From Microbispora corallina (GTDB taxonomy: Bacteria > Actinomycetota > Actinomycetes > Streptosporangiales > Streptosporangiaceae): a stretch of 64,000 nucleotides of DNA. The notes beneath the pieces were generated by a model. It was not told where the DNA came from and did not search any database. It saw only the letters and a list, made by a program, of their open reading frames with translations. Positions 1 through 64,000 of this stretch are shown piece by piece. The stretch spans positions 1-64,000 of the forward strand of contig NZ_BOOC01000002.1 of assembly GCF_016863035.1 (NCBI RefSeq), in the 5' to 3' direction. Each line of letters starts with the position of its first letter. Position 1 is the first letter of the stretch. A program made the position numbers and the translations under genes.

Positions 1-9
1 CGGGGGGCG

Positions 10-192
10 TCACTCGTCCCAGTCCTTGTCCTGTTCCGCCCAGGCCTTGTTGCGCTCGGAGGCCGTCTGCAGCGCGTTCGCGGCGGCCTCCTGCGTGTCG
101 TACGGGCCGAGACGGTCCTTGTTCGGGCACCCCTTCTCGGGCTCGACCCGCATGTGCTTCAGACAGAACCACCATTGATCGCTCACGCACAT
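10..192 (-). CDS. Small conserved actinobacterial protein of unknown function
   Basis: This encodes a protein of about 60 residues beginning [19 protein letters not shown]. It contains two cysteines (WFCLKH and KGCPNKDR), a GPYDT-type turn and an Ala-rich helix, and ends in an acidic tail (KDWDE). The open frame reaches back to 387, but the first half of that frame is the complement of map, so I place the start at the ATG at 192. An ATG at 195 or a GTG at 186 are also possible. It diverges from map with under 40 bp between starts. The Cys pair and compact basic-then-acidic layout suggest a small cytosolic, possibly metal-binding protein, but I cannot assign a function. Confidence 0.6.
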
Positions 193-216
193 CATCGTGC
201 CCCGTTCACGCGCAAC

Positions 217-222
217 TAGACT
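217..222 (+). promoter_or_regulatory. -10 element of map, implying a leaderless mRNA
   Basis: TAGACT lies seven bases before the ATG at 230, so a normal start point would fall on or next to the start codon. No ribosome binding site precedes that ATG. No convincing -35 box is visible at the right spacing. Confidence 0.4.
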
Positions 223-229
223 TGTCGGC

Positions 230-1078
230 ATGACGACGCTGCTCCGTCCGGGCCGACTTTCGCCCACCCGCAAGGTCCCCGCCTCCATCGCCCGCCCCGA
301 GTACGTGGGGAAGCACGAGCCCAAGAAGGGCGACAGCGACGTCCAGACCCCTGAGACGATCGAGAAGATGCGCGTCGCGGGCCGCATCGCCGCCCAGGCG
401 CTGGAGGAGGTCGGTAAGCACGTCGCCCCCGGCGTGACGACCGACGAGCTCGACCGGATCGGCCACGAGTTCCTCTGCGACCACGGCGCCTACCCGTCGA
501 CGCTCGGCTACCGCGGGTACCCGAAGTCCTTGTGCACCTCGATCAACGAGGTCATCTGCCACGGCATCCCGGACGACACCGTCCTCAACGACGGCGACAT
601 CGTGAACGTCGACATCACGGCGTACATCGGCGGCGTGCACGGCGACACCGACGCCACATTCCTCGTGGGCGACGTCGACGAGGAGTCGCGACTACTGGTC
701 GAGCGGACCCGCGAGGCGACGATGCGGGCGATCAAGGCCGTCGCGCCCGGCCGGCAGCTCAACATCGTCGGCCGCGTGATCGAGGCGTACGCCAAGCGGT
801 TCGGGTACGGCGTGGTGCGCGACTTCACCGGCCACGGCATCGGCGCGTCGTTCCACTCCGGCCTGATCGTGCCGCACTACGAGGACCCGTCGCTGCAGGT
901 CACGCTGGTGCCGAACATGACGTTCACGATCGAGCCCATGCTGACGCTCGGGACGATCGACTACGAGATCTGGCCCGACCGCTGGACCGCCGTGACCAAG
1001 GACCGCAAGCGCACCGCGCAGTTCGAGCACACGATCCTCGTCACCGAGACCGGCCACGAGATCCTGACCCTCCCCTGA
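230..1078 (+). CDS. map: Methionine aminopeptidase, type I (actinobacterial, N-terminally extended)
   Basis: This enzyme removes the initiator methionine from nascent cytosolic proteins. The 282-residue protein has the pita-bread fold. All five metal ligands are visible: D128 (VDIT), D139 (HGDTD), H202 (TGHGIG), E235 (FTIEPM) and E266 (FEHTI). The first 40 residues form a proline-containing extension ([15 protein letters not shown]), as in the longer type I enzymes of actinobacteria, thought to contact the ribosome. I chose the ATG at 230 over the upstream GTG at 197 because family members begin near MTTLLRPG and because a -10 box sits exactly in front of it. It diverges from the small protein at 10-192. 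Confidence 0.95.
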
Positions 1079-1085
1079 CCGGCCC

Positions 1086-1499
1086 TCACAGGGGGATGAC
1101 GCCGGTGACGGTCGTGCCGCCACCGGCGACGGTGTTGACGGTCAGCGCTCCGCCCACCTCCGCGAAGTGGGCGCGCATGGCGGCGAGGCCGCGGCCGGCC
1201 AGCCGTCCGGGACTGTCCTGGGCGAAGCCGGCGCCGTCGTCGCTGACCGTCATGCGCAGGCCGCTGCGGCCGACGGTGATCGCGATGGAGACCAGACGGG
1301 CGTGGCTGTGCCGTTCGACGTTGGTCAGGGCCTCGACCACGGTGGCGTAGACCGCCTTCGCGACGTCGCCGGGGATCGGCCTGGAAGGCAGCGCCCACAC
1401 CTCCACCGCGATCCCGGACCGCTCCGTCCAGTCGGAGAGGTAGTCCTCAAGGACCCGGCTGAGCCCGCCACCTTCGCGAAGGCGTACATCCTCGGACAA
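1086..1499 (-). CDS. Stand-alone HATPase domain of a NarL-partner-type histidine kinase
   Basis: The 137-residue protein is a single GHKL ATPase domain. Its N box reads EALTNVERHS, its G1 box SDDGAGF, and a short glycine-rich G2 segment (GRGLAAMRAHF) follows. This is the ATP-binding half of HisKA_3-type kinases of two-component systems. It has no sensor, no membrane segment and no phospho-acceptor helix, and no response regulator is adjacent. It could be a cytosolic accessory ATPase or a kinase remnant. The start is TTG at 1499: an AGGAGG at 1507-1512 lies seven bases before it, but only one base before the TTG at 1505. It converges tail-to-tail with map, seven bases apart. Confidence 0.7.
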   Translation of the reverse strand: MSEDVRLREGGGLSRVLEDYLSDWTERSGIAVEVWALPSRPIPGDVAKAVYATVVEALTNVERHSHARLVSIAITVGRSGLRMTVSDDGAGFAQDSPGRLAGRGLAAMRAHFAEVGGALTVNTVAGGGTTVTGVIPL

Positions 1500-1506
1500 G
1501 TGCAAC

Positions 1507-1512
1507 CCTCCT
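1507..1512 (-). promoter_or_regulatory. Ribosome binding site deciding a TTG start
   Basis: On the minus strand AGGAGG reads perfectly here. Seven-base spacing selects the TTG at 1499 as the start of the ATPase-domain gene, rather than the TTG at 1505. Confidence 0.7.
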
Positions 1513-1916
1513 GAACGCAGCGCAGGCCGCCGCTGGGGCGGTCTTCCACGCTACCGACCCAACCCTGAGGCAAACCCTCGATTGACTCTGGGTTTGCCGC
1601 GTCCCTACGTAGTGATGCCCATTTCTCCTGGTCGTCACGCCAACGGCCGACCAGAGAAGCGCCAGGAGAACTGGCGCGTTCCACGCCCACCCACGCCCGC
1701 TCGAGCGCGGCCGGCGCGCACTCCCGCCCAGCCAGCCTGTGGCTGGTCAGCGGCGCCGGACACCCTGGAAAAGGCCAGGAACGGCCTCCCGCGCACACCC
1801 GCGAGCAGCTCGCGGGCGCCTCACGAGACGGCAGCGGGGCCGCCCTACCGCGGGCCCTACAACGCTCCGTAGCGTTCCACCACCGCCCTACGCCCCAAAG
1901 GCGTTCTACGTGGGCC
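1513..1916. other. Intergenic stretch without a gene
   Basis: About 400 bases lie between the head of the ATPase-domain gene and the tail of the copper operon. No reading frame here has convincing codon use. It holds the promoter region of the ATPase-domain gene, where no clear boxes are visible. Nearer the copper genes are several hairpins and four copies of the heptamer GCCCTAC. Confidence 0.5.
1798..1876 (-). terminator. Hairpin cluster downstream of the copper operon
   Basis: Two inverted repeats stand out. CCCGCGAG and CTCGCGGG (1798-1816) are separated by three bases, and AACGCT and AGCGTT (1861-1876) by four. A weaker ACGCC/GGCGT pair follows near 1890-1905. They sit just past the stop codon of the CopD-CtaG gene, as expected for transcription end on the minus strand, but no U-tract is present. 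Confidence 0.4.
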
Positions 1917-3905
1917 CTACTCGGCGGACCGCTTGTTCAGGCGAGTGAGGTACTCGTTGTAGGCGTCAAGCTCGGCGTCGCCGCTGCCGCCGCTCTTCGC
2001 GGCCGCCGCGTCGGCCCGCCGGTCCGCCCGCCGCGCCGCTCGGTCGTCGTCGCGCCACCACTGGATGGCCAGGGCGAGCAGCACGATCAGCGTGGGAATC
2101 TCCCCGAAACCCCACGCAATCCCCCCTCCCGTCTGCTGGTCCGAGAGCGACGAGGCCCCCCACGTCCGGCCGAGCTGGTCGTACCAGCTGGAGGCGATCA
2201 CGGTGCCCATGCTCATCAGGGCGAGCGCGAAGAACGCGTGGAACGGCATCGTGACCAGCACCAGCAGCAGCCGCCCGACGTAGGGCAGCTTGTGCGGCGC
2301 GGGGTCGACACCGATGATCACCCAGAAGAACAGCGTCCCGCTGAGCAGGAAGTGCAGCGTCATCGCGATGTGCCCCAGATGCTCCTCCATGGCGGAGGCG
2401 AACAGGGGCGTGAAGTACAGCGCGTACGTCGAGACGATGAAGATAGCCGTCGCGATGGCGGGGTGGGTGATGAACTTGACGGCCCGGCTGTGCAGGATCA
2501 CGGTGATCCACTCGCGCGGCCCGCGGTCGCCCCTGCGGACGGCCGGCTTGAGGGCGCGCAGCGCGAGCGTCACCGGCGCGCCCAGCACCAGGAAGATCGG
2601 GGCCAGCATCGACAGGACCATGTGCTCGGCCATGTGGACGCTGAACAGCACGGGCGCGTAGCGGGCCACGCCGCTCTGGGTGGCGAGGACCAGGATGGCG
2701 ACGCCGATGTACCAGTTGACCGTGCGCCCCACCGGCCACCGGTCGCCGCGGCGGCTCATCCGGACGAGGCCCGCGCCGTACAGCCCGGCCAGGGCGACGG
2801 CCAGCGCCGCGAAGAACAGGTCGAACCACCACAGGGTCAGCAGGTTGACCACCGAGATCGGCGGCGGCACGAGGTAGCCGAGCAGTTCGAAGGCCCGGTC
2901 GAGGGGAACGTCGACCGGCGGGGGGGCGGTGCGGGACAGGGCGACCGCGAGCCCCACCGTCCCGGACATGATCAGGATCTCTCCCAGGGCGAGCCGCAGG
3001 AACGCGTGCCGTTCCCCCGACGCGAGGCGGGGCAGCGTACGGCCGCGATGCCGCCACCCGATGACGCCGAGCACGACGAAGGCGACCGTCTTGGCCAGCA
3101 GCATCAGCCCGTACGCCGAGGTGAACACCTCGCCGATCGAGGTGAGCCGGGCCATCGCGCTCGCCAGGCCCGACAGCCCGACGCCGACGAAGCACCACAA
3201 CGCCATCCGGGAGAACCGGTCGGCGGCCACGTCGAGCCGGTCCTCGCCGCGCAGGGCGTGCAGGCACAGGACGCCGAGGCCGCCGACCCACAGAGCCAGG
3301 AACAGCAGGTGGAAGGCGACGGACGTGGTGGCCAGGCCGTGGTTGGGCGAGGAGGACGAGTGGCCCGTCAGGGCGGGCGGCAACAGCGTCACAAGCGCGA
3401 AGACCAGCAGCCCGCCGGCCGCGCCCACGGTGATCGCGCCGCGGGCGAACAGGGCGATGGCCACGGTGAAGAGGACGACCAGCGTGAGGGCGATGCCCTG
3501 GGGCACCTGGCTGGCGTAGCTGGTGAGCTGGTCTCCCCCGAGGATCTGGCCGACCGGCGCGCCGAGGGTCTCCGAGAGGCTGAAGACGAGCGAGGAGGCC
3601 CCCGCGACGGCCCACACGAGCGCCGTCCACGAGGCGGCCTTGACGTACGACTGGGCCGTCTTGCCGAGGAGGCCCTTGTCGCTCGGCAGGAAGACCGCGG
3701 CGAACGCGAGCAGGCCCACCGTCAGCAGGCCCGACACGTCCATGGCCAGCTTGGAGATGGGAAGCATCCAGCGGGTCAGCATGCCCTGGTCGGGCAGGCC
3801 CGGGATGATCCGCGGCGTGGCCGCGCCCCCGGCCACCATGCCGATCACCAGCGCGCCGGCGGCCGCGCACAGCGCGGCGGCGATCAGGCGCAGCGCCCTG
3901 TTCAT
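1917..3905 (-). CDS. CopD-CtaG (caa3_CtaG) fusion membrane protein, copper uptake/cytochrome oxidase assembly
   Basis: The 662-residue integral membrane protein joins two families. The N-terminal half (about 1-330) is a CopD-like copper transport domain with about eight membrane segments. The C-terminal half (about 350-620) is a CtaG/caa3-assembly domain with histidine-bearing segments (SVHMAEHMVLSML, HLGHIAMTLHFLLSG). Such fusions follow CopC in actinobacteria and are thought to move copper through the membrane, for example to cytochrome oxidase. The tail (620-662) is basic and cytosolic. The start is ATG at 3905, overlapping the copC stop by four bases (ATGA), so the two are translationally coupled. 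The longer open frame upstream is copC's shadow. Confidence 0.9.
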   Translation of the reverse strand: MNRALRLIAAALCAAAGALVIGMVAGGAATPRIIPGLPDQGMLTRWMLPISKLAMDVSGLLTVGLLAFAAVFLPSDKGLLGKTAQSYVKAASWTALVWAVAGASSLVFSLSETLGAPVGQILGGDQLTSYASQVPQGIALTLVVLFTVAIALFARGAITVGAAGGLLVFALVTLLPPALTGHSSSSPNHGLATTSVAFHLLFLALWVGGLGVLCLHALRGEDRLDVAADRFSRMALWCFVGVGLSGLASAMARLTSIGEVFTSAYGLMLLAKTVAFVVLGVIGWRHRGRTLPRLASGERHAFLRLALGEILIMSGTVGLAVALSRTAPPPVDVPLDRAFELLGYLVPPPISVVNLLTLWWFDLFFAALAVALAGLYGAGLVRMSRRGDRWPVGRTVNWYIGVAILVLATQSGVARYAPVLFSVHMAEHMVLSMLAPIFLVLGAPVTLALRALKPAVRRGDRGPREWITVILHSRAVKFITHPAIATAIFIVSTYALYFTPLFASAMEEHLGHIAMTLHFLLSGTLFFWVIIGVDPAPHKLPYVGRLLLVLVTMPFHAFFALALMSMGTVIASSWYDQLGRTWGASSLSDQQTGGGIAWGFGEIPTLIVLLALAIQWWRDDDRAARRADRRADAAAAKSGGSGDAELDAYNEYLTRLNKRSAE

Positions 3906-4474
3906 GGCTTCTTCCGCAGGCTGATGAACATCCCGATGCCGATGCCGGCGAGCCCGAAGATCACGATCCACACCCAGCCGGGCACGGACGCGGGAGCGTC
4001 GTCCTGGCTCTGGGACGCCTGCGCGCCGGAGCCGTCCTGGCCGGCGGCCGCGCTCACGGCGGTCGGGCTGCCCACCGAGCCCGCCGTTTCCGAGCCGCCG
4101 GTGGAGGACCCGCCGACCACGGTGAAGGGGATCTCCCCCTCCACCGGGTGCCCGTCCTGCGAGACGACCCGCCAGGCGACGGTGTACCGCCCCGGCGGCA
4201 CCGCGTCGACCACCGCCTCGGAGACCTTCGGCCCGTCCACCGCCGGGTCGCCGCTCTCGTACCGCTTGCCGTCCTCGCCGCGCACGACCACGACCGGGAA
4301 CCGTACGGACTCGGCGAACTCCAGGGTGACCTTCCGCAGGGTCTGCACCTGGGCGTTCTTCTGGGGGTCGCTGTTCTTGAGCGACGTGTGCGCCTGCGCC
4401 GGGATGGCCGCGGCCATGCCCAGCAGGAGCGTCACGACGACCGCGACGACGGCGGCGAGGGAGGTCTTCTTCAT
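3902..4474 (-). CDS. copC: CopC-domain copper-binding exported protein
   Basis: The 190-residue protein has a signal peptide (MKKTSLAAVV start, hydrophobic core, AQA at 26-28). Its mature N-terminus would be H29 (HTSLKNSDP), the usual first copper ligand of CopC. The beta-sandwich copper domain follows and includes SQDGHPVEGEIPF, which carries the second conserved His and Asp. A Ser/Gly/Thr-rich linker leads to a C-terminal membrane helix (WVWIVIFGLAGIGIGMF) and a basic end, so it is anchored facing outward like YobA/YcnJ-type proteins. It presumably hands copper to the CopD-CtaG partner encoded directly downstream. The ATG at 4474 is chosen because the signal peptide starts there. Confidence 0.9.
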   Translation of the reverse strand: MKKTSLAAVVAVVVTLLLGMAAAIPAQAHTSLKNSDPQKNAQVQTLRKVTLEFAESVRFPVVVVRGEDGKRYESGDPAVDGPKVSEAVVDAVPPGRYTVAWRVVSQDGHPVEGEIPFTVVGGSSTGGSETAGSVGSPTAVSAAAGQDGSGAQASQSQDDAPASVPGWVWIVIFGLAGIGIGMFISLRKKP

Positions 4475-4507
4475 GACACCCCCAAGGCTACCGACGCCCA
4501 CCCCCGG

Positions 4508-4537
4508 TCCATACCGCGCACCGAAACCTGTGGACAA
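4508..4537 (-). promoter_or_regulatory. Candidate promoter of the copper operon
   Basis: Read on the minus strand, TTGTCC (4532-4537) is followed after 18 bases by TATGGA (4508-4513), which would start transcription about 25 bases before copC. I saw no known copper-regulator operator. Confidence 0.35.
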
Positions 4538-4604
4538 CCTGAAGAACCGCACGCAGCGATGTTCTCAACACCTCTGCTGAGAGCCGGCGGCGCGAGTAAG
4601 AGCC

Positions 4605-5900
4605 CTATAGCCCCACGCAGGCAAGCGCCCGCTTGTAGACGTCGGCACCCCTTCCGTAATCACCCGCGCGATTCGTTGTCTCCGCGACGGACTGCCACAG
4701 CTCTGCGGTCTTACGGGTGGCGGGCAGATGCTCGAGCCATTCCGCGGCCGACGACAGCTCCGCCAGGGCGTCGTCATCCCTGCCCTGCAACCAGGAGGCC
4801 TGCGCGAGCACCAGGCGCACGTCCGCCATGATCGCACTGCCCACTCGGTCAACCGTGGACTCCCGCGCCTCAAGTGCGTACCGCATCGCCTCATCGGGAT
4901 TACCCAAGGCCATCTCCGCCCGCGCGATGTTCAGCAGGCACATGGTGATCGTGGCCACTCCTGCCGACGACTCGCGCAGCTCTCGCAGAGCGCGAAGAGA
5001 AAGGTCTCGGGCGGTCAGCGCCTCAGTCGGCTTCGCCTGTAGCAGGACGATGGCGTACGCCGTGCGAAGGCGGGCCAGGTTGCGCGGTTCGCCGTTCTCC
5101 GACTGTATGGCGAGCGCACGCTCGATCAAGGTCATCGGCTCCTCACCGGCTCCGACCCTCTGCAGGGTGAGCGCGGCGTTCCAACAGGCAGCGACGATGG
5201 AGCGGGGGGTGCCCAGTTCCTCGGCCGCCTGCAGAAGCTCTCCCGCGAACTGGCGGGCGCGGAGTAGATCTCCCCGCTCGCTGTAGACGGACAACAGGGT
5301 TGAACCCAGCTCGATGAGGGCGTCGCTCCAGACGGGACGAGACGCGTTCAGACCGAGCGACTCCTCTCCCACCTGTGCCGCCGCCTGGAAGTCACCGAGT
5401 TCCCGGTAGCATCGGCACAGCGCCAGCGCCACCTGTATGCGCCGCTCGGGAGCCTGGCCCTCTTGGTCCTCCCTCAGCATCGTCAGTACGTTGATGGCCT
5501 CCGGGAGGTCCCCACAAGCCTCGACCGCCAGGGCGTAGCCGTACTGCGCCTCCTGGCGGAGCGCCGCCAGCCCTGTGAGGTTGTTGTCCTGGAGGAGCTC
5601 GGCGAACCGACGCCGCGCCTCAGCCAGGTCACCGTTCTCCAGCGCCATGCGCGCGAAGCGCAGACCCAGCTCCAGCTCCTCCATCTGCTCGGCGGTGACA
5701 CCGTTGACCAGGTAGGTGAGGGAACAGTCGAGCTTCTGCGCCAGCAGTTCGAGGACCGCCGGAGTCGGCGTACGCTTGCCACTCTCGATCAAGGAAACGT
5801 AACTGTCGGAGAGCTCTGGGTGAGCGAGCTGTGCCTGAGACAGCCCTCGCTGTCGTCGGATCGCCTTGATTCGCTCGCCGACCAAACCTTGACCGGTCAC
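4605..5900 (-). CDS. XRE-family regulator with C-terminal TPR repeats (RRNPPA-like architecture)
   Basis: The 431-residue cytosolic protein has an XRE/Cro helix-turn-helix at about residues 8-62 (GLSQAQLAHPELSDSYVSLI, then ESGKRTPTPAVLELLA). A long all-helical TPR region fills about residues 75-430. This layout matches peptide-sensing regulators of the RRNPPA group (NprR, PlcR, Rgg, AimR), which bind an imported short peptide in the TPR domain. Many actinobacterial XRE-TPR proteins have no known ligand. The start is GTG at 5900, preceded by AAGGAG at five-base spacing; the frame extending to 6140 overlaps the divergent peptide gene and is not credible. Only 58 bp separate its start from that peptide gene. 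Confidence 0.8.
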   Translation of the reverse strand: MTGQGLVGERIKAIRRQRGLSQAQLAHPELSDSYVSLIESGKRTPTPAVLELLAQKLDCSLTYLVNGVTAEQMEELELGLRFARMALENGDLAEARRRFAELLQDNNLTGLAALRQEAQYGYALAVEACGDLPEAINVLTMLREDQEGQAPERRIQVALALCRCYRELGDFQAAAQVGEESLGLNASRPVWSDALIELGSTLLSVYSERGDLLRARQFAGELLQAAEELGTPRSIVAACWNAALTLQRVGAGEEPMTLIERALAIQSENGEPRNLARLRTAYAIVLLQAKPTEALTARDLSLRALRELRESSAGVATITMCLLNIARAEMALGNPDEAMRYALEARESTVDRVGSAIMADVRLVLAQASWLQGRDDDALAELSSAAEWLEHLPATRKTAELWQSVAETTNRAGDYGRGADVYKRALACVGL

Positions 5901-5958
5901 ACGCACTCCTTGAGAAGATGAAGGCCGCACGATCGAACCCCTCACGAAAGAGGCCCTC

Positions 5959-6087
5959 ATGCGCCGCCTCGCGATGATTGCACTGACTATCCTGGCTTCG
6001 GTAGGCCTGGTAACTGCCGCCAATGCTACGGCCGCAAGCGCCTCTACGTCATCATCAATGGAGATAGCGAGCGTGTGGTGCTGCTGA
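5959..6087 (+). CDS. 42-residue peptide with secretion signal, candidate signalling propeptide
   Basis: The frame encodes a peptide that begins MRRLAMIALTILASVGLV, which is a basic N-terminus followed by a hydrophobic core. An ANA/ASA signal-peptidase-like region follows, then a Ser/Thr-rich stretch and the C-terminus MEIASVWCC. The AGAGG at 5950-5954 lies four bases before the ATG. It is head-to-head with the XRE-TPR regulator, the arrangement seen in peptide quorum-sensing pairs, where a short propeptide is exported and its C-terminal few residues act as the ligand. No maturation protease, transporter or RiPP-modifying enzyme is adjacent. It is too short for certainty, and the ligand idea is inference. 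Confidence 0.5.
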   Translation: MRRLAMIALTILASVGLVTAANATAASASTSSSMEIASVWCC

Positions 6088-7130
6088 GCTGTTATCCGAC
6101 AGCACGCTCCTCGCTCCGCTCTTCCAGCTGCCAGCGCCACAGACTGACCACCCCTACCACCCCTTCAATTAGGGCGAGTCAGCACACCTGACCACGCGAT
6201 TGACAGCTGAAGTAGAGATCTACTACGCGGACACCAGCCCACCCTCGTCTGAACACGCAATTGTCGGCCAACCGTCTCGGCCATTGCATGCAGCGATAGA
6301 ACAAATCATTATCACGACCGGGCCGATGTCGCGCCCCACCCCCCTATAAATGGTTCTTCCAAACCCGGAGAGGAAATCCCGGTCAGGCACCGCGCGAGAG
6401 GAGAGGAAACCCCCCATCGATTAACACACCTCGCACGTGCCGGCGGCCGACAGCCATCTCAACTCCCCTTGACAGAACGACCAACGATCCGCTTGAACAG
6501 CCCAAGGGCTCCGATCGGCTCGAGCGAAAGATCTGAGCGAGAGTCGAGAGCCCAGCGGAACCACTATGCCGGGCCCATGAGCCCGGGCGACGGAGATTGC
6601 ACAGGGAGCGGACCGTACGCCATCCGTTCGACGCGAGGTGCGAGCGGGCCGCCGCATCTGCCCAGCAGCCGGCGGGAACCAGTCGCGGGAAGAGCCGCAT
6701 GCGGAGGCTGACCTGCCTCACCTGCCTTCAGATGCTCGCATCCCGGCTCTTCCTGCCGCGTCCACCGACCCTGCGGGCAACCCATCAGACGCCCACGAGT
6801 CCCACCGTGAGCGCCGGCGCGCCCGCCTCTGAAGACCGACCACAGACAACCCCGCCTCCGGCAGGGGCCGTCGATGCACCGGCGGCCAAGACGAGGCACA
6901 GGGCAGCCTTCCGCGGGCAGGCTTCGAATATATGCCGCCGCGGCGCGATTCACAGACCATGACGGAGTTCAAGCGACGCCACTCCTTACGGTCAGACAAA
7001 GCGCGTGCACGGAGCGTCTCAGCCCCTTCTACTAATCCGCCCGTCCCATCCACCTCGGCTCGGAGAGGTGACCGACGCACACCCGACAAGATGGGTCGAG
7101 AGGCGAGCTTCGACTCAAAGAGTCCGCACC
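6088..7130. other. Long intergenic region, lower G+C, no convincing gene
   Basis: About 1 kb with A/T-richer patches (notably around 6280-6360) and codon use in all frames unlike the flanking genes. Several 60-120-codon open frames exist on both strands. None has a ribosome binding site, GC3 bias or a recognisable motif. It may be a degenerate remnant, a long regulatory region for the SARP genes, or carry an untranslated RNA that I cannot recognise. Confidence 0.45.
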
Positions 7131-7164
7131 ATCTAGACGAAATCTAGATAGCTGATGGCATATT
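7131..7164 (+). promoter_or_regulatory. Direct ATCTAGA heptamers and -10-like box: candidate SARP binding site
   Basis: ATCTAGA occurs at 7131-7137 and again at 7142-7148, an 11-bp period that is one helical turn. Ten bases later comes CATATT (7159-7164), a possible -10. SARP regulators are known to bind direct heptamers at 11-bp spacing just upstream of a -10 box. The site would drive the AfsR-like pair downstream. The two TCTAGA cores are also palindromic, so another regulator is possible. Confidence 0.4.
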
Positions 7165-7335
7165 GGCCTGGGCGACGCGCGCGTGGTGTTACAGACCCGT
7201 GAACACGAATTGCTCGACGGGGCAGCACCACGCACGGGGACCAGAGCTTTCGGCGGGCATGGCAGCAGGGGTTCCTCCCGCATGAGGTTCCAACGAATGC
7301 ACCTATGTCGTCGTGAGGAGGAGTTCCGCAGGCGT

Positions 7336-10263
7336 ATGGAGACCGCGGATCAGCGTGCGCTTTGTCAAGGGTCGTCTTGTCGACTGCAGTTACTGGGTCC
7401 TGTCAAGGGATGGTGCGGGGGGAAGGAGGTCGATCTCGGACCGCCGCTGCAGCGGGCCGTGCTGTGCGTCCTCGCGGCGCGCCCGGGGCAGGTCGTGACG
7501 AAGGACAGACTGATCAACTCCCTGTGGGGCAGTCGCGCCCCCGTCACCGCCGAGCAGAGCATCTACACCTACGTCGCCGGGCTGCGCCGGATCCTGGAGC
7601 CGGGGCAGGGGCCGCGCCGCCCCTACACCGTCCTCGTGCACAGGTCACGCGGCTACCTGCTGCGGCGTGAAGCGCTGGAGACCGACGCCGAGGAGTTCGA
7701 GCGTCACCTCCAGGAGGCCCGCTGGCTGCAGGCCGCCGACGATCTCGACGGATCCCTGAAGACCTTCGACCTGGCGCTGAGCATGTGGACGGGTCCCGCC
7801 CTGTGCGGCGTCCCCGGGCCGTTCGCCGAGGTGGAACGTGCCCGGCTGGAGGAGCTGCGGCTCACGGCGGGCGAGGAACGCGCCGACGTCCTGCTCGCCC
7901 TCGGCCGCCACCACGAGGCCGCGACGGCCCTGACCACGCTGGTCGGCGAGGCCCCTCTACGGGAGCGGGCGCGAGAGCTCCTCATGCTCGCGTTCTACCG
8001 CTGCGGCAGGCAGGCCGACGCTCTGGACACGTATCTCCAGCTTCAGCGTCTCCTTGGGCAGAAGCTCGGCGTCGATCCCGGCGAGGCTCTCCGCAGACGT
8101 TACGAGCTGATCCTCCGAGCCGACCCCTCCCTTGACGACCCGATCACGACCTACGTGTCCGTGGCCGAGGACCGGGACACGGATCTCGCACCGCGCCAGC
8201 TGCCGCGGGCGACCGCCCACTTCGTCGGCCGGGTCGAGGAGCTCGCACGGCTCCGATCGCTTCTGGCTCCCGGGGACGAGGGCGCCCCACAGGCCGTAAT
8301 CGCCATCACGGGCGCTCCCGGAGCCGGCAAGTCGGCGCTCGCCGTCCAGGCCGCGCACGCCGTGAGCGGTCACTTCCCGGACGGACGGCTCTACGCCAAC
8401 CTTCTCGGGGCCACGCCGGGTGTGGAACGGCTCGACGGGCTCGAGGTACTCAGCCGGTTCCTGCGCGCCTTGGGCGTCGGACATGAGAACGTTCCCTCGC
8501 AGGTGGACGAGGCCGCCGCGACGCTGCGTGATCGGCTGGAGGGGCGGCGCGCGCTGATCCTGCTCGACGACGCCGCCCACATCGACCAGGTGCGCCCGCT
8601 GCTGAACCTCCCGCACGGAAACGCCGTCCTGATCACCAGCCGTGAGTCGTTCGCCATGGCCGACGACTGCGTCCACCTGGTCCTCGGCGGCTTGGGACGC
8701 AGCGAGGCGGTCACGGTACTGGCGAAGCTCGCCGGCGCGGCCCGCATCGCGGCCGACCCCATCGCCGCCGGCCGCCTGGCGGACCTCTGCGGCGGCCTGC
8801 CGCTCGCCCTGCGCCTGGCCGGCGCCCGGCTCGTCGAACGCCCGCAGTGGACGGTGCACGACCTCGCCGTACGGCTGGAGGACAGGCGCCGGACCCTGCA
8901 CGAGCTGGAGTCGGGGCAGACCGCCGTCCGATCGAGCCTGGAGATGAGCTACGAGTCGCTGCGCAGGAGCCGCGCCGCGGTCGACAGGACAGCGGCGCGC
9001 GCCCTCTGCCGTCTGGGCGTTCTGCACGTGGCGGAGGTGACCCCGGACGTCATGGCCGCCCTGCTCGACGAACCCGTGGACGTCGCCGAGCGGGCGCTCA
9101 ACCGGCTCTCACGGGCCCATCTGGTCGAGCCGGTCGCGTCGAGGCGGTTCCGGCCGCACGATCTCGTGCGACTGTTCGCGATCGAACTTGCCGACGAGCA
9201 GCTCTCGGCCCAGGAGAGATCCCTGGCGCTGATCCGCGCGCTCGGCTTCTACGGCGCCACGATGCATCGTGCGAACCACCTGGTGGACCCGCACCGTGTG
9301 CAACCCCCCTGGCCCGACGTCCCCCAGCATCCCGCCCCTCTGACCGATGCCCAGGACGCCAAGGCCTGGCAGGAGTCGGAACGGGCGAACGTCATCGCGG
9401 CGACGATGCAGGCGACCTCCTGCCCCGACGACGCGGTCGCCCTGATGGGGGCGTACCTGGGATTCTCGCTCGCGTGGCACCTCTATTGGGGCGGACATCG
9501 CAACGATCATCTGCAGATCGGCGAGGCGGCGCTGCGGGTGGCGGCGCGAACGGGCGATTCGACTGTGGAGGCCCTGGCGCATAACCAGCTGTCCATGGCC
9601 TTCAACCGTTTGAACCGGGCCGCCGACGCCACAGTGCACCATGAGGCCGAGCTGCGCCTGCAGCGGGTGCTGGGTGATCGCTTCGGAGAGATGCGAGCCC
9701 TGGGCAATCTCAGCCTCAACTACTCAGACCTCGGACGGTACGCGAAGGGGCTTGAGTGTGCCGAGCTCCAGCTGCAGATCGCCCGGGAGATCGGCTCCGA
9801 GGTCGGTGAGCGGCACGCGCTGGTCATGACCGCGATCGCCCTGCGAGGGCTCGGTGACTGGTCATCGGCCTTGTCGCTCCTCGAAGAGGCGTCCTCACTG
9901 GCGGAGCAGGCCGGGGATCACGCACACGTGGCCATGTGCCTCGGGCCCATGGCGTCCATTCGTTCCGAACGCGGCGACCTGGCGGCGGCCAAGAGCCATC
10001 TTGAACGTTCTCTCGTCCATCTCCGCGAGGTTGGCTATCAGGATGCCGAGCTCGGGCGGCTGTGCCAGCTCGTCGAGGTGGAGCGTCTTCTCGGCGACCT
10101 CGAAAGCGCCCGGGCGCACGCACTGCGAGCGGAACGCCTGGCGCGTGAGCTGAACGACCCCCGGCTCGGCGCCGTCGCGGCGCGGGAGCTGGAGGCGATC
10201 CGGGAGGCCATGGCCGGCACGAACACCTCGCCGGAGCGCGCTGCCGCCATAATGGGCGAGTGA
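7336..10263 (+). CDS. AfsR-type SARP regulator (wHTH-BTAD-NB-ARC-TPR), copy 1
   Basis: The 975-residue regulator follows the AfsR plan. A winged helix of the Trans_reg_C type covers about 15-110 (LQLLGPVKGWCGGKEVDLG, SRGYLLR), and a BTAD all-helical domain about 115-265. An NB-ARC ATPase follows, with P-loop GAPGAGKSA near 325-333 and Walker B RALILLDDA. C-terminal TPR repeats occupy about 740-960. Such proteins activate secondary metabolism or development genes and are controlled by ATP binding and sometimes phosphorylation. The start is uncertain: I use the ATG at 7336, the position matching its paralog, with GAGGAG about 12 bases upstream, although the frame is open from 7183. Its stop overlaps the next start by four bases (GTGA). 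Confidence 0.85.
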   Translation: METADQRALCQGSSCRLQLLGPVKGWCGGKEVDLGPPLQRAVLCVLAARPGQVVTKDRLINSLWGSRAPVTAEQSIYTYVAGLRRILEPGQGPRRPYTVLVHRSRGYLLRREALETDAEEFERHLQEARWLQAADDLDGSLKTFDLALSMWTGPALCGVPGPFAEVERARLEELRLTAGEERADVLLALGRHHEAATALTTLVGEAPLRERARELLMLAFYRCGRQADALDTYLQLQRLLGQKLGVDPGEALRRRYELILRADPSLDDPITTYVSVAEDRDTDLAPRQLPRATAHFVGRVEELARLRSLLAPGDEGAPQAVIAITGAPGAGKSALAVQAAHAVSGHFPDGRLYANLLGATPGVERLDGLEVLSRFLRALGVGHENVPSQVDEAAATLRDRLEGRRALILLDDAAHIDQVRPLLNLPHGNAVLITSRESFAMADDCVHLVLGGLGRSEAVTVLAKLAGAARIAADPIAAGRLADLCGGLPLALRLAGARLVERPQWTVHDLAVRLEDRRRTLHELESGQTAVRSSLEMSYESLRRSRAAVDRTAARALCRLGVLHVAEVTPDVMAALLDEPVDVAERALNRLSRAHLVEPVASRRFRPHDLVRLFAIELADEQLSAQERSLALIRALGFYGATMHRANHLVDPHRVQPPWPDVPQHPAPLTDAQDAKAWQESERANVIAATMQATSCPDDAVALMGAYLGFSLAWHLYWGGHRNDHLQIGEAALRVAARTGDSTVEALAHNQLSMAFNRLNRAADATVHHEAELRLQRVLGDRFGEMRALGNLSLNYSDLGRYAKGLECAELQLQIAREIGSEVGERHALVMTAIALRGLGDWSSALSLLEEASSLAEQAGDHAHVAMCLGPMASIRSERGDLAAAKSHLERSLVHLREVGYQDAELGRLCQLVEVERLLGDLESARAHALRAERLARELNDPRLGAVAARELEAIREAMAGTNTSPERAAAIMGE

Positions 10264-12398
10264 GCGTGCCCGATCAGCCGTCGGCGCGCGACGCGGCCTC
10301 CCTCGTCGTACGGCTTCAGCTGCTGGGGCCGGTCGCGGCGTGGCGGGGGGACCTGGCCGTGGATCTCGGGCCGCCGCTCCAGCGCGCGGTCCTGTGCCTG
10401 CTCGCCGCGCAGCCCGGACAGGTCGTGGCCAAGGACAGGCTGATCGCCGGGCTGTGGGGCGGCGGCCACCCGAAGACCGCGGAGCAGAGCGTCTACACCT
10501 ACATCGCGGGGCTTCGCGGCGCGCTCGAACCCGAGGCGGGCCGCCGCGGCCCCTATGGCCTGGTGCTCAGTTCGGCCCGCGGCTACCTGCTGGCCGCCGG
10601 GGCCTATGACATCGACGCCGGGCGGTTCGACCACCACCTCGGCCGGGCCCGGCATCACGCCGCGGAGAACGACCCGCAGGCCCGCCTCGGGGAGCTGGAA
10701 GCCGCGTTACGGCAGTGGACCGGGCCCGCCCTGGGCGGCGTCCCCGGCCCCTTCGCCCACGCCGAGCGGGAACGCCTGGAAGGCCTGCGCCTCACGGCGC
10801 GTGAGGACCAGGCCGACACGCTGCTGTGCCTGGGCCGGCCTCAGGAAGCGGTGGAGCTCCTCACCGCGCTCGTCGGCGACGACCCCCTCAGGGAACGGGC
10901 CCGCGAGCTGCTCATGCTCGCCCTCTACCGCTGCGGACGCCAGGCCGAGGCGCTGGCGGCCTACCACGAGGGCCGGCGGCTGCTCGCCGAGCACCTCGGC
11001 GTGGATCCCGGTGAGTCGCTGCAGCGCTGCCACGAGCTGATCCTGCGCGCCGACCCCTCCCTCGCCCCACCCAGGGACACCGTCCGGCCGCCCACGATCC
11101 CCCGCCAGCTGCCGCGCGACATCCGCGTCTTCGTGGGACGCGCCGAGGAGCTCGCGCGGCTCCGGTCCCTGCTCGTGCCGCCGGACGGCTCGGCGCCACA
11201 GGCCATCGTCGCCGTGACCGGCACGGCGGGCGCGGGCAAGTCGGCGGTCGCGGTGCACGCCGCCCACGCGGTGCGGGACCACTTCCCCGGCGGTCAGCTG
11301 TACGCCAACCTCCTCGGCGCCACGCCCGGAGTCCAGCGCCTGCGGCCCATCGACCTGCTCGGCAGGCTCCTGCGCGGGCTGGGAGTGCACCCCGAGGCCG
11401 TGCCGGCGGAGCCGGACGAGGCGGCGGCCATGCTCAGGACGCGGTTGCAGGGGCGCCGCCTGCTGATCGTGCTCGACGACGCGGCGGGCCCCGACCAGGT
11501 CCGCCCCCTGCTCGGCCTGCCCGCGGGGAACGCCGTCCTCGTCACGAGCCGGGAGTCGTTCGCGATCGTCGACGACTGCGTGGCGGTCCCCCTGGGGACG
11601 ATGCCGCACGCCGAGGCGGTCGCCATGCTGGCCGAGCTCGTCGGCGCCGAGCGCGTGGCGGCCGACCCGCGGGCGGCCGCGGAGCTGGCGAACCTGTGCG
11701 GCGGGCTGCCGCTGGCCCTGCGCCTCGCGGCGGCCCGGCTCGCCGAGAACCGCCACGCGAGCCTGAAGGACCTCAACGCCCGGCTCCGGGACCGGAGGCG
11801 CGCCCTGCACGAGCTGGAGTCCGGGGACGTCGCCGTCAGTGCCAGCCTGCGGCTGAGCCACGACCTGCTCTCCGGCAGTCCTCGGGAGCTCGACGTGGCC
11901 GCCGCGCGGGCCCTGCGCCACCTGGGCGTCCTGCACATCCCCGACGCGACCGCCGAGGTCGTCGCGGCCCTGCTCGACGTCCCGGCGCCGGACGCCGAGC
12001 GGTACGTGGACCGCCTCGCCCGGGCCCACCTCGCCGAACGGCACGAGTCCGGCCGCTTCCGGCTGCACGACCTGGTCCGCCTGTTCGCCATAGAACTGGC
12101 CGAACGGCACCTGACGGACGAGGAGCGCAGGGACGCCCTGCTGCGGGCGGTGGGCCTGTACGGCCTCACCATCCGCCACGCCATGACGCTGGTCGACGCC
12201 AACCGCGTCCATCCGCCGTACGACTTCGTGGAGCGCGAGCCGGTCGCGTTTGCCGAGGAGGCGGACGCGTTCGGCTGGCTGGAGCGGGAACGGCCGAACA
12301 TCCTGGCCGCGGCCGCCCAGGCCATGTCCGTCGCCGACCCCTCCGTCGCCCGCGCAGGGGCCTACCTGACGTTCACGTTCTACTGGCCTCTCGTGTAA
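10260..12398 (+). CDS. AfsR-type SARP regulator, copy 2, N-terminal portion ended by an in-frame TAA
   Basis: This 712-residue product is a clear paralog of the preceding gene. It has the wHTH (LQLLGPVAAW), BTAD, and NB-ARC with P-loop GTAGAGKSA near residue 321 and Walker B LLIVLDDA. The GTG start overlaps the previous stop (GTGA), so translation is coupled. The protein ends AYLTFTFYWPLV at TAA (12396-12398). In copy 1 the same place reads AYLGFSLAWHLYW followed by GGHR, and here the frame continues as TGHR after the stop. The TAA therefore replaces the codon aligned with Trp. The truncated protein keeps DNA-binding and ATPase domains but lacks the TPR sensor part. Confidence 0.8.
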   Translation: MSVPDQPSARDAASLVVRLQLLGPVAAWRGDLAVDLGPPLQRAVLCLLAAQPGQVVAKDRLIAGLWGGGHPKTAEQSVYTYIAGLRGALEPEAGRRGPYGLVLSSARGYLLAAGAYDIDAGRFDHHLGRARHHAAENDPQARLGELEAALRQWTGPALGGVPGPFAHAERERLEGLRLTAREDQADTLLCLGRPQEAVELLTALVGDDPLRERARELLMLALYRCGRQAEALAAYHEGRRLLAEHLGVDPGESLQRCHELILRADPSLAPPRDTVRPPTIPRQLPRDIRVFVGRAEELARLRSLLVPPDGSAPQAIVAVTGTAGAGKSAVAVHAAHAVRDHFPGGQLYANLLGATPGVQRLRPIDLLGRLLRGLGVHPEAVPAEPDEAAAMLRTRLQGRRLLIVLDDAAGPDQVRPLLGLPAGNAVLVTSRESFAIVDDCVAVPLGTMPHAEAVAMLAELVGAERVAADPRAAAELANLCGGLPLALRLAAARLAENRHASLKDLNARLRDRRRALHELESGDVAVSASLRLSHDLLSGSPRELDVAAARALRHLGVLHIPDATAEVVAALLDVPAPDAERYVDRLARAHLAERHESGRFRLHDLVRLFAIELAERHLTDEERRDALLRAVGLYGLTIRHAMTLVDANRVHPPYDFVEREPVAFAEEADAFGWLERERPNILAAAAQAMSVADPSVARAGAYLTFTFYWPLV

Positions 12399-12416
12399 AC
12401 GGGACACCGGAGAGAG

Positions 12417-13184
12417 TTGCTCCCCATCTGTGGCATGGCGCTCGACATGAGCCAGCGGACCGGCGATCGATCGATCCTCGCCCTTGCGCACGGATATGTC
12501 GCCGCGGGGCTCCTGATGACAGGCCGGCAACCGGAGGCCCTGACGCATCAGCAAGAGGAGATCGCCATGCATCGTGCGAGCGGCGACCGGTTCGGTGAGA
12601 TGCGCGCGATCGGCAACATGAACCTCACCCTGTCATCGCTGAAGCGGTTCAGCGAAGCCCTGGCAGGTGCGCGAACGCAGCTCGAGATCGCGCGAGAGAT
12701 CGCGTCGCCCGTGGGCGAGCGCCACGCGCTCATGAGCATCGGCATCGCCCAGCACGGCCTGGGGAACCTGCCCGCGGCGATCGAGGCGTTCGCGGAGTTC
12801 CAGGTTCTGGCCCGGGATGCGGATGACGCGATGCACGAATGCGAGGCGCTGATGGGCATTGGCCTCGTCCACGTGGAGCAACACGATCCGGCGTCCGCTA
12901 TCAAGGTTCTGCAGGTGGCCCTGGCTCGGAGCCGCGAGACGCGGAGTCTGGCCGTCGAGCCGAAGATTCTGGCACGGCTCGGCCAGGCCATGCGGCTGCA
13001 CGGCGACCTGCGTGAAGCACTCGATCACTCCCGAAAAGCGCTGATTCTGGCGCGCGAGGTCGGTGACGGATATTCCCTGGGGCTGGCCCAAGCGGAACTC
13101 GCCGCTTTGGGCGGTGTGAGCCGTGAAGGCGGCTCAGCCGGCGCGGAGGGCGAGGAAGAGGTCGACGCGGTCGGCCATGGATGA
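12417..13184 (+). CDS. TPR half of AfsR-type regulator copy 2, separated by the stop codon
   Basis: The frame is the same as that of the preceding gene and stays open for 255 codons after the TAA at 12396-12398. It aligns throughout with the TPR region of copy 1 (GDRFGEMRAIGNMNL versus GDRFGEMRALGNLSL; REIASPVGERHALM versus REIGSEVGERHALV). Possible restarts are TTG at 12417 or ATG at 12435; GGAGAGAG stands just before the TTG. It may be made as a separate TPR protein, arise by readthrough, or be the dead end of a pseudogene. The last 17 codons overlap the pucR gene tail-to-tail and are poorly conserved. Confidence 0.6.
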   Translation: MLPICGMALDMSQRTGDRSILALAHGYVAAGLLMTGRQPEALTHQQEEIAMHRASGDRFGEMRAIGNMNLTLSSLKRFSEALAGARTQLEIAREIASPVGERHALMSIGIAQHGLGNLPAAIEAFAEFQVLARDADDAMHECEALMGIGLVHVEQHDPASAIKVLQVALARSRETRSLAVEPKILARLGQAMRLHGDLREALDHSRKALILAREVGDGYSLGLAQAELAALGGVSREGGSAGAEGEEEVDAVGHG

Positions 13185-14651
13185 CAGGTCCTTGCCGGTG
13201 AGCTCCTCCACCCGTTTGATGCGGTAGCGCACCGTGTTGACGTGGACGTGCAGCCGCTCGGCGCAGCCGTTCCACGAGCCGGCGCAGTCGAGGAACGCCC
13301 CCAGCGTGCGGACCAGCTCCGCCCCGTGCCGCCGGTCGTAGTCGAACAACGGACCCAGGAGCCGTTCGGCGAACGAGCCGCGCACGTCGCCCGGCACGGT
13401 GGCCAGCAGCAGCGCGTGCGTGTAGATCTCGTCGCTGGTGACCACTCCCCCGCCGCGCGCCTCGGCCATCCGGCGGGCGTGGCCGGCCTCCTCGACACCG
13501 CCCCGGATGGCGGCCGCGCCGGTGAGGGCGCCGCTCACGCCGATGGCCACCCGGGTTCCCGGCAGCCCGGCCGTCAGCAGGGAGGTCCGGTCCCGCAGCG
13601 AGGCGGCGAGGTCGTCGGCCGTCACCTGCCGGAGCGGGACGAGGGCCACCGACCCGTCCGCCCCCGCGGCGGCCACGGCCCGTCGGTCCAGCAGCTCCTC
13701 CACCACCTGGCCGCCCAGGACGGCGGGGTCGGGACCGTCCGTCGCGCCGGGGCGGGCGACGGTCGCGGCGACCACGGCGTACGGCTCGGCGGCGTCGATG
13801 CCGCTGGTCCGCAGCCGGGCGGACAGCTCGGACGGGTCGCCGCCGGAGCAGGCGAGCGCGATCAGCTGCTCGGCCAGCCTCCGCTCCACCCGGCGGCCCT
13901 CTTCCCTGCGGGTGCGCTCCATCGCCACGCAGGCCGCCAGCTCGTAGCCGATCTCCGCGTCGAGCTCGCCCCGGCACACCAGCGCCCACCCGGCCGCCCG
14001 GTGCGACCGGTCCACCGCGAACAGCGTGTGCGCGACGCCCTCCCCGCGCGGCCGCACCACCACCGGCAGCCGGACGGCCGACAGGTAGTCGCGGGCCAGC
14101 CGTACGGCCTCCCCGGCCGGCAGGTCGCCCGCGACGACCGAGCCGGACGCCGTGATCACGGCGGCGGCGACGCCGAGCTCGCTCGCGATGAGGGCGAACA
14201 GCTCGTCGAGGCCGGCGCCCTCGGCGACGGCGGCGACGATCCTGCGGTGCCGTCCGAGCGCGCCGCGCGGGTCGCCCGCGGGCCCGGCGAGACGACCGCG
14301 GACCAGCTCCGTCACGGCGCCGAACGACACCTCGACCGGCACCTCGACCAGCGGCAGGCCCCGGTCACGGCAGGCCGTCACGAGGTCGTCCGGGACCGTG
14401 CCGAGCCGGGCGTCCCCCGCGCCGAGGGCCGCGACGCCCGCGCCGACCAGGGCGTCCACGAACCGGGCGGAGTCGTCCGGCCCCTGCCGCCACATCAGCC
14501 CGGTGAGCACCAGCTCCCCGCCGGACAGGTAGCGGCGCGGGTCCGGCAGGTCGGTGATGAGGACGCCCGTGACCGCCCGGTCCAGCCGCTCCTCACCGGC
14601 GAGGAGCGCGAGCCGGAGCGCGGGTACGGCGAGCAGGTCCCTCAGCAACAC
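13134..14651 (-). CDS. pucR: PucR-family transcriptional regulator (purine catabolism type)
   Basis: The 505-residue regulator has an N-terminal PucR domain (LLRDLLAVPALRLALLAGEE and YLSGGELVLTG). A central GGDEF-like/CdaR region follows, and then a C-terminal HTH_30 domain (ERLHVHVNTVRYRIKRVEEL). Members activate purine degradation or other nitrogen-salvage genes in response to metabolites. The divergent neighbour is a xanthine-dehydrogenase-type molybdenum subunit, which supports a purine role. The frame is open up to 15017, but the PucR domain conventionally begins at LLRDLL, so I take the GTG at 14651. No good ribosome binding site precedes it, so it may be leaderless. The 3' end overlaps the SARP fragment. 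Confidence 0.85.
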   Translation of the reverse strand: MLLRDLLAVPALRLALLAGEERLDRAVTGVLITDLPDPRRYLSGGELVLTGLMWRQGPDDSARFVDALVGAGVAALGAGDARLGTVPDDLVTACRDRGLPLVEVPVEVSFGAVTELVRGRLAGPAGDPRGALGRHRRIVAAVAEGAGLDELFALIASELGVAAAVITASGSVVAGDLPAGEAVRLARDYLSAVRLPVVVRPRGEGVAHTLFAVDRSHRAAGWALVCRGELDAEIGYELAACVAMERTRREEGRRVERRLAEQLIALACSGGDPSELSARLRTSGIDAAEPYAVVAATVARPGATDGPDPAVLGGQVVEELLDRRAVAAAGADGSVALVPLRQVTADDLAASLRDRTSLLTAGLPGTRVAIGVSGALTGAAAIRGGVEEAGHARRMAEARGGGVVTSDEIYTHALLLATVPGDVRGSFAERLLGPLFDYDRRHGAELVRTLGAFLDCAGSWNGCAERLHVHVNTVRYRIKRVEELTGKDLSSMADRVDLFLALRAG

Positions 14652-14787
14652 ACCGACAGCGTATTTGGAGAAACCTACAAGCGGGGACACGGGCGGCCGC
14701 TCGCTTTCATGCCGCCGCCGATGGCTCACGGCCGGCGCGGGTTGATGTACTGCCAGCGAAACCGGGACGGAGCTGGTGGAGCGGCGG

Positions 14788-17028
14788 ATGACGACGGAGA
14801 CGGAGCGGCGCTCGGGAAGCGGGTCGGGCGTCGGCGCGAGCGCCCAGCGGCCCGACGGCACGCTGAAGGTGACCGGCGAGTTCGCGTACTCCTCCGACCT
14901 GTGGCTGGAGGGGATGCTGTGGGGCGCCACGCTGCGCAGCCCGCACCCCTCGGCCTGGATCCGCTCGGTCGACGTCGGCCCGGCGCTCGCGATGCCGGGC
15001 GTGTTCGCCGTGCTCACGCACGAGGACGTGCCGGGCGAGAAGTTCTACGGGCTGGAGCACCGCGACCAGCCGGTCCTCGCGATCGACCAGGTGCGCTACC
15101 AGGGGGAGCCGGTCGCGGTGGTGGCCGCCGACCATCCCGAGACGGCCCGGCGGGCGGCCGCCGCGATCGTGGTGGAGTACGAGGTGCGCGAGGCGGTCGT
15201 GGACCCCCGGCGCGCCGCGTTCGACCCCTCCTGCCCGCAGGTGAACCCCCGCGGCAACGTGGTGCGGCACCAGCCCGTCCGGGTGGGCTCGACGTTCGAG
15301 GCCGAGGTCGTGGTGACCGGCGAGTACGAGGTCGGCATGCAGGACCAGGCGTTCCTCGGGCCCGAGTCGGGCCTGGCCGTGCCGGCCGAGGACGGCGGCG
15401 TCGACCTCTACATCGCCACCCAGTGGCTCCACGTGGACCAGGGCCAGGTGGCCCCCTGCCTCGGCCTGCCGCCCGGGAAGGTGCGGCTGTCGCTCGCCGG
15501 GGTCGGCGGCGCCTTCGGCGCCCGCGAGGACCTGTCCATGCAGATCCACGCCTCGATGCTCGCGCTGCGGACCGGCAGACCGGTCAAGATGGTGTACGGC
15601 CGGGAGGAGTCGTTCTTCGGGCACGTCCACCGCCACCCCGCCCGGATGCGCTACGAGCACGGCGCCACGGCCGACGGGCGGCTCGTCTACGTCAGGGCAG
15701 AGATCCTGCTGGACGGCGGCGCCTACTGCTCGTCCACCCCGGCCGTCGTCGGCAACGCCGCCTCGCTGGGCGTCGGGCCGTACGAGGTCGGCAACGTGTG
15801 GATCGACGCGTACGGCGTCTACACGAACAACCCGCCCTGCGGGGCGATGCGCGGCTTCGGGGCGGTGCAGGCCTGCTACGCGTACGAGTCGCAGATGGAC
15901 CGGCTCGCCGAGGCGTGCGGCCTGTCCCCCGTCGAGATCCGCGTCCGCAACGCCGTGTCGCAGGGCTCCCGGCTGGCCACCGGACAGCTGATCGACACGC
16001 CGGCGCCGCTCGCCGAGATGCTGGAGCGCCTGGCCGCGATGCCGATGCCGGAGGAGGCCTCCGGCGAGGTGGACCTGCGGGCGCTGCCCGGCGGGGTCGC
16101 CCAGACGACGCACGGCGAGGGCGTGCGCCGCGGCGTCGGCTACGGCGTGGGCATCAAGAACATCTGCTTCTCCGAGGGCTTCGACGACTACTCCACCGCG
16201 AGGGTCCGGGTGGAGCTGATCGGCGGCGAGCCGCACGTGCTCGTGCACACCGCCGCCGCGGAGGTGGGGCAGGGCCTCGTCACGGTCCAGGCGCAGATCG
16301 CCCGCACCGAGCTGGGGATCGAGACGGTCACCGTGGCCCCCGCGGACACCTCCGTCGGCTCGGCCGGGTCGTCCTCGGCCTCCCGCCAGTCGTACGTGAC
16401 GGGCGGCGCGGTCAAGACGGCCTGCGAGGCCGTGCGGGAACGCCTGGACGGCCTGCGGGCCGCGCATCCGGAGCTGTCGCTGGAGGAGCTGCTGGAGCGG
16501 TCCGGGCCGGTGGAGGAGACCCGCGAGTACCGGCACCGGCCGACCTACCCCCTCGACCCGGTGACCGGGCAGGGCGACTCGCACACCCAGCTCGCGCTGT
16601 GCGTCCACCGGGCCGTCGTCGACGTGGACGTCGAGCTGGGCCTGGTGAAGGTCGTGGAGCTGGCCGCCGTCCAGGACGTCGGGAAGATCCTCAACCCCCT
16701 CGCGCTGGAGGGCCAGATCCACGGCGGCACGGCCCAGGGACTCGGACTGGCGCTGATGGAGGAGATCCAGGTGCGCGACGGCCGGGTGCTGAACCCGTCG
16801 TTCACCGACTACCTCATCCCGACGATCCTCGACATGCCGCCGATGCGGCTGTCGATCCTGGAGAACCCCGACCCCCACGCGCCGTACGGGCTGCGGGGCG
16901 CGGGCGAGCCGCCGACGCTGTCGTCCACCCCGGCCGTGGCGGCGGCCGTACGGGCCGCCACCGGGCTGGAGCTGCCGCGCGTCCCGATCCGCCCGGAGGA
17001 CGTCGCCCTCGCGCCCGCACGGGCGTGA
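14788..17028 (+). CDS. Xanthine dehydrogenase-family molybdenum-binding subunit
   Basis: The 746-residue protein is the large, molybdopterin-cytosine-dinucleotide-binding subunit of the xanthine oxidase family. The a/b hammerhead domain lies near residues 25-130 and the Mo-binding domains follow. Signatures include GGAFGAREDLSMQ, MRGFGAVQA, a Gly/Ala/Glu-rich AEVGQGL loop and the C-terminal GLRGAGEPP. The catalytic Glu of the family would be the one in GEPP. With PucR alongside, oxidation of hypoxanthine/xanthine (PucD role) is likely. The FAD and [2Fe-2S] subunits that normally complete the enzyme are not next to it. I use ATG 14788 with GGAG six bases upstream; GTG at 14776 is an alternative. 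Confidence 0.85.
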   Translation: MTTETERRSGSGSGVGASAQRPDGTLKVTGEFAYSSDLWLEGMLWGATLRSPHPSAWIRSVDVGPALAMPGVFAVLTHEDVPGEKFYGLEHRDQPVLAIDQVRYQGEPVAVVAADHPETARRAAAAIVVEYEVREAVVDPRRAAFDPSCPQVNPRGNVVRHQPVRVGSTFEAEVVVTGEYEVGMQDQAFLGPESGLAVPAEDGGVDLYIATQWLHVDQGQVAPCLGLPPGKVRLSLAGVGGAFGAREDLSMQIHASMLALRTGRPVKMVYGREESFFGHVHRHPARMRYEHGATADGRLVYVRAEILLDGGAYCSSTPAVVGNAASLGVGPYEVGNVWIDAYGVYTNNPPCGAMRGFGAVQACYAYESQMDRLAEACGLSPVEIRVRNAVSQGSRLATGQLIDTPAPLAEMLERLAAMPMPEEASGEVDLRALPGGVAQTTHGEGVRRGVGYGVGIKNICFSEGFDDYSTARVRVELIGGEPHVLVHTAAAEVGQGLVTVQAQIARTELGIETVTVAPADTSVGSAGSSSASRQSYVTGGAVKTACEAVRERLDGLRAAHPELSLEELLERSGPVEETREYRHRPTYPLDPVTGQGDSHTQLALCVHRAVVDVDVELGLVKVVELAAVQDVGKILNPLALEGQIHGGTAQGLGLALMEEIQVRDGRVLNPSFTDYLIPTILDMPPMRLSILENPDPHAPYGLRGAGEPPTLSSTPAVAAAVRAATGLELPRVPIRPEDVALAPARA

Positions 17029-17047
17029 GGCCCGGGACGGGCGGGTC

Positions 17048-17674
17048 TCAGTCGGCGATGAAGCCGACCGACCGCACGTCGTACCCGGCGCTCTTCGAGC
17101 CGCGCACGTGCAGGAACATCGCGCCGCCCTCGTAGGAGTAGGCGCAGCCGTAGCCCTTCTTCTCCGGGTTGCAGCCCTGGAAGGTGTACGCGACGCCGTG
17201 CGGGTCGAACCTCGCCCGGAACAGGGTCGTCACGGCGCCGCTCCGCGCCACCTCCAGCGCCCGGTTGCGGTCGTTCGCCTTCCAGGCGCCGAAGAAGTAC
17301 GCCGCGACGGCCGAGGGCTTGGTGATGTGGCGCGACTCGTAGACCTTGGCGACCTTCGAACCGGACACGATCATCAGGATGCCGTCGAGCCCGCCCGGCA
17401 CGCGCACGCTGGTGTGCGTGAAGCGGCAGGAGTGGCCCGAGCAGCCCGCGAACCCGTCCGGCGCGCGGTACGGATAGGCGAAGATCGTGTTGACCGCGGC
17501 CGGGGAGGCCACGCGGGTGGCCGCGGCGCGGTCGCCGCGCAGCCACGCGGCGAACAGCTTCTTGGCCGTCTTGGCCGGCGCGGGCGCCGCCTGGGCGGAC
17601 GCCGGGGCCGAGGGCAGCAGCAGGGCGGCGGCCACGGCCGTCACGGCCGCGCCGGCGAGGATTCGTCTGGACAC
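17048..17674 (-). CDS. Exported protein with two internal repeats, unknown function
   Basis: The 208-residue protein starts with a Sec signal peptide (MSRRILAGAAVTAVAAALLL with ASAQA near 26-30). The mature part consists of two related halves of about 80 residues. AAWLRGDRAAATRVASPAAV recurs as GAWKANDRNRALEVARSGAV, and each half leads to a Phe/Tyr-rich segment with one Cys pair (GCSGHSC; GCNPEKKGYGC). Each pair could form a disulfide outside the cell. The duplication looks like an NTF2-like or small beta domain, but I do not recognise the family. It lies tail-to-tail with the xanthine dehydrogenase gene and has its own start. Confidence 0.7.
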   Translation of the reverse strand: MSRRILAGAAVTAVAAALLLPSAPASAQAAPAPAKTAKKLFAAWLRGDRAAATRVASPAAVNTIFAYPYRAPDGFAGCSGHSCRFTHTSVRVPGGLDGILMIVSGSKVAKVYESRHITKPSAVAAYFFGAWKANDRNRALEVARSGAVTTLFRARFDPHGVAYTFQGCNPEKKGYGCAYSYEGGAMFLHVRGSKSAGYDVRSVGFIAD

Positions 17675-17738
17675 GTTCGTACGGTAGGCGGGCCGCCTTG
17701 CACGCCGATTGACCCCCGCTTGCAGCGGGGACCCGGGT

Positions 17739-18809
17739 TCACAGGTCGTCGGGGTCGCAGGCCACGCCGTCGTTGTCGACGTCCTTGTACCAGTAGTACT
17801 CCGGGTGGATGCCCTTGGTGTACGGCCCGTAGCCGGCGGCGTTGGCCGCCTTGCAGTCCGGGAACCGCATGGTGTTCCCGCTGCGCCATCCCTGGGACTT
17901 GGCCCCCTGTCCGTCCCGCGACGACGCGCCCGTGGTGGTCAGGCTCTCCGGCTTGGTGACGCCGGGCGGCGTCCGGACCGGCTGCTGGGTCGCCTGCTGC
18001 TGCCCCTGGGTCGTCCCCGGCTGCGTCGTGCCCGGCTGGGCTGTCCCCGGCTGTGTCGTCCCCGGCTGCGTGGCCGGCGGCTGACTCGGCCCGGGCTGGG
18101 GCGCGGCGGTGCCGACGAGGAGAGCGACCAGGTCGTCCGCCTGCTCCTTGGTGAACCCGGCGATGCTCAGGCTGTCCTGCGTGATCTCCTGGGCCACCCG
18201 GGGCGCGGCGACCACCTTGTCCCCCACGACGATGGCGAGCTGCTGCTGCACCGTGTCATGGGTCAGCTTCGCGACCTGCTCCTGGCTGGACGGGGCGAGG
18301 ACCACCCGCACCGAGTAGGTGCCGTCGCGCTCGGGCAGCGCCTCGACCTTCTGCACGGTGGTCACGTTCACGCCGGGGTCGAGCTGGTAGCAGGTGGTGT
18401 TCTTGTCGTCGGGGACGCCGTCGGTGTCCGGGCAGGGCGCCGGGCGCACCCCCGTCACCGGGGCCAGGTGCATCGGCGTCTGCAGGCGCCGCACCTGCGT
18501 CGTGGACAGCGGCGGCGCGTCGGGGTTGCGGGTCATCACCACGGCCACCGCGCCGAGCACGCCGGACATCACGACGACCATGGCCAGCGCGGCCACGAGG
18601 GCGATCGTCGTCCCCCGGCCCGCCTGGGGCGGTCCGGGAGGGGCGCCGGGGGTTGCGGCCGGATCCGCGACCGGGCTCGCCGGATCCACCGGATCCACCG
18701 GATCCACCAGGGCGACCGGGTCTCCGGGGGCGCCGGGGGGCGCCTCCGGGAGGGCGGCTCCACCGGGGAGGCCGAGCTCCTCGTCCCCCGGAATGGGCGC
18801 GTTCTGCAT
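17739..18809 (-). CDS. Membrane-anchored protein with SecD-P1-head-like domain and C-terminal excalibur domain
   Basis: The 356-residue protein has a Pro/Ala/Asp-rich cytosolic N-terminus and one membrane helix at about 67-92. An extracytosolic domain of about 130 residues resembles the SecDF P1 head (KLTHDTVQQQLAIVVGDKVV and SIAGFTKEQADDLVALL). A repetitive Gln/Pro/Thr/Gly linker follows. The C-terminal excalibur calcium-binding domain (DCKAANAAGYGPY and DVDNDGVACD) ends it. Only the head domain of SecD is present, so it cannot be a translocase; it may act at the cell surface or help export. The ATG at 18809 has GAGGTGGGG directly upstream and is preferred to the ATG at 18830. Confidence 0.75.
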   Translation of the reverse strand: MQNAPIPGDEELGLPGGAALPEAPPGAPGDPVALVDPVDPVDPASPVADPAATPGAPPGPPQAGRGTTIALVAALAMVVVMSGVLGAVAVVMTRNPDAPPLSTTQVRRLQTPMHLAPVTGVRPAPCPDTDGVPDDKNTTCYQLDPGVNVTTVQKVEALPERDGTYSVRVVLAPSSQEQVAKLTHDTVQQQLAIVVGDKVVAAPRVAQEITQDSLSIAGFTKEQADDLVALLVGTAAPQPGPSQPPATQPGTTQPGTAQPGTTQPGTTQGQQQATQQPVRTPPGVTKPESLTTTGASSRDGQGAKSQGWRSGNTMRFPDCKAANAAGYGPYTKGIHPEYYWYKDVDNDGVACDPDDL

Positions 18810-18905
18810 CCCCACCTCGATCCCTGCCATCGCTCGCAGAGCCTACCGAGGTATGCCAACGGCGGGTAATCGACCAGTCAAGAGACAGCCAGCACGCTGC
18901 TTTCT

Positions 18906-18918
18906 TGACAATTTGTCA
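18906..18918. promoter_or_regulatory. Inverted repeat TGACAA-N-TTGTCA upstream of ald
   Basis: The 13-bp sequence TGACAATTTGTCA is a 6-1-6 inverted repeat in the gap between ald and the divergent SecD-head-like gene. It overlaps a TTGACA that could serve as a -35 box. Alanine dehydrogenase genes are commonly controlled by Lrp/AsnC-type AldR, so this is a candidate operator, though assignment to any regulator is inference. Confidence 0.45.
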
Positions 18919-18985
18919 TGAATCCCGGCCACATGGTTGCGCCGTGCTCGATGCCGCGCGGAGGCAACGCGCAGAGAGTGAAGGC

Positions 18986-20104
18986 ATGAAGGTCGGAGTT
19001 CCCCGGGAGATCAAGACCCACGAGTACCGGGTCGCGGCGACCCCGGCGGGGGTCAACGAGTTCGTCAGGAACGGCCACCAGGTCCTCGTCGAGAGGGACG
19101 CGGGCACCGGCTCCTCGATCCCCGACGCGGACTTCGCGGCCGCCGGCGCCGTGATCGCCGGCTCGGCCGACGAGGTCTGGGCCGAGGGCGACCTGATCCT
19201 CAAGGTCAAGGAGCCGGTGCAGCCCGAGTACCAGCGGATGCGCAAGGGCCAGGTGCTGTTCACCTACCTCCACCTCGCCGCGTCGGAGGCGTGCACGCGG
19301 GCGATGCTGGACGCGGGCGTGACCGGCATCGCCTACGAGACCGTGCAGAAGCCGGACCTGACGCTGCCCCTGCTCGCGCCGATGTCCGAGGTCGCGGGAC
19401 GGCTCGCGCCGCAGGTGGGCGCCTACCACCTGATGCGGCAGGGCGGCGGGCGCGGCGTGCTGATGGGCGGCGTCCCCGGCGTCTACCCGGCCAAGGTCGT
19501 GGTCATCGGCGCGGGCGTGTCCGGCATGAACGCCGCCGCCATCGCGATCGGCATGCAGGCCGACGTCCTGCTGCTCGACCGGAACGTCGACCGGCTGCGC
19601 GACGCCGACCTGCTCTACCAGGGACGCTGCACGACCGTCGCGTCCAACGCGTACGAGATCGAGCGGGCCGTCGTCGACGCCGACCTGGTCATCGGGGCGG
19701 TGCTGGTGCCGGGCGCCAAGGCGCCGACGCTGGTGAGCAACGACCTGGTCGCGCGGATGAAGAAGGGCTCGGTGCTGGTCGACATCTCGATCGACCAGGG
19801 CGGCTGCTTCGAGGACTCCCGCCCGACGACGCACGCCGACCCCGTCTACCGGGTGCACGACTCGGTGTTCTACTGCGTGGCCAACATGCCGGGGGCGGTG
19901 CCGCACACCTCGACGTACGCGCTGACCAACGTGACGCTGCCGTACGCGCTGGCCATCGCGAACCTGGGCTGGCGGAAGGCGCTGACGGCCGACCCCGCGC
20001 TGGCACGCGGGCTCAACACCCACGAGGGCCACCTGACGAGCCGGCCCGTGGCCGAGGCCCACGGCCTGGAGGCCGTCCCGGTGGACCGCATGCTCGTGCC
20101 CTGA
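18986..20104 (+). CDS. ald: Alanine dehydrogenase
   Basis: The enzyme interconverts L-alanine and pyruvate plus ammonia using NAD. The 372-residue length is typical. Catalytic K75 (ILKVKEP) and H96 (LFTYLHLAAS) sit at the standard family positions. The nucleotide-binding loop VVIGAGVSGMNAA is near residues 171-183, followed by the NAD-ribose Asp in LLLDRN. It lets the cell use alanine as a carbon/nitrogen source and helps rebalance NADH when oxygen is short. The ATG at 18986 follows a GAAGG. A palindrome about 70 bp upstream probably mediates regulation. The gene stands alone and converges with the DUF3105 gene. Confidence 0.95.
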   Translation: MKVGVPREIKTHEYRVAATPAGVNEFVRNGHQVLVERDAGTGSSIPDADFAAAGAVIAGSADEVWAEGDLILKVKEPVQPEYQRMRKGQVLFTYLHLAASEACTRAMLDAGVTGIAYETVQKPDLTLPLLAPMSEVAGRLAPQVGAYHLMRQGGGRGVLMGGVPGVYPAKVVVIGAGVSGMNAAAIAIGMQADVLLLDRNVDRLRDADLLYQGRCTTVASNAYEIERAVVDADLVIGAVLVPGAKAPTLVSNDLVARMKKGSVLVDISIDQGGCFEDSRPTTHADPVYRVHDSVFYCVANMPGAVPHTSTYALTNVTLPYALAIANLGWRKALTADPALARGLNTHEGHLTSRPVAEAHGLEAVPVDRMLVP

Positions 20105-20198
20105 CCCTCTGCCGGCCGTCCGACAACCGTCCGACGGATCCGACCATCAGTCCGCCGGCAGGCCGCGCCGCGCGCGACCCGCCGGACGGACGGGGACG

Positions 20199-20882
20199 TC
20201 AGGAGGCCGCTGGCGAGGCGCTCGGCATGGCCGTCGTGCTCGGCGTGGCGCTGGGCTCGGGCGGGAGCGGCTGGTCCTGCGTGGTGCCCACGCCGCCGTC
20301 GCAGGCCGCGCCGAACTCGGGGGTGTACGTCGGGTTCTGCTTGTACTTCTTGATGAACTCCGGCAGGCGCGGGTCGTCGGCGCCGGTCAGCGTGAGCTGG
20401 TGGTTCCAGGAGCTCGCCACGACCTTCGCCGGCAGGCCCGGGTACGGGCTGAGCAGCATGTAATCGGCGGACGCGAGGCTCTTCAGCTTGTCGACGTCGG
20501 CCTTGGGCAGGTCGGGCTGGTACGTGATCCACACCGCGCCGTGCTCCAGGGCGTGGACGCCGTGCTCGTTGTGGATGGGCTTGTCGTAGATGCCGCAGTT
20601 CTGCCAGTAGTAGTTGTGCTGGCCGCCGACCGGCGGGGTCTCCTTGTACTTGACCGGGTTCCAGGTGTGCTCGGAGCCCTTGTAGTTGTAGGTCTTGACC
20701 GCGCTCAGCGACTTCTGCGAGCGGTCGTTCACGACGTAGAAGCCGACGAGCGCGATCAGCACGACGATGACGAGGCCGCCGATGCCCCACATCAGGAGCG
20801 CGGCGCGGCGCTCCTTGCGCTTCTGCTCGGCGCGCATGCGGGCGAGACTCTCACGCCTCGCCTGCGCCTTCTCCTTCGTCAT
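20199..20882 (-). CDS. DUF3105 membrane-anchored protein
   Basis: The 227-residue protein has a basic, coiled N-terminus (EKAQARRESLARMRAEQKRK), one membrane helix at about 32-53 and an extracytosolic DUF3105 domain. Its conserved signature is rich in His, Trp and Cys (HNYYWQNCGIYDKP, HALEHGAVWITYQP). A Pro/Ser/Thr tail ends the protein. The function of the family is unknown. The cluster of His and Cys residues suggests metal or copper handling, and it often sits beside a DUF305 gene, as here. The start is ATG 20882 with GGAGG four bases upstream. Confidence 0.85.
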   Translation of the reverse strand: MTKEKAQARRESLARMRAEQKRKERRAALLMWGIGGLVIVVLIALVGFYVVNDRSQKSLSAVKTYNYKGSEHTWNPVKYKETPPVGGQHNYYWQNCGIYDKPIHNEHGVHALEHGAVWITYQPDLPKADVDKLKSLASADYMLLSPYPGLPAKVVASSWNHQLTLTGADDPRLPEFIKKYKQNPTYTPEFGAACDGGVGTTQDQPLPPEPSATPSTTAMPSASPAAS

Positions 20883-20992
20883 CCATCCTCCAAGCACCGA
20901 TCTCCGACTCCCCCGCTGCGGTATGGAGAATAGTGGGTATAGGTGATGCTTTGACGCGGGCCTGACAGCGTCGACGGGTAGCCTGTGCTGCG

Positions 20993-21679
20993 ATGAGCAC
21001 CGATACCGGTGTCCCGGTGGACACCGCCCAGCGCCCCCGCAGGACTCTCCCGGTCCTGGGGGCAGTCGCCGTCCTCGTGGCGGCCGTTCTCGTGGTGGTG
21101 TTCGCGACCAGGTCGGGGACCCCGGGCGACACCTCGCCCGAGGCCGGTTTCGCCCGTGACATGGCCGTCCACCACGCCCAGGCCGTCGAGATGTCGTTCA
21201 TCGTGCGGGACAAGACCTCCGACGGCCCGCTGCGCACACTGTCGTACGACATCATCACGACGCAGAGCGCGCAGCGTGGAATTTTCATGGGCTGGCTGCA
21301 GCAGTGGGGGCTCGACCAGGGGTCCACGCAGCCCGTCATGGCGTGGATGGCCGGGGGTCACGGTCACGGCGCGGCGGGGATGACCGGCGTGACGGCCGGG
21401 ACGATGCCGGGCATGGCCTCCGAGGAGGAGATGAACCGGCTCCGGGCCGCCACCGGCAAGGACGCCGAGATCCTCTTCCTGCAGCTCATGATCCGCCACC
21501 ACGAGGGCGGGGTCGAGATGGCCCAGGCCCTGCTGGGGCTGTCGGACCGGCCCGAGGTGCGCGACCTGGCCCAGCACATCGTCGACGGCCAGACGGCGGA
21601 GATCCGGCTGATGAAGGGCTTCCTGGCCCAGCGCGGCGCGCAGCCGCTGCCGTCGATCCTCAAGACGCCGGTCGGCTAG
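20993..21679 (+). CDS. DUF305 exported or membrane-anchored protein
   Basis: The 228-residue protein has one N-terminal membrane helix (about 20-40) and a DUF305 domain outside the membrane. The family's paired histidines are present twice (FARDMAVHHAQAVEM; FLQLMIRHHEGGVEMAQALL), flanking a Met/His/Gly-rich loop (GGHGHGAAGM, TMPGMAS) of the type used in copper binding. DUF305 is a ferritin-like four-helix family often linked to copper resistance. It is transcribed away from the DUF3105 gene with a 110-bp shared promoter region, suggesting joint regulation. A strong hairpin follows it. Confidence 0.85.
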   Translation: MSTDTGVPVDTAQRPRRTLPVLGAVAVLVAAVLVVVFATRSGTPGDTSPEAGFARDMAVHHAQAVEMSFIVRDKTSDGPLRTLSYDIITTQSAQRGIFMGWLQQWGLDQGSTQPVMAWMAGGHGHGAAGMTGVTAGTMPGMASEEEMNRLRAATGKDAEILFLQLMIRHHEGGVEMAQALLGLSDRPEVRDLAQHIVDGQTAEIRLMKGFLAQRGAQPLPSILKTPVG

Positions 21680-21724
21680 ACCCCGCCGTCAGGTCTGCCC
21701 GCCAGGTCGGGTCGCGGGTCCGGT

Positions 21725-21752
21725 CGCGGTACGGGCCTGAGCCCGTACCGCG
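21725..21752. terminator. Bidirectional hairpin terminator
   Basis: CGCGGTACGGGC and GCCCGTACCGCG form a perfect 12-bp stem with loop CTGA, followed by TTTCCC. It lies between the converging DUF305 and threonine aldolase genes. Confidence 0.8.
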
Positions 21753-21839
21753 TTTCCCGAACCGCGCCGTCACCGCGGCGTCACCGCGCCGACACCGCGC
21801 CGTCGCCGCGGCGAGACGGCTTCCCAGTAAGAGAGTCCG

Positions 21840-22916
21840 TCAGGCGGCGCGGAACTCCTCGGCGACGGCCCGCACGAACGCGTCGACGTCCTCCTCGGTA
21901 GTGTCGTAGGCGCACATCCAGCGGACCTCGACCAGGCCGCCGCCGATCTGCTCGTCCCAGTTGTAGAACCGGAACCGCTTGCGCAGCCGGTCGGCCGCGT
22001 CGGCCGGGATGATCGCGAAGACCGCGTTCGCCTCGACGGGGCGCGGCAGCGTCACGCCGGCGATGTCGCGCACGCCGTCGGCGAGCCGCCGCGCCATCGC
22101 GTTGGCCTGCCGCGCGCTGCGCAGCCACAGGTCGCCGCCGAGCAGCGCCTCGAACTGCACCGACACGAACCGCATCTTCGAGGCGAGCTGCATGCTCGTC
22201 TTGCGCAGGTACGGCAGGCCGTGGGCGGCGGCCGGGTTCAGCGCGACCACGACCTCCCCGAACATCAGGCCGATCTTGGTGCCGCCGAACGAGAGCACGT
22301 CGACGCCCGCGTCCGTGGTCAGCGCCCGCAGCGGCACGTCGAGGGCGGCCGCCGCGTTCGTGATCCGGGAGCCGTCGAGGTGGACGAACATCCCCAGCTC
22401 GTGCGCGTGGTCGGCGACCGCCTTGATCTCGGCCGGCGTGTAGAGCGTGCCGAGCTCGGTGGCGTTCGAGATCGACACCACCTTGGGCTGGGCGCGGTGC
22501 ACGTCGCCGAAGCCCCACGCGCGGCGGTCGACCAGCTCGGGCGTGAGCTTGCCGTCCGGGGTGGGCACCTGCAGCAGCTTCAGGCCGCCGGTCACCTCGG
22601 GGGCGCCGCCCTCGTCGGTGTTGATGTGCGCCGTCTCCGGGCAGACCACGGCCTCCCAATGGGCGCACATCGACCGCAGCGACACCACGTTGGCGGCGGT
22701 GCCGTTGAACACCGGGAACGCCTCGGCCTGCTCCCCGAAGTGGGCCCGGAAGATCCCCTGAAGCGCCTCGGTGTAGACGTCGTCGCCGTAGGGCACCTGG
22801 TGCCCGCCGTTGGCGAGGGCGATCGCCTCCATGACCTCGGGGTGCACCCCCGCGTAGTTGTCGCTCGCGAACGCCTTGGTCGCCGGGTCGTGCCGCCGCA
22901 CGGCATCCGTTGTCAC
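21840..22916 (-). CDS. Low-specificity L-threonine aldolase-like PLP enzyme
   Basis: The 358-residue protein is a fold-type I PLP enzyme of the beta-eliminating-lyase family. The signature SFGGTKIGLMFGE carries the Schiff-base Lys, and HLDGSRITNAA is the PLP-phosphate/Asp region. Low-specificity aldolases cleave L-threonine or allo-threonine to glycine and acetaldehyde. The true substrate may differ, because the gene ends an operon with a short-chain dehydrogenase and a DUF6421 protein. The start is GTG 22916 with GGAGAG five bases upstream. The open frame to 23039 adds a non-conserved Arg/Pro-rich stretch that overlaps the SDR gene and is rejected. Confidence 0.85.
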   Translation of the reverse strand: MTTDAVRRHDPATKAFASDNYAGVHPEVMEAIALANGGHQVPYGDDVYTEALQGIFRAHFGEQAEAFPVFNGTAANVVSLRSMCAHWEAVVCPETAHINTDEGGAPEVTGGLKLLQVPTPDGKLTPELVDRRAWGFGDVHRAQPKVVSISNATELGTLYTPAEIKAVADHAHELGMFVHLDGSRITNAAAALDVPLRALTTDAGVDVLSFGGTKIGLMFGEVVVALNPAAAHGLPYLRKTSMQLASKMRFVSVQFEALLGGDLWLRSARQANAMARRLADGVRDIAGVTLPRPVEANAVFAIIPADAADRLRKRFRFYNWDEQIGGGLVEVRWMCAYDTTEEDVDAFVRAVAEEFRAA

Positions 22917-22984
22917 GAAATCTCTCCATCCGTCCGAGGGCCTGGCCGTCCGGAGCGGGCTCCCGACGGAATCGCGAGGCGGTC

Positions 22985-23638
22985 TCAGGGCGTGAGGTCG
23001 ATCCGCCGCCCGTTGACGGCCCCCGGCTCCTCGTCCCACAGTCCCGCGACGGCCGCCGCCAGGTCCTTCACGTCGGTGAACGTCTTGTACGCCTTATCCG
23101 GGTTGGCGGCCCGCATCCCATCGTGCACCAGCGCGGTGACCACCAGGACCACGGCCGCCGACCGGGTGCCGTCGAGGGCGTCCGCGAGCGACAGCGTCCA
23201 GGCCTCGGCGGCCGCCTTGGCCGCCGCGTACGCCGCGTTGCCCTGGGTCGGCTTCTGCGCCGCCCGGGCCGAGACGATCACGAACCGGCCGTTGTCGCTG
23301 GCCCGCAGCAGCGGCTCGAACGCGAGCGACACGTTCTGCAGCGTCCGGATCAGCAGGGCGTGCAGGGCGTCCCAGTCGTCCAGGGAGGTCTCGGCGAAGG
23401 TCTTCGACCCCCGCCAGCCCCCGACGAGGTGGACGACGCCGTCCACCCGGCCGTGCTCGGCCTGGATCCGCCCGGCGAGCTCCCGTACGGCGTCCCGGTC
23501 GAGGAGGTCGACGGCGACGGCGCCGCCCTCACCGGTCCGGTTCACCCCGATCACGGTGTCGCCGAGCTCGGCGAACCTCCGGGTCACCGCCTCGCCGGTC
23601 GGGCCGCCCGCCCCGGTGACCAGGATCACTCTGCTCAT
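22985..23638 (-). CDS. Short-chain dehydrogenase/reductase
   Basis: The 217-residue cytosolic enzyme has the Rossmann start VILVTGAGGPTGEAV, the catalytic Ser in FVIVSARAAQ and the YxxxK pair in AAYAAAKAAAEAW. The coenzyme is NAD or NADP; the substrate is unknown. It is the middle gene of an operon: the DUF6421 gene ends 84 bp upstream and the aldolase starts 68 bp downstream. The gap before it is filled by decamer tandem repeats, and a good ribosome binding site is lacking (only GGACGG close to the ATG). Confidence 0.85.
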   Translation of the reverse strand: MSRVILVTGAGGPTGEAVTRRFAELGDTVIGVNRTGEGGAVAVDLLDRDAVRELAGRIQAEHGRVDGVVHLVGGWRGSKTFAETSLDDWDALHALLIRTLQNVSLAFEPLLRASDNGRFVIVSARAAQKPTQGNAAYAAAKAAAEAWTLSLADALDGTRSAAVVLVVTALVHDGMRAANPDKAYKTFTDVKDLAAAVAGLWDEEPGAVNGRRIDLTP

Positions 23639-23640
23639 CG

Positions 23641-23690
23641 TCCGTCCGTTCCCGTCCGTATCGGTCCGTATGCGTCCGTATGCGTCCGTG
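23641..23690. repeat. Five decamer tandem repeats between DUF6421 and SDR genes
   Basis: A 10-bp unit near TGCGTCCGTA is repeated five times with drift toward the SDR end, directly upstream of the SDR start codon. Period 10 keeps each copy on the same DNA face. It could vary in copy number and alter SDR expression. Confidence 0.7.
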
Positions 23691-23722
23691 CCGCCCGCGG
23701 GTTCCGCGCCGGCGTCCGGGTC

Positions 23723-25855
23723 TCAGGCCCGGATGCCCCTGGTCGACTCGACCACGTCGGCGAGCTTACGGCGCAGCGCCTCGTAGAACATGCTCAGGGG
23801 GAACTCGTCGGGCAGTACGGCGTCCACCATGGCCTTCTGCTCGGTGGGCAGCGCCTGGACCCCCTGGTGCCACACGGACGCCGGGTGGGGCTCCACATAG
23901 GCGGCGACGAGCCGGTGGGCGGCGAGCCAGTGGGCCATCTTCGAACGGTCGATGCCGTCCCGGTAGAGGGTCTCGACCTCGCCGCGCAGGTCGGCGACGG
24001 CGTCGGCCACCCGGGTCCAGTCGATCGTGAGCCGGTTGTCGGTCCAGCGGACGACGCCCTTGCGGTGCAGGTACGCGAACAGCAGCTGGCCGCCGAGGCC
24101 GTCGTAGTTGCGCACCCGCTCACCGGTGATCGGGAAGCGGAAGAGCCGGTCGAAGAGGATGGCGTACTGCACGTAGCGCGCGTGCGGCACGCCCGCCACC
24201 TCCAGCTTCACGGCCTCGCCGAACGCGGTGAGGTCGCAGCGCAGCTCCTCCAGCGAGTACAGCCAGTACGGCATGCGCTGCTTGATCATGAACGGGTCGA
24301 ACGGCAGGTCGCCGTGGCTGTGGGTCCGGTCGTGGACGAGGTCCCACAGGACGAACGTGTCCTGGGCGAGGTCCTGGGAGGCCAGCAGCCGGGCGGCGTC
24401 CGGCGGGAGGGCCAGCTTGAGCGTGGCGGCGGCCGCCTCGCTCACCGCCCGGAAGCGCGCGGCCTCCCGGTCGCAGAAGATGCCGCCCCAGGTGAACCGC
24501 GGCGGCGTCTGCCGGACCGCGACGGTCTCGGGGAACAGGACCGCCGAGTTCGTGTCGTAGCCGGAGGTGAAGTCCTCGAACGCGATGGGCACGAACATCG
24601 GGTTGTCGTAGCCGCCCCGCTCCAGCTCGGCCAGCCAGTCCGGCCACACCACGCGGATCCAGACGGCCTCGAGGTTGCGGTTCGGGTTGCCGTTCTGGGT
24701 GTACATCGGGAACACGACGAGGTGCTCCAGGCCGTCCTCCCGCTGCGTGTCCGGGTGGAAGGCGTTGAGCGAGTCGAGGAAGTCGGGCACGCCGAGGCCG
24801 TCGGACACCCACCTGCGCAGGTCGGCGGCGACGGCGTCGAGGTACTCCCGGTCGTGCGGGAAGTGCGGCGCGAGCCGTACGACGCGGTCGGAGACCTCCG
24901 CGATCAGCTCGACGGCGAGGTCCTTGTCGCCCGTGATCGAGCCGTCCTTGGCCTGCAGGGGCCGCAGCCGCTCCACGGCGGCCTTGAGGACGGCGAAGCC
25001 CTCGGCGACCCCCTCAGCCGCCCCCTCAGCCGCCCTCTCGGCCTCCGGCCGGCCGGCGGTCCGGGACGAGGCGTGCTCGGGGACGCGGGCGGCCCAGGTG
25101 ACGAGGTTGGCCCACAGCTGGCCGTGGTCGTAGTCGGCGATCGAGTCGTCGCCGAACAGGTCCGAGTCGGCCAGCACGACGACCCGTCCGTGGCCGTGCC
25201 GCAGGGCCACCGCGAGCGGGCGGCCGGCAGGGCCGGCGGTCGGGGACGTGGAGAACAGGACGGTCGCGTCCCCGGGCGCGGTGAGCGTCCCGGCTCGGTA
25301 GAAGCAGGCCTGGCGGACCTCGGCGAGCAGGTCCTGACGGGTCCCGCCGGGGCCCGTCGTGATCTCCCGGGTCTGGCCGTCGGCCAGGACGCCGAGGACC
25401 CACGTCGCGACCCCGTTGTGGCAGTTCGCGGGGTCCTGGACGGTCGCGTGCTCGACGGCGACGCCGAACCGGGCCAGCAGCTCGGCCAGGTTGGTGCCGT
25501 ACTTCTCCTGCTCGCACTCGGCGAGGACGACGAGCCCGCCGCCGGCCGCGACGTACGCCTCGACGGCGTCGATCTCGGCGACGGAGAAGACGGGGCTGCC
25601 GCCGGTCGTCCGCTCCCAGCGCTCACCGGACGGGTGCGCGACCACGAACACGTCGCTCGCCTCCAGCACGCCCGGGGTGACCTCGCCCTCGACGTGCGCG
25701 GCGACGGTGTGCCCGAGACGCCGCAGGACGCCGGCGGCCTCCGCGTAGCTGTTGTCGTCGGGGTGCGCGGGATTCATGGCCTCGGCGACCTCGCGCCTGG
25801 TGGTCCACGCCTCGCTGTGCGCCTCGTCGAACAGGACCGACGGGAAGGCCTTCAT
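23723..25855 (-). CDS. DUF6421 protein with N-terminal amidotransferase/DUF4350-like domain
   Basis: The 710-residue cytosolic protein has two parts. Residues 1 to about 270 look like a class-I glutamine-amidotransferase/DUF4350-type Rossmann domain (VFVVAHPSGE, YVAAGGGLVVLAECEQEKYG, RVVVLADSDLFGDDS). An Ala/Glu-rich hinge near 280-300 follows. The remainder is the DUF6421 family, with highly conserved blocks FTSGYDTNSAVLFPE, DLVHDRTHSHGDLPFDPFMI and NYDGLGGQLLFAYLH. The HDRTHSHGD histidines and acids look like a metal or catalytic site, but no reaction is known. It leads the operon with the SDR and threonine-aldolase-like genes. GGGAG lies seven bases before the ATG. Confidence 0.8.
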   Translation of the reverse strand: MKAFPSVLFDEAHSEAWTTRREVAEAMNPAHPDDNSYAEAAGVLRRLGHTVAAHVEGEVTPGVLEASDVFVVAHPSGERWERTTGGSPVFSVAEIDAVEAYVAAGGGLVVLAECEQEKYGTNLAELLARFGVAVEHATVQDPANCHNGVATWVLGVLADGQTREITTGPGGTRQDLLAEVRQACFYRAGTLTAPGDATVLFSTSPTAGPAGRPLAVALRHGHGRVVVLADSDLFGDDSIADYDHGQLWANLVTWAARVPEHASSRTAGRPEAERAAEGAAEGVAEGFAVLKAAVERLRPLQAKDGSITGDKDLAVELIAEVSDRVVRLAPHFPHDREYLDAVAADLRRWVSDGLGVPDFLDSLNAFHPDTQREDGLEHLVVFPMYTQNGNPNRNLEAVWIRVVWPDWLAELERGGYDNPMFVPIAFEDFTSGYDTNSAVLFPETVAVRQTPPRFTWGGIFCDREAARFRAVSEAAAATLKLALPPDAARLLASQDLAQDTFVLWDLVHDRTHSHGDLPFDPFMIKQRMPYWLYSLEELRCDLTAFGEAVKLEVAGVPHARYVQYAILFDRLFRFPITGERVRNYDGLGGQLLFAYLHRKGVVRWTDNRLTIDWTRVADAVADLRGEVETLYRDGIDRSKMAHWLAAHRLVAAYVEPHPASVWHQGVQALPTEQKAMVDAVLPDEFPLSMFYEALRRKLADVVESTRGIRA

Positions 25856-26046
25856 GAAATATCTCCCGTTCCGTGAGCCGTCTTCCGGAAAATATACACA
25901 AAGGTGTCCTTCTGGCGATAAGTCGATCCAGCGGGTGAGGACGAATCACCCGAGCGGCGGACGAGCCGCGCCGGACCGCCCGCCTACGGTCCCCGGTCGT
26001 ACAGCCCGCCCGTGCACCAGTCCGGCCGACCGCCTGAGGGGACCCG

Positions 26047-26760
26047 ATGTTCAAACTGACCGACGCCGCCGGCTTCCGGCGGTCCGCGATCGGCGCCGCG
26101 CTGATCGTCTCGCCCCTGTTCCAGCTCACCGCGACGCTCGTCGACCCGGGAACGTGGAGCGACGACGACCGGGAGGTCGCGACGTTCGCGATCAACCCGG
26201 CGATGGCGCAACTGCAGTCCGCCCTCTACCACTGGAGCTGGGTCCTGCTGCCGCTCGCCGCCCTCGGCCTGCTGCACCTGACCCGCCGGCGGGGCGTGGT
26301 CCTCGGGCACATCGGGGGGCTGTTCGCCGCGCTCGGCTTCATCAACCTGTCGGCCCTGCTCATGGGCGACGCGGTCGAGTGGTGGTTCGGGCGGCACTAC
26401 CCGGCCGACCAGGCCGAGAAGCTGTTCAACGAGGTGTTCGACCTGCCCGGCGTGGTGTTCTCGTTCCAGATGCCGTGGGTCTTCCTCGGGCCACTCGGCC
26501 TGATCCTCATCATGGTCGCGCTGACCAGGGCGGGGTTCGTCCGCTGGTGGTTCCCGGCGGCGGGCGCGCTCGTGTGGATCTCGCCGTACGTCATGGACTA
26601 CGGGCCGCTCAGCTTCCTCTGGAGCGGCGGCAACCTCCTGGTGCTCGGCTACCTCGGGCTCAAGATCCTGCGCATGGGCGACCGGGCGTGGGCGTCGTAC
26701 TACCCGAGCCCGGTGCCCGGGGTGACGACGCCCGACTCGTACGCGAACACGACCGCCTGA
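26047..26760 (+). CDS. Polytopic membrane protein of unknown function
   Basis: The 237-residue protein contains about six hydrophobic segments, with an amphipathic loop between segments 3 and 4 (EWWFGRHYPADQAEKLF). The layout recalls small DUF4386-like integral membrane proteins. No catalytic motif is recognisable. The ATG at 26047 is preceded by GAGGGGACCCG. Its last 61 bp overlap the 3' end of the convergent response regulator gene, and the C-terminal Pro/Thr tail is read from that overlap. It stands alone, diverging from the DUF6421 operon. Confidence 0.7.
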   Translation: MFKLTDAAGFRRSAIGAALIVSPLFQLTATLVDPGTWSDDDREVATFAINPAMAQLQSALYHWSWVLLPLAALGLLHLTRRRGVVLGHIGGLFAALGFINLSALLMGDAVEWWFGRHYPADQAEKLFNEVFDLPGVVFSFQMPWVFLGPLGLILIMVALTRAGFVRWWFPAAGALVWISPYVMDYGPLSFLWSGGNLLVLGYLGLKILRMGDRAWASYYPSPVPGVTTPDSYANTTA

Positions 26761-27404
26761 GCGCGGTCACGCAGGCCGAGCTTCATGAGCACGCGCGCGA
26801 CGTGGGTCTTGACGGTCGCCTCGCCGACGAAGAGCTCCTTGGCGATCTCGGCGTTGGTGAGGCCCCTCGCGAGCATCCGCAGCACCTCCAGCTCGCGCGG
26901 GGTGAGCTCCGACAGCTGCGGCGGGCGGACCGGCTCGTGCCGCCCGGCGAACGAGGCGATGACCCGCGTCGTGACGGCGGGGTCGAGCAGGCCGTCCCCT
27001 GCTGCGACCACCCGGACGGCCTCGACGAGCTGCTCGGGCGGCGACACCTTGAGCAGGAACCCGCTCGTCCCGGCCCGCAGCGCGGCGTACAGGTTCTCGT
27101 CGGTGTCGAACGTCGTGAGCATGATGATCTTCGGCGGGTTCGGGGAGTCGAGCAGCCGTCTGGCGGCCGTGAGGCCGTCCATGCGCGGCATGGAGATGTC
27201 CATGAGCACCACGTCGGGCCGCACGCGCGTGGCGACCGCCACCGCCTCGGCGCCGTCCGCGGCCTCCCCGACGACCTCCATGCCGGGCTCGCTCTCCACG
27301 ACCATGCGCAGGCCCGCCCGGATCATGGCCTGGTCGTCGGCGAGCACGATGCGGATGGAGCGCAGGGAGCCGGCGGAGCTCATGGAACCGGTGCCGTCGA
27401 TCAA
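26700..27404 (-). CDS. NarL/FixJ-family response regulator
   Basis: The 234-residue regulator has a receiver domain with acidic pocket LADDQ (about 21-25), phosphorylation site D69 in VVLMDISMPRMDG and the conserved Lys in GFLLKVSPPEQL. A LuxR-type HTH follows (LTPRELEVLRMLARGLTNAE, EATVKTHVARVLMKLGL). It is the partner of the kinase directly upstream. TTG at 27404 overlaps the kinase stop (TTGA), with GAGG seven bases before it, giving coupled translation; ATG at 27383 is the alternative. The regulon is unknown. Confidence 0.9.
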   Translation of the reverse strand: MIDGTGSMSSAGSLRSIRIVLADDQAMIRAGLRMVVESEPGMEVVGEAADGAEAVAVATRVRPDVVLMDISMPRMDGLTAARRLLDSPNPPKIIMLTTFDTDENLYAALRAGTSGFLLKVSPPEQLVEAVRVVAAGDGLLDPAVTTRVIASFAGRHEPVRPPQLSELTPRELEVLRMLARGLTNAEIAKELFVGEATVKTHVARVLMKLGLRDRAQAVVFAYESGVVTPGTGLG

Positions 27405-28588
27405 CTCGTGGCCTCGCTCATCGGGACTCCCCTGGGGATCGGCAGCGTCGCGCGGACGCGGAAGCCGCCCTGCGGCAGCGGGCCCGCCTCCAGCGAGCCG
27501 CCGAACAGCTCGGCCCGCTCGCGCATCCCGATGAGCCCGTTGCCGGTGGACAGCGCCGGTCCGGCGCCCTGGCCATTATCGGCGACCTCCACCTCCAGCG
27601 AGTCGTGGAGGTAGGCCACCCGGATCCGCACCTCGGACTCCCCCGCGTACTTCACCGCGTTGGTGAGGGCCTCCTGAACGATCCGGTACGCCGACAGGTC
27701 GAGGCCGGGCGGGAGCCGTACGGGGTCGCCCTCGACCGCGAGCGAGACCCGCAGGCCCGAGGTGCCGACCGTGGAGATCAGGTTGGACACCATGTCGAGG
27801 CCGGGCTGCGGCAGCGCCTCCTCCTGCGGCATCCGCAGCGCCCCCAGCATGATCCGCAGCTCCTCGACCGCCTCGCGCCCGGACCTCTCGATGCCGGACA
27901 GGACCGCGACCTGCCCGGGGTTCGTCTCGTCCGCCACGCCCAGGGTCCGCCGCAGCGCGCCCGCCTGCATGACCATCATGCTCACGCTGTGGGCGACGAC
28001 GTCGTGGAGCTCCCGGGCTATGCGGGTGCGCTCGGCCGCCACGGCCTCGGTGGCCCGCCGTTCGCGCTCCATCTCCATGCGGGCCGCCCGCTCTGCCATC
28101 CGGTGCACCCGGACGAGGTAGCGCCGGAGGGCGAGCCCCGTGACGTAGGCCGAGCCGAAGATCACGGTCAGGAAGATGACCTCGTCGAACGGGAGGAACC
28201 GGTGGTCCACGGCGCCCGAGTCGAAGACGAGGATGCCGGTGACCGCCCACGCGCCGCCGGGCTTCAGCGGCAGGTGCGCGCCCATGGTGTGGAAGACGAT
28301 GAGGAGCGCGGCCAGCTGCCACACCGGGCACTGCTCGTGGCCCTGCCGGTGCCACGCGTACTGGGCGAGGATCATCAGGATGAAGACGGCGATCGGCGCC
28401 CGGCGGCGGTACCAGACGAGGACGCCCGTCACGATCGCCTGGCCCACCCACCACAGCTCCGGGTTCTCGGTCGCGCCGTACGAGGTGGCGACCGTGAACG
28501 CCTCGAGTATGCCGAGGGCGATGACGGCCGCTCCGATCAGGAGATCGACCGTGGGCAGCGAGCGGAAATGCCGGATCAGGGGGTGCAT
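27401..28588 (-). CDS. HisKA_3-type sensor histidine kinase
   Basis: The roughly 395-residue membrane kinase has four to five N-terminal membrane helices (about 20-165), a coiled linker (MERERRATEAVAAERTRIAR), the HisKA_3 dimerisation helix with phospho-His in ARELHDVVAHSVS (near residue 196), and a HATPase domain (EALTNAVKYA, VADNGQGAG, NGLIGMRERA). It has no large extracytosolic sensor, so it probably reads a signal within the membrane. It forms a two-component system with the overlapping regulator gene. The ATG at 28588 is my choice among several upstream ATGs; none has a good ribosome binding site. Confidence 0.88.
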   Translation of the reverse strand: MHPLIRHFRSLPTVDLLIGAAVIALGILEAFTVATSYGATENPELWWVGQAIVTGVLVWYRRRAPIAVFILMILAQYAWHRQGHEQCPVWQLAALLIVFHTMGAHLPLKPGGAWAVTGILVFDSGAVDHRFLPFDEVIFLTVIFGSAYVTGLALRRYLVRVHRMAERAARMEMERERRATEAVAAERTRIARELHDVVAHSVSMMVMQAGALRRTLGVADETNPGQVAVLSGIERSGREAVEELRIMLGALRMPQEEALPQPGLDMVSNLISTVGTSGLRVSLAVEGDPVRLPPGLDLSAYRIVQEALTNAVKYAGESEVRIRVAYLHDSLEVEVADNGQGAGPALSTGNGLIGMRERAELFGGSLEAGPLPQGGFRVRATLPIPRGVPMSEATS

Positions 28589-28781
28589 GTGCGGCACATT
28601 AATCCGAACGGGACACGCGTGCATGCCTGAAATCGCCGCGCCAATCGAGCGGCAAGCCGTTTGCAAGTGGCCGCAAGATCATAGGCCTGTATCAAGTGAG
28701 TGTCGGTCGTGGCACCGGCCTTGTCGGCCCCCGGTCACGCTGAGACTCTTGGACTGTTCCGATCAGGCATAGGAGACGCGG

Positions 28782-30386
28782 ATGCCCCGCCTGCACTCCC
28801 TCATCGCGGGGCTGGGCGCCCTCGGCGCCCTGGCGGCGCCCATGCTCCATCCGCATCCGAGCGGGTCCACCGACCGGGTGACGCCCGGGGCGGTGCGCGT
28901 GGAGTCCACCTCGCACGTATCGATCACGCTCCTCGACGACCGGAGCGTCATCCAGCAGGTCGCCCGGGAGTACGACACCGAGCTCGCCGAGGGGAGCGGG
29001 TTCACCGTCACCCCGGACGGGGTGGTCGTCACCGCCACCCAGGTCGTCCAGGCCAGCCGCGACCCCAGGATCTACGCGGCCAACCGGGTCTTCGCCGAGT
29101 ACTTCAAGGTCAAGATCCCGGCGGACTTCAAGCGGCACACCCTCGACAACGCCGACCTCAACCGGCGGCTGCAGGCGTGCTACCCGCCCCAGCAGTCCGA
29201 CTCGACCTGCATCTCGCAGGTCACCACGAAGGTCACCGTCTTCCCCTACCTCGACCCGCCTCCCCCGGACGGGCTGCCGGCGCAGATCCTGACCATGGGG
29301 ACGTCGCCCGCCGCGCCCGCCGTCCTGAAGGCGACCAAGGGCGGGGAGAAGCAGACGCTGCCGACCGTGCCGCTGGGAACGGAGATCGCGGCCAACATCC
29401 AGTCGCTGGACGTGATGTCCCTGCCCGCCCGGCCGTCGGCGACGGCGCCGCCCAAGCTCGACACGGCCCACCTCGACCCCCCGGGCAGCCACACCTTCAA
29501 GAGCACCGAGCGCGAGAAGCTCGACGGCGTCCTCAAGAACGCGGGACCGGGCTCGGCGCTCATCGACGACGGCAAGAGCGAGGTCGTGGGCCTGCTCGCC
29601 GGCGGCGACGACGTGGCGACCACGATCACCGGGGCCGACGAGATCCGCACCGCCCTGGTCGCGGCCGGGATCACCCCGCGCCGCGGCCCGGTCGACGTGG
29701 TCTTCGAGAACGCCCTCGCGTCGTACCACAACAAGCTGTACTCCAGCGCGGTGCCGGTGCTGCAGCAGGTGCTCAACCTGCGGCCCGACCACGCGGTGGC
29801 GCTCGACCACCTGCGGGTCTCCCGCGCCAAGGCGGGGACCGCCGAGGACGCGGGCAGCCGGCCGCGGCCGAGCCCCGTCGCCGCCAAGAAGGCCTCCTCG
29901 CCCTCGGCGCTGGTCTTCGTCATCGGCGGCGTCGTCGTGGTGGCGCTCCTCGTCGCCGTGGCGGTCCCGCTGCTGCTGCGCAGGCGCCGGACCGGCCAGG
30001 ACGGCTCCGCCGGGACCGACTCCGTGCCTCCGGTCTCCTGGCCGCCGCACGGTGTCACCCAGGTGTTCGAGACCGCCGGCGGGACGGCCCGGCCCGCGGA
30101 GACGTCGCACCCCGGTTCGTGGCCCGCGGCCGCCCGCCCCGAGACGTCCACGCCGCCGGAGGCGGGCCGGTCGTTCGTCTCGCCGTCCGACCCGCCGCAC
30201 GACCCCTCCCCGCCCCGCGGCCGCCCGCAGCCGGTCGACCTGTCACCGCCCGGCGGCCGGCCCCACCCGGCCGACCTGTCCCCGCCGCGGGGGCAGGGGC
30301 AGATGAAGTTCTGCACGCAGTGCGGCATGCGGCTCGGCCAGGGACACCGCTTCTGCGGGTTCTGCGGCAACCCGGCGGACTCATGA
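28782..30386 (+). CDS. Exported trypsin-like pseudo-protease with membrane helix and C-terminal zinc ribbon
   Basis: The 534-residue protein has a signal peptide (about 1-25) and an extracytosolic region resembling a trypsin-like fold (AEGSGFTVTPDGVVVTATQVV). The position where active enzymes have His (TNAHVV) is Q87 here, so proteolysis is unlikely. A segment of about 20 hydrophobic residues near 382-403 spans the membrane. A Pro-rich cytosolic stretch and a C-terminal zinc ribbon (FCTQCGMRL and FCGFCG) follow. The ATG follows AGGAG at six bases. A Ser/Thr kinase gene starts 49 bp downstream in the same direction, so the pair is probably an operon in which the kinase acts on the cytosolic tail. 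Confidence 0.75.
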   Translation: MPRLHSLIAGLGALGALAAPMLHPHPSGSTDRVTPGAVRVESTSHVSITLLDDRSVIQQVAREYDTELAEGSGFTVTPDGVVVTATQVVQASRDPRIYAANRVFAEYFKVKIPADFKRHTLDNADLNRRLQACYPPQQSDSTCISQVTTKVTVFPYLDPPPPDGLPAQILTMGTSPAAPAVLKATKGGEKQTLPTVPLGTEIAANIQSLDVMSLPARPSATAPPKLDTAHLDPPGSHTFKSTEREKLDGVLKNAGPGSALIDDGKSEVVGLLAGGDDVATTITGADEIRTALVAAGITPRRGPVDVVFENALASYHNKLYSSAVPVLQQVLNLRPDHAVALDHLRVSRAKAGTAEDAGSRPRPSPVAAKKASSPSALVFVIGGVVVVALLVAVAVPLLLRRRRTGQDGSAGTDSVPPVSWPPHGVTQVFETAGGTARPAETSHPGSWPAAARPETSTPPEAGRSFVSPSDPPHDPSPPRGRPQPVDLSPPGGRPHPADLSPPRGQGQMKFCTQCGMRLGQGHRFCGFCGNPADS

Positions 30387-30435
30387 CATCCACGCCAGCG
30401 CACCACCGTCAGCGACCGCCCCGGGGGGAGGCGTC

Positions 30436-32307
30436 ATGACCGAGGGACCGGCCCTGCCGCCGCTGATCGGGCGGCGGCTCGGCGACTACGAGATCGAGGC
30501 CGTCGTCGGACGGGGCGGCATGGCCACCGTCTACCGGGCCCGCGACCAGCGGCTCGGCCGCGCCGTGGCGCTGAAGATCCTCGCGCCGCAGCTGTCGCAC
30601 GACGACCGCTTCCGCGACCGCTTCGTCCGCGAGTCGCGGCTCGTTGCGAGCATCGACCACCCCAACATCATCCCGATCTACGAGGCCGGCGAGCGCGACG
30701 ACCTGCTGTTCATCGCTATGCGGTACGTCGAGGGCAGCGACATGCGCAAGCTCGTCCAGTCCTCGGGGCCGCTACCCGTGGGCCGGGCCAACCCGCTGTT
30801 CGCGCAGATCGCCTCGGCCCTGGACGCCGCCCACTCCAACGGGCTCGTGCACCGGGACGTCAAGCCCGCCAACATCCTGGTGACCGAGTCGGACCACGTC
30901 TATCTGACCGACTTCGGGCTCACCAAGAGCTCCTCGGCGGAGGCGGGGCTGACCAGCCACGGGCACTTCATGGGCACGCCCCGCTACGTCGCCCCCGAGC
31001 AGATCCGCGGCCTGCCGGTCGACGGGCGCAGCGACCTGTACGCCTTCGCCTGCGTGGTCTACGAGGCCCTGGCCGGGCAGCCGCCCTTCCAGCGCGACAC
31101 CGAGCTCGCGCTGCTGTACGCCCACGTGTCCCACGACCCGCCGCCGCTCACGCCGTACCGGCCCGACCTGCCGCACGCGGTGAACGGGGTGCTGCTGCGG
31201 GCGCTGGCCAAGAGCCCGGCCGAGCGGTTCCCGACGTGCCAGGCCTTCGTCGCCGCGCTGCGCGACGCGATCAGCGGCGTCGAGGAGGAGCAGTACGGCC
31301 CGGCGGCGGGGCGGGCGGGCCGTTCGCCGGAGGCGGGCTCCTACCCGCCGGTCTCACACCCCTCGCATCCCTCCCACCCGTCCCATCCCTCCGCCTCCCG
31401 TCCGACGTCCCATCCCTCGTCCCATCCCTCGTCGCACCCGTCTTCCCACCCGTCGTACCCGCCGGTGTCACAGCCCTCCGGGTCGCAGGCGGGCGGGTCC
31501 GGTTCCGCCTGGTCGTATCCACCGTCGTCCCACCCGTCGTATTCCGACCCGGCCTACACGCAGGGGTCGTACGGCGGGCCGTACCCGGAGGGCGCCTACC
31601 AGCAGGCGGGCGCCCATCCGCACGCCGCGCCCACCGTCGCCGCCACGCCGTCCCGGCCGGCCACGGCCGGCGAGGGCAGGCGCAGGTTCCCCGTCGGGCC
31701 GGTGATCGGCGGCCTCGCCGTCCTCGTCTCCATCGCGGTGGCGGCGACGCTGATCCTCACCCGCGGCGGGGACACCGCCGCCACGTGGAACACCTACCCG
31801 GGGTCGGTCGCCGCGCCGTTCACGATGGCCTACCCGTCCACGTGGGGGAACGCGAAGACCAACGCCGACCAGTGGATGATCGCCTCACCGGCCGTCGACG
31901 AGTTCAACGCGCTGTTCGCCGTGCCGGGCAACACCGACTGGTCAAAGGTCGACCCGATCATCAGCGGCCAGCCGGAGCGGGCCGTCGGGGTGTTCGCCCA
32001 GGTGAGCAATGCCCTCAGCACTATGGACTCCCCCGCGGAGCTCCAGCAGAGCCTGCAGTCGGCCCTGCCGGGGACGACCGGGTACACCGGCGCCCCGGTC
32101 CCCACGACGGTCGGCGGCAAGCCCGCCTTCAAGATCAATGGTGTGATGACCGACCCGCAGCAGACGGGGCGGCTCGACTTCACCTCCTACCTGGTGCGTC
32201 AGGACAGCGGCGACACGCCGGTACTGATCACGTTCTTCTGCCCGTCGGGGCGGTGCGACCAGCAGCTCATCGAGCACATGGTGAACACGGTGGCGTTCAA
32301 GTCCTGA
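30436..32307 (+). CDS. Membrane Ser/Thr protein kinase, PknB family
   Basis: The 623-residue Hanks-type kinase has a glycine loop (GRGGMATVY), ATP-binding K47, catalytic HRDVKPAN with D141, DFG at 159-161 and a TPRYVAPE activation segment. A repetitive Ser/His/Pro-rich linker (about 305-350) leads to one membrane helix near 422-445. The outer C-terminal domain of about 170 residues has two cysteines (FCPSGRC) near its end and no PASTA repeats. It probably senses an external ligand and phosphorylates cytosolic partners. It is likely co-transcribed with the zinc-ribbon pseudo-protease upstream. Confidence 0.92.
   Translation: MTEGPALPPLIGRRLGDYEIEAVVGRGGMATVYRARDQRLGRAVALKILAPQLSHDDRFRDRFVRESRLVASIDHPNIIPIYEAGERDDLLFIAMRYVEGSDMRKLVQSSGPLPVGRANPLFAQIASALDAAHSNGLVHRDVKPANILVTESDHVYLTDFGLTKSSSAEAGLTSHGHFMGTPRYVAPEQIRGLPVDGRSDLYAFACVVYEALAGQPPFQRDTELALLYAHVSHDPPPLTPYRPDLPHAVNGVLLRALAKSPAERFPTCQAFVAALRDAISGVEEEQYGPAAGRAGRSPEAGSYPPVSHPSHPSHPSHPSASRPTSHPSSHPSSHPSSHPSYPPVSQPSGSQAGGSGSAWSYPPSSHPSYSDPAYTQGSYGGPYPEGAYQQAGAHPHAAPTVAATPSRPATAGEGRRRFPVGPVIGGLAVLVSIAVAATLILTRGGDTAATWNTYPGSVAAPFTMAYPSTWGNAKTNADQWMIASPAVDEFNALFAVPGNTDWSKVDPIISGQPERAVGVFAQVSNALSTMDSPAELQQSLQSALPGTTGYTGAPVPTTVGGKPAFKINGVMTDPQQTGRLDFTSYLVRQDSGDTPVLITFFCPSGRCDQQLIEHMVNTVAFKS
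31363..31460. repeat. Imperfect 9-12-bp repeats coding the kinase linker
   Basis: The repeats (cores such as CATCCCTC and CACCCGTC) encode alternating Ser-His-Pro units of the cytosolic juxtamembrane linker. Slippage here would change only linker length. Confidence 0.65.
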
Positions 32308-32519
32308 CCCGGACGTCCGACCCGGATGCCTGACCGGGACGTCTGACCGGGACGTCTGGACGCGGACCAGGGCGTGTCGCGGTGACACGGGGCGGGTCGC
32401 CTGCGCGCTTCGTTCGGAGGTCCGAATGCCGGGCCCCGAATCTCGGCGCGCGAGACCGACCGCCCGGCCGCCCGTGCCTCCGGGCGTCACCGATCGGTGC
32501 GCGTGAGTGACGTGCCGGG

Positions 32520-34355
32520 TCATCGGCGTAACCGGTCCGGGGAGCCTCCGCGCCTGCCTCGCCTGGCCTGCCCGCTCCGGCTGCCGCGGTGCCGGGCCCG
32601 CCTTCCCAAGTAGAGGAGGGTCCAGGTGCCGTCGTCGTTGCGGCGGGGAAGATAGCGCTCTGGATGCACCGCTTTGTCGCGGTTGTGCCAGCCACATGCG
32701 GGCGCGAGATGGTCGAGGTCGGTCGTTCCGCCGTCGGCCCAGCCCGTGACGTGGTCGACCTCCGCCATGTCGGCCGGGATGGGGCAGCCCTCGACGTAGC
32801 AGGTGGCGTATCGGGTCACGATCGCCTGCCGCTGCGCGGGAGTGGCCAGCCGGACCGCACGGCCCATGTCGAGGATCTGGCCCTTGGCGTTCACGACCAT
32901 CCGGACGAGCTTCGAGGTGCGGGCGAGCCGGTGGACGTCGCTGACGGGCAGCAGGTGCCCCGTGGCCACCAGCAGCCCGGGCGCGAGACGGTCGGGAGCG
33001 TGGCCGCAGGTCCGGCAGGCGTCGGGACGTTCGCCGGCCCCGGGACGCTCATGGGCACCCGTCCCCGTCACCTGGCCGCCAGAGGCTCCCGCACGAGCAT
33101 GGCCGGGTTCGTGCTCGGCCTGCTCCTGAACAGGCTCGCGGGCTGCGGCCTGATCCTGATCGGAGCCACTGAGGGCGTCGTCGGGAAGCGATTCGGCGCG
33201 AACGAGCACGAGCAACTCGGTGGAGACCTTCTTGGTCAGCAGGGCGGAGAACGCGTCGGCCTGGCGCACCCGCAGTGGCCGGTCGTCGTGCTTGTCCCTC
33301 GGTCGCGCGTACGCGGTCAGGAACTCGCGCAGGCGGGCGCCGGCCTCACGCGGCAGGCGGAACTCACCTTCCACACCACCGGTAGGCGACGGGCGCACGA
33401 GAAGGAACCGCGCGGCGTAGTCGTCCTCGGCCTCGCCGTCCAGGCTGCCGGGATCGAGCAGTTCGCGCAGGTAACGCCCGACCTTGCACACCTCGGCGGG
33501 GGACGCGGTCTGGGCGAGCTCAAGGAGGATCGGCTCGGCGAGAGCCGCCTGAGCCTCGGTCAACCGGGCGGTGACCTGCGTGATCGCGTCGACGGCCCCT
33601 TCGGCCAGGGCACCGGACGCGAACCGGTCCCGCACGACCGGCAGCCGGGACAGCTCGGTGGAGATCCGGAGCAGGCGGGTCGCGCCCGCGCCGGTCATGC
33701 CGGTCGCCGTGCGCAACCACGTCCCGGTCGACGCGTGCCCGTTCGCCTTGGCCTCGCCCGTCGCGTGGACCCGGTCCACCCGCGCGGTGATCGCCGAGAT
33801 CACCAGATCACGGACAGTGGTCAGTTCTTCCGCTTCTTCCAGGCATGTCACGGCACTGTCGGGCGGATCCGCGGCTGCCAGCCGGGAGGCGGTCTCCCGC
33901 AACCGCGACACCCATTCACCGGTGGCGGTCGTTCCGGCCTCCGGCGCGGGGCCGGCGGCGGTGTCCGGAGCAGAGCCCGCGGACCCTGCGGCATCCGCAC
34001 GGCCGTCCGCCTCCTCCGTGCCCACGCCGGACGCATACCCAGCGGCATCCGCACGACCGTCCGCCTCCTCCGTGCCCATGCCGGACGCGTACCGGGCGCC
34101 CCCTTCGGCGCTTTCTCCTCGGGGGAAGGCGAACGTCTCCTGCCGCCGGCCACGGTCCCGTCGCCTGCGTCCGCCAGGCCCGGACCCCCTGCGGCCGGGA
34201 CGCCGGAGCGCCTGAGGATCGAGGATCGTGCCCGAGAGCGGTGAGGGCACGTCGAAGGCGTGAGCGTCGTCGAAAGCGCCGAACGACTCCTCGGCCGGGA
34301 ACGCGGACACCTGCGACACCTCCTCACCCACCACGAACTCACCCACCTCGAACAA
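32520..34355 (-). CDS. DUF222 protein with C-terminal HNH endonuclease domain
   Basis: This is a large actinobacterial DUF222/HNH protein (13E12-like). The N-terminal 150 residues are low-complexity and include a tandem 18-residue repeat. DUF222 follows (LEEAEELTTVRDLVISA, EVCKVGRYLRELLDPG). The C-terminal HNH motif contains CYVEGCPIP, EVDHVTGWADGGTTDLDHL, and CGWHN, where the His/Asn pair and cysteines would bind metal. These proteins are abundant and of unknown role, often compared with mobile nucleases. The frame is open to 34607, but the start is uncertain; I place it at the TTG at 34355, ahead of the recognisable region. It could also be farther upstream. Confidence 0.75.
   Translation of the reverse strand: MFEVGEFVVGEEVSQVSAFPAEESFGAFDDAHAFDVPSPLSGTILDPQALRRPGRRGSGPGGRRRRDRGRRQETFAFPRGESAEGGARYASGMGTEEADGRADAAGYASGVGTEEADGRADAAGSAGSAPDTAAGPAPEAGTTATGEWVSRLRETASRLAAADPPDSAVTCLEEAEELTTVRDLVISAITARVDRVHATGEAKANGHASTGTWLRTATGMTGAGATRLLRISTELSRLPVVRDRFASGALAEGAVDAITQVTARLTEAQAALAEPILLELAQTASPAEVCKVGRYLRELLDPGSLDGEAEDDYAARFLLVRPSPTGGVEGEFRLPREAGARLREFLTAYARPRDKHDDRPLRVRQADAFSALLTKKVSTELLVLVRAESLPDDALSGSDQDQAAAREPVQEQAEHEPGHARAGASGGQVTGTGAHERPGAGERPDACRTCGHAPDRLAPGLLVATGHLLPVSDVHRLARTSKLVRMVVNAKGQILDMGRAVRLATPAQRQAIVTRYATCYVEGCPIPADMAEVDHVTGWADGGTTDLDHLAPACGWHNRDKAVHPERYLPRRNDDGTWTLLYLGRRARHRGSRSGQARRGRRGGSPDRLRR
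33991..34098. repeat. Tandem 54-bp direct repeat inside the DUF222/HNH gene
   Basis: Two copies of a 54-bp unit (33991-34044 and 34045-34098) differ at only a few bases and encode two Glu/Ala/Gly-rich 18-residue units. This is a recent in-frame duplication in a flexible N-terminal region. Confidence 0.8.
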
Positions 34356-34627
34356 CTGTTCCCACCCTATACTCCCCCTCCGACACTTCCCGGCTCGCGT
34401 GAGCGGGACCTGTGACGACAGGCGCCGTAAAAGCAATTGCTCCGCCACGGACATGACGACTAGAACTGCTGGAACTGCGACAGATCGGCGGCCGAGAACG
34501 GTTGCCATCGGGACACGAGAGGAGGGACGAGCCATGTACCCCATGACCGACGTGCCGGCTCCCTCCCGGGGAGAGCACCAGTAGCCGTCCCCGGAACGAG
34601 CCGGCACACCTGCACAAGGGAAGTGCC

Positions 34628-35650
34628 GTGACTCAGAACGACCTGATCATGCGTCCCATCACGGGACCTGAGGAAATCGACCTCTTCTGCCGACTGCCGT
34701 ACGTGCTGAACGACGAGCTGGCCGACGACCTCGCCTCCGGCCGGCGGCGGCCGGAGTGGATGTGGATGGCGCTCAGCGGCGACCGCGTCGTGGCGCGGGT
34801 GGCCTGGTGGGGGCCGCGCGAAGGCGCCGCGCCGCAGATCCTCGACATCCTCGACCTCGACGACCGGCCCGGCCGACCACAACATCCGGACGAACCAGGC
34901 AACCCGGACCAACGTAATCAGCCCGATCAACCCCACCGACCAGACCGGCCCGGCGCATCAGACCGGCTCGACATCGGGGTCCGGCTGCTCCGGACGGCGA
35001 TGGCCGCGGTCCTGCCGCCGGGAGCCGCTCCCCCCGAGTACAGCCGCTTCATCTCGCCGGACTGGCGGGAGGACGAGGCGGCCAGACGGGAGGTGAGCGA
35101 CCGCATGACCGTCCTCGAACACGCCGGCGCCCGGCTGCTCGTCGAACGACGACGGCTCGAATGGCGGGCGGGGACGCCGATTCCCCCGCCCAGCGGCCGG
35201 CTGACGTTCCGGCCGGTGCGCGACCGTACGGAACTCGTCGACCTGATGACCCTCGTGCTGGAGGACACGCTCGACGCCCACAGCCGCGCGGAGCTGGCCC
35301 GGCTGCCGGCGGCCGCGGTGGCGGCCGACCACTACGACGGCGAGCTGGGCCGGTACGCCCGGCGCGACTGGTGGCGGATCGGAATCGCGGCCGGCGGCGA
35401 GCCCGTGGGCTTCGTCGTCCCGGCGCGGAACGACTACAACCCGATCATCGCCTACATCGGCGTCCTCCCGGCGTACCGCGGGCGGGGCCACGTCGACGAC
35501 CTCCTCGCCGAGGGGACGAGGATCCTCGCGGACCAGGGCGCGACGCGGATCAGAGCGGCCACGGACGTCGCCAACGTCCCGATGGCCCGCGCCTTCGAAC
35601 GGGCCGGCTACGTCACCTTCCAGCGGCAGATCGACATGACCTGGAGCTGA
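34628..35650 (+). CDS. GNAT-family N-acetyltransferase
   Basis: The 340-residue protein has a clear C-terminal GNAT domain. Acetyl-CoA loop IGVLPAYRGRGHVDDLL is near 275-293, and ATDVANVPMARAFERAGYV is the terminal helix-strand. The N-terminal half looks like a degenerate second GNAT fold, split by a Pro/Asp/Arg-rich insert (about 78-110). The acceptor is unknown. GTG 34628 follows AAGGGAAG. A terminator hairpin follows the gene, which stands alone between the HNH and cbiZ genes. Confidence 0.8.
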   Translation: MTQNDLIMRPITGPEEIDLFCRLPYVLNDELADDLASGRRRPEWMWMALSGDRVVARVAWWGPREGAAPQILDILDLDDRPGRPQHPDEPGNPDQRNQPDQPHRPDRPGASDRLDIGVRLLRTAMAAVLPPGAAPPEYSRFISPDWREDEAARREVSDRMTVLEHAGARLLVERRRLEWRAGTPIPPPSGRLTFRPVRDRTELVDLMTLVLEDTLDAHSRAELARLPAAAVAADHYDGELGRYARRDWWRIGIAAGGEPVGFVVPARNDYNPIIAYIGVLPAYRGRGHVDDLLAEGTRILADQGATRIRAATDVANVPMARAFERAGYVTFQRQIDMTWS

Positions 35651-35660
35651 CGCACCTGGT

Positions 35661-35688
35661 GGGAGGGCCCGTACCGTCAGGCCCTCCC
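35661..35688. terminator. Hairpin terminator between GNAT and cbiZ
   Basis: GGGAGGGCC and GGCCCTCCC form a perfect 9-bp stem with a 10-base loop, between two converging genes. Confidence 0.65.
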
Positions 35689-35713
35689 GCACCCGGCGAA
35701 GCCGGAGACCCGG

Positions 35714-36424
35714 CTAACCGGAGGCCCGGCGTCGCCAGTCGAGGGCGCCGTCGAGGACCGCGCGGTGCACGGCCCGCGCGATCCTGGCGCCCCACTCGGA
35801 CCGCGGCCCGCCGAACAGCTCCTCCGGCCCCTCGTCCCGTACGGCGACGCAGACGGCGTCCGAGGCCGTGCCGGTCCCGGGGACGCCCGCCTCCACCAGC
35901 GCCTGGGTCTTCGCCTCGGTCACGGTCATGACCGCGTTGACCAGGGCCGCGTCGCAGAACGCCACCGGGACGGCGACGACGATGTTGACCGTCCCCGGCC
36001 GGACGGCACCGTTTCCCGGAACCGGCACCCCCGGCCCGGCGCCGCCGGAGCCGAAGAGATCACCGGGGTCCGGGACGCCTTCGGGAGACGCGGCCTACGT
36101 GGGCACCCCCAGGCCGACGGTCGCCACGGCCTCCGCTCCCCCGTCCGCCGCGGCGACGTACCGCGCGACGGGTGCGGCGGTCAGCATGCCCATGCCCCGT
36201 CCCTCCGGCGGTCCGATGGACGTCAGGTGATCGACCGGATCCATGCGCGCGTACCCCGCCGGGACCTGCGCGTTCACCACCCACTCGCGGGGTCCGATCC
36301 CGCCGCCCAGCATCGCCGAGGAGATCATCCGCCACCCGGGGCCGAAGCGCCACAGGAGCGTGCCGAGGCGGATCCCGTCCTCGTACCGGTGGCTCAGCGA
36401 TGCACGTGCAGCCGGCGTCGTCAC
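35714..36424 (-). pseudogene. cbiZ: cbiZ, adenosylcobinamide amidohydrolase, interrupted by in-frame TAG
   Basis: CbiZ removes the nucleotide-loop side from imported adenosylpseudo-corrinoids so that they can be rebuilt as B12. The frame starts at GTG 36424, overlapping the btuD-like stop (GTGA). It encodes recognisable N-terminal blocks (MISSAMLGGGIGPREWVVNA and DPVDHLTSIGPPEGRGMGM) up to VGLGVPT. It then meets TAG at 36095-36097 and continues in the same frame through PGTVNIVVAVPVAF and AKTQALVEAGVPGTGTASDA to 35714. Family members usually have Trp after the HPT-type motif, so TGG to TAG is the likely change. The 3' half is intact, so the damage is recent, a sequencing error, or the stop is read through. 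Confidence 0.75.
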
Positions 36425-37245
36425 GCCCGCGCACCCCCAAGCCGTACGAGATGGACGAGCGGACGCCCGTCCGGAGCCGGCCCGACCCGGACCCGGGCCC
36501 CGAAATGCCGCGCGAGCAGGGGCTCGGTCAGCACCTGGTCCGGCGTCCCGGCGGCGACGGCGCGGCCGCCGGCGAGCAGCACCAGCGTGTCGGCGTACTG
36601 CCCGGCGAGGGTGAGGTCGTGCAGCGTGGTCACCACGGTGAGCCGGTCGGCGACCCGGAGCTGGTCGACCAGGTCCATCACCTGCTGCTGGTGGCCCAGG
36701 TCGAGGGCCGTGGTGGGCTCGTCGAGCAGCAGCACCGGCGCCTGCTGTGCCAGCGCGCGGGCGAGCACGACGCGCTGGCGCTCGCCGCCGGACAGGTGGC
36801 CGAGCGGCCGCGAGGCGAAGGCGTCCAGGTCGAGCCGCTCCAGCACCGACCCGGTCACCTCCCGGTCCCGCGCGCTCTCCCTCCCCAAATAGGCGATGTA
36901 CGGCGTACGGCCCAGCAGGGCGTACTCGTAGACGGTCATGTCGGGCGGCAGCGCCGGGCTCTGCGGGGCGTACGCGACGAGCCGGGCGCGGTCGCGGGGG
37001 CGCAGGGCGCGCACGGGCACGCCGTTCACGAACACGGCGCCCTCGGCGGGGATCAGCCCGGCGACGGCTCTGAGCAGGGTGGACTTGCCCGCGCCGTTCG
37101 GCCCGATGACGGCCAGCCACGCGCCGCGGCCGGCCGAGAGCGAGACGTCCGCGAGCACGGGCCGCTCTCCGAGCGTCACCCCCACGCCCCGCGCGCGGAC
37201 TCCAGCGGCGTCCGCGCCGCCGTCCTCGGCATGCGGCCCGCTCAC
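36421..37245 (-). CDS. btuD: Corrinoid/siderophore-type ABC transporter ATPase
   Basis: The 274-residue protein is the nucleotide-binding subunit of a FecCD-type importer. It has Walker A GPNGAGKST, a Q-loop (YAPQSPALP), signature LSGGERQRV, Walker B VLLLDEPTTALD and H-loop VTTLHD. With the riboswitch upstream of the operon and cbiZ downstream, B12/corrinoid uptake is the best assignment. GTG 37245 overlaps the permease stop (GTGA), and its own stop overlaps the cbiZ start, so the order is coupled all along. The frame extending to 37701 is the permease's shadow. Confidence 0.9.
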   Translation of the reverse strand: MSGPHAEDGGADAAGVRARGVGVTLGERPVLADVSLSAGRGAWLAVIGPNGAGKSTLLRAVAGLIPAEGAVFVNGVPVRALRPRDRARLVAYAPQSPALPPDMTVYEYALLGRTPYIAYLGRESARDREVTGSVLERLDLDAFASRPLGHLSGGERQRVVLARALAQQAPVLLLDEPTTALDLGHQQQVMDLVDQLRVADRLTVVTTLHDLTLAGQYADTLVLLAGGRAVAAGTPDQVLTEPLLARHFGARVRVGPAPDGRPLVHLVRLGGARA

Positions 37246-38471
37246 GCGTCCACCCGCCTCGACATGCGCAGGACAGTGACGAAGAACGGCGCGCCGACGA
37301 ACGCCGTGACCACGCCGATGGGCAGTTCGGCCGGGGCGAGCACGGTGCGGGCGACCGTGTCGGCCAGCACCAGGAAGGCCGCGCCGCCGAGGAACGACAG
37401 CGGCAGCACGATCCGGTACGACCAGCCGGCGAGCCGCCGCACCACGTGCGGGACCACGATCCCCACGAACGCGATCAGCCCGCTGACGGCGACCGCCGCC
37501 GCCGTGGCGAGCGACGCGGCCAGCAGCACGACGAAGCGCACCCGGGTGGCGTGGACGCCGAGCCCCGTCGCCTCCTCGTCGCCCACCGACAGCACGTCGA
37601 GCAGCCGCCCGTGCAGGAGCATCACGACCGTGGAGACGGCCGCGTACGGCGCGACCATGGCGAGTTGCTCCCACCCGCCGCCGACGTCGCCGAGGATCCA
37701 CGAGTAGATCCGCTGCAGCTCGTCCACCTTGAGCTGCTGCACGAACGTCTGGATCGCGGTGAGGAACGAGGTCACCGCCACGCCGGCGAGCACGAGCGTG
37801 GACGTGCCTCCGCCGCGCCCCGCCGCGCTGCCCAGCGCGTACGCGAGGAACACCCCGCCGACGGCGCCCGCGAAGGCGGCCACGGGGACGGCCGCCACCC
37901 CGGCGTCACCGCCGAGGAAGACCACGACGAGCGTGACCGTGAGCCCGGCTCCCGCGGCGGCCCCCAGCAGGTACGGATCGGCGAGCGGGTTGCGGAACAC
38001 GCCCTGATAGCCGGCGCCCGCCATCGCCAGCAGGCCTCCGACCAGGGCGGCGAGCAGCACGCGGGGCACCCGCAGCTGGAAGAGCAGGCCCTCCTGGCTC
38101 GAGGTCAGCCCCGAGTGCGCCGACACCAGCGGCAGCCGGTCGAGCAGCGCGAGGGCGACGCCGCGCGCCGGAAGGCCGGCGGCCCCGGCGAGCACCCCCA
38201 CGACCATGGCGGCGAGCAGGACCGCCGACGCCACGCCGTACGCCCGCCCGCGCCGCGCCCGCCCCACGCCGCCGCCGATACCACCGGCACCACCGGCAGC
38301 ACCGGCACCGTCGGCGTTCCCGCCCACGCCGGGACCCGGGCCGCCGGCGGGATCACCATGGACGGCGCCCCCGGCGGACGCCGGCCCCTGCCGCGGCCGC
38401 TCGACGACGACGCCGTCCTCGCCGGTGGCGACTCCGGCCGCGGGGTCGCCGGCGGGATCACCGGGGATCAC
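37242..38471 (-). CDS. btuC: FecCD-type ABC transporter permease, corrinoid import
   Basis: The 409-residue permease has an unusual Gly/Ala/Pro-rich cytosolic N-terminus of about 75 residues. The FecCD core of about ten membrane helices follows (RVPRVLLAALVGGLLAMAGA near 133-152 and IAFVGIVVPHVVRRLAG near 340-356). The last is the coupling region that contacts the ATPase. GTG 38471 lies eight bases after the binding-protein stop and has GAGG five bases before it. It probably dimerises with BtuD for vitamin B12/cobinamide uptake. Confidence 0.9.
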   Translation of the reverse strand: MIPGDPAGDPAAGVATGEDGVVVERPRQGPASAGGAVHGDPAGGPGPGVGGNADGAGAAGGAGGIGGGVGRARRGRAYGVASAVLLAAMVVGVLAGAAGLPARGVALALLDRLPLVSAHSGLTSSQEGLLFQLRVPRVLLAALVGGLLAMAGAGYQGVFRNPLADPYLLGAAAGAGLTVTLVVVFLGGDAGVAAVPVAAFAGAVGGVFLAYALGSAAGRGGGTSTLVLAGVAVTSFLTAIQTFVQQLKVDELQRIYSWILGDVGGGWEQLAMVAPYAAVSTVVMLLHGRLLDVLSVGDEEATGLGVHATRVRFVVLLAASLATAAAVAVSGLIAFVGIVVPHVVRRLAGWSYRIVLPLSFLGGAAFLVLADTVARTVLAPAELPIGVVTAFVGAPFFVTVLRMSRRVDA

Positions 38472-38478
38472 GGTCGCC

Positions 38479-39450
38479 TCAGCCCGCGGCCTTCTGGACG
38501 GCCTGGCTCACGGCCTCGGCCAGGTCCACGATCCTGGGCCCCCACCGGGAGGCCACGTCGTCGTCGAGCGTCACGACGTGCCCCGTCTTGATGGCCGACA
38601 GCCCCGACCAGCCGGGACGCTTCGCGAGGGCGGCGGCGTTCTGGCCGCAGCACTTCGTGTCGGCCAGGAAGATCAGGTCCGGATCGGCCATGACGACGTA
38701 CTCCGCCGACAGCTTCGGATAGCCCCCGGCCGCGTCCGGGGCCTGGTCGGCGATGTTCTTCAGCCCGAACAGGCCGTAGATCTGCCCGATGAACGTGCTC
38801 GACGTGGCGGCATAGGGCGTCGTGTCCAGTTCGTGGTAGTACGTCAGGGCCTTGCCCTTGGGCGCGGCGGCCACCAGGCGGTCGATGTCCTGCTTCACGC
38901 CGTCGGCGACCTGATCGGCCTTGGCGGCGTTGCCGGTGGCCGCCCCCAGGTCCCTGATCTGGTCGTAGGTGTCGTCGAGCTTGGTCGCCGCGGGCTCCAG
39001 GAGCACGGGGACGCCGACCTTGCGGAGCCCCGCCACCACACCCTCCAGGTCGTTGGCGAGCACGACGAGGTCGGGCTTGGCGGCGACGATGGCCTCCAGG
39101 TTGGGCTTGAAGCCGGACAGCGAGGTCTTCGGCGCCTCGGGCGGATAGTCCGACTGGTCGTCGACGGCCGCGACCTGGCCGCCCGCCCCGACGGCGTACA
39201 GGATCTCGGTGGCGGTCGGGGACAGCGACACGATGTGCTCGGGCCGCCGGTCGAGGGTCACCGCGCCGTTGCCGGCCTGGACGGTGACCGGGAACGCCGC
39301 CGAAGCCGAGCCGGCGGTCGACGCGGCGGGAGCCGCGGCAGATGCGGCGCTGGACGCGGCGGGTGCGGCTGCGTCTCCGGACTGGCCGCATCCGGCCAGC
39401 CCGAGCACGCCCAGCACCACGCCCGCGACGGCCGTGCGTACGGGCCTCAC
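38479..39450 (-). CDS. btuF: Cobalamin/corrinoid ABC transporter substrate-binding lipoprotein
   Basis: The 323-residue lipoprotein has a lipobox (LGLAGC, lipidated C21), an Ala/Ser-rich flexible stretch (22-52), then a BtuF-like periplasmic-binding fold of the long-helix type (RRPEHIVSLSPTATEILYAVG, KPDLVVLANDLEGVV). Two adjacent Cys (TKCCGQ, near 255) are characteristic of this subgroup. It would sit on the outer face of the membrane and deliver corrinoid to the permease. It is the first gene of the operon and has a cobalamin riboswitch in its leader. Confidence 0.9.
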   Translation of the reverse strand: MRPVRTAVAGVVLGVLGLAGCGQSGDAAAPAASSAASAAAPAASTAGSASAAFPVTVQAGNGAVTLDRRPEHIVSLSPTATEILYAVGAGGQVAAVDDQSDYPPEAPKTSLSGFKPNLEAIVAAKPDLVVLANDLEGVVAGLRKVGVPVLLEPAATKLDDTYDQIRDLGAATGNAAKADQVADGVKQDIDRLVAAAPKGKALTYYHELDTTPYAATSSTFIGQIYGLFGLKNIADQAPDAAGGYPKLSAEYVVMADPDLIFLADTKCCGQNAAALAKRPGWSGLSAIKTGHVVTLDDDVASRWGPRIVDLAEAVSQAVQKAAG

Positions 39451-39527
39451 GAGTGTTCCTCCTGGGGAGCGGGGAAAATCGGCGGACCCGCGGATTGCGA
39501 CGGATCACCCTTTTCCTCGAGGGTCAC

Positions 39528-39645
39528 GACGTCGGCGCGCAGTGCAGGCGACCTGGCTCGCCCCCAGGGTGGAGGGCCCGGGGATCCACAGTTGCGGGAC
39601 AGCGCCGGGTTCACACCGGACTTCGCTGCACGACGCGCGTCGGAC
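39528..39645 (-). ncRNA. Cobalamin (B12) riboswitch in the btuF leader
   Basis: Read on the minus strand, the conserved parts occur in the right order. CCGGTGTGAACCCGG (39605-39619) is followed by GCTGTCCCGCAACTGTG (39587-39603) and the B12 box GAGCCAGGTCGCCTGC (39544-39559). GTGCAG/CTGCAC and neighbouring bases close the P1 helix. It ends about 78 bases before the btuF start. Adenosylcobalamin binding would repress the importer. Confidence 0.9.
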
Positions 39646-39700
39646 AGAACGGTACCAACCTCCTGGGCGGCGTCCGGCCCGGGCCGGATGGTGGTGCCAG

Positions 39701-39719
39701 CCCCACCCCCCGGGTGGGG
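39701..39719. repeat. Strong hairpin upstream of the riboswitch
   Basis: CCCCACCC and GGGTGGGG form an 8-bp stem with a CCC loop in the gap between the B12 operon and the divergent acyltransferase gene. It is upstream of the riboswitch core and may be an extra stem or an operator. Confidence 0.45.
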
Positions 39720-39814
39720 TGTCCCCAAGATCGGGAGTAGTGCCTCCGTCGCTGTGCCGGACTGGTGCCGCGGGACACGCTTGGAGGGTCGTAATCCCAG
39801 CTAAGGCGGCCCCC

Positions 39815-41101
39815 ATGTCCCTCACTGCCCTCCCCCCGGCGCCCGCGCGGACCCCGGCGTCCCCCGCGCCGCGGGACCGTTTCGTCGACCTCCTGCGCGT
39901 GTTCGGCATGGTGCTCGTGGTCGTCCAGCACTGGACGATGCCGGTGCTGGCGCTCGCGGGGGGCCGGCTCACGACCGGGAACGCGCTCGCCGGCGTGCCG
40001 CTGATCACCTGGATCTCGCAGGTCATGCCGCTCGTGTTCTTCGCGGGGGGCGCGGCGAACGCGATGAGCCTCCGCTCGGCCTCCTCCCCCGGGCTCTGGG
40101 CCGCCCGGCGGCTGCGGCGGCTCGCCTGGCCCGTCGTGCCGCTCGCCGCCGTGTGGGTGCCGCTGCCGTACGTGCTGGAGGGCCTGGGCCTGCCGTCCCA
40201 GCCGGTCGAGGTGGCGGCCCGCACGGTCGGCCAGTTGCTGTGGTTCCTCGCGGTCTACCTGGTCGCCGTCGTGTCGACGCCCTGGCTGGTGCGCGCCCGG
40301 GCCTCGCGCGTTTTGCCGCTCCTGGCGGCCGGGGCGGTGCTGACCGATGTGGTCCGGTTCTCCGGGGTCGAGGCGGCCGGCTACCTCAACGTGGTGTTCG
40401 TCTGGCTCGCCGTCCACCAGGTCGGGTTCCGGTACGCCGAGGGACGCCTCGCCTGGTTGTCGGGGGCGCGGGCGGCCGGGCTCGCCGTCGCCGGGTTCGG
40501 GATGGTAGCCGCCCTCGTCGTCGCCGGGCCGTACCCGGCCAGCATGATCGGGATGCCGGGCATGGTCTCGAACATGGCACCGCCGAGCGCCTGCCTGCTG
40601 CCGCTGTTCGCCGGCCAGCTCGGGCTCGCGATGCTGCTCCGCCCGGCCCTGGTCTCCCTCGCCCGGCGGCCCCGCGTGGAAGCCGCGCTCGCGGTCCTCG
40701 CGCCCAGGATGATGACGCTGTACCTGTGGCACATGACCGCGCTGGTCACGGTCGCGGGCGTGGCGATGTTCGGATTCGGGCTGGTCACACCGGCGGTCGG
40801 GTCGTTCTCCTGGTGGAGCCGGGTGCCCCTGTGGCTGGCCGCCCTGGTGATCGTCCTGCTGGCGCTCACGGGGCTGTTCGCCCGCTTCGAGGAGCCGCCG
40901 GGGCCGGCCTCCGCCGGCCGGGTGGTGGCGGCCGCGGTCCTGATCGGCGGCGCGCTCACCACGCTCACCGCGACCGGTTTCGCCCCCGGTGTCGCGCCCG
41001 TCGCCGCCGTGCTGGCTCTGGCGGCGGGCCTCCGCCTCACGAGCGGCTCGGGGGCCGTGGGTCACCTGAGCCCGCGCTCGGCCTCCTCCAGGATCTCCTG
41101 A
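39815..41101 (+). CDS. Acyltransferase 3-family membrane protein
   Basis: The 428-residue protein has about ten membrane helices. The N-terminal signature RDRFVDLLRVFGMVLVVVQH holds the His of the acyltransferase 3 family, which O-acylates sugars or glycolipids at the membrane. A second polar signature, LYLWHMTAL, lies near residue 305. The ATG at 39815 is the first credible start; the frame upstream to 39209 overlaps btuF and the riboswitch. Its last 40 bp overlap the convergent Gfo/Idh gene, so its C-terminus (GHLSPRSAS) is probably not conserved. Confidence 0.8.
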   Translation: MSLTALPPAPARTPASPAPRDRFVDLLRVFGMVLVVVQHWTMPVLALAGGRLTTGNALAGVPLITWISQVMPLVFFAGGAANAMSLRSASSPGLWAARRLRRLAWPVVPLAAVWVPLPYVLEGLGLPSQPVEVAARTVGQLLWFLAVYLVAVVSTPWLVRARASRVLPLLAAGAVLTDVVRFSGVEAAGYLNVVFVWLAVHQVGFRYAEGRLAWLSGARAAGLAVAGFGMVAALVVAGPYPASMIGMPGMVSNMAPPSACLLPLFAGQLGLAMLLRPALVSLARRPRVEAALAVLAPRMMTLYLWHMTALVTVAGVAMFGFGLVTPAVGSFSWWSRVPLWLAALVIVLLALTGLFARFEEPPGPASAGRVVAAAVLIGGALTTLTATGFAPGVAPVAAVLALAAGLRLTSGSGAVGHLSPRSASSRIS

Positions 41102-41931
41102 ATCCGCAGGCCGTGAGCGGCGTCCAGGGGGTGGCCGCCGCCCCGGCGCACGGTCTCGGCGAACTGCCGGGCGACCTCGGCGAACGCGTCGTCGCCGAGG
41201 TCGGAGCCGAGGAGCGTCGCGTTGCCCTCCGCGCCGTACACCTCGACGCGGGCGGGCGGCGTCTCGCCCCCGGCCCGCATGGTCAGCGACGCCTCACTGA
41301 CCGCCCCGCTCTCGTGCTCCAGCAGCAGGCCGGCCCAGCCGAGCGGGTCGCCGTGGGCGCGCACCCCGACCACCCGTCCGAGGGCGGCGTCGAGCAGGTC
41401 GATCATGTGCGGGCCGAGGTCGAGCACGGCGCCGCGCTCCAGCCGCCAGGGGGTGGCGAACGGCCCGCCGTTCAGGCCGCCGGAGATGTACGCGGCGTGC
41501 CCCCCGAACGGGCGCAGCGCCCGCGCGGCCTCCAGGAACGCGGTGGTCGCGGGCGAGTAGCGGAACGAGAAGACCATCTGGGAGGCGACCCCGGCCTCGG
41601 CGATCGCCGCGGCCAGCCGGCGGGCGCCGTCGAGGTCGGCCGCGAGCGGCTTCTCCAGCAGCAGGGCCTTGCCCGCCTTCGCGGCCCGGCCGGCGATGTC
41701 GGCCTGGACGGCGGGCGGCACCGAGAAGGCGACCGCCTCCGAGGCGTCGAACAGGTCCTCCAGCCGCTCGAACGCGGGCGCGCCGTGGGCCGCGGCCAGC
41801 CCCCGGGACGCCACCGGCCTGCGGGCCCACACACCGGCGAGCCGCGTGTGCGGCCCCTTCGCGAGGACGGGCGCGTGGACCATCTCCGCCCACGGACCCG
41901 CTCCGACCAGTCCCACCGACACCGGCTCCAT
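41062..41931 (-). CDS. Gfo/Idh/MocA-family NAD(P)-dependent oxidoreductase
   Basis: The 289-residue enzyme has an N-terminal Rossmann fold (VGLVGAGPWAEMVHAP) and the family EKP motif (KALLLEKPLA, near 95-97) that positions the substrate and cofactor. A C-terminal alpha/beta domain contains the Gly-His-rich LDLGPHMIDLLDA. Substrates of the family are sugars, inositols or their phosphates; this one is unknown. It stands alone, and its 3' end overlaps the acyltransferase gene tail-to-tail. Confidence 0.85.
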   Translation of the reverse strand: MEPVSVGLVGAGPWAEMVHAPVLAKGPHTRLAGVWARRPVASRGLAAAHGAPAFERLEDLFDASEAVAFSVPPAVQADIAGRAAKAGKALLLEKPLAADLDGARRLAAAIAEAGVASQMVFSFRYSPATTAFLEAARALRPFGGHAAYISGGLNGGPFATPWRLERGAVLDLGPHMIDLLDAALGRVVGVRAHGDPLGWAGLLLEHESGAVSEASLTMRAGGETPPARVEVYGAEGNATLLGSDLGDDAFAEVARQFAETVRRGGGHPLDAAHGLRIQEILEEAERGLR

Positions 41932-42047
41932 GGCGCCCCTCTCTCGTGTGGGCGACCCTACTGGAGCGCCGTGGTCACGATCGACCAGGGAGTCCGATGT
42001 GCCCCGGTAAGGGTTGGCCCGGGCCGTACCGGCAAGATGGACCTGTC

Positions 42048-42656
42048 ATGAACGTGATACTGCTGCGGCACGGCGAGACCGAATGGAGCAGGGCGGGACG
42101 GCACACCGGGCGCACCGATGTGCCGCTGACCGCCCGCGGCGAGGAGCAGGCCCGGGCACTGGCCCGGGTCGTGGGGGACCGGGCGTTCGCGCTCGTCCTG
42201 GTGAGCCCCGCGCAGCGGGCCCGCCGCACGGCGGAGCTCGCCGGCGTCGGCCGCTACGAGGTGGACCCCGACCTGTGGGAGTGGGACTACGGCGGCTACG
42301 AGGGCGTCACGACGCCCGAGATCCGCGAGTCGCGCCCCGGATGGTACCTGTGGCGCGACGGCGTGGTGCCCGGCGACGACGCCCACCCCGGCGAGAGCGT
42401 CGACCGCGTCGGCGAGCGGGCCGACAAGGTCATCGCCAGGATCAGGGCCGCCGTACCGGCCCATGACGGGAATGGGGACGGGAACGGTGACGTGCTGATC
42501 GTGGCGCACGGCCACTTCCTGCGGGTTCTGGCGGCCCGCTGGCTTGGGCTGCCGGCCGCCGACGGGCGGTTCTTCCGGCTCGACACCGGCACGTTCTCGA
42601 CGCTCGGCCACGAGCACGGCGAGCCGGTCCTGCTGACCTGGAACGCGCCCGTGTGA
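42048..42656 (+). CDS. Histidine phosphatase-family protein
   Basis: The 202-residue enzyme is of the phosphoglycerate-mutase-like superfamily. It has the phospho-His motif LLRHGETEWS near residues 5-14, a second Arg in SPAQRARRTAEL, the catalytic Glu region (LWEWDYGGYEG) and the C-terminal His in VAHGHFLRVLAARW. It is likely a cytosolic acid-type phosphatase acting on small phospho-metabolites. A His/Asp/Gly-rich insert (HDGNGDGNGD) near 145 is specific to it. The ATG at 42048 is chosen because the motif starts at residue 5. Confidence 0.9.
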   Translation: MNVILLRHGETEWSRAGRHTGRTDVPLTARGEEQARALARVVGDRAFALVLVSPAQRARRTAELAGVGRYEVDPDLWEWDYGGYEGVTTPEIRESRPGWYLWRDGVVPGDDAHPGESVDRVGERADKVIARIRAAVPAHDGNGDGNGDVLIVAHGHFLRVLAARWLGLPAADGRFFRLDTGTFSTLGHEHGEPVLLTWNAPV

Positions 42657-42738
42657 GACGGCCTACATGAGACGCCCTGCACGAGACGGCCTGTATGAAA
42701 CGGCCTGTATGAAACGGCCTGTATGAAACGGCTCCCGC
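42655..42738. repeat. 14-bp tandem repeat array just past the phosphatase gene
   Basis: Six units of 14 bp (consensus GAAACGGCCTGTAT or GAGACGGCCTGTAT, with drift at both ends) run head-to-tail from the phosphatase stop codon. Two central units are identical. It codes for nothing credible. Confidence 0.75.
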
Positions 42739-42763
42739 GTGAGAAGCCCGCGAGGACGTCCCC

Positions 42764-42782
42764 GCCGGCGTCACCCGCCGGC
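42764..42782. terminator. Hairpin between converging genes
   Basis: GCCGGCG and CGCCGGC form a 7-bp stem with a 5-base loop. An outer GAGAAGCC/GGCTTCTC pairing could extend it. Confidence 0.5.
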
Positions 42783-42817
42783 TTCTCCGCGTGCGGGCGA
42801 CCGGCGGGGTTCAGGGC

Positions 42818-43093
42818 TCAGGTGCCCGCGACGGGTTGGGGCTGGGGACCGCGACCGGTCAGCCACTCGAGTACTTTGCGGTGGCCGCGCCGGGCGTCTT
42901 CGAAGTGCCCCCACCGCCAGTACCTCGGCTGCTCACGGACCCCGGTGACCCACGTCCGGTACGCGACCGACCGTGGCCGCCCGTCCTCGGGCTCGGCCGC
43001 CGACGCGACGCCGTACGTACGGATCACCACGCGGCCTCCGGGTGCGAACAGCACGTCGTCGGCCACCGGGTAAAGAGTCATCTGGTCCAGCAC
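42818..43093 (-). CDS. Small hypothetical protein, unknown function
   Basis: A cytosolic protein of about 91 residues, rich in Arg and aromatic residues, with a beta-type start (MTLYPVADDVLFAPGGRVVI) and a helical C-terminal part (RYWRWGHFEDARRGHRKVLE). I do not recognise the family. GTG 43093 is preferred because GAGGGGG stands six bases upstream; ATG 43081 and TTG 43114 are alternatives. It follows the DUF397 gene on the same strand after a hairpin and so probably has its own promoter. Confidence 0.55.
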   Translation of the reverse strand: MLDQMTLYPVADDVLFAPGGRVVIRTYGVASAAEPEDGRPRSVAYRTWVTGVREQPRYWRWGHFEDARRGHRKVLEWLTGRGPQPQPVAGT

Positions 43094-43148
43094 GTCCGGC
43101 CCCCTCTTGCTCAACTTGCCCTGGGACCACTGTGCCGGATCGTTGTTA

Positions 43149-43164
43149 CGCCGCCTGCGCGGCG
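43149..43164. terminator. Short hairpin after the DUF397 gene
   Basis: CGCCGC and GCGGCG pair across a 4-base loop, flanked on both sides by copies of TGTTACGCC. Confidence 0.4.
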
Positions 43165-43199
43165 CTGTTACGCCCCTTCACACCGAAGTAAACTCAGTG

Positions 43200-43433
43200 T
43201 TACACGAGGAGGCCGTCGAACTCGCCGTCCTTGACGCCGAGCACGAGCGCCCGGATCTCATCGCGGGTGTAGATGAGAGCCGGCCCCTCGGGATAGCGCG
43301 AGTTCCGGACGGCCACGCTGCCGTCGGGGAGCTCGGCCAGCTCCACGCAGTTGCCGGTCGAATTGCTGTGGACGCTCTTCCGCCAGGTGACTCCGGCCAG
43401 GTCGGTTGCGGGCATCCCGTTGTATGTCTGCAT
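43200..43433 (-). CDS. DUF397 protein of a WhiJ-like cassette
   Basis: The 77-residue protein matches DUF397: WRKSVHSNSTGNCVELAEL at residues 17-35, then GSVAVRNSRYPEGPALIYTR and a terminal hydrophobic end. In Streptomyces, small DUF397 proteins encoded beside WhiJ-type XRE regulators modulate them and affect development. The ATG follows the XRE stop with no gap (TGA-ATG), and the ribosome binding site GAGAG lies inside the XRE gene's end, so translation is coupled. Regulator, DUF397 and the divergent ATPase together form the standard three-gene module. Confidence 0.9.
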   Translation of the reverse strand: MQTYNGMPATDLAGVTWRKSVHSNSTGNCVELAELPDGSVAVRNSRYPEGPALIYTRDEIRALVLGVKDGEFDGLLV

Positions 43434-44300
43434 TCATATCTCTCTGAGAAGATCGCCGAGGATCTCGGCGGTGCCCCCGGGCGTCGTGCTCTCAACGCAC
43501 AACTGCTCCATGGCCGTGAGGTAGGGATCGATGTCCTCACGCTTGTCGAGGTAAAGGGCACCCCAGAGCTGCTCGACGTAGACCACGTCCGAAAGGTCGG
43601 ACTCCGGGAAGCGGAGGATCGTGAACGCGCCCCCTTCGGCGGCGTGCATCCCGAAACGGAAGGGCATCACCTGCAGGGTGATGTTGGGCAGCGTGGAGAC
43701 CTCCAGCAGGTGCTGGAGCTGCTCCCGCATGGTCGCTCTCCCTCCGATGGGCCGCTTGAGCGCGGCCTCGTCGATGACGGCCCACAGCCGCGGACCGTCC
43801 TTGCGCGTCAACCTGTCCTGCCGCTGCATGCGGAGATGCACACGCTTGTCGAGCTCGGTATCCGGCGCCTCCGGATAGCCCAGCTGGATCACCGCCCGGG
43901 CGTACCGGGCCGTCTGCAGCAGACCGGGCACGAACTGCACCTCGTAGGTGCGGATCACGCTCGCGGCCTCCTCCAGGCCCACGTATGTGACGAACCAGTT
44001 CGGCAGGACCTCGCCGTACTTGTGCCACCAGCCCGGGGTGTTGGCCTCTCGGACCATCTCCAGCAGGCCACGCCGCTCGGCGTCGTCGTGGACGCCGTAC
44101 AGCGTGAGCAGGTCTTCGACGTCACGTGTCTTGAACCCGACCCGGCCGAGCTCCATCCGGCTTATCTTCGACTCGGAGGCCCGGATGTGGAACCCGGCGA
44201 CCTCGCGGGTGAGGCCCCGCTCCTCGCGCAGCCGGCGAAGGCTGGCGCCGAGCATGATTCGCCGTACGGTCGAACCGGAACCGGGCGGATCTATGGACAC
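43434..44300 (-). CDS. WhiJ-like XRE regulator (HTH_31 plus DUF5753)
   Basis: The 288-residue regulator has an N-terminal helix-turn-helix (LRRLREERGLTREVAGFHI, about 20-75) and a C-terminal DUF5753 domain (VQFVPGLLQTARYARAVIQL, TLPNITLQVMPF). WhiJ-type proteins repress or gate sporulation genes, and their DUF397 partners change this. Actinomycetes carry many copies that act independently. The start is ATG 44300; the first 15 residues are not typical, so an ATG at 44255 is possible. The divergent promoter region carries paired palindromes. Confidence 0.9.
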   Translation of the reverse strand: MSIDPPGSGSTVRRIMLGASLRRLREERGLTREVAGFHIRASESKISRMELGRVGFKTRDVEDLLTLYGVHDDAERRGLLEMVREANTPGWWHKYGEVLPNWFVTYVGLEEAASVIRTYEVQFVPGLLQTARYARAVIQLGYPEAPDTELDKRVHLRMQRQDRLTRKDGPRLWAVIDEAALKRPIGGRATMREQLQHLLEVSTLPNITLQVMPFRFGMHAAEGGAFTILRFPESDLSDVVYVEQLWGALYLDKREDIDPYLTAMEQLCVESTTPGGTAEILGDLLREI

Positions 44301-44401
44301 GTGCTATTCCTCCGCTTTGTGGACTGGTTCACAGTCTGTCAAAGATCGCCCCCTTCGTCCCAGTGTTGTTCCGGGGTAACCGTAGCGCGTGCACCACGCG
44401 C

Positions 44402-44430
44402 TTGCACGTGCATTCGCTCTTGCACATGCA
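44402..44430. promoter_or_regulatory. Repeated TTGCACRTGCA elements between WhiJ-like genes
   Basis: TTGCACGTGCA (44402-44412) contains a perfect 10-bp palindrome, and TTGCACATGCA follows 18 bp later (44420-44430). A related GTGCACCACG lies just upstream. Placement between divergent genes fits an operator for the XRE regulator. Confidence 0.4.
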
Positions 44431-44965
44431 CACGATTGTCCCGCATCATGATCTCGTGCAGTCCACGAACCTGACTCGTGGCCAGATCCAGTGGTCGACC
44501 CTCGACTGGTGGCCGCCGCTCGGCTGGTGGCCGGAGCCCGCACGCGAACTCCTCCAGCCCGGGTCGACCGCCGCCAGCGCCACATTCGTCCTGCTCCCCC
44601 GCGCCGAGTCGGTCCACTCGGCCCGCAGCTTCGCGGCGGGGACACTGGCCGGCTGGCAGATGGACGACCTCCTCGACGGCATGGAGCTCGTCGTCTCGGA
44701 GCTGGCCACCAACGCCCTGCGGCACGGCCTGGTGCTGGCGAGCTCCCAGCCACGGGAGGTCATCCGCCTGTCGCTGATCCGCCGAGGAACGTTCGTGACC
44801 TGCGCCATCACCGACCCCGGCTCGGCCGCGCCGGTGCTGCGCGACCCCTCGCCGTTCGAACCGGGCGGCCTCGGGCTGCACATCGTCGAATCGCTCAGCG
44901 TGTGCTGGGGCTGGAACCCGCTGTCCCCCCAGGGCAAGGCGGTATGGGCCGTGCTCGCCGCCTGA
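44426..44965 (+). CDS. Anti-sigma-factor-type ATPase (HATPase_c_2) of the WhiJ-like cassette
   Basis: The roughly 180-residue protein has a Trp/Pro-rich N-terminus and a GHKL ATPase domain of the SpoIIAB/RsbW type. Its N box is LVVSELATNALRHG, and ITDPGSAAP and GGLGLHIVESLSV are the G1 and G2 equivalents. In such cassettes the ATPase is thought to bind a sigma factor or the DUF397 protein. The start is uncertain: ATG 44426 overlaps the repeated operator-like element, and GTG 44456 is equally possible. It is transcribed divergently from the XRE gene and followed by a strong terminator. Confidence 0.85.
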   Translation: MHTIVPHHDLVQSTNLTRGQIQWSTLDWWPPLGWWPEPARELLQPGSTAASATFVLLPRAESVHSARSFAAGTLAGWQMDDLLDGMELVVSELATNALRHGLVLASSQPREVIRLSLIRRGTFVTCAITDPGSAAPVLRDPSPFEPGGLGLHIVESLSVCWGWNPLSPQGKAVWAVLAA

Positions 44966-45318
44966 GGCGATCCGGTCGCCACGTCGGACGGCGCCGCGCG
45001 TCTACCCGTCCGCTAGATCTGCCTGCCGCCCGCTCCGGCCCGCCGGCCGCAGAGCGCTCCCGTACAGCCCGGAATGTACGGGAGCGCCCTCCGGCCGGCG
45101 GCCCGCGTCGCCCCACCTTCGGCGAACCCCGAGCGCGAAGGCCGAGGATGTGCTGAGATCGGACCGTAACGGCCGAACGGCATGCCCGTTTTCACAGCGA
45201 TCGGGGAGACAATCGTGATCTCGGGATTCGGGACGGCTCGCTATATCCTTGCTCGCGGACCCCGTCATTTGTGTGATCTGCATAGCGGTGGCCTCGCGAG
45301 ACTCCCGAGAGATCTACG
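44966..45318. other. Intergenic stretch: terminator and promoter region only
   Basis: About 350 bases between the ATPase gene and the helicase-associated gene. A perfect 13-bp hairpin sits near 45054-45087. The final 100 bases are more A/T-rich and contain several weak -10-like words (TATATC, CATAGC), but no convincing promoter pair. No reading frame looks coding. Confidence 0.5.
45054..45087. terminator. Strong hairpin terminator
   Basis: GCGCTCCCGTACA and TGTACGGGAGCGC form a perfect 13-bp stem with an 8-base loop, about 90 bases past the ATPase stop. There is no U-tract. Confidence 0.75.
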
Positions 45319-47697
45319 ATGGACGATCACCTAATCGGCTGGCTGACAACTCTCGACGAAGACCGGCTCGCCCGCGTCCTGGCCAACCGCCCGGACGCCA
45401 TCGCCGCGCCGTGGCCCCGCCGGCTGGACGCCCTGGCGGAGCGGCTGATCGACGACTTCGCCGTCATGCAGGTGATGCGCGCCCTCCCCCTCCCCCCGCT
45501 CGAACTGCTCCAGGCGTGCCTGGTGATCGGCGGCCGCCCCACCGAGGACGAGATCGCCCGCTTCCTCGGGGTCAGCACCTCCGAGGTCCTCCCCTGGCTC
45601 GATCACCTGTACGACCACGCGCTCGCCTGGCCGGGCCACGACGGGAGGATCACCCTGGCGCCGGGCGTCGCCCGGTGGTGGACGGCGCCGTGCGGTCTCG
45701 GCGAGCCGCTCGCGGCGTACCTCGACTCGTGGAAGCTGAGCACCGAGGCGCTGCGCCGCATCTGCCGCACGCTCGGCCTCCCCCCGCACGGAGGGCGGCG
45801 CCAGGTCGTCACCCGGATCTCCGCGCTGCTCGCCGACAGCGAGCGGCTCGGCGCGCTGCTCGACGGCGCCCCCGACGGCACGCTGGAGACGCTCGACGAC
45901 TTCGCCTGGGACGGCCCCGTCCGCAGTGTGGACGGCAACCGCTTCGTGCTGCCCGGCACGCCGGAGAAGTGGGCGCTCGACCGCGGCCTGCTGTTCCGCA
46001 CGCAGTGGGACCTGGCGGAGATGCCCCGCGAGGTCGCGCTGGCCCTGCGCGGTCCCGACTACCACGGGCCGTTCACGCCGTACCCGCCGGAGATGGCCAC
46101 CACCTCCCTCGACCCCGACGGCGTCGAGCACGAGATGTGCCTGGCCGCGCCGCACGTGCTCGACCGCGCGACCGCCCTGCTGGAGAACGTCGACAAGACC
46201 GTGCTGCCGTTGCTGAAGAACGGCGGGGTCGGCGTCCGGGAGGTCAAGCGGGTGGCCAGGGAGACCGGCTCGTCCGAGGACGAGACCCGCCTGCTGCTGG
46301 AGGTCGCCGCGGTGGCCCGGCTGATCGCGCTGGACGAGACGGCGGGCGGGCTCACGCCGACGGACCGTTTCGACACCTGGCGGCTGGAGGAGCCCGCCAC
46401 CCGGCTGCGCGTGCTGCTGGCCGCGTGGTGGCGGATGGAGCGCTCGTCGCTGCGCCGGCCGGAGGGACGCCAGCCGGCCCTGCTGAGCGACGACCCCGCG
46501 GGCGAGACCGTCGCGCGGATCCGGTGGGCCGTGTTCGCCGCGCTGGCCGAGATCCCCGAGGACCAGGGCTTCGCGACCCTGCAGGAGCTCGTGCAGCGGG
46601 TGCACTGGCGGGCCCCGCTGCTGGACAAGGAACTGCTGGCCGGGTGCGCGCCGTCGATGCTGGAGGAGGCCCGGCTGCTCGGGCTCGTCGCCTGCGACAC
46701 GCTCACCGGCCTCGGCCGGGCGCTGGCGCCGCTCGCCGCCGCGGCCGGCGACGAGAGCCACGACTCGGTGCCCGAGGTCGAGCACGACCCCGCGCTGGCC
46801 AAGTGCTCCACGCACGCGCTCGCGAGCGCGCAGCGCACCGCGCTGTTCGGGGCCGACCTCACCGCCGTGGTGACCGGCCCGCCGTCGGTGGAGCTGGCGG
46901 CGCTGCTCGACCGCGCCGCCGACCGGGAGTCGCAGGGCTCGGCGTCCGTGTGGCGGTTCGGCCCGGCGAGCGTGCGGCGCGCGCTGGACGCCGGGGAGAC
47001 GGCCGAGTCGCTGATCGACGACCTGTCGGAGGTCGGGACGCTCCCCCAGCCCCTGACGTACCTCATCCGCGACGTCGCCCGCCGCCACGGCGAGGTGACG
47101 GTGTCGTCGGTCGGCTGCATCATCCAGGGCTCCGACCCCGCGCTGCTGGCCGAGATCGCGGCCCACCGGAGGCTGGCGCGGCTCGGGCTCCGGCTGCTCG
47201 CCCCCACCGTGCTGGCGAGCGCCGCCGCGCCCGCCTCGACGCTGGACGCGCTGCGCGAGGCGGGGTACGCGCCCGTGCCGGTCGACGACACCGGCGAGAT
47301 CACGGTCCGCCGGGAGCCGCCCGGCGGCCGGCTGATCCTCCTCCCGGGCGGCCGGGTCGCCGAGCTCGACCCGCCCGGCGCCCTGCTCGAGCCTCCCCCG
47401 GACCCGCGCGAGCACGCCCGGCGACTGCTGGTCAACGCCGGTTCCGTCGGCCCCGGCGGGCAGACCTGGGCCGTCATCGGGCGGATGGCGACCCGGCTCC
47501 CCGCGGCGCAGCAGTCCCTGCTGGGCTTCGTCGTCGACCGCGACGTTCGGGCGCTGATCACGCTGTCCGACGGGGTGACCGCGACGATCAGTCACGGGGA
47601 GCTGCGCAGCGGCGTCCTCGACGCGTGGTGCGAGGAGGCCGGCGACTACCTGGAGTTCCCGCTCAACGAGATCGCGTCCGTCACGAACACCCACTGA
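45319..47697 (+). CDS. Helicase-associated (XPB/Ssl2-like N-terminal) domain protein
   Basis: The 792-residue protein is a member of the actinobacterial Helicase_C_3 or XPB/Ssl2-like domain family, a partner fold of DNA-repair helicases. It lacks P-loop and DEAD motifs, so it is not itself a helicase. The N-terminal half shows winged-helix-like repeats (LQACLVIGGRPTEDEIARFL), and the conserved C-terminal block contains LPQPLTYLIRDVARRHGEVTV and SSVGCIIQGSDPALL. The XPB helicase gene often nearby in relatives is not in this window. The ATG at 45319 has GAGAG seven bases upstream. Its stop overlaps the convergent TetR gene by 17 bp. Confidence 0.85.
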   Translation: MDDHLIGWLTTLDEDRLARVLANRPDAIAAPWPRRLDALAERLIDDFAVMQVMRALPLPPLELLQACLVIGGRPTEDEIARFLGVSTSEVLPWLDHLYDHALAWPGHDGRITLAPGVARWWTAPCGLGEPLAAYLDSWKLSTEALRRICRTLGLPPHGGRRQVVTRISALLADSERLGALLDGAPDGTLETLDDFAWDGPVRSVDGNRFVLPGTPEKWALDRGLLFRTQWDLAEMPREVALALRGPDYHGPFTPYPPEMATTSLDPDGVEHEMCLAAPHVLDRATALLENVDKTVLPLLKNGGVGVREVKRVARETGSSEDETRLLLEVAAVARLIALDETAGGLTPTDRFDTWRLEEPATRLRVLLAAWWRMERSSLRRPEGRQPALLSDDPAGETVARIRWAVFAALAEIPEDQGFATLQELVQRVHWRAPLLDKELLAGCAPSMLEEARLLGLVACDTLTGLGRALAPLAAAAGDESHDSVPEVEHDPALAKCSTHALASAQRTALFGADLTAVVTGPPSVELAALLDRAADRESQGSASVWRFGPASVRRALDAGETAESLIDDLSEVGTLPQPLTYLIRDVARRHGEVTVSSVGCIIQGSDPALLAEIAAHRRLARLGLRLLAPTVLASAAAPASTLDALREAGYAPVPVDDTGEITVRREPPGGRLILLPGGRVAELDPPGALLEPPPDPREHARRLLVNAGSVGPGGQTWAVIGRMATRLPAAQQSLLGFVVDRDVRALITLSDGVTATISHGELRSGVLDAWCEEAGDYLEFPLNEIASVTNTH

Positions 47698-48313
47698 CGG
47701 GACCGGCCGTCACGGCGGCGGCGAGGCCGGCCAGCCCGGCCTTGATCTGCGCGGGGTCGCGCTCCCGCAGCACGGCCGTGACGTGCTCGGCCGCCAGCGG
47801 GGCGAGCAGGGCGTGGGCCAGGTAGCCGGCGTCGGCCTCCGGCCGGGCCTCGGCCAGCAGGATCGACAGGTGCAGGTGCCAGAAGCGGTAGGCCCCGATG
47901 CGGTAGCGGGCGCCCGCGCTCGCGGTCTCGGAGACGCGCAGCAGGTCGAGGTGGCCGAAGAGGTAGTCGGCGTAGGCGGCGACGAACGCGCGGACGCGCT
48001 CGGCCGCCCCGGCCCCCGGCCCGAGCGGCGGGGGCCCCGACAGGATGCGCTCCTGAAGGTCCCGCTCCTGCTCGTCGAGCAGGGCGGCCACGAGTCCCGA
48101 CTTGTCGCCGAAGCGGCGGAACAGCGTGCCCTTGCCCACCTCGGCCCGCGCCGCCACGGCGTCCATCGAGACGGCCTCGACGCCGTGTTCGCGGAACAGC
48201 GCCGCGGCCGCCTCCAGCACCTTGCGCCGGTTGCGGGCGGCGTCGGCCCGCTCGCGCGCGGGCGGGCCGCCCATGAGGGCCAGCAGTTCCCGGGGCCCCT
48301 CCGACGTGCTCAT
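47681..48313 (-). CDS. TetR-family transcriptional regulator
   Basis: The 210-residue repressor has an N-terminal HTH (VLEAAAALFREHGVEAVSMD followed by AARAEVGKGTLFRRFGDK, near 30-75) and an all-helical ligand-binding C-terminal domain rich in Ala and Leu. The ligand is unknown. ATG 48313 is chosen because typical members start about 25 residues ahead of the helix; the frame upstream to 48361 crosses an operator-like palindrome. Its neighbours are an M20 peptidase on the same strand upstream and the helicase-associated gene. No efflux pump is adjacent, so its target may be itself or the peptidase. Confidence 0.9.
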   Translation of the reverse strand: MSTSEGPRELLALMGGPPARERADAARNRRKVLEAAAALFREHGVEAVSMDAVAARAEVGKGTLFRRFGDKSGLVAALLDEQERDLQERILSGPPPLGPGAGAAERVRAFVAAYADYLFGHLDLLRVSETASAGARYRIGAYRFWHLHLSILLAEARPEADAGYLAHALLAPLAAEHVTAVLRERDPAQIKAGLAGLAAAVTAGPVSGCS

Positions 48314-48319
48314 ACAACC

Positions 48320-48331
48320 GGACTGTAGTCC
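48320..48331. promoter_or_regulatory. Palindrome GGACTGTAGTCC: candidate TetR operator
   Basis: This 5-2-5 inverted repeat lies seven bases upstream of the TetR start and beside TTAATA (minus strand). Autorepression by the TetR protein is the simplest reading. Confidence 0.55.
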
Positions 48332-48364
48332 TATTAACCGACCGGAGGCAACCTGAGGCAACCG

Positions 48365-49615
48365 TCAGCGCACGCCGCAGCGGCGGACCGCGAGCAGGGC
48401 GAGGGCCCGGGTGACGTCGCGCAGCTCGCGCAGGTCCACCTGCTCCCGGGGCGCGTGGGCGAACCGGACGTCGCCCGGCCCGTAGTGCAGCGCCGGCACG
48501 CCGCCCGCGTTGTACAGCCGCAGGTCGCTCCCGTACGGCGCGGCCGTCGTGCCCGGGCCGGCGCCGGTCACGTCGGCGACCGCCCGGGCCGTCTCGCCGA
48601 GCAGGGGGTGGCCCTCCGGCAGCCGGCCGCTCGCGAACTGGCCTCCCGGCCAGGTCACCGCGACCGGGTTGTCCCGCAGCCAGGGGTCGTCCAGCCCCGC
48701 GAGCGCGTCCTCCAGGGCGGCCCGGGCGTCGGCCGGGTCCTCGTCGAGCCGCACACCGAGCCGCCCCTCCGCGACGAGCAGGTCGGGGACGCTGCTGGCC
48801 CAGTCGCCGGCCCGCACGGTGCCGATCTCGATGGGGTACGGCAGGGGGTTGCCGTCGAACAGCGGCCCGGCGTCGCGGTTGCGCTCCCGCTCCAGCCGCC
48901 GTACGGCCTGGAAGACCGGCCAGAAGGCCTCCACGGCGTTGACGCCCTCGTACCGGGTGGCGCCGTGGGCGGCCCGGCCGGCCACCTCCAGCCGGAACGT
49001 GAGCGCCCCGGCGTTCGCCGTGATGATCCGTCCGCTGGTCGGCTCGGTGATGACCGCCGCCTCCCCCGTGTGGCCCCTGGCCAGGGTGGCGAACGCGCCC
49101 AGCCCGCCGTCCTCCTCGCTCACCACGCAGTGAACGGCGAGCGGTCGGGCGAGCCGGACGCCGGCGGCCCGCAGCGCGCGCACGACGGCCAGGTTGGCGG
49201 CCAGGCCGGCCTTCATGTCGCAGGCGCCCCGGCCGTGCAGCGCGGTCGCGGTGAGGCGGGCGCCGAACGGGTCCTGCCCCTCCCACTTGGCCGCGTCGCC
49301 GATCGGCACCACGTCCACGTGCCCCTGCAGGATCAGCGCGGGCGGGCCCTCCCCCTCGCTGGTCGCGACCAGGCCGTACCCCTCGGACCGTACGGCCTCC
49401 ATGCCCGGGAAGCCCTCGCGCGACCGGAGGTCGGCCAGGTCGAACTTCCAGAGGTCGATGTCGAGGTCCCACTCCGCCAGCTGCCGGGCGCACCGGTCCT
49501 GCAGGTCCGACTCGGCGTCGGTGCCGGTGACGCTCGGCACCCGGACGAGGTCCGCCAGGAGGCGCACGGTCCCCGCCTCGTCGATCGCGTCCAGCACCCT
49601 CGCTTCGACATCCAT
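48365..49615 (-). CDS. M20 (ArgE/DapE/ACY1)-family metallopeptidase
   Basis: The 416-residue cytosolic enzyme has the dinuclear zinc ligands of M20: LQGHVDVV (His, Asp), GRGACDMKAG (bridging Asp), HCVVSEEDGG (catalytic Glu and ligand Glu), an EPTSGR loop and a terminal FAHAPREQV His. A dimerisation domain sits in the middle. Substrates could be N-acyl amino acids, succinyl-diaminopimelate or dipeptides; the sequence does not decide. ATG 49615 fits the family's start better than the open frame to 49651. It is upstream of the TetR gene by about 50 bp in the same direction. Confidence 0.88.
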   Translation of the reverse strand: MDVEARVLDAIDEAGTVRLLADLVRVPSVTGTDAESDLQDRCARQLAEWDLDIDLWKFDLADLRSREGFPGMEAVRSEGYGLVATSEGEGPPALILQGHVDVVPIGDAAKWEGQDPFGARLTATALHGRGACDMKAGLAANLAVVRALRAAGVRLARPLAVHCVVSEEDGGLGAFATLARGHTGEAAVITEPTSGRIITANAGALTFRLEVAGRAAHGATRYEGVNAVEAFWPVFQAVRRLERERNRDAGPLFDGNPLPYPIEIGTVRAGDWASSVPDLLVAEGRLGVRLDEDPADARAALEDALAGLDDPWLRDNPVAVTWPGGQFASGRLPEGHPLLGETARAVADVTGAGPGTTAAPYGSDLRLYNAGGVPALHYGPGDVRFAHAPREQVDLRELRDVTRALALLAVRRCGVR

Positions 49616-49724
49616 GCGCAGACTGTATGGCCTCGGGGCAGGAGGGCACATCTCGCCTATTTCCCCGCGAAATTCCCCGTACGGACACTACGATCAAGGA
49701 CTTCGGGCGAGGGAGGAACCAGGC

Positions 49725-50744
49725 GTGGCGACCGGCTCTGCGGCGGCGGCGGACACGGCGAGCGGGCGGCCCGGCCGCGGGCGGAGACGGGCCCGGGTCC
49801 GGGGCACGGTGGCCTGGGCCGTCGTCGCGCCGTTCGCGGTGTGGGCCGTGCTCCGACTGCTGCCGGCCGACGTGCAGTTCCACTGGGTGCAGATCGTGGC
49901 CTTCACTCCCTATGTGGCCCTCGCGTCCCTGGTCGCGCCGCTGGTCGCGCTCGCCGCCCACAGGCGGACGCCCTTCGCCGCCGCTGTGTGCGTGACCACC
50001 GTGCTGGCCGCCTGCGTGGTGCCCCGGGCGCTGGGATCGGGGCAGCCCGCGGCGGACGGCCCCGCGCTGCGGGTCATGTCGGCCAACCTCCTGATGGGGT
50101 CGGTGCCCGCCGCCGACCTGGTCGGGCTGGTCCGCCGGGTGCGTCCCGACGTGCTCACGCTCCAGGAGTTCACGCCCGCCGCCGAGGAGGCGTACCGGAG
50201 GGCGGGCCTCGGAACGCTCCTGCCGTACGCCGTGTCGTCGCCGCGGCAGGGCGTCGGCGGCTCGGCCGTCTTCGCCCGGTTCCCTCTGGATGCGGGCGAG
50301 GCCCTCGAGTACGGCGGGTTCCGGCAGGCGACGGCCACCGTGCGGGTGCCGGGAGCCGGGCCGGTCGGGATCGTGTCCGTGCACCCCTGCGCCCCCCGGT
50401 ACGTGGAGCGGCTGAGGTGCTGGCGGGACGGCCTGGCGGCGCTGCCCCGGCCCGGCAGCGGCGTGCGGATCCTGTCGGGCGACTTCAACGCCACCCTCGA
50501 CCACGCCCGGGTCCGCGACCTGCTCGCCGCGGGGTACCGGGACGCGGCCGACGCCACCGGCGACGGGCTGTCCACCACCTGGCCGTACCGGCCGTGGCGG
50601 CTGCTCGGCGTCCAGGTCCCGCCGGTGACGATCGACCACGTGCTCGTGGACCCGCGGGTGGCCGTCCGGTCGTTCGCGGTCAACCGGCTGCCGCGCACCG
50701 ACCACCGCTCGATCGTCGCCGACCTCGTCCTGCCCCGCGGCTGA
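49725..50744 (+). CDS. Membrane-anchored endonuclease/exonuclease/phosphatase-family protein
   Basis: The 339-residue protein has two or three N-terminal membrane helices (about 20-105) and a C-terminal EEP domain (about 115-339). The domain motifs are ALRVMSANLLMGS, VLTLQEFTP (metal Glu), ILSGDFNATLDH (Asp/Asn) and NRLPRTDHRSIVADL (catalytic Asp-His). The domain probably faces outward and could act as a phosphatase, sphingomyelinase-like or DNase enzyme. GTG 49725 has GGAGG eight bases upstream. The gene diverges from the M20 gene. Confidence 0.82.
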   Translation: MATGSAAAADTASGRPGRGRRRARVRGTVAWAVVAPFAVWAVLRLLPADVQFHWVQIVAFTPYVALASLVAPLVALAAHRRTPFAAAVCVTTVLAACVVPRALGSGQPAADGPALRVMSANLLMGSVPAADLVGLVRRVRPDVLTLQEFTPAAEEAYRRAGLGTLLPYAVSSPRQGVGGSAVFARFPLDAGEALEYGGFRQATATVRVPGAGPVGIVSVHPCAPRYVERLRCWRDGLAALPRPGSGVRILSGDFNATLDHARVRDLLAAGYRDAADATGDGLSTTWPYRPWRLLGVQVPPVTIDHVLVDPRVAVRSFAVNRLPRTDHRSIVADLVLPRG

Positions 50745-50765
50745 GCGGAGCGCGGGGATCGCGCG

Positions 50766-51338
50766 TCAGGCGACCAGCAGCCGGGTGAACCGGGTCTCGA
50801 AGCCCTCGCCCGTGGGCGCGGCGCACATGGCGCCGGCGAGGGCGGGCACGCCGGGCGGGAAGTAGGCCAGCCGCAGCATGTGGACCGGCTCCTCGTCCCC
50901 CAGGCCGTAGCGGACGGTCACGGCGTCGCCGGCGCGTTCGAGGTCGAACGTCACGGAGACCGCGTCCACCGGGCCGTCGACGGGCGCCCGGGTGACCGAC
51001 CAGTCCGAGAACCCGCGCGTCACGACCGTGCTGAGCTGCAGGGCGCCGTCGACGAACTCGCACCCGGCCTTGATCCAGTTCTGCTCGTCGACGCGCAGCA
51101 CCGCGCCCGCCTGGTCGTACTGGTCGGCGTAGGCGGCCTCGAACGTCACCGACACGCGCGCGTCGCCGTCCACCGTCCGGCCGAACATGTGGGCCGTGTC
51201 GAAGGAGTAGCCGTAGTGCGTCTGCTGCCACAGGTCGGTCCTGGCGCCCGCCACGACCCGTAGTCCCTCGCCCTGCGCCGACCAGTCGTCCGGCTCGTTG
51301 ATCCAGATCCAGTCCTCGAATGCCATGTCGGCGATCAT
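50766..51338 (-). CDS. DUF1349 (concanavalin-like) protein
   Basis: The roughly 190-residue protein is a DUF1349 beta-sandwich. Signatures include WINEPDDWSAQG, ARTDLWQQTHYGYSFDTA and GAVLRVDEQNWIKAGCEFVD. The family belongs to the concanavalin A-like lectin/glucanase fold and is often co-regulated with sugar genes. No signal peptide is visible, so it is probably cytosolic. Start codons at 51338, 51326 or 51371 are possible; I use 51338 because a perfect palindrome (51344-51355) lies just upstream of it. Confidence 0.85.
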   Translation of the reverse strand: MIADMAFEDWIWINEPDDWSAQGEGLRVVAGARTDLWQQTHYGYSFDTAHMFGRTVDGDARVSVTFEAAYADQYDQAGAVLRVDEQNWIKAGCEFVDGALQLSTVVTRGFSDWSVTRAPVDGPVDAVSVTFDLERAGDAVTVRYGLGDEEPVHMLRLAYFPPGVPALAGAMCAAPTGEGFETRFTRLLVA

Positions 51339-51343
51339 TTCAT

Positions 51344-51355
51344 GAGAGCGCTCTC
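51344..51355. promoter_or_regulatory. Perfect palindrome GAGAGCGCTCTC: LacI/CebR-like operator
   Basis: The 12-bp palindrome resembles the CebR/LacI-type consensus TGGGAGCGCTCCCA seen before sugar-use genes in actinomycetes. It sits directly ahead of the DUF1349 gene, suggesting repression lifted by an oligosaccharide. No LacI-family gene is in the window. Confidence 0.5.
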
Positions 51356-51690
51356 CTCGGGTGGCAGACATGGAGAGGCAAAGGACGATCTCACACGGTA
51401 AAGGACGATCTACCTCCTATTTAGACCGTTTTGTCCTCTTTACTGTCTCTTTCCCTATACTCGTGCCCTACATCACCTTTTCCCCTCGCAACTCCCCCAC
51501 ATCGCAAAGCCGTCGTCACCCCTTCCCCAGGGGTCGGTGTCCGTCCTCGCGCCGTCCGCCCCGCCGCCTCCCCGCGGGTCCGTCGTCCGGCGCGCCCTCG
51601 GCGCGCACCCGGAGCCCGCCGTCCAGCCGGGTGTCCTTCCCCGGCGGCGCCCGCTCTCCCCGCGGGCGCGATCCTCACGAAAGGAGCCCC
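51356..51690 (+). other. Promoter and long leader of the RlpA-like gene
   Basis: An A/T-richer stretch holds TTGTCC (51431-51436) and TATACT (51456-51461), 19 bases apart, as a candidate promoter. That leaves a GC-rich leader of more than 200 bases with several inverted repeats. Genes for cell-wall-acting exported proteins in actinomycetes often have ydaO (c-di-AMP) riboswitch leaders, but I could not match the conserved ydaO core. Confidence 0.35.
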
Positions 51691-52314
51691 ATGCACAGTC
51701 GAGCCCAGCAGGTGTTCGTCGCGGTCACGGCCGGCGCCCTCGTCGTCACGGGCGCCACGACGGCCGACGCCGCGGTGGTCAGCCAGGCTCCCTCCCTGAT
51801 CCCCGCGGCGTGGATCCCCGGCCAGGTGCTCCCCGCCCCGGGCACGTCCGTCCTCGCGACCCCCTCCCCCGCCGCTCCGGTTCCCGCGTCCCCCGCTCCC
51901 GTCGCCCCCGGGTCCGACGCCTCGCCCGCCCCCTCACCCTCCGCGTCCCCCGATCCGTCCCTGCCGTCCGGCGTCGCGACGGCCACCTCGTTCTGGGACG
52001 GCGAGACCGCCTCGGGCAAGCCCATGCGGTACGCGACCGTCGCCAGCCCCTACTGGCCGCTCGGGACCAAGGTGAAGATCAGCTATCACGGCCGGAGCGC
52101 CGTGGGCGTCGTCGAGGACTTCGGCCCCGCCGAGTGGGCCGTCGCCCAGCACGACATCCCCGCCATCGTCGACCTGTCGGAGCTGATGATGGCCGACCTC
52201 AGCGGAGTGCGGTCGAACACCGTGCACGTCCACTTCCAGGTGCTGAAGTGGGGCAAGGGCGGCGTCTACCGCCACTCCGGCACGGGCTACGCCCTCGCCA
52301 TGGGCAAGCGCTGA
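51691..52314 (+). CDS. Exported RlpA-like double-psi beta-barrel protein
   Basis: The 207-residue protein has a signal peptide (cleavage near TTADA at 24-28) and a Pro/Ala/Ser-rich linker (about 45-95). A C-terminal double-psi beta-barrel follows (TSFWDGETASGKPMRYATV, LGTKVKISYHG, GVVEDFGPAEWAV). RlpA-like barrels bind or cleave peptidoglycan glycans. The Asp in VEDFGPAEW is the likely catalytic one, while an early His is not evident. AAGGAG is four bases before the ATG. It probably acts in the wall during growth or spore resuscitation. Confidence 0.8.
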   Translation: MHSRAQQVFVAVTAGALVVTGATTADAAVVSQAPSLIPAAWIPGQVLPAPGTSVLATPSPAAPVPASPAPVAPGSDASPAPSPSASPDPSLPSGVATATSFWDGETASGKPMRYATVASPYWPLGTKVKISYHGRSAVGVVEDFGPAEWAVAQHDIPAIVDLSELMMADLSGVRSNTVHVHFQVLKWGKGGVYRHSGTGYALAMGKR

Positions 52315-52414
52315 CCCCCGGACGGGCTCCCCGCGCCTCACCCGCCGTTCTCCCGCTGTTCTGCCGCCGTGGGCCGGGATGACGCCGGGATGACGACGGC
52401 CCGTCCGCCCCGCG

Positions 52415-52420
52415 TAAACT
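52415..52420 (+). promoter_or_regulatory. -10 element directly before the GroES-like start (leaderless)
   Basis: TAAACT ends six bases before the GTG at 52427, which would put the transcription start at the start codon. No ribosome binding site is present. Confidence 0.4.
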
Positions 52421-52426
52421 GCCAGC

Positions 52427-52747
52427 GTGGCCGACCCGAAGTTCGAGATCCAGATGCTCCACGACCGCGTGATGGTCAAGGTCGAGCGGGATGCAGAGGA
52501 ACGGCGCAGCAGCGCAGGCATCGTCATCCCCGCTACGGTCAAGTTGGCCAACCGGCTCGTCTGGGGTGAGGTGTGCGGGGCCGGCTCCAGCGTCCGGTCG
52601 GTCAAGACCGGCGACAAGGTGCTGTTCAACCCCGAGGAGCAGTTCGAGGTCGAGGTCCAGGGCCACCTCTACCTCGTGATGCGCGAGCGCGACCTGCACG
52701 CCGTGGCAACCCAGCAGACCGACCACGGCACCGGTCTCTACCTCTGA
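52427..52747 (+). CDS. GroES/Cpn10-family protein
   Basis: The 106-residue protein shares the Cpn10 beta-barrel (MLHDRVMVKVERDAEERRS, GIVIPAT, GWGEV-like VWGEVCGAGSS and VKTGDKVLFNPEEQFEVEV). The mobile-loop sequence AEERRSSAGIVIPAT is the part that would contact GroEL, but no groEL gene lies nearby. The C-terminal tail (TQQTDHGTGLYL) is longer than in GroES, as in the actinobacterial GroES-like group. A co-chaperone role or a specialised accessory role is possible. Expression appears leaderless. Confidence 0.85.
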   Translation: MADPKFEIQMLHDRVMVKVERDAEERRSSAGIVIPATVKLANRLVWGEVCGAGSSVRSVKTGDKVLFNPEEQFEVEVQGHLYLVMRERDLHAVATQQTDHGTGLYL

Positions 52748-52881
52748 CGCGAGCGGGCCTCGTTCCCACCGGCCTCCCCCGAGCCGGCCGGGTGTTCACC
52801 GCGTGGCCGTCCGGCGCTGGCCCGCCGTTCACGCGCGCTAGGGTGACCAGCGGTAGCGCCCTCCGTCGATGGTGATGAGTC

Positions 52882-54060
52882 ATGACTTTTCAGGAAGAGC
52901 TGGTCGAGCTTCGCCGGTCGCTGCACCGCGAGCCCGAGGTCGGTCTCGACCTCCCGCGCACGCAGGAGAAGGTCCTCGCGGCCCTCGACGGCCTCCCCCT
53001 CGAGATCACCACGGGCGAGCGATTGTCCTCCGTGACCGCGGTGCTGCGCGGATCCCGGCCCGGACCCGCCGTCCTCCTGCGGGCCGACATGGACGCGCTG
53101 CCGGTGCACGAGAAGGCCGACGTGCCGTACCGGTCGCGGGTCGACGGCGTGATGCACGCCTGCGGGCACGACCTGCACACGGCGATGCTCGCCGGGGCGG
53201 CGCGGCTGCTGTCCGGCCGGCGCGCCGACCTCGCCGGCGACGTGGTGTTCATGTTCCAGCCCGGGGAGGAGGGCCAGGAGGGCGCCAAGATCATGATCGA
53301 GGAGGGCGTGCTCGACGCCGCAGGCTCCACGCCGGTCGCCGCGTACGGCATGCACGTCTTCTCCACGACGATCCCGCGCGGGCTGTTCCTGACGCGCGGC
53401 GGCCCCGTGCTGGCCGCGGCCGACACGCTGACCGTGACCGTACGGGGGCGCGGCGGCCACGGGTCGTCCCCCCACCGGGCCCTCGACCCCATCCCGGCCG
53501 CCTGCGAGATCGTCACCGCCCTGCAGACCCACGTGACCCGGACGTTCGACGTGTTCGACCCCGTCGTGGTGACGGTGGGCAGCTTCCACGCCGGCACGAC
53601 CGACAACGTGATCCCCGACGAGGCCCGGTTCGAGACCACGATCCGGACGTTCTCGGCCGACTCCCGCGACCGGGCCAGGGACGGCCTGGTGCGGGTCGCG
53701 CGCGGCATCGGCGAGGCCCACGGGCTGACGGTGGAGTGCGAGTTCGGCATCGGGTACCCCGTGACGGTCAACGACCGGACCGAGTCCGACTTCGCCGCCG
53801 AGATCGTGCGGGAGCATCTGGGGGCCGACCGGTTCTTCCCGCTGCCCAACCCCGCGACCGGGTCGGAGGACTTCTCGTACGTCCTGGAGCGGGTGCCGGG
53901 GGCGTTCCTCATCGTCGGGGCCTGCCCGCCGGACCGCGACGCCGCCACGGCGCCGTCCAACCACTCGGCGGAGGCCGAGTTCGACGACGCGATCCTGTCC
54001 GACGGCGCCGGGCTCTTCACCGAGCTCGCCGTCCGGCGCCTCGCCCTCGCGGCTCACTGA
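52882..54060 (+). CDS. M20D-family amidohydrolase (hippurate/IAA-amino-acid hydrolase-like)
   Basis: The 392-residue enzyme has the M20D metal motifs: RADMDALPV, HACGHDLHTAML (Cys/His ligands), FMFQPGEEGQEGA (catalytic Glu and ligand Glu), YGMHVFST and the terminal GSEDFSYV. These enzymes hydrolyse N-acyl or amide bonds, for example hippurate, N-acetyl-diaminopimelate or peptidoglycan fragments. It is probably cytosolic and stands alone; the GroES-like gene upstream ends 134 bp before it. A hairpin follows the gene. Confidence 0.9.
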   Translation: MTFQEELVELRRSLHREPEVGLDLPRTQEKVLAALDGLPLEITTGERLSSVTAVLRGSRPGPAVLLRADMDALPVHEKADVPYRSRVDGVMHACGHDLHTAMLAGAARLLSGRRADLAGDVVFMFQPGEEGQEGAKIMIEEGVLDAAGSTPVAAYGMHVFSTTIPRGLFLTRGGPVLAAADTLTVTVRGRGGHGSSPHRALDPIPAACEIVTALQTHVTRTFDVFDPVVVTVGSFHAGTTDNVIPDEARFETTIRTFSADSRDRARDGLVRVARGIGEAHGLTVECEFGIGYPVTVNDRTESDFAAEIVREHLGADRFFPLPNPATGSEDFSYVLERVPGAFLIVGACPPDRDAATAPSNHSAEAEFDDAILSDGAGLFTELAVRRLALAAH

Positions 54061-54067
54061 CGTCCCC

Positions 54068-54088
54068 CGGCGGCGCCGAACGCCGCCG
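54068..54088. terminator. Hairpin after the amidohydrolase
   Basis: CGGCGGCG and CGCCGCCG form an 8-bp stem with loop CCGAA, beginning eight bases after the stop codon. Confidence 0.6.
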
Positions 54089-54245
54089 TCGGGAAAGGTT
54101 CATTACCCGGCCCACTTCCTTTCACTGCCATCGCCGAGTGGCGTGCCACTATTCCCCTGGCCGATCACCCTGTTCGGGATCGTCGGCCGTTTCCACCACT
54201 CAGCGACTGCAGGCGGCGCGATGCGCTGCCGGAGAGATCGGGGCA

Positions 54246-54623
54246 ATGACGTCGAGGAAACTCGCCCGGAAAGCGGCCTACGTCGCGGCGGCTGCCGCCT
54301 TCGCGGGTGCGCTTGTCGCGCAGCCCGCTTCGGCCGCACAGGTCACCGCCAAATACAGGACGGTCGAGGTGGCGGTGGACAACAGCCCGGGCAACGGGGC
54401 CGCGGGCTGGGTCTGGGTCTGGGCAGGCGCTGGCGACGGGACGATCCGGGGAACCATCGAATACCAGTTCTCGGACGGGTACGTCCACTCGCTGTCAACA
54501 GGCGTGGGCTATTCCAAATCCCAGAGCACGAGCTCCAAGATCAAGGGTTTCCGGGCCTGCCGGACGATTCGCGTCGAGGGCTATGAAATCGACTCGTGCG
54601 GAAGCTGGAACTATTTCTGGTAA
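54246..54623 (+). CDS. Small exported protein, unknown function
   Basis: The 125-residue protein has a Sec signal peptide (KLARKAAYVAAAAAFAGALV, AQPASAA cleavage near 30). The mature part is about 95 residues, Trp/Gly/Ser-rich and beta-type (GWVWVWAGAG, TIEYQFSDGYVHSL), with one Cys pair (FRACRTIRVEGYEIDSC) and an aromatic end (WNYFW). Such small secreted proteins with one disulfide are common in actinomycetes and lack assigned roles. GGGG precedes the ATG. A 13-bp hairpin follows. Confidence 0.75.
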   Translation: MTSRKLARKAAYVAAAAAFAGALVAQPASAAQVTAKYRTVEVAVDNSPGNGAAGWVWVWAGAGDGTIRGTIEYQFSDGYVHSLSTGVGYSKSQSTSSKIKGFRACRTIRVEGYEIDSCGSWNYFW

Positions 54624-54708
54624 ACCGATGATCGCCCGTGAAATCAGCTGACGGCTTTGTCGCCGTCAGCGGAAACCGCGGCCGTTCCGGTGTCGATCGG
54701 GTGTCGAA

Positions 54709-54740
54709 CGGTGCCTCACACGAGACGGTGTGAGGCACCG
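54709..54740. terminator. Strong bidirectional hairpin terminator
   Basis: CGGTGCCTCACAC and GTGTGAGGCACCG form a perfect 13-bp stem with loop GAGACG, between the converging secreted-protein and PGPGW genes. Confidence 0.85.
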
Positions 54741-54780
54741 CTTTCCATGGGGAAGCCCGCTCGGCCGGGCGGACCCGCGC

Positions 54781-55218
54781 CTATCGGGAGGCGCGCGCGG
54801 CGAGCAGCTCGCGGGCCTTCTGCAGGATGTCGACGCCCAGCGTGAGCCGGACCGACGCCCAGACGATCGCGGCGGCGCACGCGAAGGTGACCACGGCGGC
54901 CAGGACCCGCACGGCGAGGTGCTGCCGTTTCAGCCAGTCGGTCACCGCCCGGACCCGCTCCTTGGCGAACACCAGCAGCCGGGACGCCCAGGCGAACTCG
55001 GTGGCCAGCACGGCGAGGCCGGCGAAGACCACGAGCCAGCCCGGCCCGGGGAACGGCACCATGATGAGCCCGCTGACCACCATCGCCGCCCCGAGCACGC
55101 CGATGACGATGCGCAGCGTGAGCCGGCCGCCGGGGCGCGCCCGGATCCGGTCCAGCCAGCCGAGCCCCGGAGGCGCGTCCTCGTCGTCCCCCGTACGGCT
55201 GCTCTCCGCCGTCGCCAC
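54781..55218 (-). CDS. PGPGW (TIGR02611) membrane protein
   Basis: The 145-residue protein carries the family hallmark VPFPGPGWLVVFAGLAVL near residues 54-71 and three membrane helices (about 35-75 and 105-125). Its N-terminus is hydrophilic and acidic (SRTGDDEDAPPG). The family is found in actinobacteria, and its function is unknown. The start is GTG 55218; the open frame upstream is the shadow of ackA. It follows ackA by about 50 bp in the same direction, so it may be in the same transcript. Confidence 0.8.
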   Translation of the reverse strand: MATAESSRTGDDEDAPPGLGWLDRIRARPGGRLTLRIVIGVLGAAMVVSGLIMVPFPGPGWLVVFAGLAVLATEFAWASRLLVFAKERVRAVTDWLKRQHLAVRVLAAVVTFACAAAIVWASVRLTLGVDILQKARELLAARASR

Positions 55219-55271
55219 GCGATCACCCCCGTCCGATGCCCAGGATAGCCATCGCGCCCGTCCGGGCTCGT

Positions 55272-56450
55272 TCACCGCGCCCGGAGGCAGGCGGCGACCT
55301 GGTCGGCGATCTCCAGCTCCTCGTCGGTGGGGACGACCAGCAGCGCCACCTCCGCGCCGTCCGGGGAGATCATCCGGACGCCCGTGGCCGGCGCGGCGTT
55401 GCGCTCGTCGTCGATCGCGACGCCGAGCCGGGTGAGCCCGGTGACGGCCAGGGCCCGGGTGCGGGAGTCGTTCTCCCCCACGCCGCCCGTGAAGACGATC
55501 GCGTCCACGTGTCCGAGCGCCGCGTAGTAGGCCCCGATGTAGGAGCGCAGGCGATAGCCGTACACGTCCATGGCGAGCCGGGCGTCCTCGTCGCCCGCGT
55601 CGACCATCCGCCAGACCTCGCGCAGGTCGTTGGCGCCGCACATGCCGAGCAGCCCGCTCTCCTTGTTCAGCGCGGTGTCGATGTCCGGCAGGCTCATCCC
55701 CGCGACCCGGTTCAGGTAGGCCGGGAGGGCCGGGTCGACGTCGCCGGAGCGGGTGCCCATCACCAGCCCGGCGAGCGGCGTGATGCCCATCGAGGTGTCG
55801 ACGCTGCGCCCGCCCCGCACGGCGGTGGCGCTCGCGCCGTTGCCGAGGTGCAGGATGATCGTGTTCACCTCGTCGTACGGGCGGCCGAGGAGCTCGGCGG
55901 CCCGCCGGGAGACGTACGCCGCGGACGTGCCGTGGAAGCCGTAGCGGCGGACGCCGAGCTTCTCGGTCCACTCCTTCGGGACCGCGTAGGTGTGCGCGTG
56001 GCGCGGGATCGTGCCGTGGAAGGCGGTGTCGAAGACGGCGACGTGCGGCAGCCGGGGGAACACCCGCCGGGCCACCCGGATGCCCTCCAGGTTGGCCGGG
56101 TTGTGCAGCGGCGCGAGCGGCGCCAGCTCCTCGATCGCCCGCTCCACCGCGTCGTCGATCAGCGTCGGCTCGACGAAGCGGCTGCCGCCGTGGACGACCC
56201 GGTGGCCGACGGCGGCGACGCCGTCGAGCGCGGGACCGTGCTCGGCGAAGGCGTCGAGGACGGCCCGCAGCCCCTCGTCGTGGTCGGCGAAGGGCCGCTC
56301 GACCCGGACGCCGTCGTGGGTGAGCACGCCCTCGCGCTCGCCGATGCGCTCGACGAGCCCCCCGGACGCGCCCCGGCGGGTCGCCATGTCGATCAGGCGG
56401 TACTTGATGGACGACGACCCGCTGTTGAGGACGAGGACCTGGCCGGTCAC
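55272..56450 (-). CDS. ackA: Acetate kinase
   Basis: The enzyme transfers phosphate from acetyl phosphate to ADP (and back) in the acetate pathway. The 392-residue protein has the N-terminal phosphate loop VLVLNSGSSSIKYRL, the central RYGFHGTSAAYVS and HLGNGASATAV (adenosine and phosphate regions), and TGGVGENDSRTR near the C-terminus, giving the usual ASKHA fold. GTG 56450 overlaps the pta stop (GTGA), so Pta and AckA are made together. Together they generate ATP from acetyl-CoA or activate acetate. Confidence 0.95.
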   Translation of the reverse strand: MTGQVLVLNSGSSSIKYRLIDMATRRGASGGLVERIGEREGVLTHDGVRVERPFADHDEGLRAVLDAFAEHGPALDGVAAVGHRVVHGGSRFVEPTLIDDAVERAIEELAPLAPLHNPANLEGIRVARRVFPRLPHVAVFDTAFHGTIPRHAHTYAVPKEWTEKLGVRRYGFHGTSAAYVSRRAAELLGRPYDEVNTIILHLGNGASATAVRGGRSVDTSMGITPLAGLVMGTRSGDVDPALPAYLNRVAGMSLPDIDTALNKESGLLGMCGANDLREVWRMVDAGDEDARLAMDVYGYRLRSYIGAYYAALGHVDAIVFTGGVGENDSRTRALAVTGLTRLGVAIDDERNAAPATGVRMISPDGAEVALLVVPTDEELEIADQVAACLRAR

Positions 56451-58504
56451 TGTGTCTCCTCCCGCGCCTGCGCCTGGATGGCCGTGATCGCCACGGTGTT
56501 CACGATGTCGTTGACCGTCGCGCCCCTGGACAGGTCGTTGACGGGCTTGCGCAGGCCCTGCAGCACCGGCCCCACGGCGACCGCGCCGGCGCTGCGCTGC
56601 ACGGCCTTGTACAGGTTGTTGCCGGTGTTGAGGTCGGGCACCACGAAGACGGTCGCCCGGCCGGCGACCGCGCTTCCGGGCATCTTCGTGCGGGCCACGC
56701 TGGGCTCGGCCGCCGCGTCGTACTGGATGGGCCCCTCGACCGGCAGGCCGGGCCGCAGCTCGCGGACGAGGGCCGTGGCCGCGCGGACCTTGTCGACCTC
56801 CGGTCCCGCTCCCGACTCCCCGGTGGAGTACGACAGCAGGGCCACCCGCGCCTCGACCCCGAACCGCGCGGCGGTGACGGCCGACGAGACCGCGATGTCG
56901 GCCAGCTGCTCGGCCGTGGGGTCGGGGACGATGGCGCAGTCGCCGTACACGAGGACGCGGTCGGCCAGGCACATGAAGAACACGCTGGAGACGATCCCCA
57001 CGCCCGGCGAGGTCTTGATGATCTCGAACGCCGGCCTGATGGTGTGGGCGGTCGTGTGGATCGAGCCGGAGACCATGCCGTCGGCCAGGCCGAGGTGGAC
57101 CATCATCGTGCCGAAGTAGGAGACGTCGGTGACGATGTCGCGGGCCGGGCCGACCGTCACGCCCTTGTGCGCCCGCAGGCGGGCGTACTCCTCGGCGAAC
57201 ATCTCCCGCAGCTCCGGGTCGAACGGGCTGACCACCCGCGCGTCGTGCAGGTCGAGGCCCATCTGGGCGGCCGTCGCCCGGATCTCCTTCTCGTCGCCGA
57301 GCAGGGTCAGGTCGGCGACGCCGCGGCGCAGCAGGCTGTCGGCCGCCCGCAGGATGCGCGGCTCGCCGCCCTCGGGCAGCACGATCCGCCGCCGGTCGGC
57401 CCGGGCCCGCTCCAGCAGGTCGTACTCGAACATGAGCGGGGTGATCGCGCCGGCCTTGGTGATCCGCAGGCTGCTCAGCAGCGCCGCGGTGTCGACGTGG
57501 TCGGCGAACAGCCCGAGCGCGGTGTCGATCTTCCCCTTGGCGTCCGGGCTGAAACGGCCCTCGGCCTCGGAGAGCCGCCGGGCCGTCGGGTAGGTGTCGC
57601 CGTCCGTGGCGATGATCGGCAGCTGGATGTCCATCCCGTCGAACAGCCGCAGGACGGGGTCGGGCAGCGGCATCCCGCCGTTCAGGATGATGACCGACAG
57701 GGCGGGGAACGTGGGCGCGCGGTGCGCGGCGAGCAGGCCGGGCACCAGCGCGGCGGCCCGGTCGGCGGGCACGACGACCGCGACGCCGTCGGTGAGCCGC
57801 TCCAGGATGTTCGGCAGGGACATGGCCCCGACCATGAGCGCGCCCGCCTCCCGGCCGAGCTGGGCGGCGTCGCCGCGGAAGAGCCGGCCGTCGCAGGCCG
57901 TCATGAGGTCGCTCACGGTGGGCGCGGACAGCCGCGGGACCTCGGGCAAGACGTAGGCCCGCACGCGCGCCGCGACCTCCCGCAGGAGGCCCGGCGTCAC
58001 CCGGGTCACGATGGTGGCGAGCTCGGTGGCGTGCCGCTCGGCGAGCTCCTTGCCGGACATCTCGACGGCTGCGGCGATCTCGTCGGCCGTCCGGCCGAGG
58101 CCGTTCACGACGTTGACGACCGGTGTGCCCAGGTTGGCCGCCAGGCCGGCGTTGAACGCGAACTCGGTCGGCGCTCCCACGTCGGTGTAGTCGGTGCCCA
58201 TCACCACGACCGCGTCGCAGCGCGCCGCGATCGCGCGGTAGCGGGCCACGATCTCGCCGGCCGCCCGCTCCTCGTCGGCGTGGACCTCCTCGTACGTCAC
58301 CCCCACACAGGCGTCGTACGGCAGGCCGATGCCGAAGCGGCTGCGCGCGGTGTTGACGAGGCTGTCCTCCCGGCCCTGCCGGACCACGGGACGGAAGACG
58401 CCCACGTTGCCGACCTGGCGGGTCAGCATCTCGAGCAGGCCGAGAGCCACGGTGCCCTTGTTGCTCCTGGCGTCGCCGGCCGCGACGTACACCCCGATGG
58501 CCAT
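56447..58504 (-). CDS. pta: Phosphate acetyltransferase
   Basis: The 685-residue enzyme makes acetyl phosphate from acetyl-CoA and phosphate. It is the long form: an N-terminal DRTGG/BioD-like P-loop-type domain (VYVAAGDARSNKGTVALGLL), a DRTGG domain in the middle (VSDLMTACDGRLFRGDA), and the catalytic PTA_PTB domain in the last 330 residues (RRIVLPEGGEPRILRAA, YFGTMMVHLGLADGMVSGS, VFVVPDLNTGNNLYKAVQR). ATG 58504 follows GGGAG. It precedes ackA with a four-base overlap. Confidence 0.95.
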   Translation of the reverse strand: MAIGVYVAAGDARSNKGTVALGLLEMLTRQVGNVGVFRPVVRQGREDSLVNTARSRFGIGLPYDACVGVTYEEVHADEERAAGEIVARYRAIAARCDAVVVMGTDYTDVGAPTEFAFNAGLAANLGTPVVNVVNGLGRTADEIAAAVEMSGKELAERHATELATIVTRVTPGLLREVAARVRAYVLPEVPRLSAPTVSDLMTACDGRLFRGDAAQLGREAGALMVGAMSLPNILERLTDGVAVVVPADRAAALVPGLLAAHRAPTFPALSVIILNGGMPLPDPVLRLFDGMDIQLPIIATDGDTYPTARRLSEAEGRFSPDAKGKIDTALGLFADHVDTAALLSSLRITKAGAITPLMFEYDLLERARADRRRIVLPEGGEPRILRAADSLLRRGVADLTLLGDEKEIRATAAQMGLDLHDARVVSPFDPELREMFAEEYARLRAHKGVTVGPARDIVTDVSYFGTMMVHLGLADGMVSGSIHTTAHTIRPAFEIIKTSPGVGIVSSVFFMCLADRVLVYGDCAIVPDPTAEQLADIAVSSAVTAARFGVEARVALLSYSTGESGAGPEVDKVRAATALVRELRPGLPVEGPIQYDAAAEPSVARTKMPGSAVAGRATVFVVPDLNTGNNLYKAVQRSAGAVAVGPVLQGLRKPVNDLSRGATVNDIVNTVAITAIQAQAREETQ

Positions 58505-58702
58505 CCTGCGTCTCCCTGTTCCGGCCCGGCTCGCGACCCGCAGCACAGGCTACGCGACACGGGTGACGGTTCCGGCACACCGAGGCCACGGCGTGACGAT
58601 CGGCGGATGATCGGGGACGGAGGGCCCGGCCCAAGAGGGACCAGGGGACCGGCCCGGGGCGGCGGTGCGGCCCCGGGCCGGCGATCACGGGATCGGGAAG
58701 GG

Positions 58703-61435
58703 TCAGGAGGCGGTGCAGCTCACCGGCGACGGCACGCCGTTGCTCCCGGTCCAGTTGGCGTTGAACCCGAACGTGGTGCTCGCGCCCGCAGCGAGGGAGC
58801 CGTTGTAGCTCACGTTCGTGACGGTGACGTTCGCCCCGGACTGGCTGACCGTCCCGCTCCAGGACTGGGTGATCGTCTGGCCGTTCGCGAACGCCCACTT
58901 GACGGTCCAGCCGCTGATCGCGGCCGAGCCGCTGCTCTTCACCGTGACCTCACCCTGGAAGCCGCCCGGCCACTGGTTCGCCACCTTGTACGCGGCCGTG
59001 CACGCCTTCCCCGCGCTGGGGCTGGGCGAGGGTGACGGCGACGGAGACGGCGAGGGTGACGGGGAGGGAGAGGGCGACGGGGACGGAGACGGGGACGGGG
59101 AGGGCGACGGAGACGGGGATGGCGAAGGAGAGGGCGACGGCGAGGGGGACGGCATGCTGCCGGTCCGGTCGCCGTAGACGATTCCCCGGCCGTTGGTGCC
59201 GACGTAGACCCGGCCGTAGATCCGGGGGTCGCCGGTCAGGGCCTCGCCCCAGTTGCCGTACTGGTGCTGGTCGTCGTTGATCCGCACCCAGCTCGCGCCG
59301 GTGTCGTCGGAGCGGAACAGGCCGGTCACGCCGCCGGAGGTGCCGACGAGGTAGAGGGCCTGGTACGACCGGCCCGGCGCCGCCTTGCCGAAGCCCACGT
59401 TCATCGAGTCGGACACGTTCGACAGCTTGGCGAACGAGGCGCCGGAGTCGGTGGAGTGCCACAGGCCGCCGGTCCCGGCCAGCCAGATGTCGCCCTCCTT
59501 GCCAGGCAGGGCCTTGTAGTGCACGCCGCTCGTCGGCAGCCCGGTCGCCGCGGTGGCCGCGAAGCTCGCGCCGCCGTTGGTGCTGACGTAGAACGTGCCG
59601 GCCGAGTACGCGTAGAACTTCTGCGGGTTGACCCGGTCGGACTCGACGATCGCGTTGGCCGGGACGCCGGTGGAGGCGCTCCAGCTGTTGCCGTAGCCGA
59701 CGGAGTAGACCACCTGGATGCCGGGGTCGGCCGGCGACCACACGAACCGGCTGCCGTCGGCGGCCGCGGCGACCGTGCCGCCGTTGTTCACGCCGCCGGG
59801 CTCGGTGCCCTGGAACCAGTTGGCGCCGCCGTCGGTGGAGAAGGCCACGTGGCTGTCGTTCGGCCGGTCGGAGTCGGTGAAGTTGCCGGCCCGCACCATG
59901 ACGCCCGGGTTCGTCTCGGCGTAGTCGAGCGAGGTCGTGGAGGTGAAGACGGGCTGCGTGAACATCATGGACGGCACGGCGTCGAGGTTGGTGTGGCGGA
60001 AGCCGCCGATGTCGCCCAGCCCGCTGATCAGCGGGGCGCCGGTCGGCGGGCTGATCAGGTCGAGGACCGCGGTCTCCTCCAGGCCCTTGACGGTCGGCCT
60101 GATCGTGAACTGGCCGCCCGAGTCCCACTTGGTGAGGTCCGTGGTGCCGTAGATGGTGGCGCCCGTGCCGTACAGCATCCGGTCGGAGTTGAACGGGTCG
60201 ATCTCGACGGACTCGTTCATCCAGCCCAGCTTGGGCGTGACCTCCGGCGGCTGCGGGTTGGTGCCGAAGGTCAGCCAGGGGGCCGCGGAGATGTCCATCT
60301 TGTAGCGGAAGCTGCGGTTCGGGTACGAGGTCCAGTCCCAGACGCGGGTCCACGTCGCGCCGCTGTCGGTGCTTCTGAAGAAGATCGCGTCGGGCCACCA
60401 GGAGACCTGGGTGGCGACCATGATCGTCCCGGGGTGCTGGCGGTCGATCGTCAGGCCGCTGTAGCCGAAGTAGTCGTCGGAGCTGCTGGACGGGATCGGG
60501 CTGATCTGCGTCCAGGTGCCCGTTGCCGTCGCGTAGCGCCAGACGTCGCCCTTGGCGCCGTCGTACGGGCCGCCGGTGTCGCTGGTGGCGATGTAGAGGT
60601 AGCCGTTGGTCGTGTCGAGCACGCCCTTGTGGGCGATGTATCCGGTGGGCTGGCCGGCGACCCGCTCCCAGGAGGTGCCGCCGTTGGTGGTCCGGTAGAC
60701 GGTGTTCTGCTTGTCCGCCACGCCCACGTAGACGGTCTGGGTGGCGCTGCCGGAGGTGCCGGTCCGCTTGTCGAACGTCACCCACACGACGCCCTGGTTG
60801 TCGCCGTTGTACGCGTCGCCCGGGCTGGCGACGTAGTTGCCGGCGTTGGGGAAGTTCGTGACCTTGGCCCAGGTGGCGCCGTAGTCGGTGCTCTTCCACA
60901 GCCCCTGGCCGCTCGGCGCGCCGAAGTACAGGACGCTGTCCTTGTTCGGGTCGACGGCGAGGCGCTCGCCCATGCCGCGGCCGGGCATGTTGCCGCCCAG
61001 CTTGAACGGCAGCGGGGTCACCTGCCAGGAGTCGCCCTTGTTCGTGGAGCGCAGGATCGCGCCGTTGTTCGGGTCCCAGCTGTTGGTGTACATGCCGACC
61101 GCCGCGTACACGCGGTTGGCGTCCGCCGGGTCGGCCGCGAGGCTGGCGACGCCGTTGTAGCCCCAGTTGGACTGGCCCACCCAGTCGAGCAGCGGCGTCC
61201 AGCTCTGGGTGGACGGGTTCCACCGGTACGCGCCGCCGATGTCCGTACGGGCGTAGATGAGATCCTTCTGCGCCTGGCTGAACACGATTCCCGGGACGAA
61301 TCCGCCCCCGGCGATCTGCACGTTCTTGAACGTGTACGGATCGGCGGCGACGGCCGCGACCGGCGCCGTCCTGATCACGGCCGTGGCCAGCGCCACGGCG
61401 GCGACCACGAGCATGCTTGCCCATCTTCTTCGCAT
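58703..61435 (-). CDS. Secreted GH74 xyloglucanase with C-terminal CBM2
   Basis: The 910-residue exported enzyme cuts xyloglucan from plant cell walls. After a signal peptide (about 1-31) comes a GH74 double seven-bladed propeller with repeated Asp-box-like turns (STDYGATWAKV, STDSGATWTRV, STDGGANWFQG). The family's catalytic-base motif TDIGGAYRW is at D65. A (Ser-Pro)n linker connects it to a CBM2 cellulose-binding domain (about 810-910) with surface Trp residues (GFQGEVTVKSSGSAAISGW, FNANWTGSNG). ATG 61435 starts a clear signal peptide. The gene stands alone, and I saw no CebR box in its promoter region. Confidence 0.93.
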   Translation of the reverse strand: MRRRWASMLVVAAVALATAVIRTAPVAAVAADPYTFKNVQIAGGGFVPGIVFSQAQKDLIYARTDIGGAYRWNPSTQSWTPLLDWVGQSNWGYNGVASLAADPADANRVYAAVGMYTNSWDPNNGAILRSTNKGDSWQVTPLPFKLGGNMPGRGMGERLAVDPNKDSVLYFGAPSGQGLWKSTDYGATWAKVTNFPNAGNYVASPGDAYNGDNQGVVWVTFDKRTGTSGSATQTVYVGVADKQNTVYRTTNGGTSWERVAGQPTGYIAHKGVLDTTNGYLYIATSDTGGPYDGAKGDVWRYATATGTWTQISPIPSSSSDDYFGYSGLTIDRQHPGTIMVATQVSWWPDAIFFRSTDSGATWTRVWDWTSYPNRSFRYKMDISAAPWLTFGTNPQPPEVTPKLGWMNESVEIDPFNSDRMLYGTGATIYGTTDLTKWDSGGQFTIRPTVKGLEETAVLDLISPPTGAPLISGLGDIGGFRHTNLDAVPSMMFTQPVFTSTTSLDYAETNPGVMVRAGNFTDSDRPNDSHVAFSTDGGANWFQGTEPGGVNNGGTVAAAADGSRFVWSPADPGIQVVYSVGYGNSWSASTGVPANAIVESDRVNPQKFYAYSAGTFYVSTNGGASFAATAATGLPTSGVHYKALPGKEGDIWLAGTGGLWHSTDSGASFAKLSNVSDSMNVGFGKAAPGRSYQALYLVGTSGGVTGLFRSDDTGASWVRINDDQHQYGNWGEALTGDPRIYGRVYVGTNGRGIVYGDRTGSMPSPSPSPSPSPSPSPSPSPSPSPSPSPSPSPSPSPSPSPSPSPSPSAGKACTAAYKVANQWPGGFQGEVTVKSSGSAAISGWTVKWAFANGQTITQSWSGTVSQSGANVTVTNVSYNGSLAAGASTTFGFNANWTGSNGVPSPVSCTAS
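59015..59155. repeat. Hexameric repeats coding the Ser-Pro linker
   Basis: Variants of GACGGC, GACGGG and GAGGGC repeat throughout this stretch. On the coding strand they give alternating Ser and Pro between the GH74 and CBM2 domains. The array is prone to length change without frame loss. Confidence 0.85.
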
Positions 61436-61627
61436 GGACGGTTTCCCCTTCGGGCTCCGGGGAGCCCCTGTAGGCACGGACAACCGCCATGCACGACCAG
61501 GAGGGACCCTGACCGTCGACCGCCCACGTGCATGGAACTGACGGAAGATTCACACAGGAGCGGAAGCCCCGTCAATAGTTGGGCGTTTGAACTAATGCCC
61601 GGCCACGCGCCGTTCAGGTTGGTGGAA

Positions 61628-61633
61628 CATACT
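61628..61633 (+). promoter_or_regulatory. -10 element before the patatin start (leaderless)
   Basis: CATACT ends seven bases before the ATG at 61641, and no ribosome binding site is present between them. Confidence 0.35.
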
Positions 61634-61640
61634 TCTGCTC

Positions 61641-62465
61641 ATGACCACTGCTCTCGTACTGGCCGGAGGCGGCGTCGCGGGGATCGCCTGGGAGGCGGGC
61701 CTGCTGACCGGCCTGCGCCGTGAGGGTGTCGACCTCGGCACCGCGGACAGGATCATCGGCACCTCGGCCGGCTCGGTCGCCGGGACGCTCGTCGCGACCG
61801 GGGCCGACCTGGAGGAGGCCATCGCCCACCAGGTCGCCGTCGACACCGGTCCCCCGCACAAGGTGGACCTGGACGCCGTGATGCAGGCGTTCGCCGTCCT
61901 GTTCGACCCCGCGCTCGAACCCCAGGAGGCGCGCCGCCGGGTCGGCCACATGGCCCTGGAGGCGCGGGTCGACCACGCGGCCGAGCGCCTCGCGGCCGTC
62001 GGCGAACGCCTCCCGGTCAAGGAGTGGCCCGACCGGGAGCTGATGATCACGGCCGTGGACGCGCAGACCGGCGAGTTCGTCGTCTGGACCAGGGACGCGG
62101 GCGTGCCGCTCGTGCTCGCGGTCGCGTCGAGCTGCGCCGTGCCGATGGTGTTCCCGCCCGTGGAGATCGACGGCCGCCGGTACGTCGACGGCGGGGTGCG
62201 CTCGCCGACCAACGCCGACCTGGCGGCGGGCGCCGACACGCTGGTGATCCTGGAGCCGCTGGGGGCGATGTCGCCGCGGGCCGTCCTGGAGCGCGAGCTG
62301 CTCGCAGTGCGGGCGCCCCGCACGCACGTCGTGCAGGCGGACGAGGCCGCGGTCGCCGTGTTCGGGGACAACGTGCTGGATCCGGCCCTGTGGGGGCCCG
62401 CGTTCCAGGCGGGGCTCGCGCAGGCGCCCGTCGTCGCCGAGCCGCTGCGCGCCGTCTGGCCCTGA
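61641..62465 (+). CDS. Patatin-like phospholipase/lipid hydrolase
   Basis: The 274-residue cytosolic hydrolase has the patatin oxyanion loop VLAGGGVAGIAWEAG, the nucleophile elbow GTSAGSVAG (Ser near 43) and the catalytic Asp in VDGGVRSPTN. Members cleave acyl groups from phospholipids or other lipids. The divergent neighbour is the secreted xyloglucanase, with about 200 bp between starts, but no functional link is evident. Translation is probably leaderless. Confidence 0.9.
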   Translation: MTTALVLAGGGVAGIAWEAGLLTGLRREGVDLGTADRIIGTSAGSVAGTLVATGADLEEAIAHQVAVDTGPPHKVDLDAVMQAFAVLFDPALEPQEARRRVGHMALEARVDHAAERLAAVGERLPVKEWPDRELMITAVDAQTGEFVVWTRDAGVPLVLAVASSCAVPMVFPPVEIDGRRYVDGGVRSPTNADLAAGADTLVILEPLGAMSPRAVLERELLAVRAPRTHVVQADEAAVAVFGDNVLDPALWGPAFQAGLAQAPVVAEPLRAVWP

Positions 62466-62491
62466 CGCCTGAACAGGAGACCGGCGCGGTG

Positions 62492-62520
62492 GGAGACCGG
62501 CGCGCGCCACGCCGGTCTCC
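62492..62520. terminator. Hairpin between patatin and DUF2795 genes
   Basis: GGAGACCGGCG and CGCCGGTCTCC form a perfect 11-bp stem with a 7-base loop, between converging genes. Confidence 0.7.
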
Positions 62521-62527
62521 CCGCTGG

Positions 62528-62725
62528 TCACCGGACCTCGGTGACCGCCTTGCTGACCGCGTTCGGGCCGTCGTACTCCCGGTCCGGGATCTTCTCCAGA
62601 GCGCCGATCACCGTGTCGTCGGCGCCCTGGTCGCGGGCCGTCTGGATCAGGTCCGACTTCCCGGCCGGGTAGTCCACGCCCTTCAGGTGCTTCTGCAGCT
62701 GGATCGGGTTGGGTGCCTCAGCCAT
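62528..62725 (-). CDS. DUF2795 small protein
   Basis: The 65-residue protein matches DUF2795: PIQLQKHLKGVDYPAGKSDL near residues 8-27, IQTARDQGADDTVIGALEKI and then a REYDGPNAVSKAV end. The fold is a small helical domain seen in many actinobacteria, often in oxidative or osmotic stress regulons, with no defined activity. GGAGGGAGG lies five bases before the ATG at 62725, a very strong ribosome binding site. It is a solitary gene 43 bp downstream of the HEAT-repeat flavoprotein. Confidence 0.9.
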   Translation of the reverse strand: MAEAPNPIQLQKHLKGVDYPAGKSDLIQTARDQGADDTVIGALEKIPDREYDGPNAVSKAVTEVR

Positions 62726-62768
62726 GGGGTTCCTCCCTCCGTCGGCGGTTCCGCTCTTCTCCCTCCGA

Positions 62769-64000
62769 CTACCCCTCATCTCCAGCGTCACTCAGGGCTC
62801 TGCGGGCGTATGCCCGGACGTCCGCGTCGGAGTCCCGCAGCGCCGCGTCCAGCGCCCGGGCGACGTCGGGCCTGCGGGCCCAGCCGGACAGGGCCAGCAC
62901 GGCCGCCTTCCTGACGTCGATATGGGGGTCGCCGAGCGCGGCGACCAGCGGCCCGGCGGCCACCGCGGGATCGGCCGAGGCGAGCCCCCGCGCCGCGCCC
63001 ACCCGCACCTGCCAGGCGGGGTCGCGCAGGGCGAGGACCGCCGTCGCGTCGAGGGCCCGGCCCGCCGCCCCGGCCGCCTCCAGGGCCGCGGCCCGCACGA
63101 GCGGGTCGGGGTCGGCGGCCAGCCGGGCGAGCGCGTCCGCCGCGGAGGGCTTGCCGATCGCGCCGAGGCCGCGGGCCGCCCAGACGCGCACCTCCCGGCT
63201 CGGGTCCCCCGCGGCCAGGGCGACCCGGGCGTCGTCGTCGAGCGACACCAGCCCCCGGACGGCCTCGATCCGCACCCGGCCCTCCTCGTCGGCCAGCGCG
63301 GCGCCGAACAGGTCGCCGTCCCCGAGGCGCAGCGCGCGCAGCGTGTCGAGCACGGCCGCCCGGACCGCCGGGTCGGAGTGCCGCGCCGCCGGGCGGAGCA
63401 GGGCGCCGAACGCGGGCGTGGCGGGCAGCACCTCCACCAGTTCCCGCAGCCCGGTCACCGCGGCCCGCCGGACGGTGCCGTGCGGGTCGTCGAGGGCCGC
63501 CACGAGCGCCTCCCCCGCCCCCGCCGGGGCGGTCTCGGTGAGCGTCGCGATCGCGGCCCGCCGGACCTTCGGGTCGGGGTCGGCCAGGTACGGCGCGATG
63601 CGCTCCACGCCGGGCTGCTCCTCGGCCAGCCGCAGCAGGTCGAGGATGCGGGGAGACCGGCCGACCGCCTCGACCGCGAGCCGGCCGCCCCGCGCGGGAC
63701 CGCGCCGCGCGGCCGGGCCGTACGCGCCGACGACGACGGGTTCAGCGGGGCGCGGCTCGAACCCCTCGACCGGCACCAGGTACGGCTCGACCGGCCGCTT
63801 GACGAACTCCATGGCCCCGGCCGCGTTCTTGCGCAGGTTGAGGTGGAAGAGCCACTCGTCGTCGTCGCGGCGCGGCAGGTCGGCGCGGTCGTGGTAGAGG
63901 CCCCACCGGCTCTCGGTCCGCACGAGCGACGACCGGGCGGCCATCTCGGCGCAGTCGCGGATGAACGTGACCTCGGCGCACCGCATCAGCTCGTGGGGCG
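62769..64000 (-). CDS. Flavoprotein (fumarate reductase/SDH-like) C-terminus fused to HEAT repeats, partial at window edge
   Basis: The gene runs off the window, so only the last 410 residues are visible. Residues up to about 85 match the C-terminal capping region of FAD-dependent fumarate reductase/APS-reductase-type subunits (ARSSLVRTESRWGLYHDRAD, then EFVKRPVEPYLVPV). The rest is a chain of about eight to ten HEAT/PBS-lyase repeats (DPKVRRAAIATL, DPHGTVRRAAV, REVRVWAARGLGAIGKP). The repeats would form a protein-binding superhelix attached to the enzyme. The frame is open through the edge (PHEL before the internal ATG at 63986), so that ATG is not the true start. Confidence 0.8.
   Translation of the reverse strand, partial: PHELMRCAEVTFIRDCAEMAARSSLVRTESRWGLYHDRADLPRRDDDEWLFHLNLRKNAAGAMEFVKRPVEPYLVPVEGFEPRPAEPVVVGAYGPAARRGPARGGRLAVEAVGRSPRILDLLRLAEEQPGVERIAPYLADPDPKVRRAAIATLTETAPAGAGEALVAALDDPHGTVRRAAVTGLRELVEVLPATPAFGALLRPAARHSDPAVRAAVLDTLRALRLGDGDLFGAALADEEGRVRIEAVRGLVSLDDDARVALAAGDPSREVRVWAARGLGAIGKPSAADALARLAADPDPLVRAAALEAAGAAGRALDATAVLALRDPAWQVRVGAARGLASADPAVAAGPLVAALGDPHIDVRKAAVLALSGWARRPDVARALDAALRDSDADVRAYARRALSDAGDEG

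Follow-up and report, generated by a model that had tools for sequence, protein, structure and literature searches.

The window, a stretch of 64,000 nucleotides of the soil bacterium Microbispora corallina, contains an HTH-TPR regulator that lies head-to-head with a gene for a 42-residue propeptide of the exported type. Quite probably the two form a peptide-pheromone module which works like the receptor-peptide pairs of the RRNPPA group. The features on which the analysis is based are the following.

4605-5900, minus strand: HTH-TPR regulator, proposed peptide receptor (GTG start at 5900, 431 aa)
5703-5879, minus strand: DNA-binding HTH, residues 8-66 (Pfam HTH_3 at residues 11-64, HTH_19 at 8-68)
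4617-5693, minus strand: TPR superhelix, residues 70-428 (AlphaFold2 model with a mean pLDDT of 92.3, TPR Pfam matches, fold matches)
5034-5324, minus strand: section of the TPR groove made up of residues 193-289 in helices h12-h16 (changes here accompany Cys-Cys loss)
5901-5958, no strand: spacer of 58 bp that separates the divergent start codons (no operator-like palindrome beyond chance level)
5946-5953, plus strand: ribosome-binding-site-like GAAAGAGG of the peptide gene, before the ATG (relatives have purine-rich motifs at the same place)
5959-6087, plus strand: 42-codon propeptide gene, stop included (ATG at 5959, divergent from the regulator)
5959-6045, plus strand: predicted signal peptide, about residues 1-29, with an A-x-A-like site at its end (basic start, hydrophobic run)
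6046-6078, plus strand: variable tail, residues 30-40, proposed pheromone source (positions -3 to -10 have an entropy of 3.2-3.8 bits)
6079-6084, plus strand: C-terminal Cys-Cys codons (71/80 named loci)
3902-4552, minus strand: CopC-like gene, conserved neighbour downstream of the regulator (78/80 named loci)
7183-10263, plus strand: optional neighbour on the downstream side of the peptide gene, an AfsR-like (SARP) gene (26/80 by tblastn, 25/80 by gene clustering)

The initial annotation had described the regulator as an HTH plus TPR protein starting at GTG 5900, and this was confirmed: the frame ends with the stop at 4605, and a Pfam scan returned HTH_3 with an E-value of 5.8e-12 together with several TPR families. 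The mechanical ORF list places the start at GTG 6140 (511 aa), but the one at 5900 is common to the relatives; the peptide frame had been described as lying outside the believable frame of the regulator. With 431 residues and TPRs the protein falls inside the 250-500 aa range of RRNPPA receptors, a comparison of size and TPR presence only, and the N-terminal HTH known from these receptors, those of the Rap type excepted, is found as well. Profile searches matched the regulator to NprR (E-values of 5e-8 and 1e-7) and PlcR (1.7e-7), and also to RapH and ComR. Fold matches of the model include PlcR, Rap and NprR; designed and eukaryotic TPR proteins score equally high, and LGN, APPBP2 and other generic TPR matches were set aside as fold background. 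RRNPPA-like is meant here by proposed function; common ancestry with the known RRNPPA receptors is no more than a possibility. An NCBIfam scan of the regulator gave no model at its cut-off. The NsdA model NF053720 reached 23 bits (E-value of 4.9e-5), far under its cut-off of 75 bits, and the regulator was rejected as a member of the NsdA family. A second HTH-TPR paralogue, 33-37% identical, is present in 15/15 genus genomes (L002, L020-L033).

The head-to-head gene at a distance of 58 bp was likewise borne out. It runs from ATG 5959 to the stop at 6087, is preceded by a motif resembling the ribosome binding site that had been ascribed to it, and encodes the propeptide MRRLAMIALTILASVGLVTAANATAASASTSSSMEIASVWCC. 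A Pfam scan of the 42 residues gave no match, and a profile of the relatives' peptides retrieved this gene from the window genome with an E-value of 2.1e-14, the next match having one of 0.056. The signal of the propeptide was judged from composition and motif. Among 72 Cys-Cys peptides, 64 have an A-x-A within residues 20-34. In the same set the eight positions preceding Cys-Cys (-3 to -10) are hypervariable, with 3.2-3.8 bits, and positions -11 to -13 are quieter and rich in Ser, Pro and Ala (2.1-2.9 bits), followed towards the N-terminus by the A-x-A-like sites, a hydrophobic core and a basic start; the zero entropy at Cys-Cys itself is an effect of how the set was selected. This is the layout expected of a Sec-exported propeptide that carries a private code in its last residues. 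Of the Trp-Cys-Cys end to which the initial annotation had drawn attention, Cys-Cys is the signature and Trp is not, since position -3 is variable.

With starts chosen by script, the peptides of 71 named loci and the window are 40-49 aa long, and the start-to-start distance is 51-64 nt. The cysteine codons are mostly TGC and also TGT, and the stops comprise 61 TGA, nine TAG and one TAA; because both vary, the amino acids rather than a DNA word appear to be kept. The best palindromes in 72 spacers averaged 0.89 vs 1.35 in shuffled spacers, and therefore no inverted-repeat operator is claimed. The spacer of one Microbispora locus (L118) has a palindrome with 7 of 8 pairs matching, which is not general.

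Within the genus, a regulator orthologue occurs in 15/15 genomes, the other 14 being 59-70% identical, and each has a divergent frame, 34 codons or longer, with Cys-Cys at its end. In the family, 187/297 genomes match the regulator at E<=1e-60. Named genomes yielded 255 relatives, the best 80 of which were used as named loci; judging by their titles, these are presumably Streptosporangiaceae genera plus one actinobacterial MAG. The initial annotation had asked for a divergent signal-peptide frame with a conserved C-terminus in relatives. The frame is present near the regulator start at all 80 loci (best 80 of 255), and the C-terminus is conserved at 71 of them, where a frame of at least 34 codons ends in Cys-Cys; the other nine have the same type of frame with a different tail. 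One peptide, that of Planomonospora sp. ID82291 (L164, upstream flank of the regulator, 6001-7290), has the tail QLGPLNNAE with neither Cys-Cys nor Trp-x-x-Pro and is the sole such case among the 80. Forty further family regions contained 27 Cys-Cys peptides, six alternative tails and seven without a peptide, and Cys-Cys peptides were present in 5 of 20 deeper family regions; the 80 further regions at family and class level were hand-picked for diversity out of longer match lists. Because genus, family and named loci overlap in species, they do not count as independent samples. In keeping with a placement of the genome in Microbispora, peptides of genus-set genomes are identical to those of named Microbispora loci (e.g. 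L017 and L118, M. bryophytorum). Two loci (L200 and L216) are truncated by contig ends, and Cys-Cys-ending frames with no signal-like start (L244, L302 and an extra frame in L204) were left uncounted.

When the 80 regions were shuffled, a frame of 34 or more codons with a Cys-Cys end arose in 30/16,000 cases. Under a rule of 34-95 codons, by which the real loci give 71/80, a Cys-Cys frame was found beside 1/1,349 of the other mechanical frames that reach 200 aa at the same loci, and that one is the same peptide in L122. The flanks examined at the loci of the second paralogue yielded a Cys-Cys peptide in 0/15. The synonymous bias looked for in the peptide frame turned out to be weak: in 105 pairs of 15 genus peptides, the pN/pS of the signal part was 0.68 (wrong-frame control 0.67), and that of the final eight residues ahead of Cys-Cys was 1.18 (wrong-frame control 1.27). 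Since pN/pS does not separate the frames, synonymous bias was dropped as a proof of coding, and the coding case therefore rests on the constant ends, the spacing and the controls.

As a predicted gene pair, the combination is far more general than one genome shows and recurs in other families and in Streptomyces-type genomes. A search of the class gave matches in 60/394 genomes at E<=1e-45. At loci of other families a divergent Cys-Cys peptide was found in 10/11, the eleventh (L200) reaching a contig end 238 bases upstream, and 20 further hand-picked class-level regions comprised six with a divergent peptide, one with a peptide on the same strand and 13 in which none was seen. In the Streptomyces-type genus, presumably Streptomyces itself, the regulator occurs at E<=1e-40 in 14/199 genomes, and 10/16 loci have a Cys-Cys peptide, seven of them divergent and three downstream. 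Two named Streptomyces plasmids encode Cys-Cys peptides downstream of HTH-TPR regulators (L290:6220-6384 and L291:4518-4733); annotated as hypothetical proteins (WP_331750220.1 and WP_123083198.1), these have signal-like starts and end in DLPLCC and DIPLCC. At four other plasmid loci, of Streptomyces (L292, L293, L296) and Streptosporangium (L295), none was seen. Relatives of the L291 peptide occur on six further plasmid records of Streptomyces. The Streptomyces-type loci L301, L302, L312 and L313, at which no peptide was seen, share pocket residues with the regulators that have a downstream peptide; as the L290 peptide lies 1.9 kb off, beyond the 1.5-kb flanks, these four are not firm negatives.

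A phylum-wide search gave matches in 28/396 genomes at E<=1e-40, window genome included. At 14 of 28 phylum-level loci examined (within L261-L289) a short divergent hydrophobic peptide has Trp beside Pro in its last eight residues, as in GYPWPK and ANWPHH; a Cys-Cys end is present as well in two of these peptides. Such Trp-Pro peptides arose in 67/8,400 shuffles and in 0/28 cases on the other strand. In some lineages the peptide gene has been lost. Same-family regulators whose peptide gene is gone (L230-L235, L239, L085) are, where correctly read, about 42-45% identical to that of the window; because some peptide-less regulators keep most pocket residues, they may listen to the peptides of others. 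A viral scan returned ten loci, which match at most the first 105 residues of the regulator, and one unverified phage scaffold with a 285-residue match has no such peptide in the flank examined; phage-borne versions of the pair were rejected on these grounds.

A link between peptide tail and receptor is indicated by the nine relatives lacking Cys-Cys. They form a monophyletic clade in which Cys-Cys is replaced mostly by Trp-x-x-Pro, and their receptors show 11 diagnostic changes, the most of any tested clade of 4-38 members; the clade represents one independent loss. Nine of the 11 changes are situated in inner TPR helices (P of 0.0007 for the whole protein and 0.019 within the TPR part), the inner face having been assigned from helix order. 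Seven fall into h12, h14 and h16 (P of 9e-5 and 0.0012), helices that were picked after the result had been seen. The groove positions which change with Cys-Cys loss are Thr201, Ala237, Asn241 and Asn274; Trp240 and Arg273 stay conserved. In 23 distant Cys-Cys receptors, hand-picked and 31-45% identical to that of the window, the four changing residues are kept in 21, 21, 20 and 19 cases, respectively. Three of the 13 Trp-Pro rows used for comparison (L276, L281, L282) have Cys-Cys in the tail too, and the comparison with 12 peptide-less regulators is weak: the row of L231 was read out of frame and is to be disregarded, and several others are recent losses with a similar pocket.

Distances across 65 loci point in the same direction. 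Peptide and receptor distance correlate when the neighbouring CopD is taken into account (r of 0.374, p of 0.001), vs an r of -0.082 for peptide and CopD given the receptor and of -0.001 for peptide and HTH given CopD. Judged by these distances, the joint divergence of peptide and receptor exceeds what the neighbouring gene accounts for.

The surroundings of the pair bear on other explanations of the small gene. CopD- and CopC-like genes (1917-4552 in the window) lie behind the regulator in the same direction at 79/80 and 78/80 named loci, and vicinal cysteines bind copper(I), from which it might be argued that the peptide is a secreted copper or thiol binder serving CopC-CopD and that the regulator controls copper supply. 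However, neither gene was found at any of the 32 class-level, Streptomyces-type and plasmid loci, with flanks of mostly 1.5 kb, yet 22 of these 32 have a Cys-Cys peptide. Near-constancy in the family with 0/32 outside is therefore read as old synteny and not as function, and eight hypervariable residues together with the Cys-free tails of one clade are ill-suited to a metal site, which leaves this explanation quite unlikely. On the peptide side, the next large same-strand gene in the window reads as AfsR-like. Two tandem AfsR-like genes (SARP, BTAD/NB-ARC; named by eye) lie there at 7183-12398, and on one Streptomyces plasmid a BTAD-domain gene is found close to the peptide gene. Such genes adjoin the peptide in only 25-26 of the 80 named relatives. 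Of the actinobacterial RRNPPA-like module put forward in the initial annotation, the pairing of a receptor-like protein with an export-type propeptide is supported by the conservation of the pair and by the covariation of tail and receptor, but feeding the AfsR-like genes downstream did not hold as a rule; SARP genes are possible targets only in lineages that have them beside the peptide.

The recurrent peptide-side neighbours, named by eye, are PucR-type, purine-catabolism-type and SARP genes, and they argue against a cysteine-sensing leader in which ribosome stalling at the two Cys codons would control a downstream operon, as is reported for the polycysteine leaders of mycobacteria. A short frame with two terminal Cys codons in an actinomycete would fit such a leader; the frame is, however, transcribed away from the regulator, its signal peptide is conserved, nine relatives keep it with no Cys-Cys, and the tail covaries with the receptor, so that this reading is most improbable. 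A secreted-type, hypervariable peptide with a Cys-Cys end, encoded in single copy beside an HTH regulator, could also be an antimicrobial, a toxin or a RiPP-like product under immunity or production control. This is quite unlikely, as clustering of up to three peptide-side genes at the named loci revealed no recurrent maturation or export enzyme by eye, and specificity covaries with the TPR part. Finally, the regulator might sense the peptide inside its producer, where the peptide would report on secretion or on the redox state instead of carrying an intercellular message; vicinal cysteines could respond to redox, and there is precedent in some Firmicute pairs, but hypervariable tails with matched receptor changes resemble private intercellular codes and render this option very unlikely.

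In the favoured pheromone module, translation of the plus-strand gene would yield the 42-residue propeptide, whose basic and hydrophobic start would direct export by the Sec system with cleavage near A-x-A. The variability profile suggests that the signal would be the whole of the released tail or about 8-12 of its final residues, the Cys-Cys end included. It could re-enter cells by an oligopeptide permease; the genome encodes 15 SBP_bac_5 proteins at E<=1e-20, which shows only that peptide import is possible. Inside the cell the signal would sit in the groove of the TPR superhelix, where, as the covariation supports, Thr201, Ala237, Trp240 and Asn241 may be among the readers of Cys-Cys. The two cysteines may act as a fixed anchor, a disulfide, a redox gate or a metal ligand. 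Peptide binding would then alter how the HTH holds the divergent promoter region of 58 bp and, probably, further promoters. A bolder proposal, to which somewhat less than an even chance is given, is that Actinomycetota own a phylum-wide peptide language of HTH-TPR receptors and tiny exported peptides, in which a Cys-Cys or Trp-Pro anchor stands behind a private variable code, a fixed pocket formed by successive inner TPR helices recognises Cys-Cys, and the thiols could redox-gate the message so that it is heard only when reduced.

Many of these genera are known for antibiotics, and BldK of Streptomyces imports an extracellular peptide signal that long went without identification. A conserved propeptide-receptor pair supplies defined, synthesisable peptides which can be added to cultures, and whether peptides control development or the production of antibiotics can thereby be tested directly. 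The pair appears to be a sign of a peptide language of actinomycetes that has so far gone undescribed. According to the available text of a large 2023 RRNPPA survey, which covered Firmicutes and viruses, the signals of actinomycetes are typically small molecules (PMC10075063); that of a 2016 review on quorum sensing in actinobacteria further lists gamma-butyrolactones and peptides that are cyclic or modified, and names TPR among the components with no such pair (PMC4748050). In two papers on RRNPPA evolution, term searches did not find actinobacteria or Streptomyces mentioned (PMC9765709, PMC12700828). None of the open-access titles and abstract openings listed, a scope outside which most subscription papers and bioRxiv lie, was seen to describe a pair of this kind from the phylum.

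Comparison with known systems places the pair closest, in proposed function, to PlcR-PapR, NprR-NprX, Rap-Phr, ComR-XIP and AimR-AimP of the RRNPPA group, with which it shares an HTH-TPR receptor roughly 430 aa long and, next to it, a short export-type propeptide with variable C-terminal residues. Receptors of the Rap type within that group have no N-terminal HTH. Unlike the RRNPPA systems, the present pair has an actinomycete host instead of Firmicutes, a constant Cys-Cys end and, here and within the family, a divergent layout of 51-64 nt. The NsdA family consists of TPR regulators of Streptomyces; the regulator resembles it as an actinomycete TPR protein with the weak model match given above, and we know of no peptide partner of NsdA. 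Polycysteine leaders of mycobacteria are short frames with Cys codons and no signal peptide that act in cis on a downstream operon; the peptide gene shares with them the short frame and the Cys codons, but differs in having a predicted signal peptide. Gamma-butyrolactones are small-molecule signals made by enzymes and bound by TetR-type receptors. The available text of the 2016 review describes them as cell-cell signals in the same phylum (PMC4748050). Compared by signalling role alone, the proposed messenger differs from them in being a peptide instead of a small molecule.
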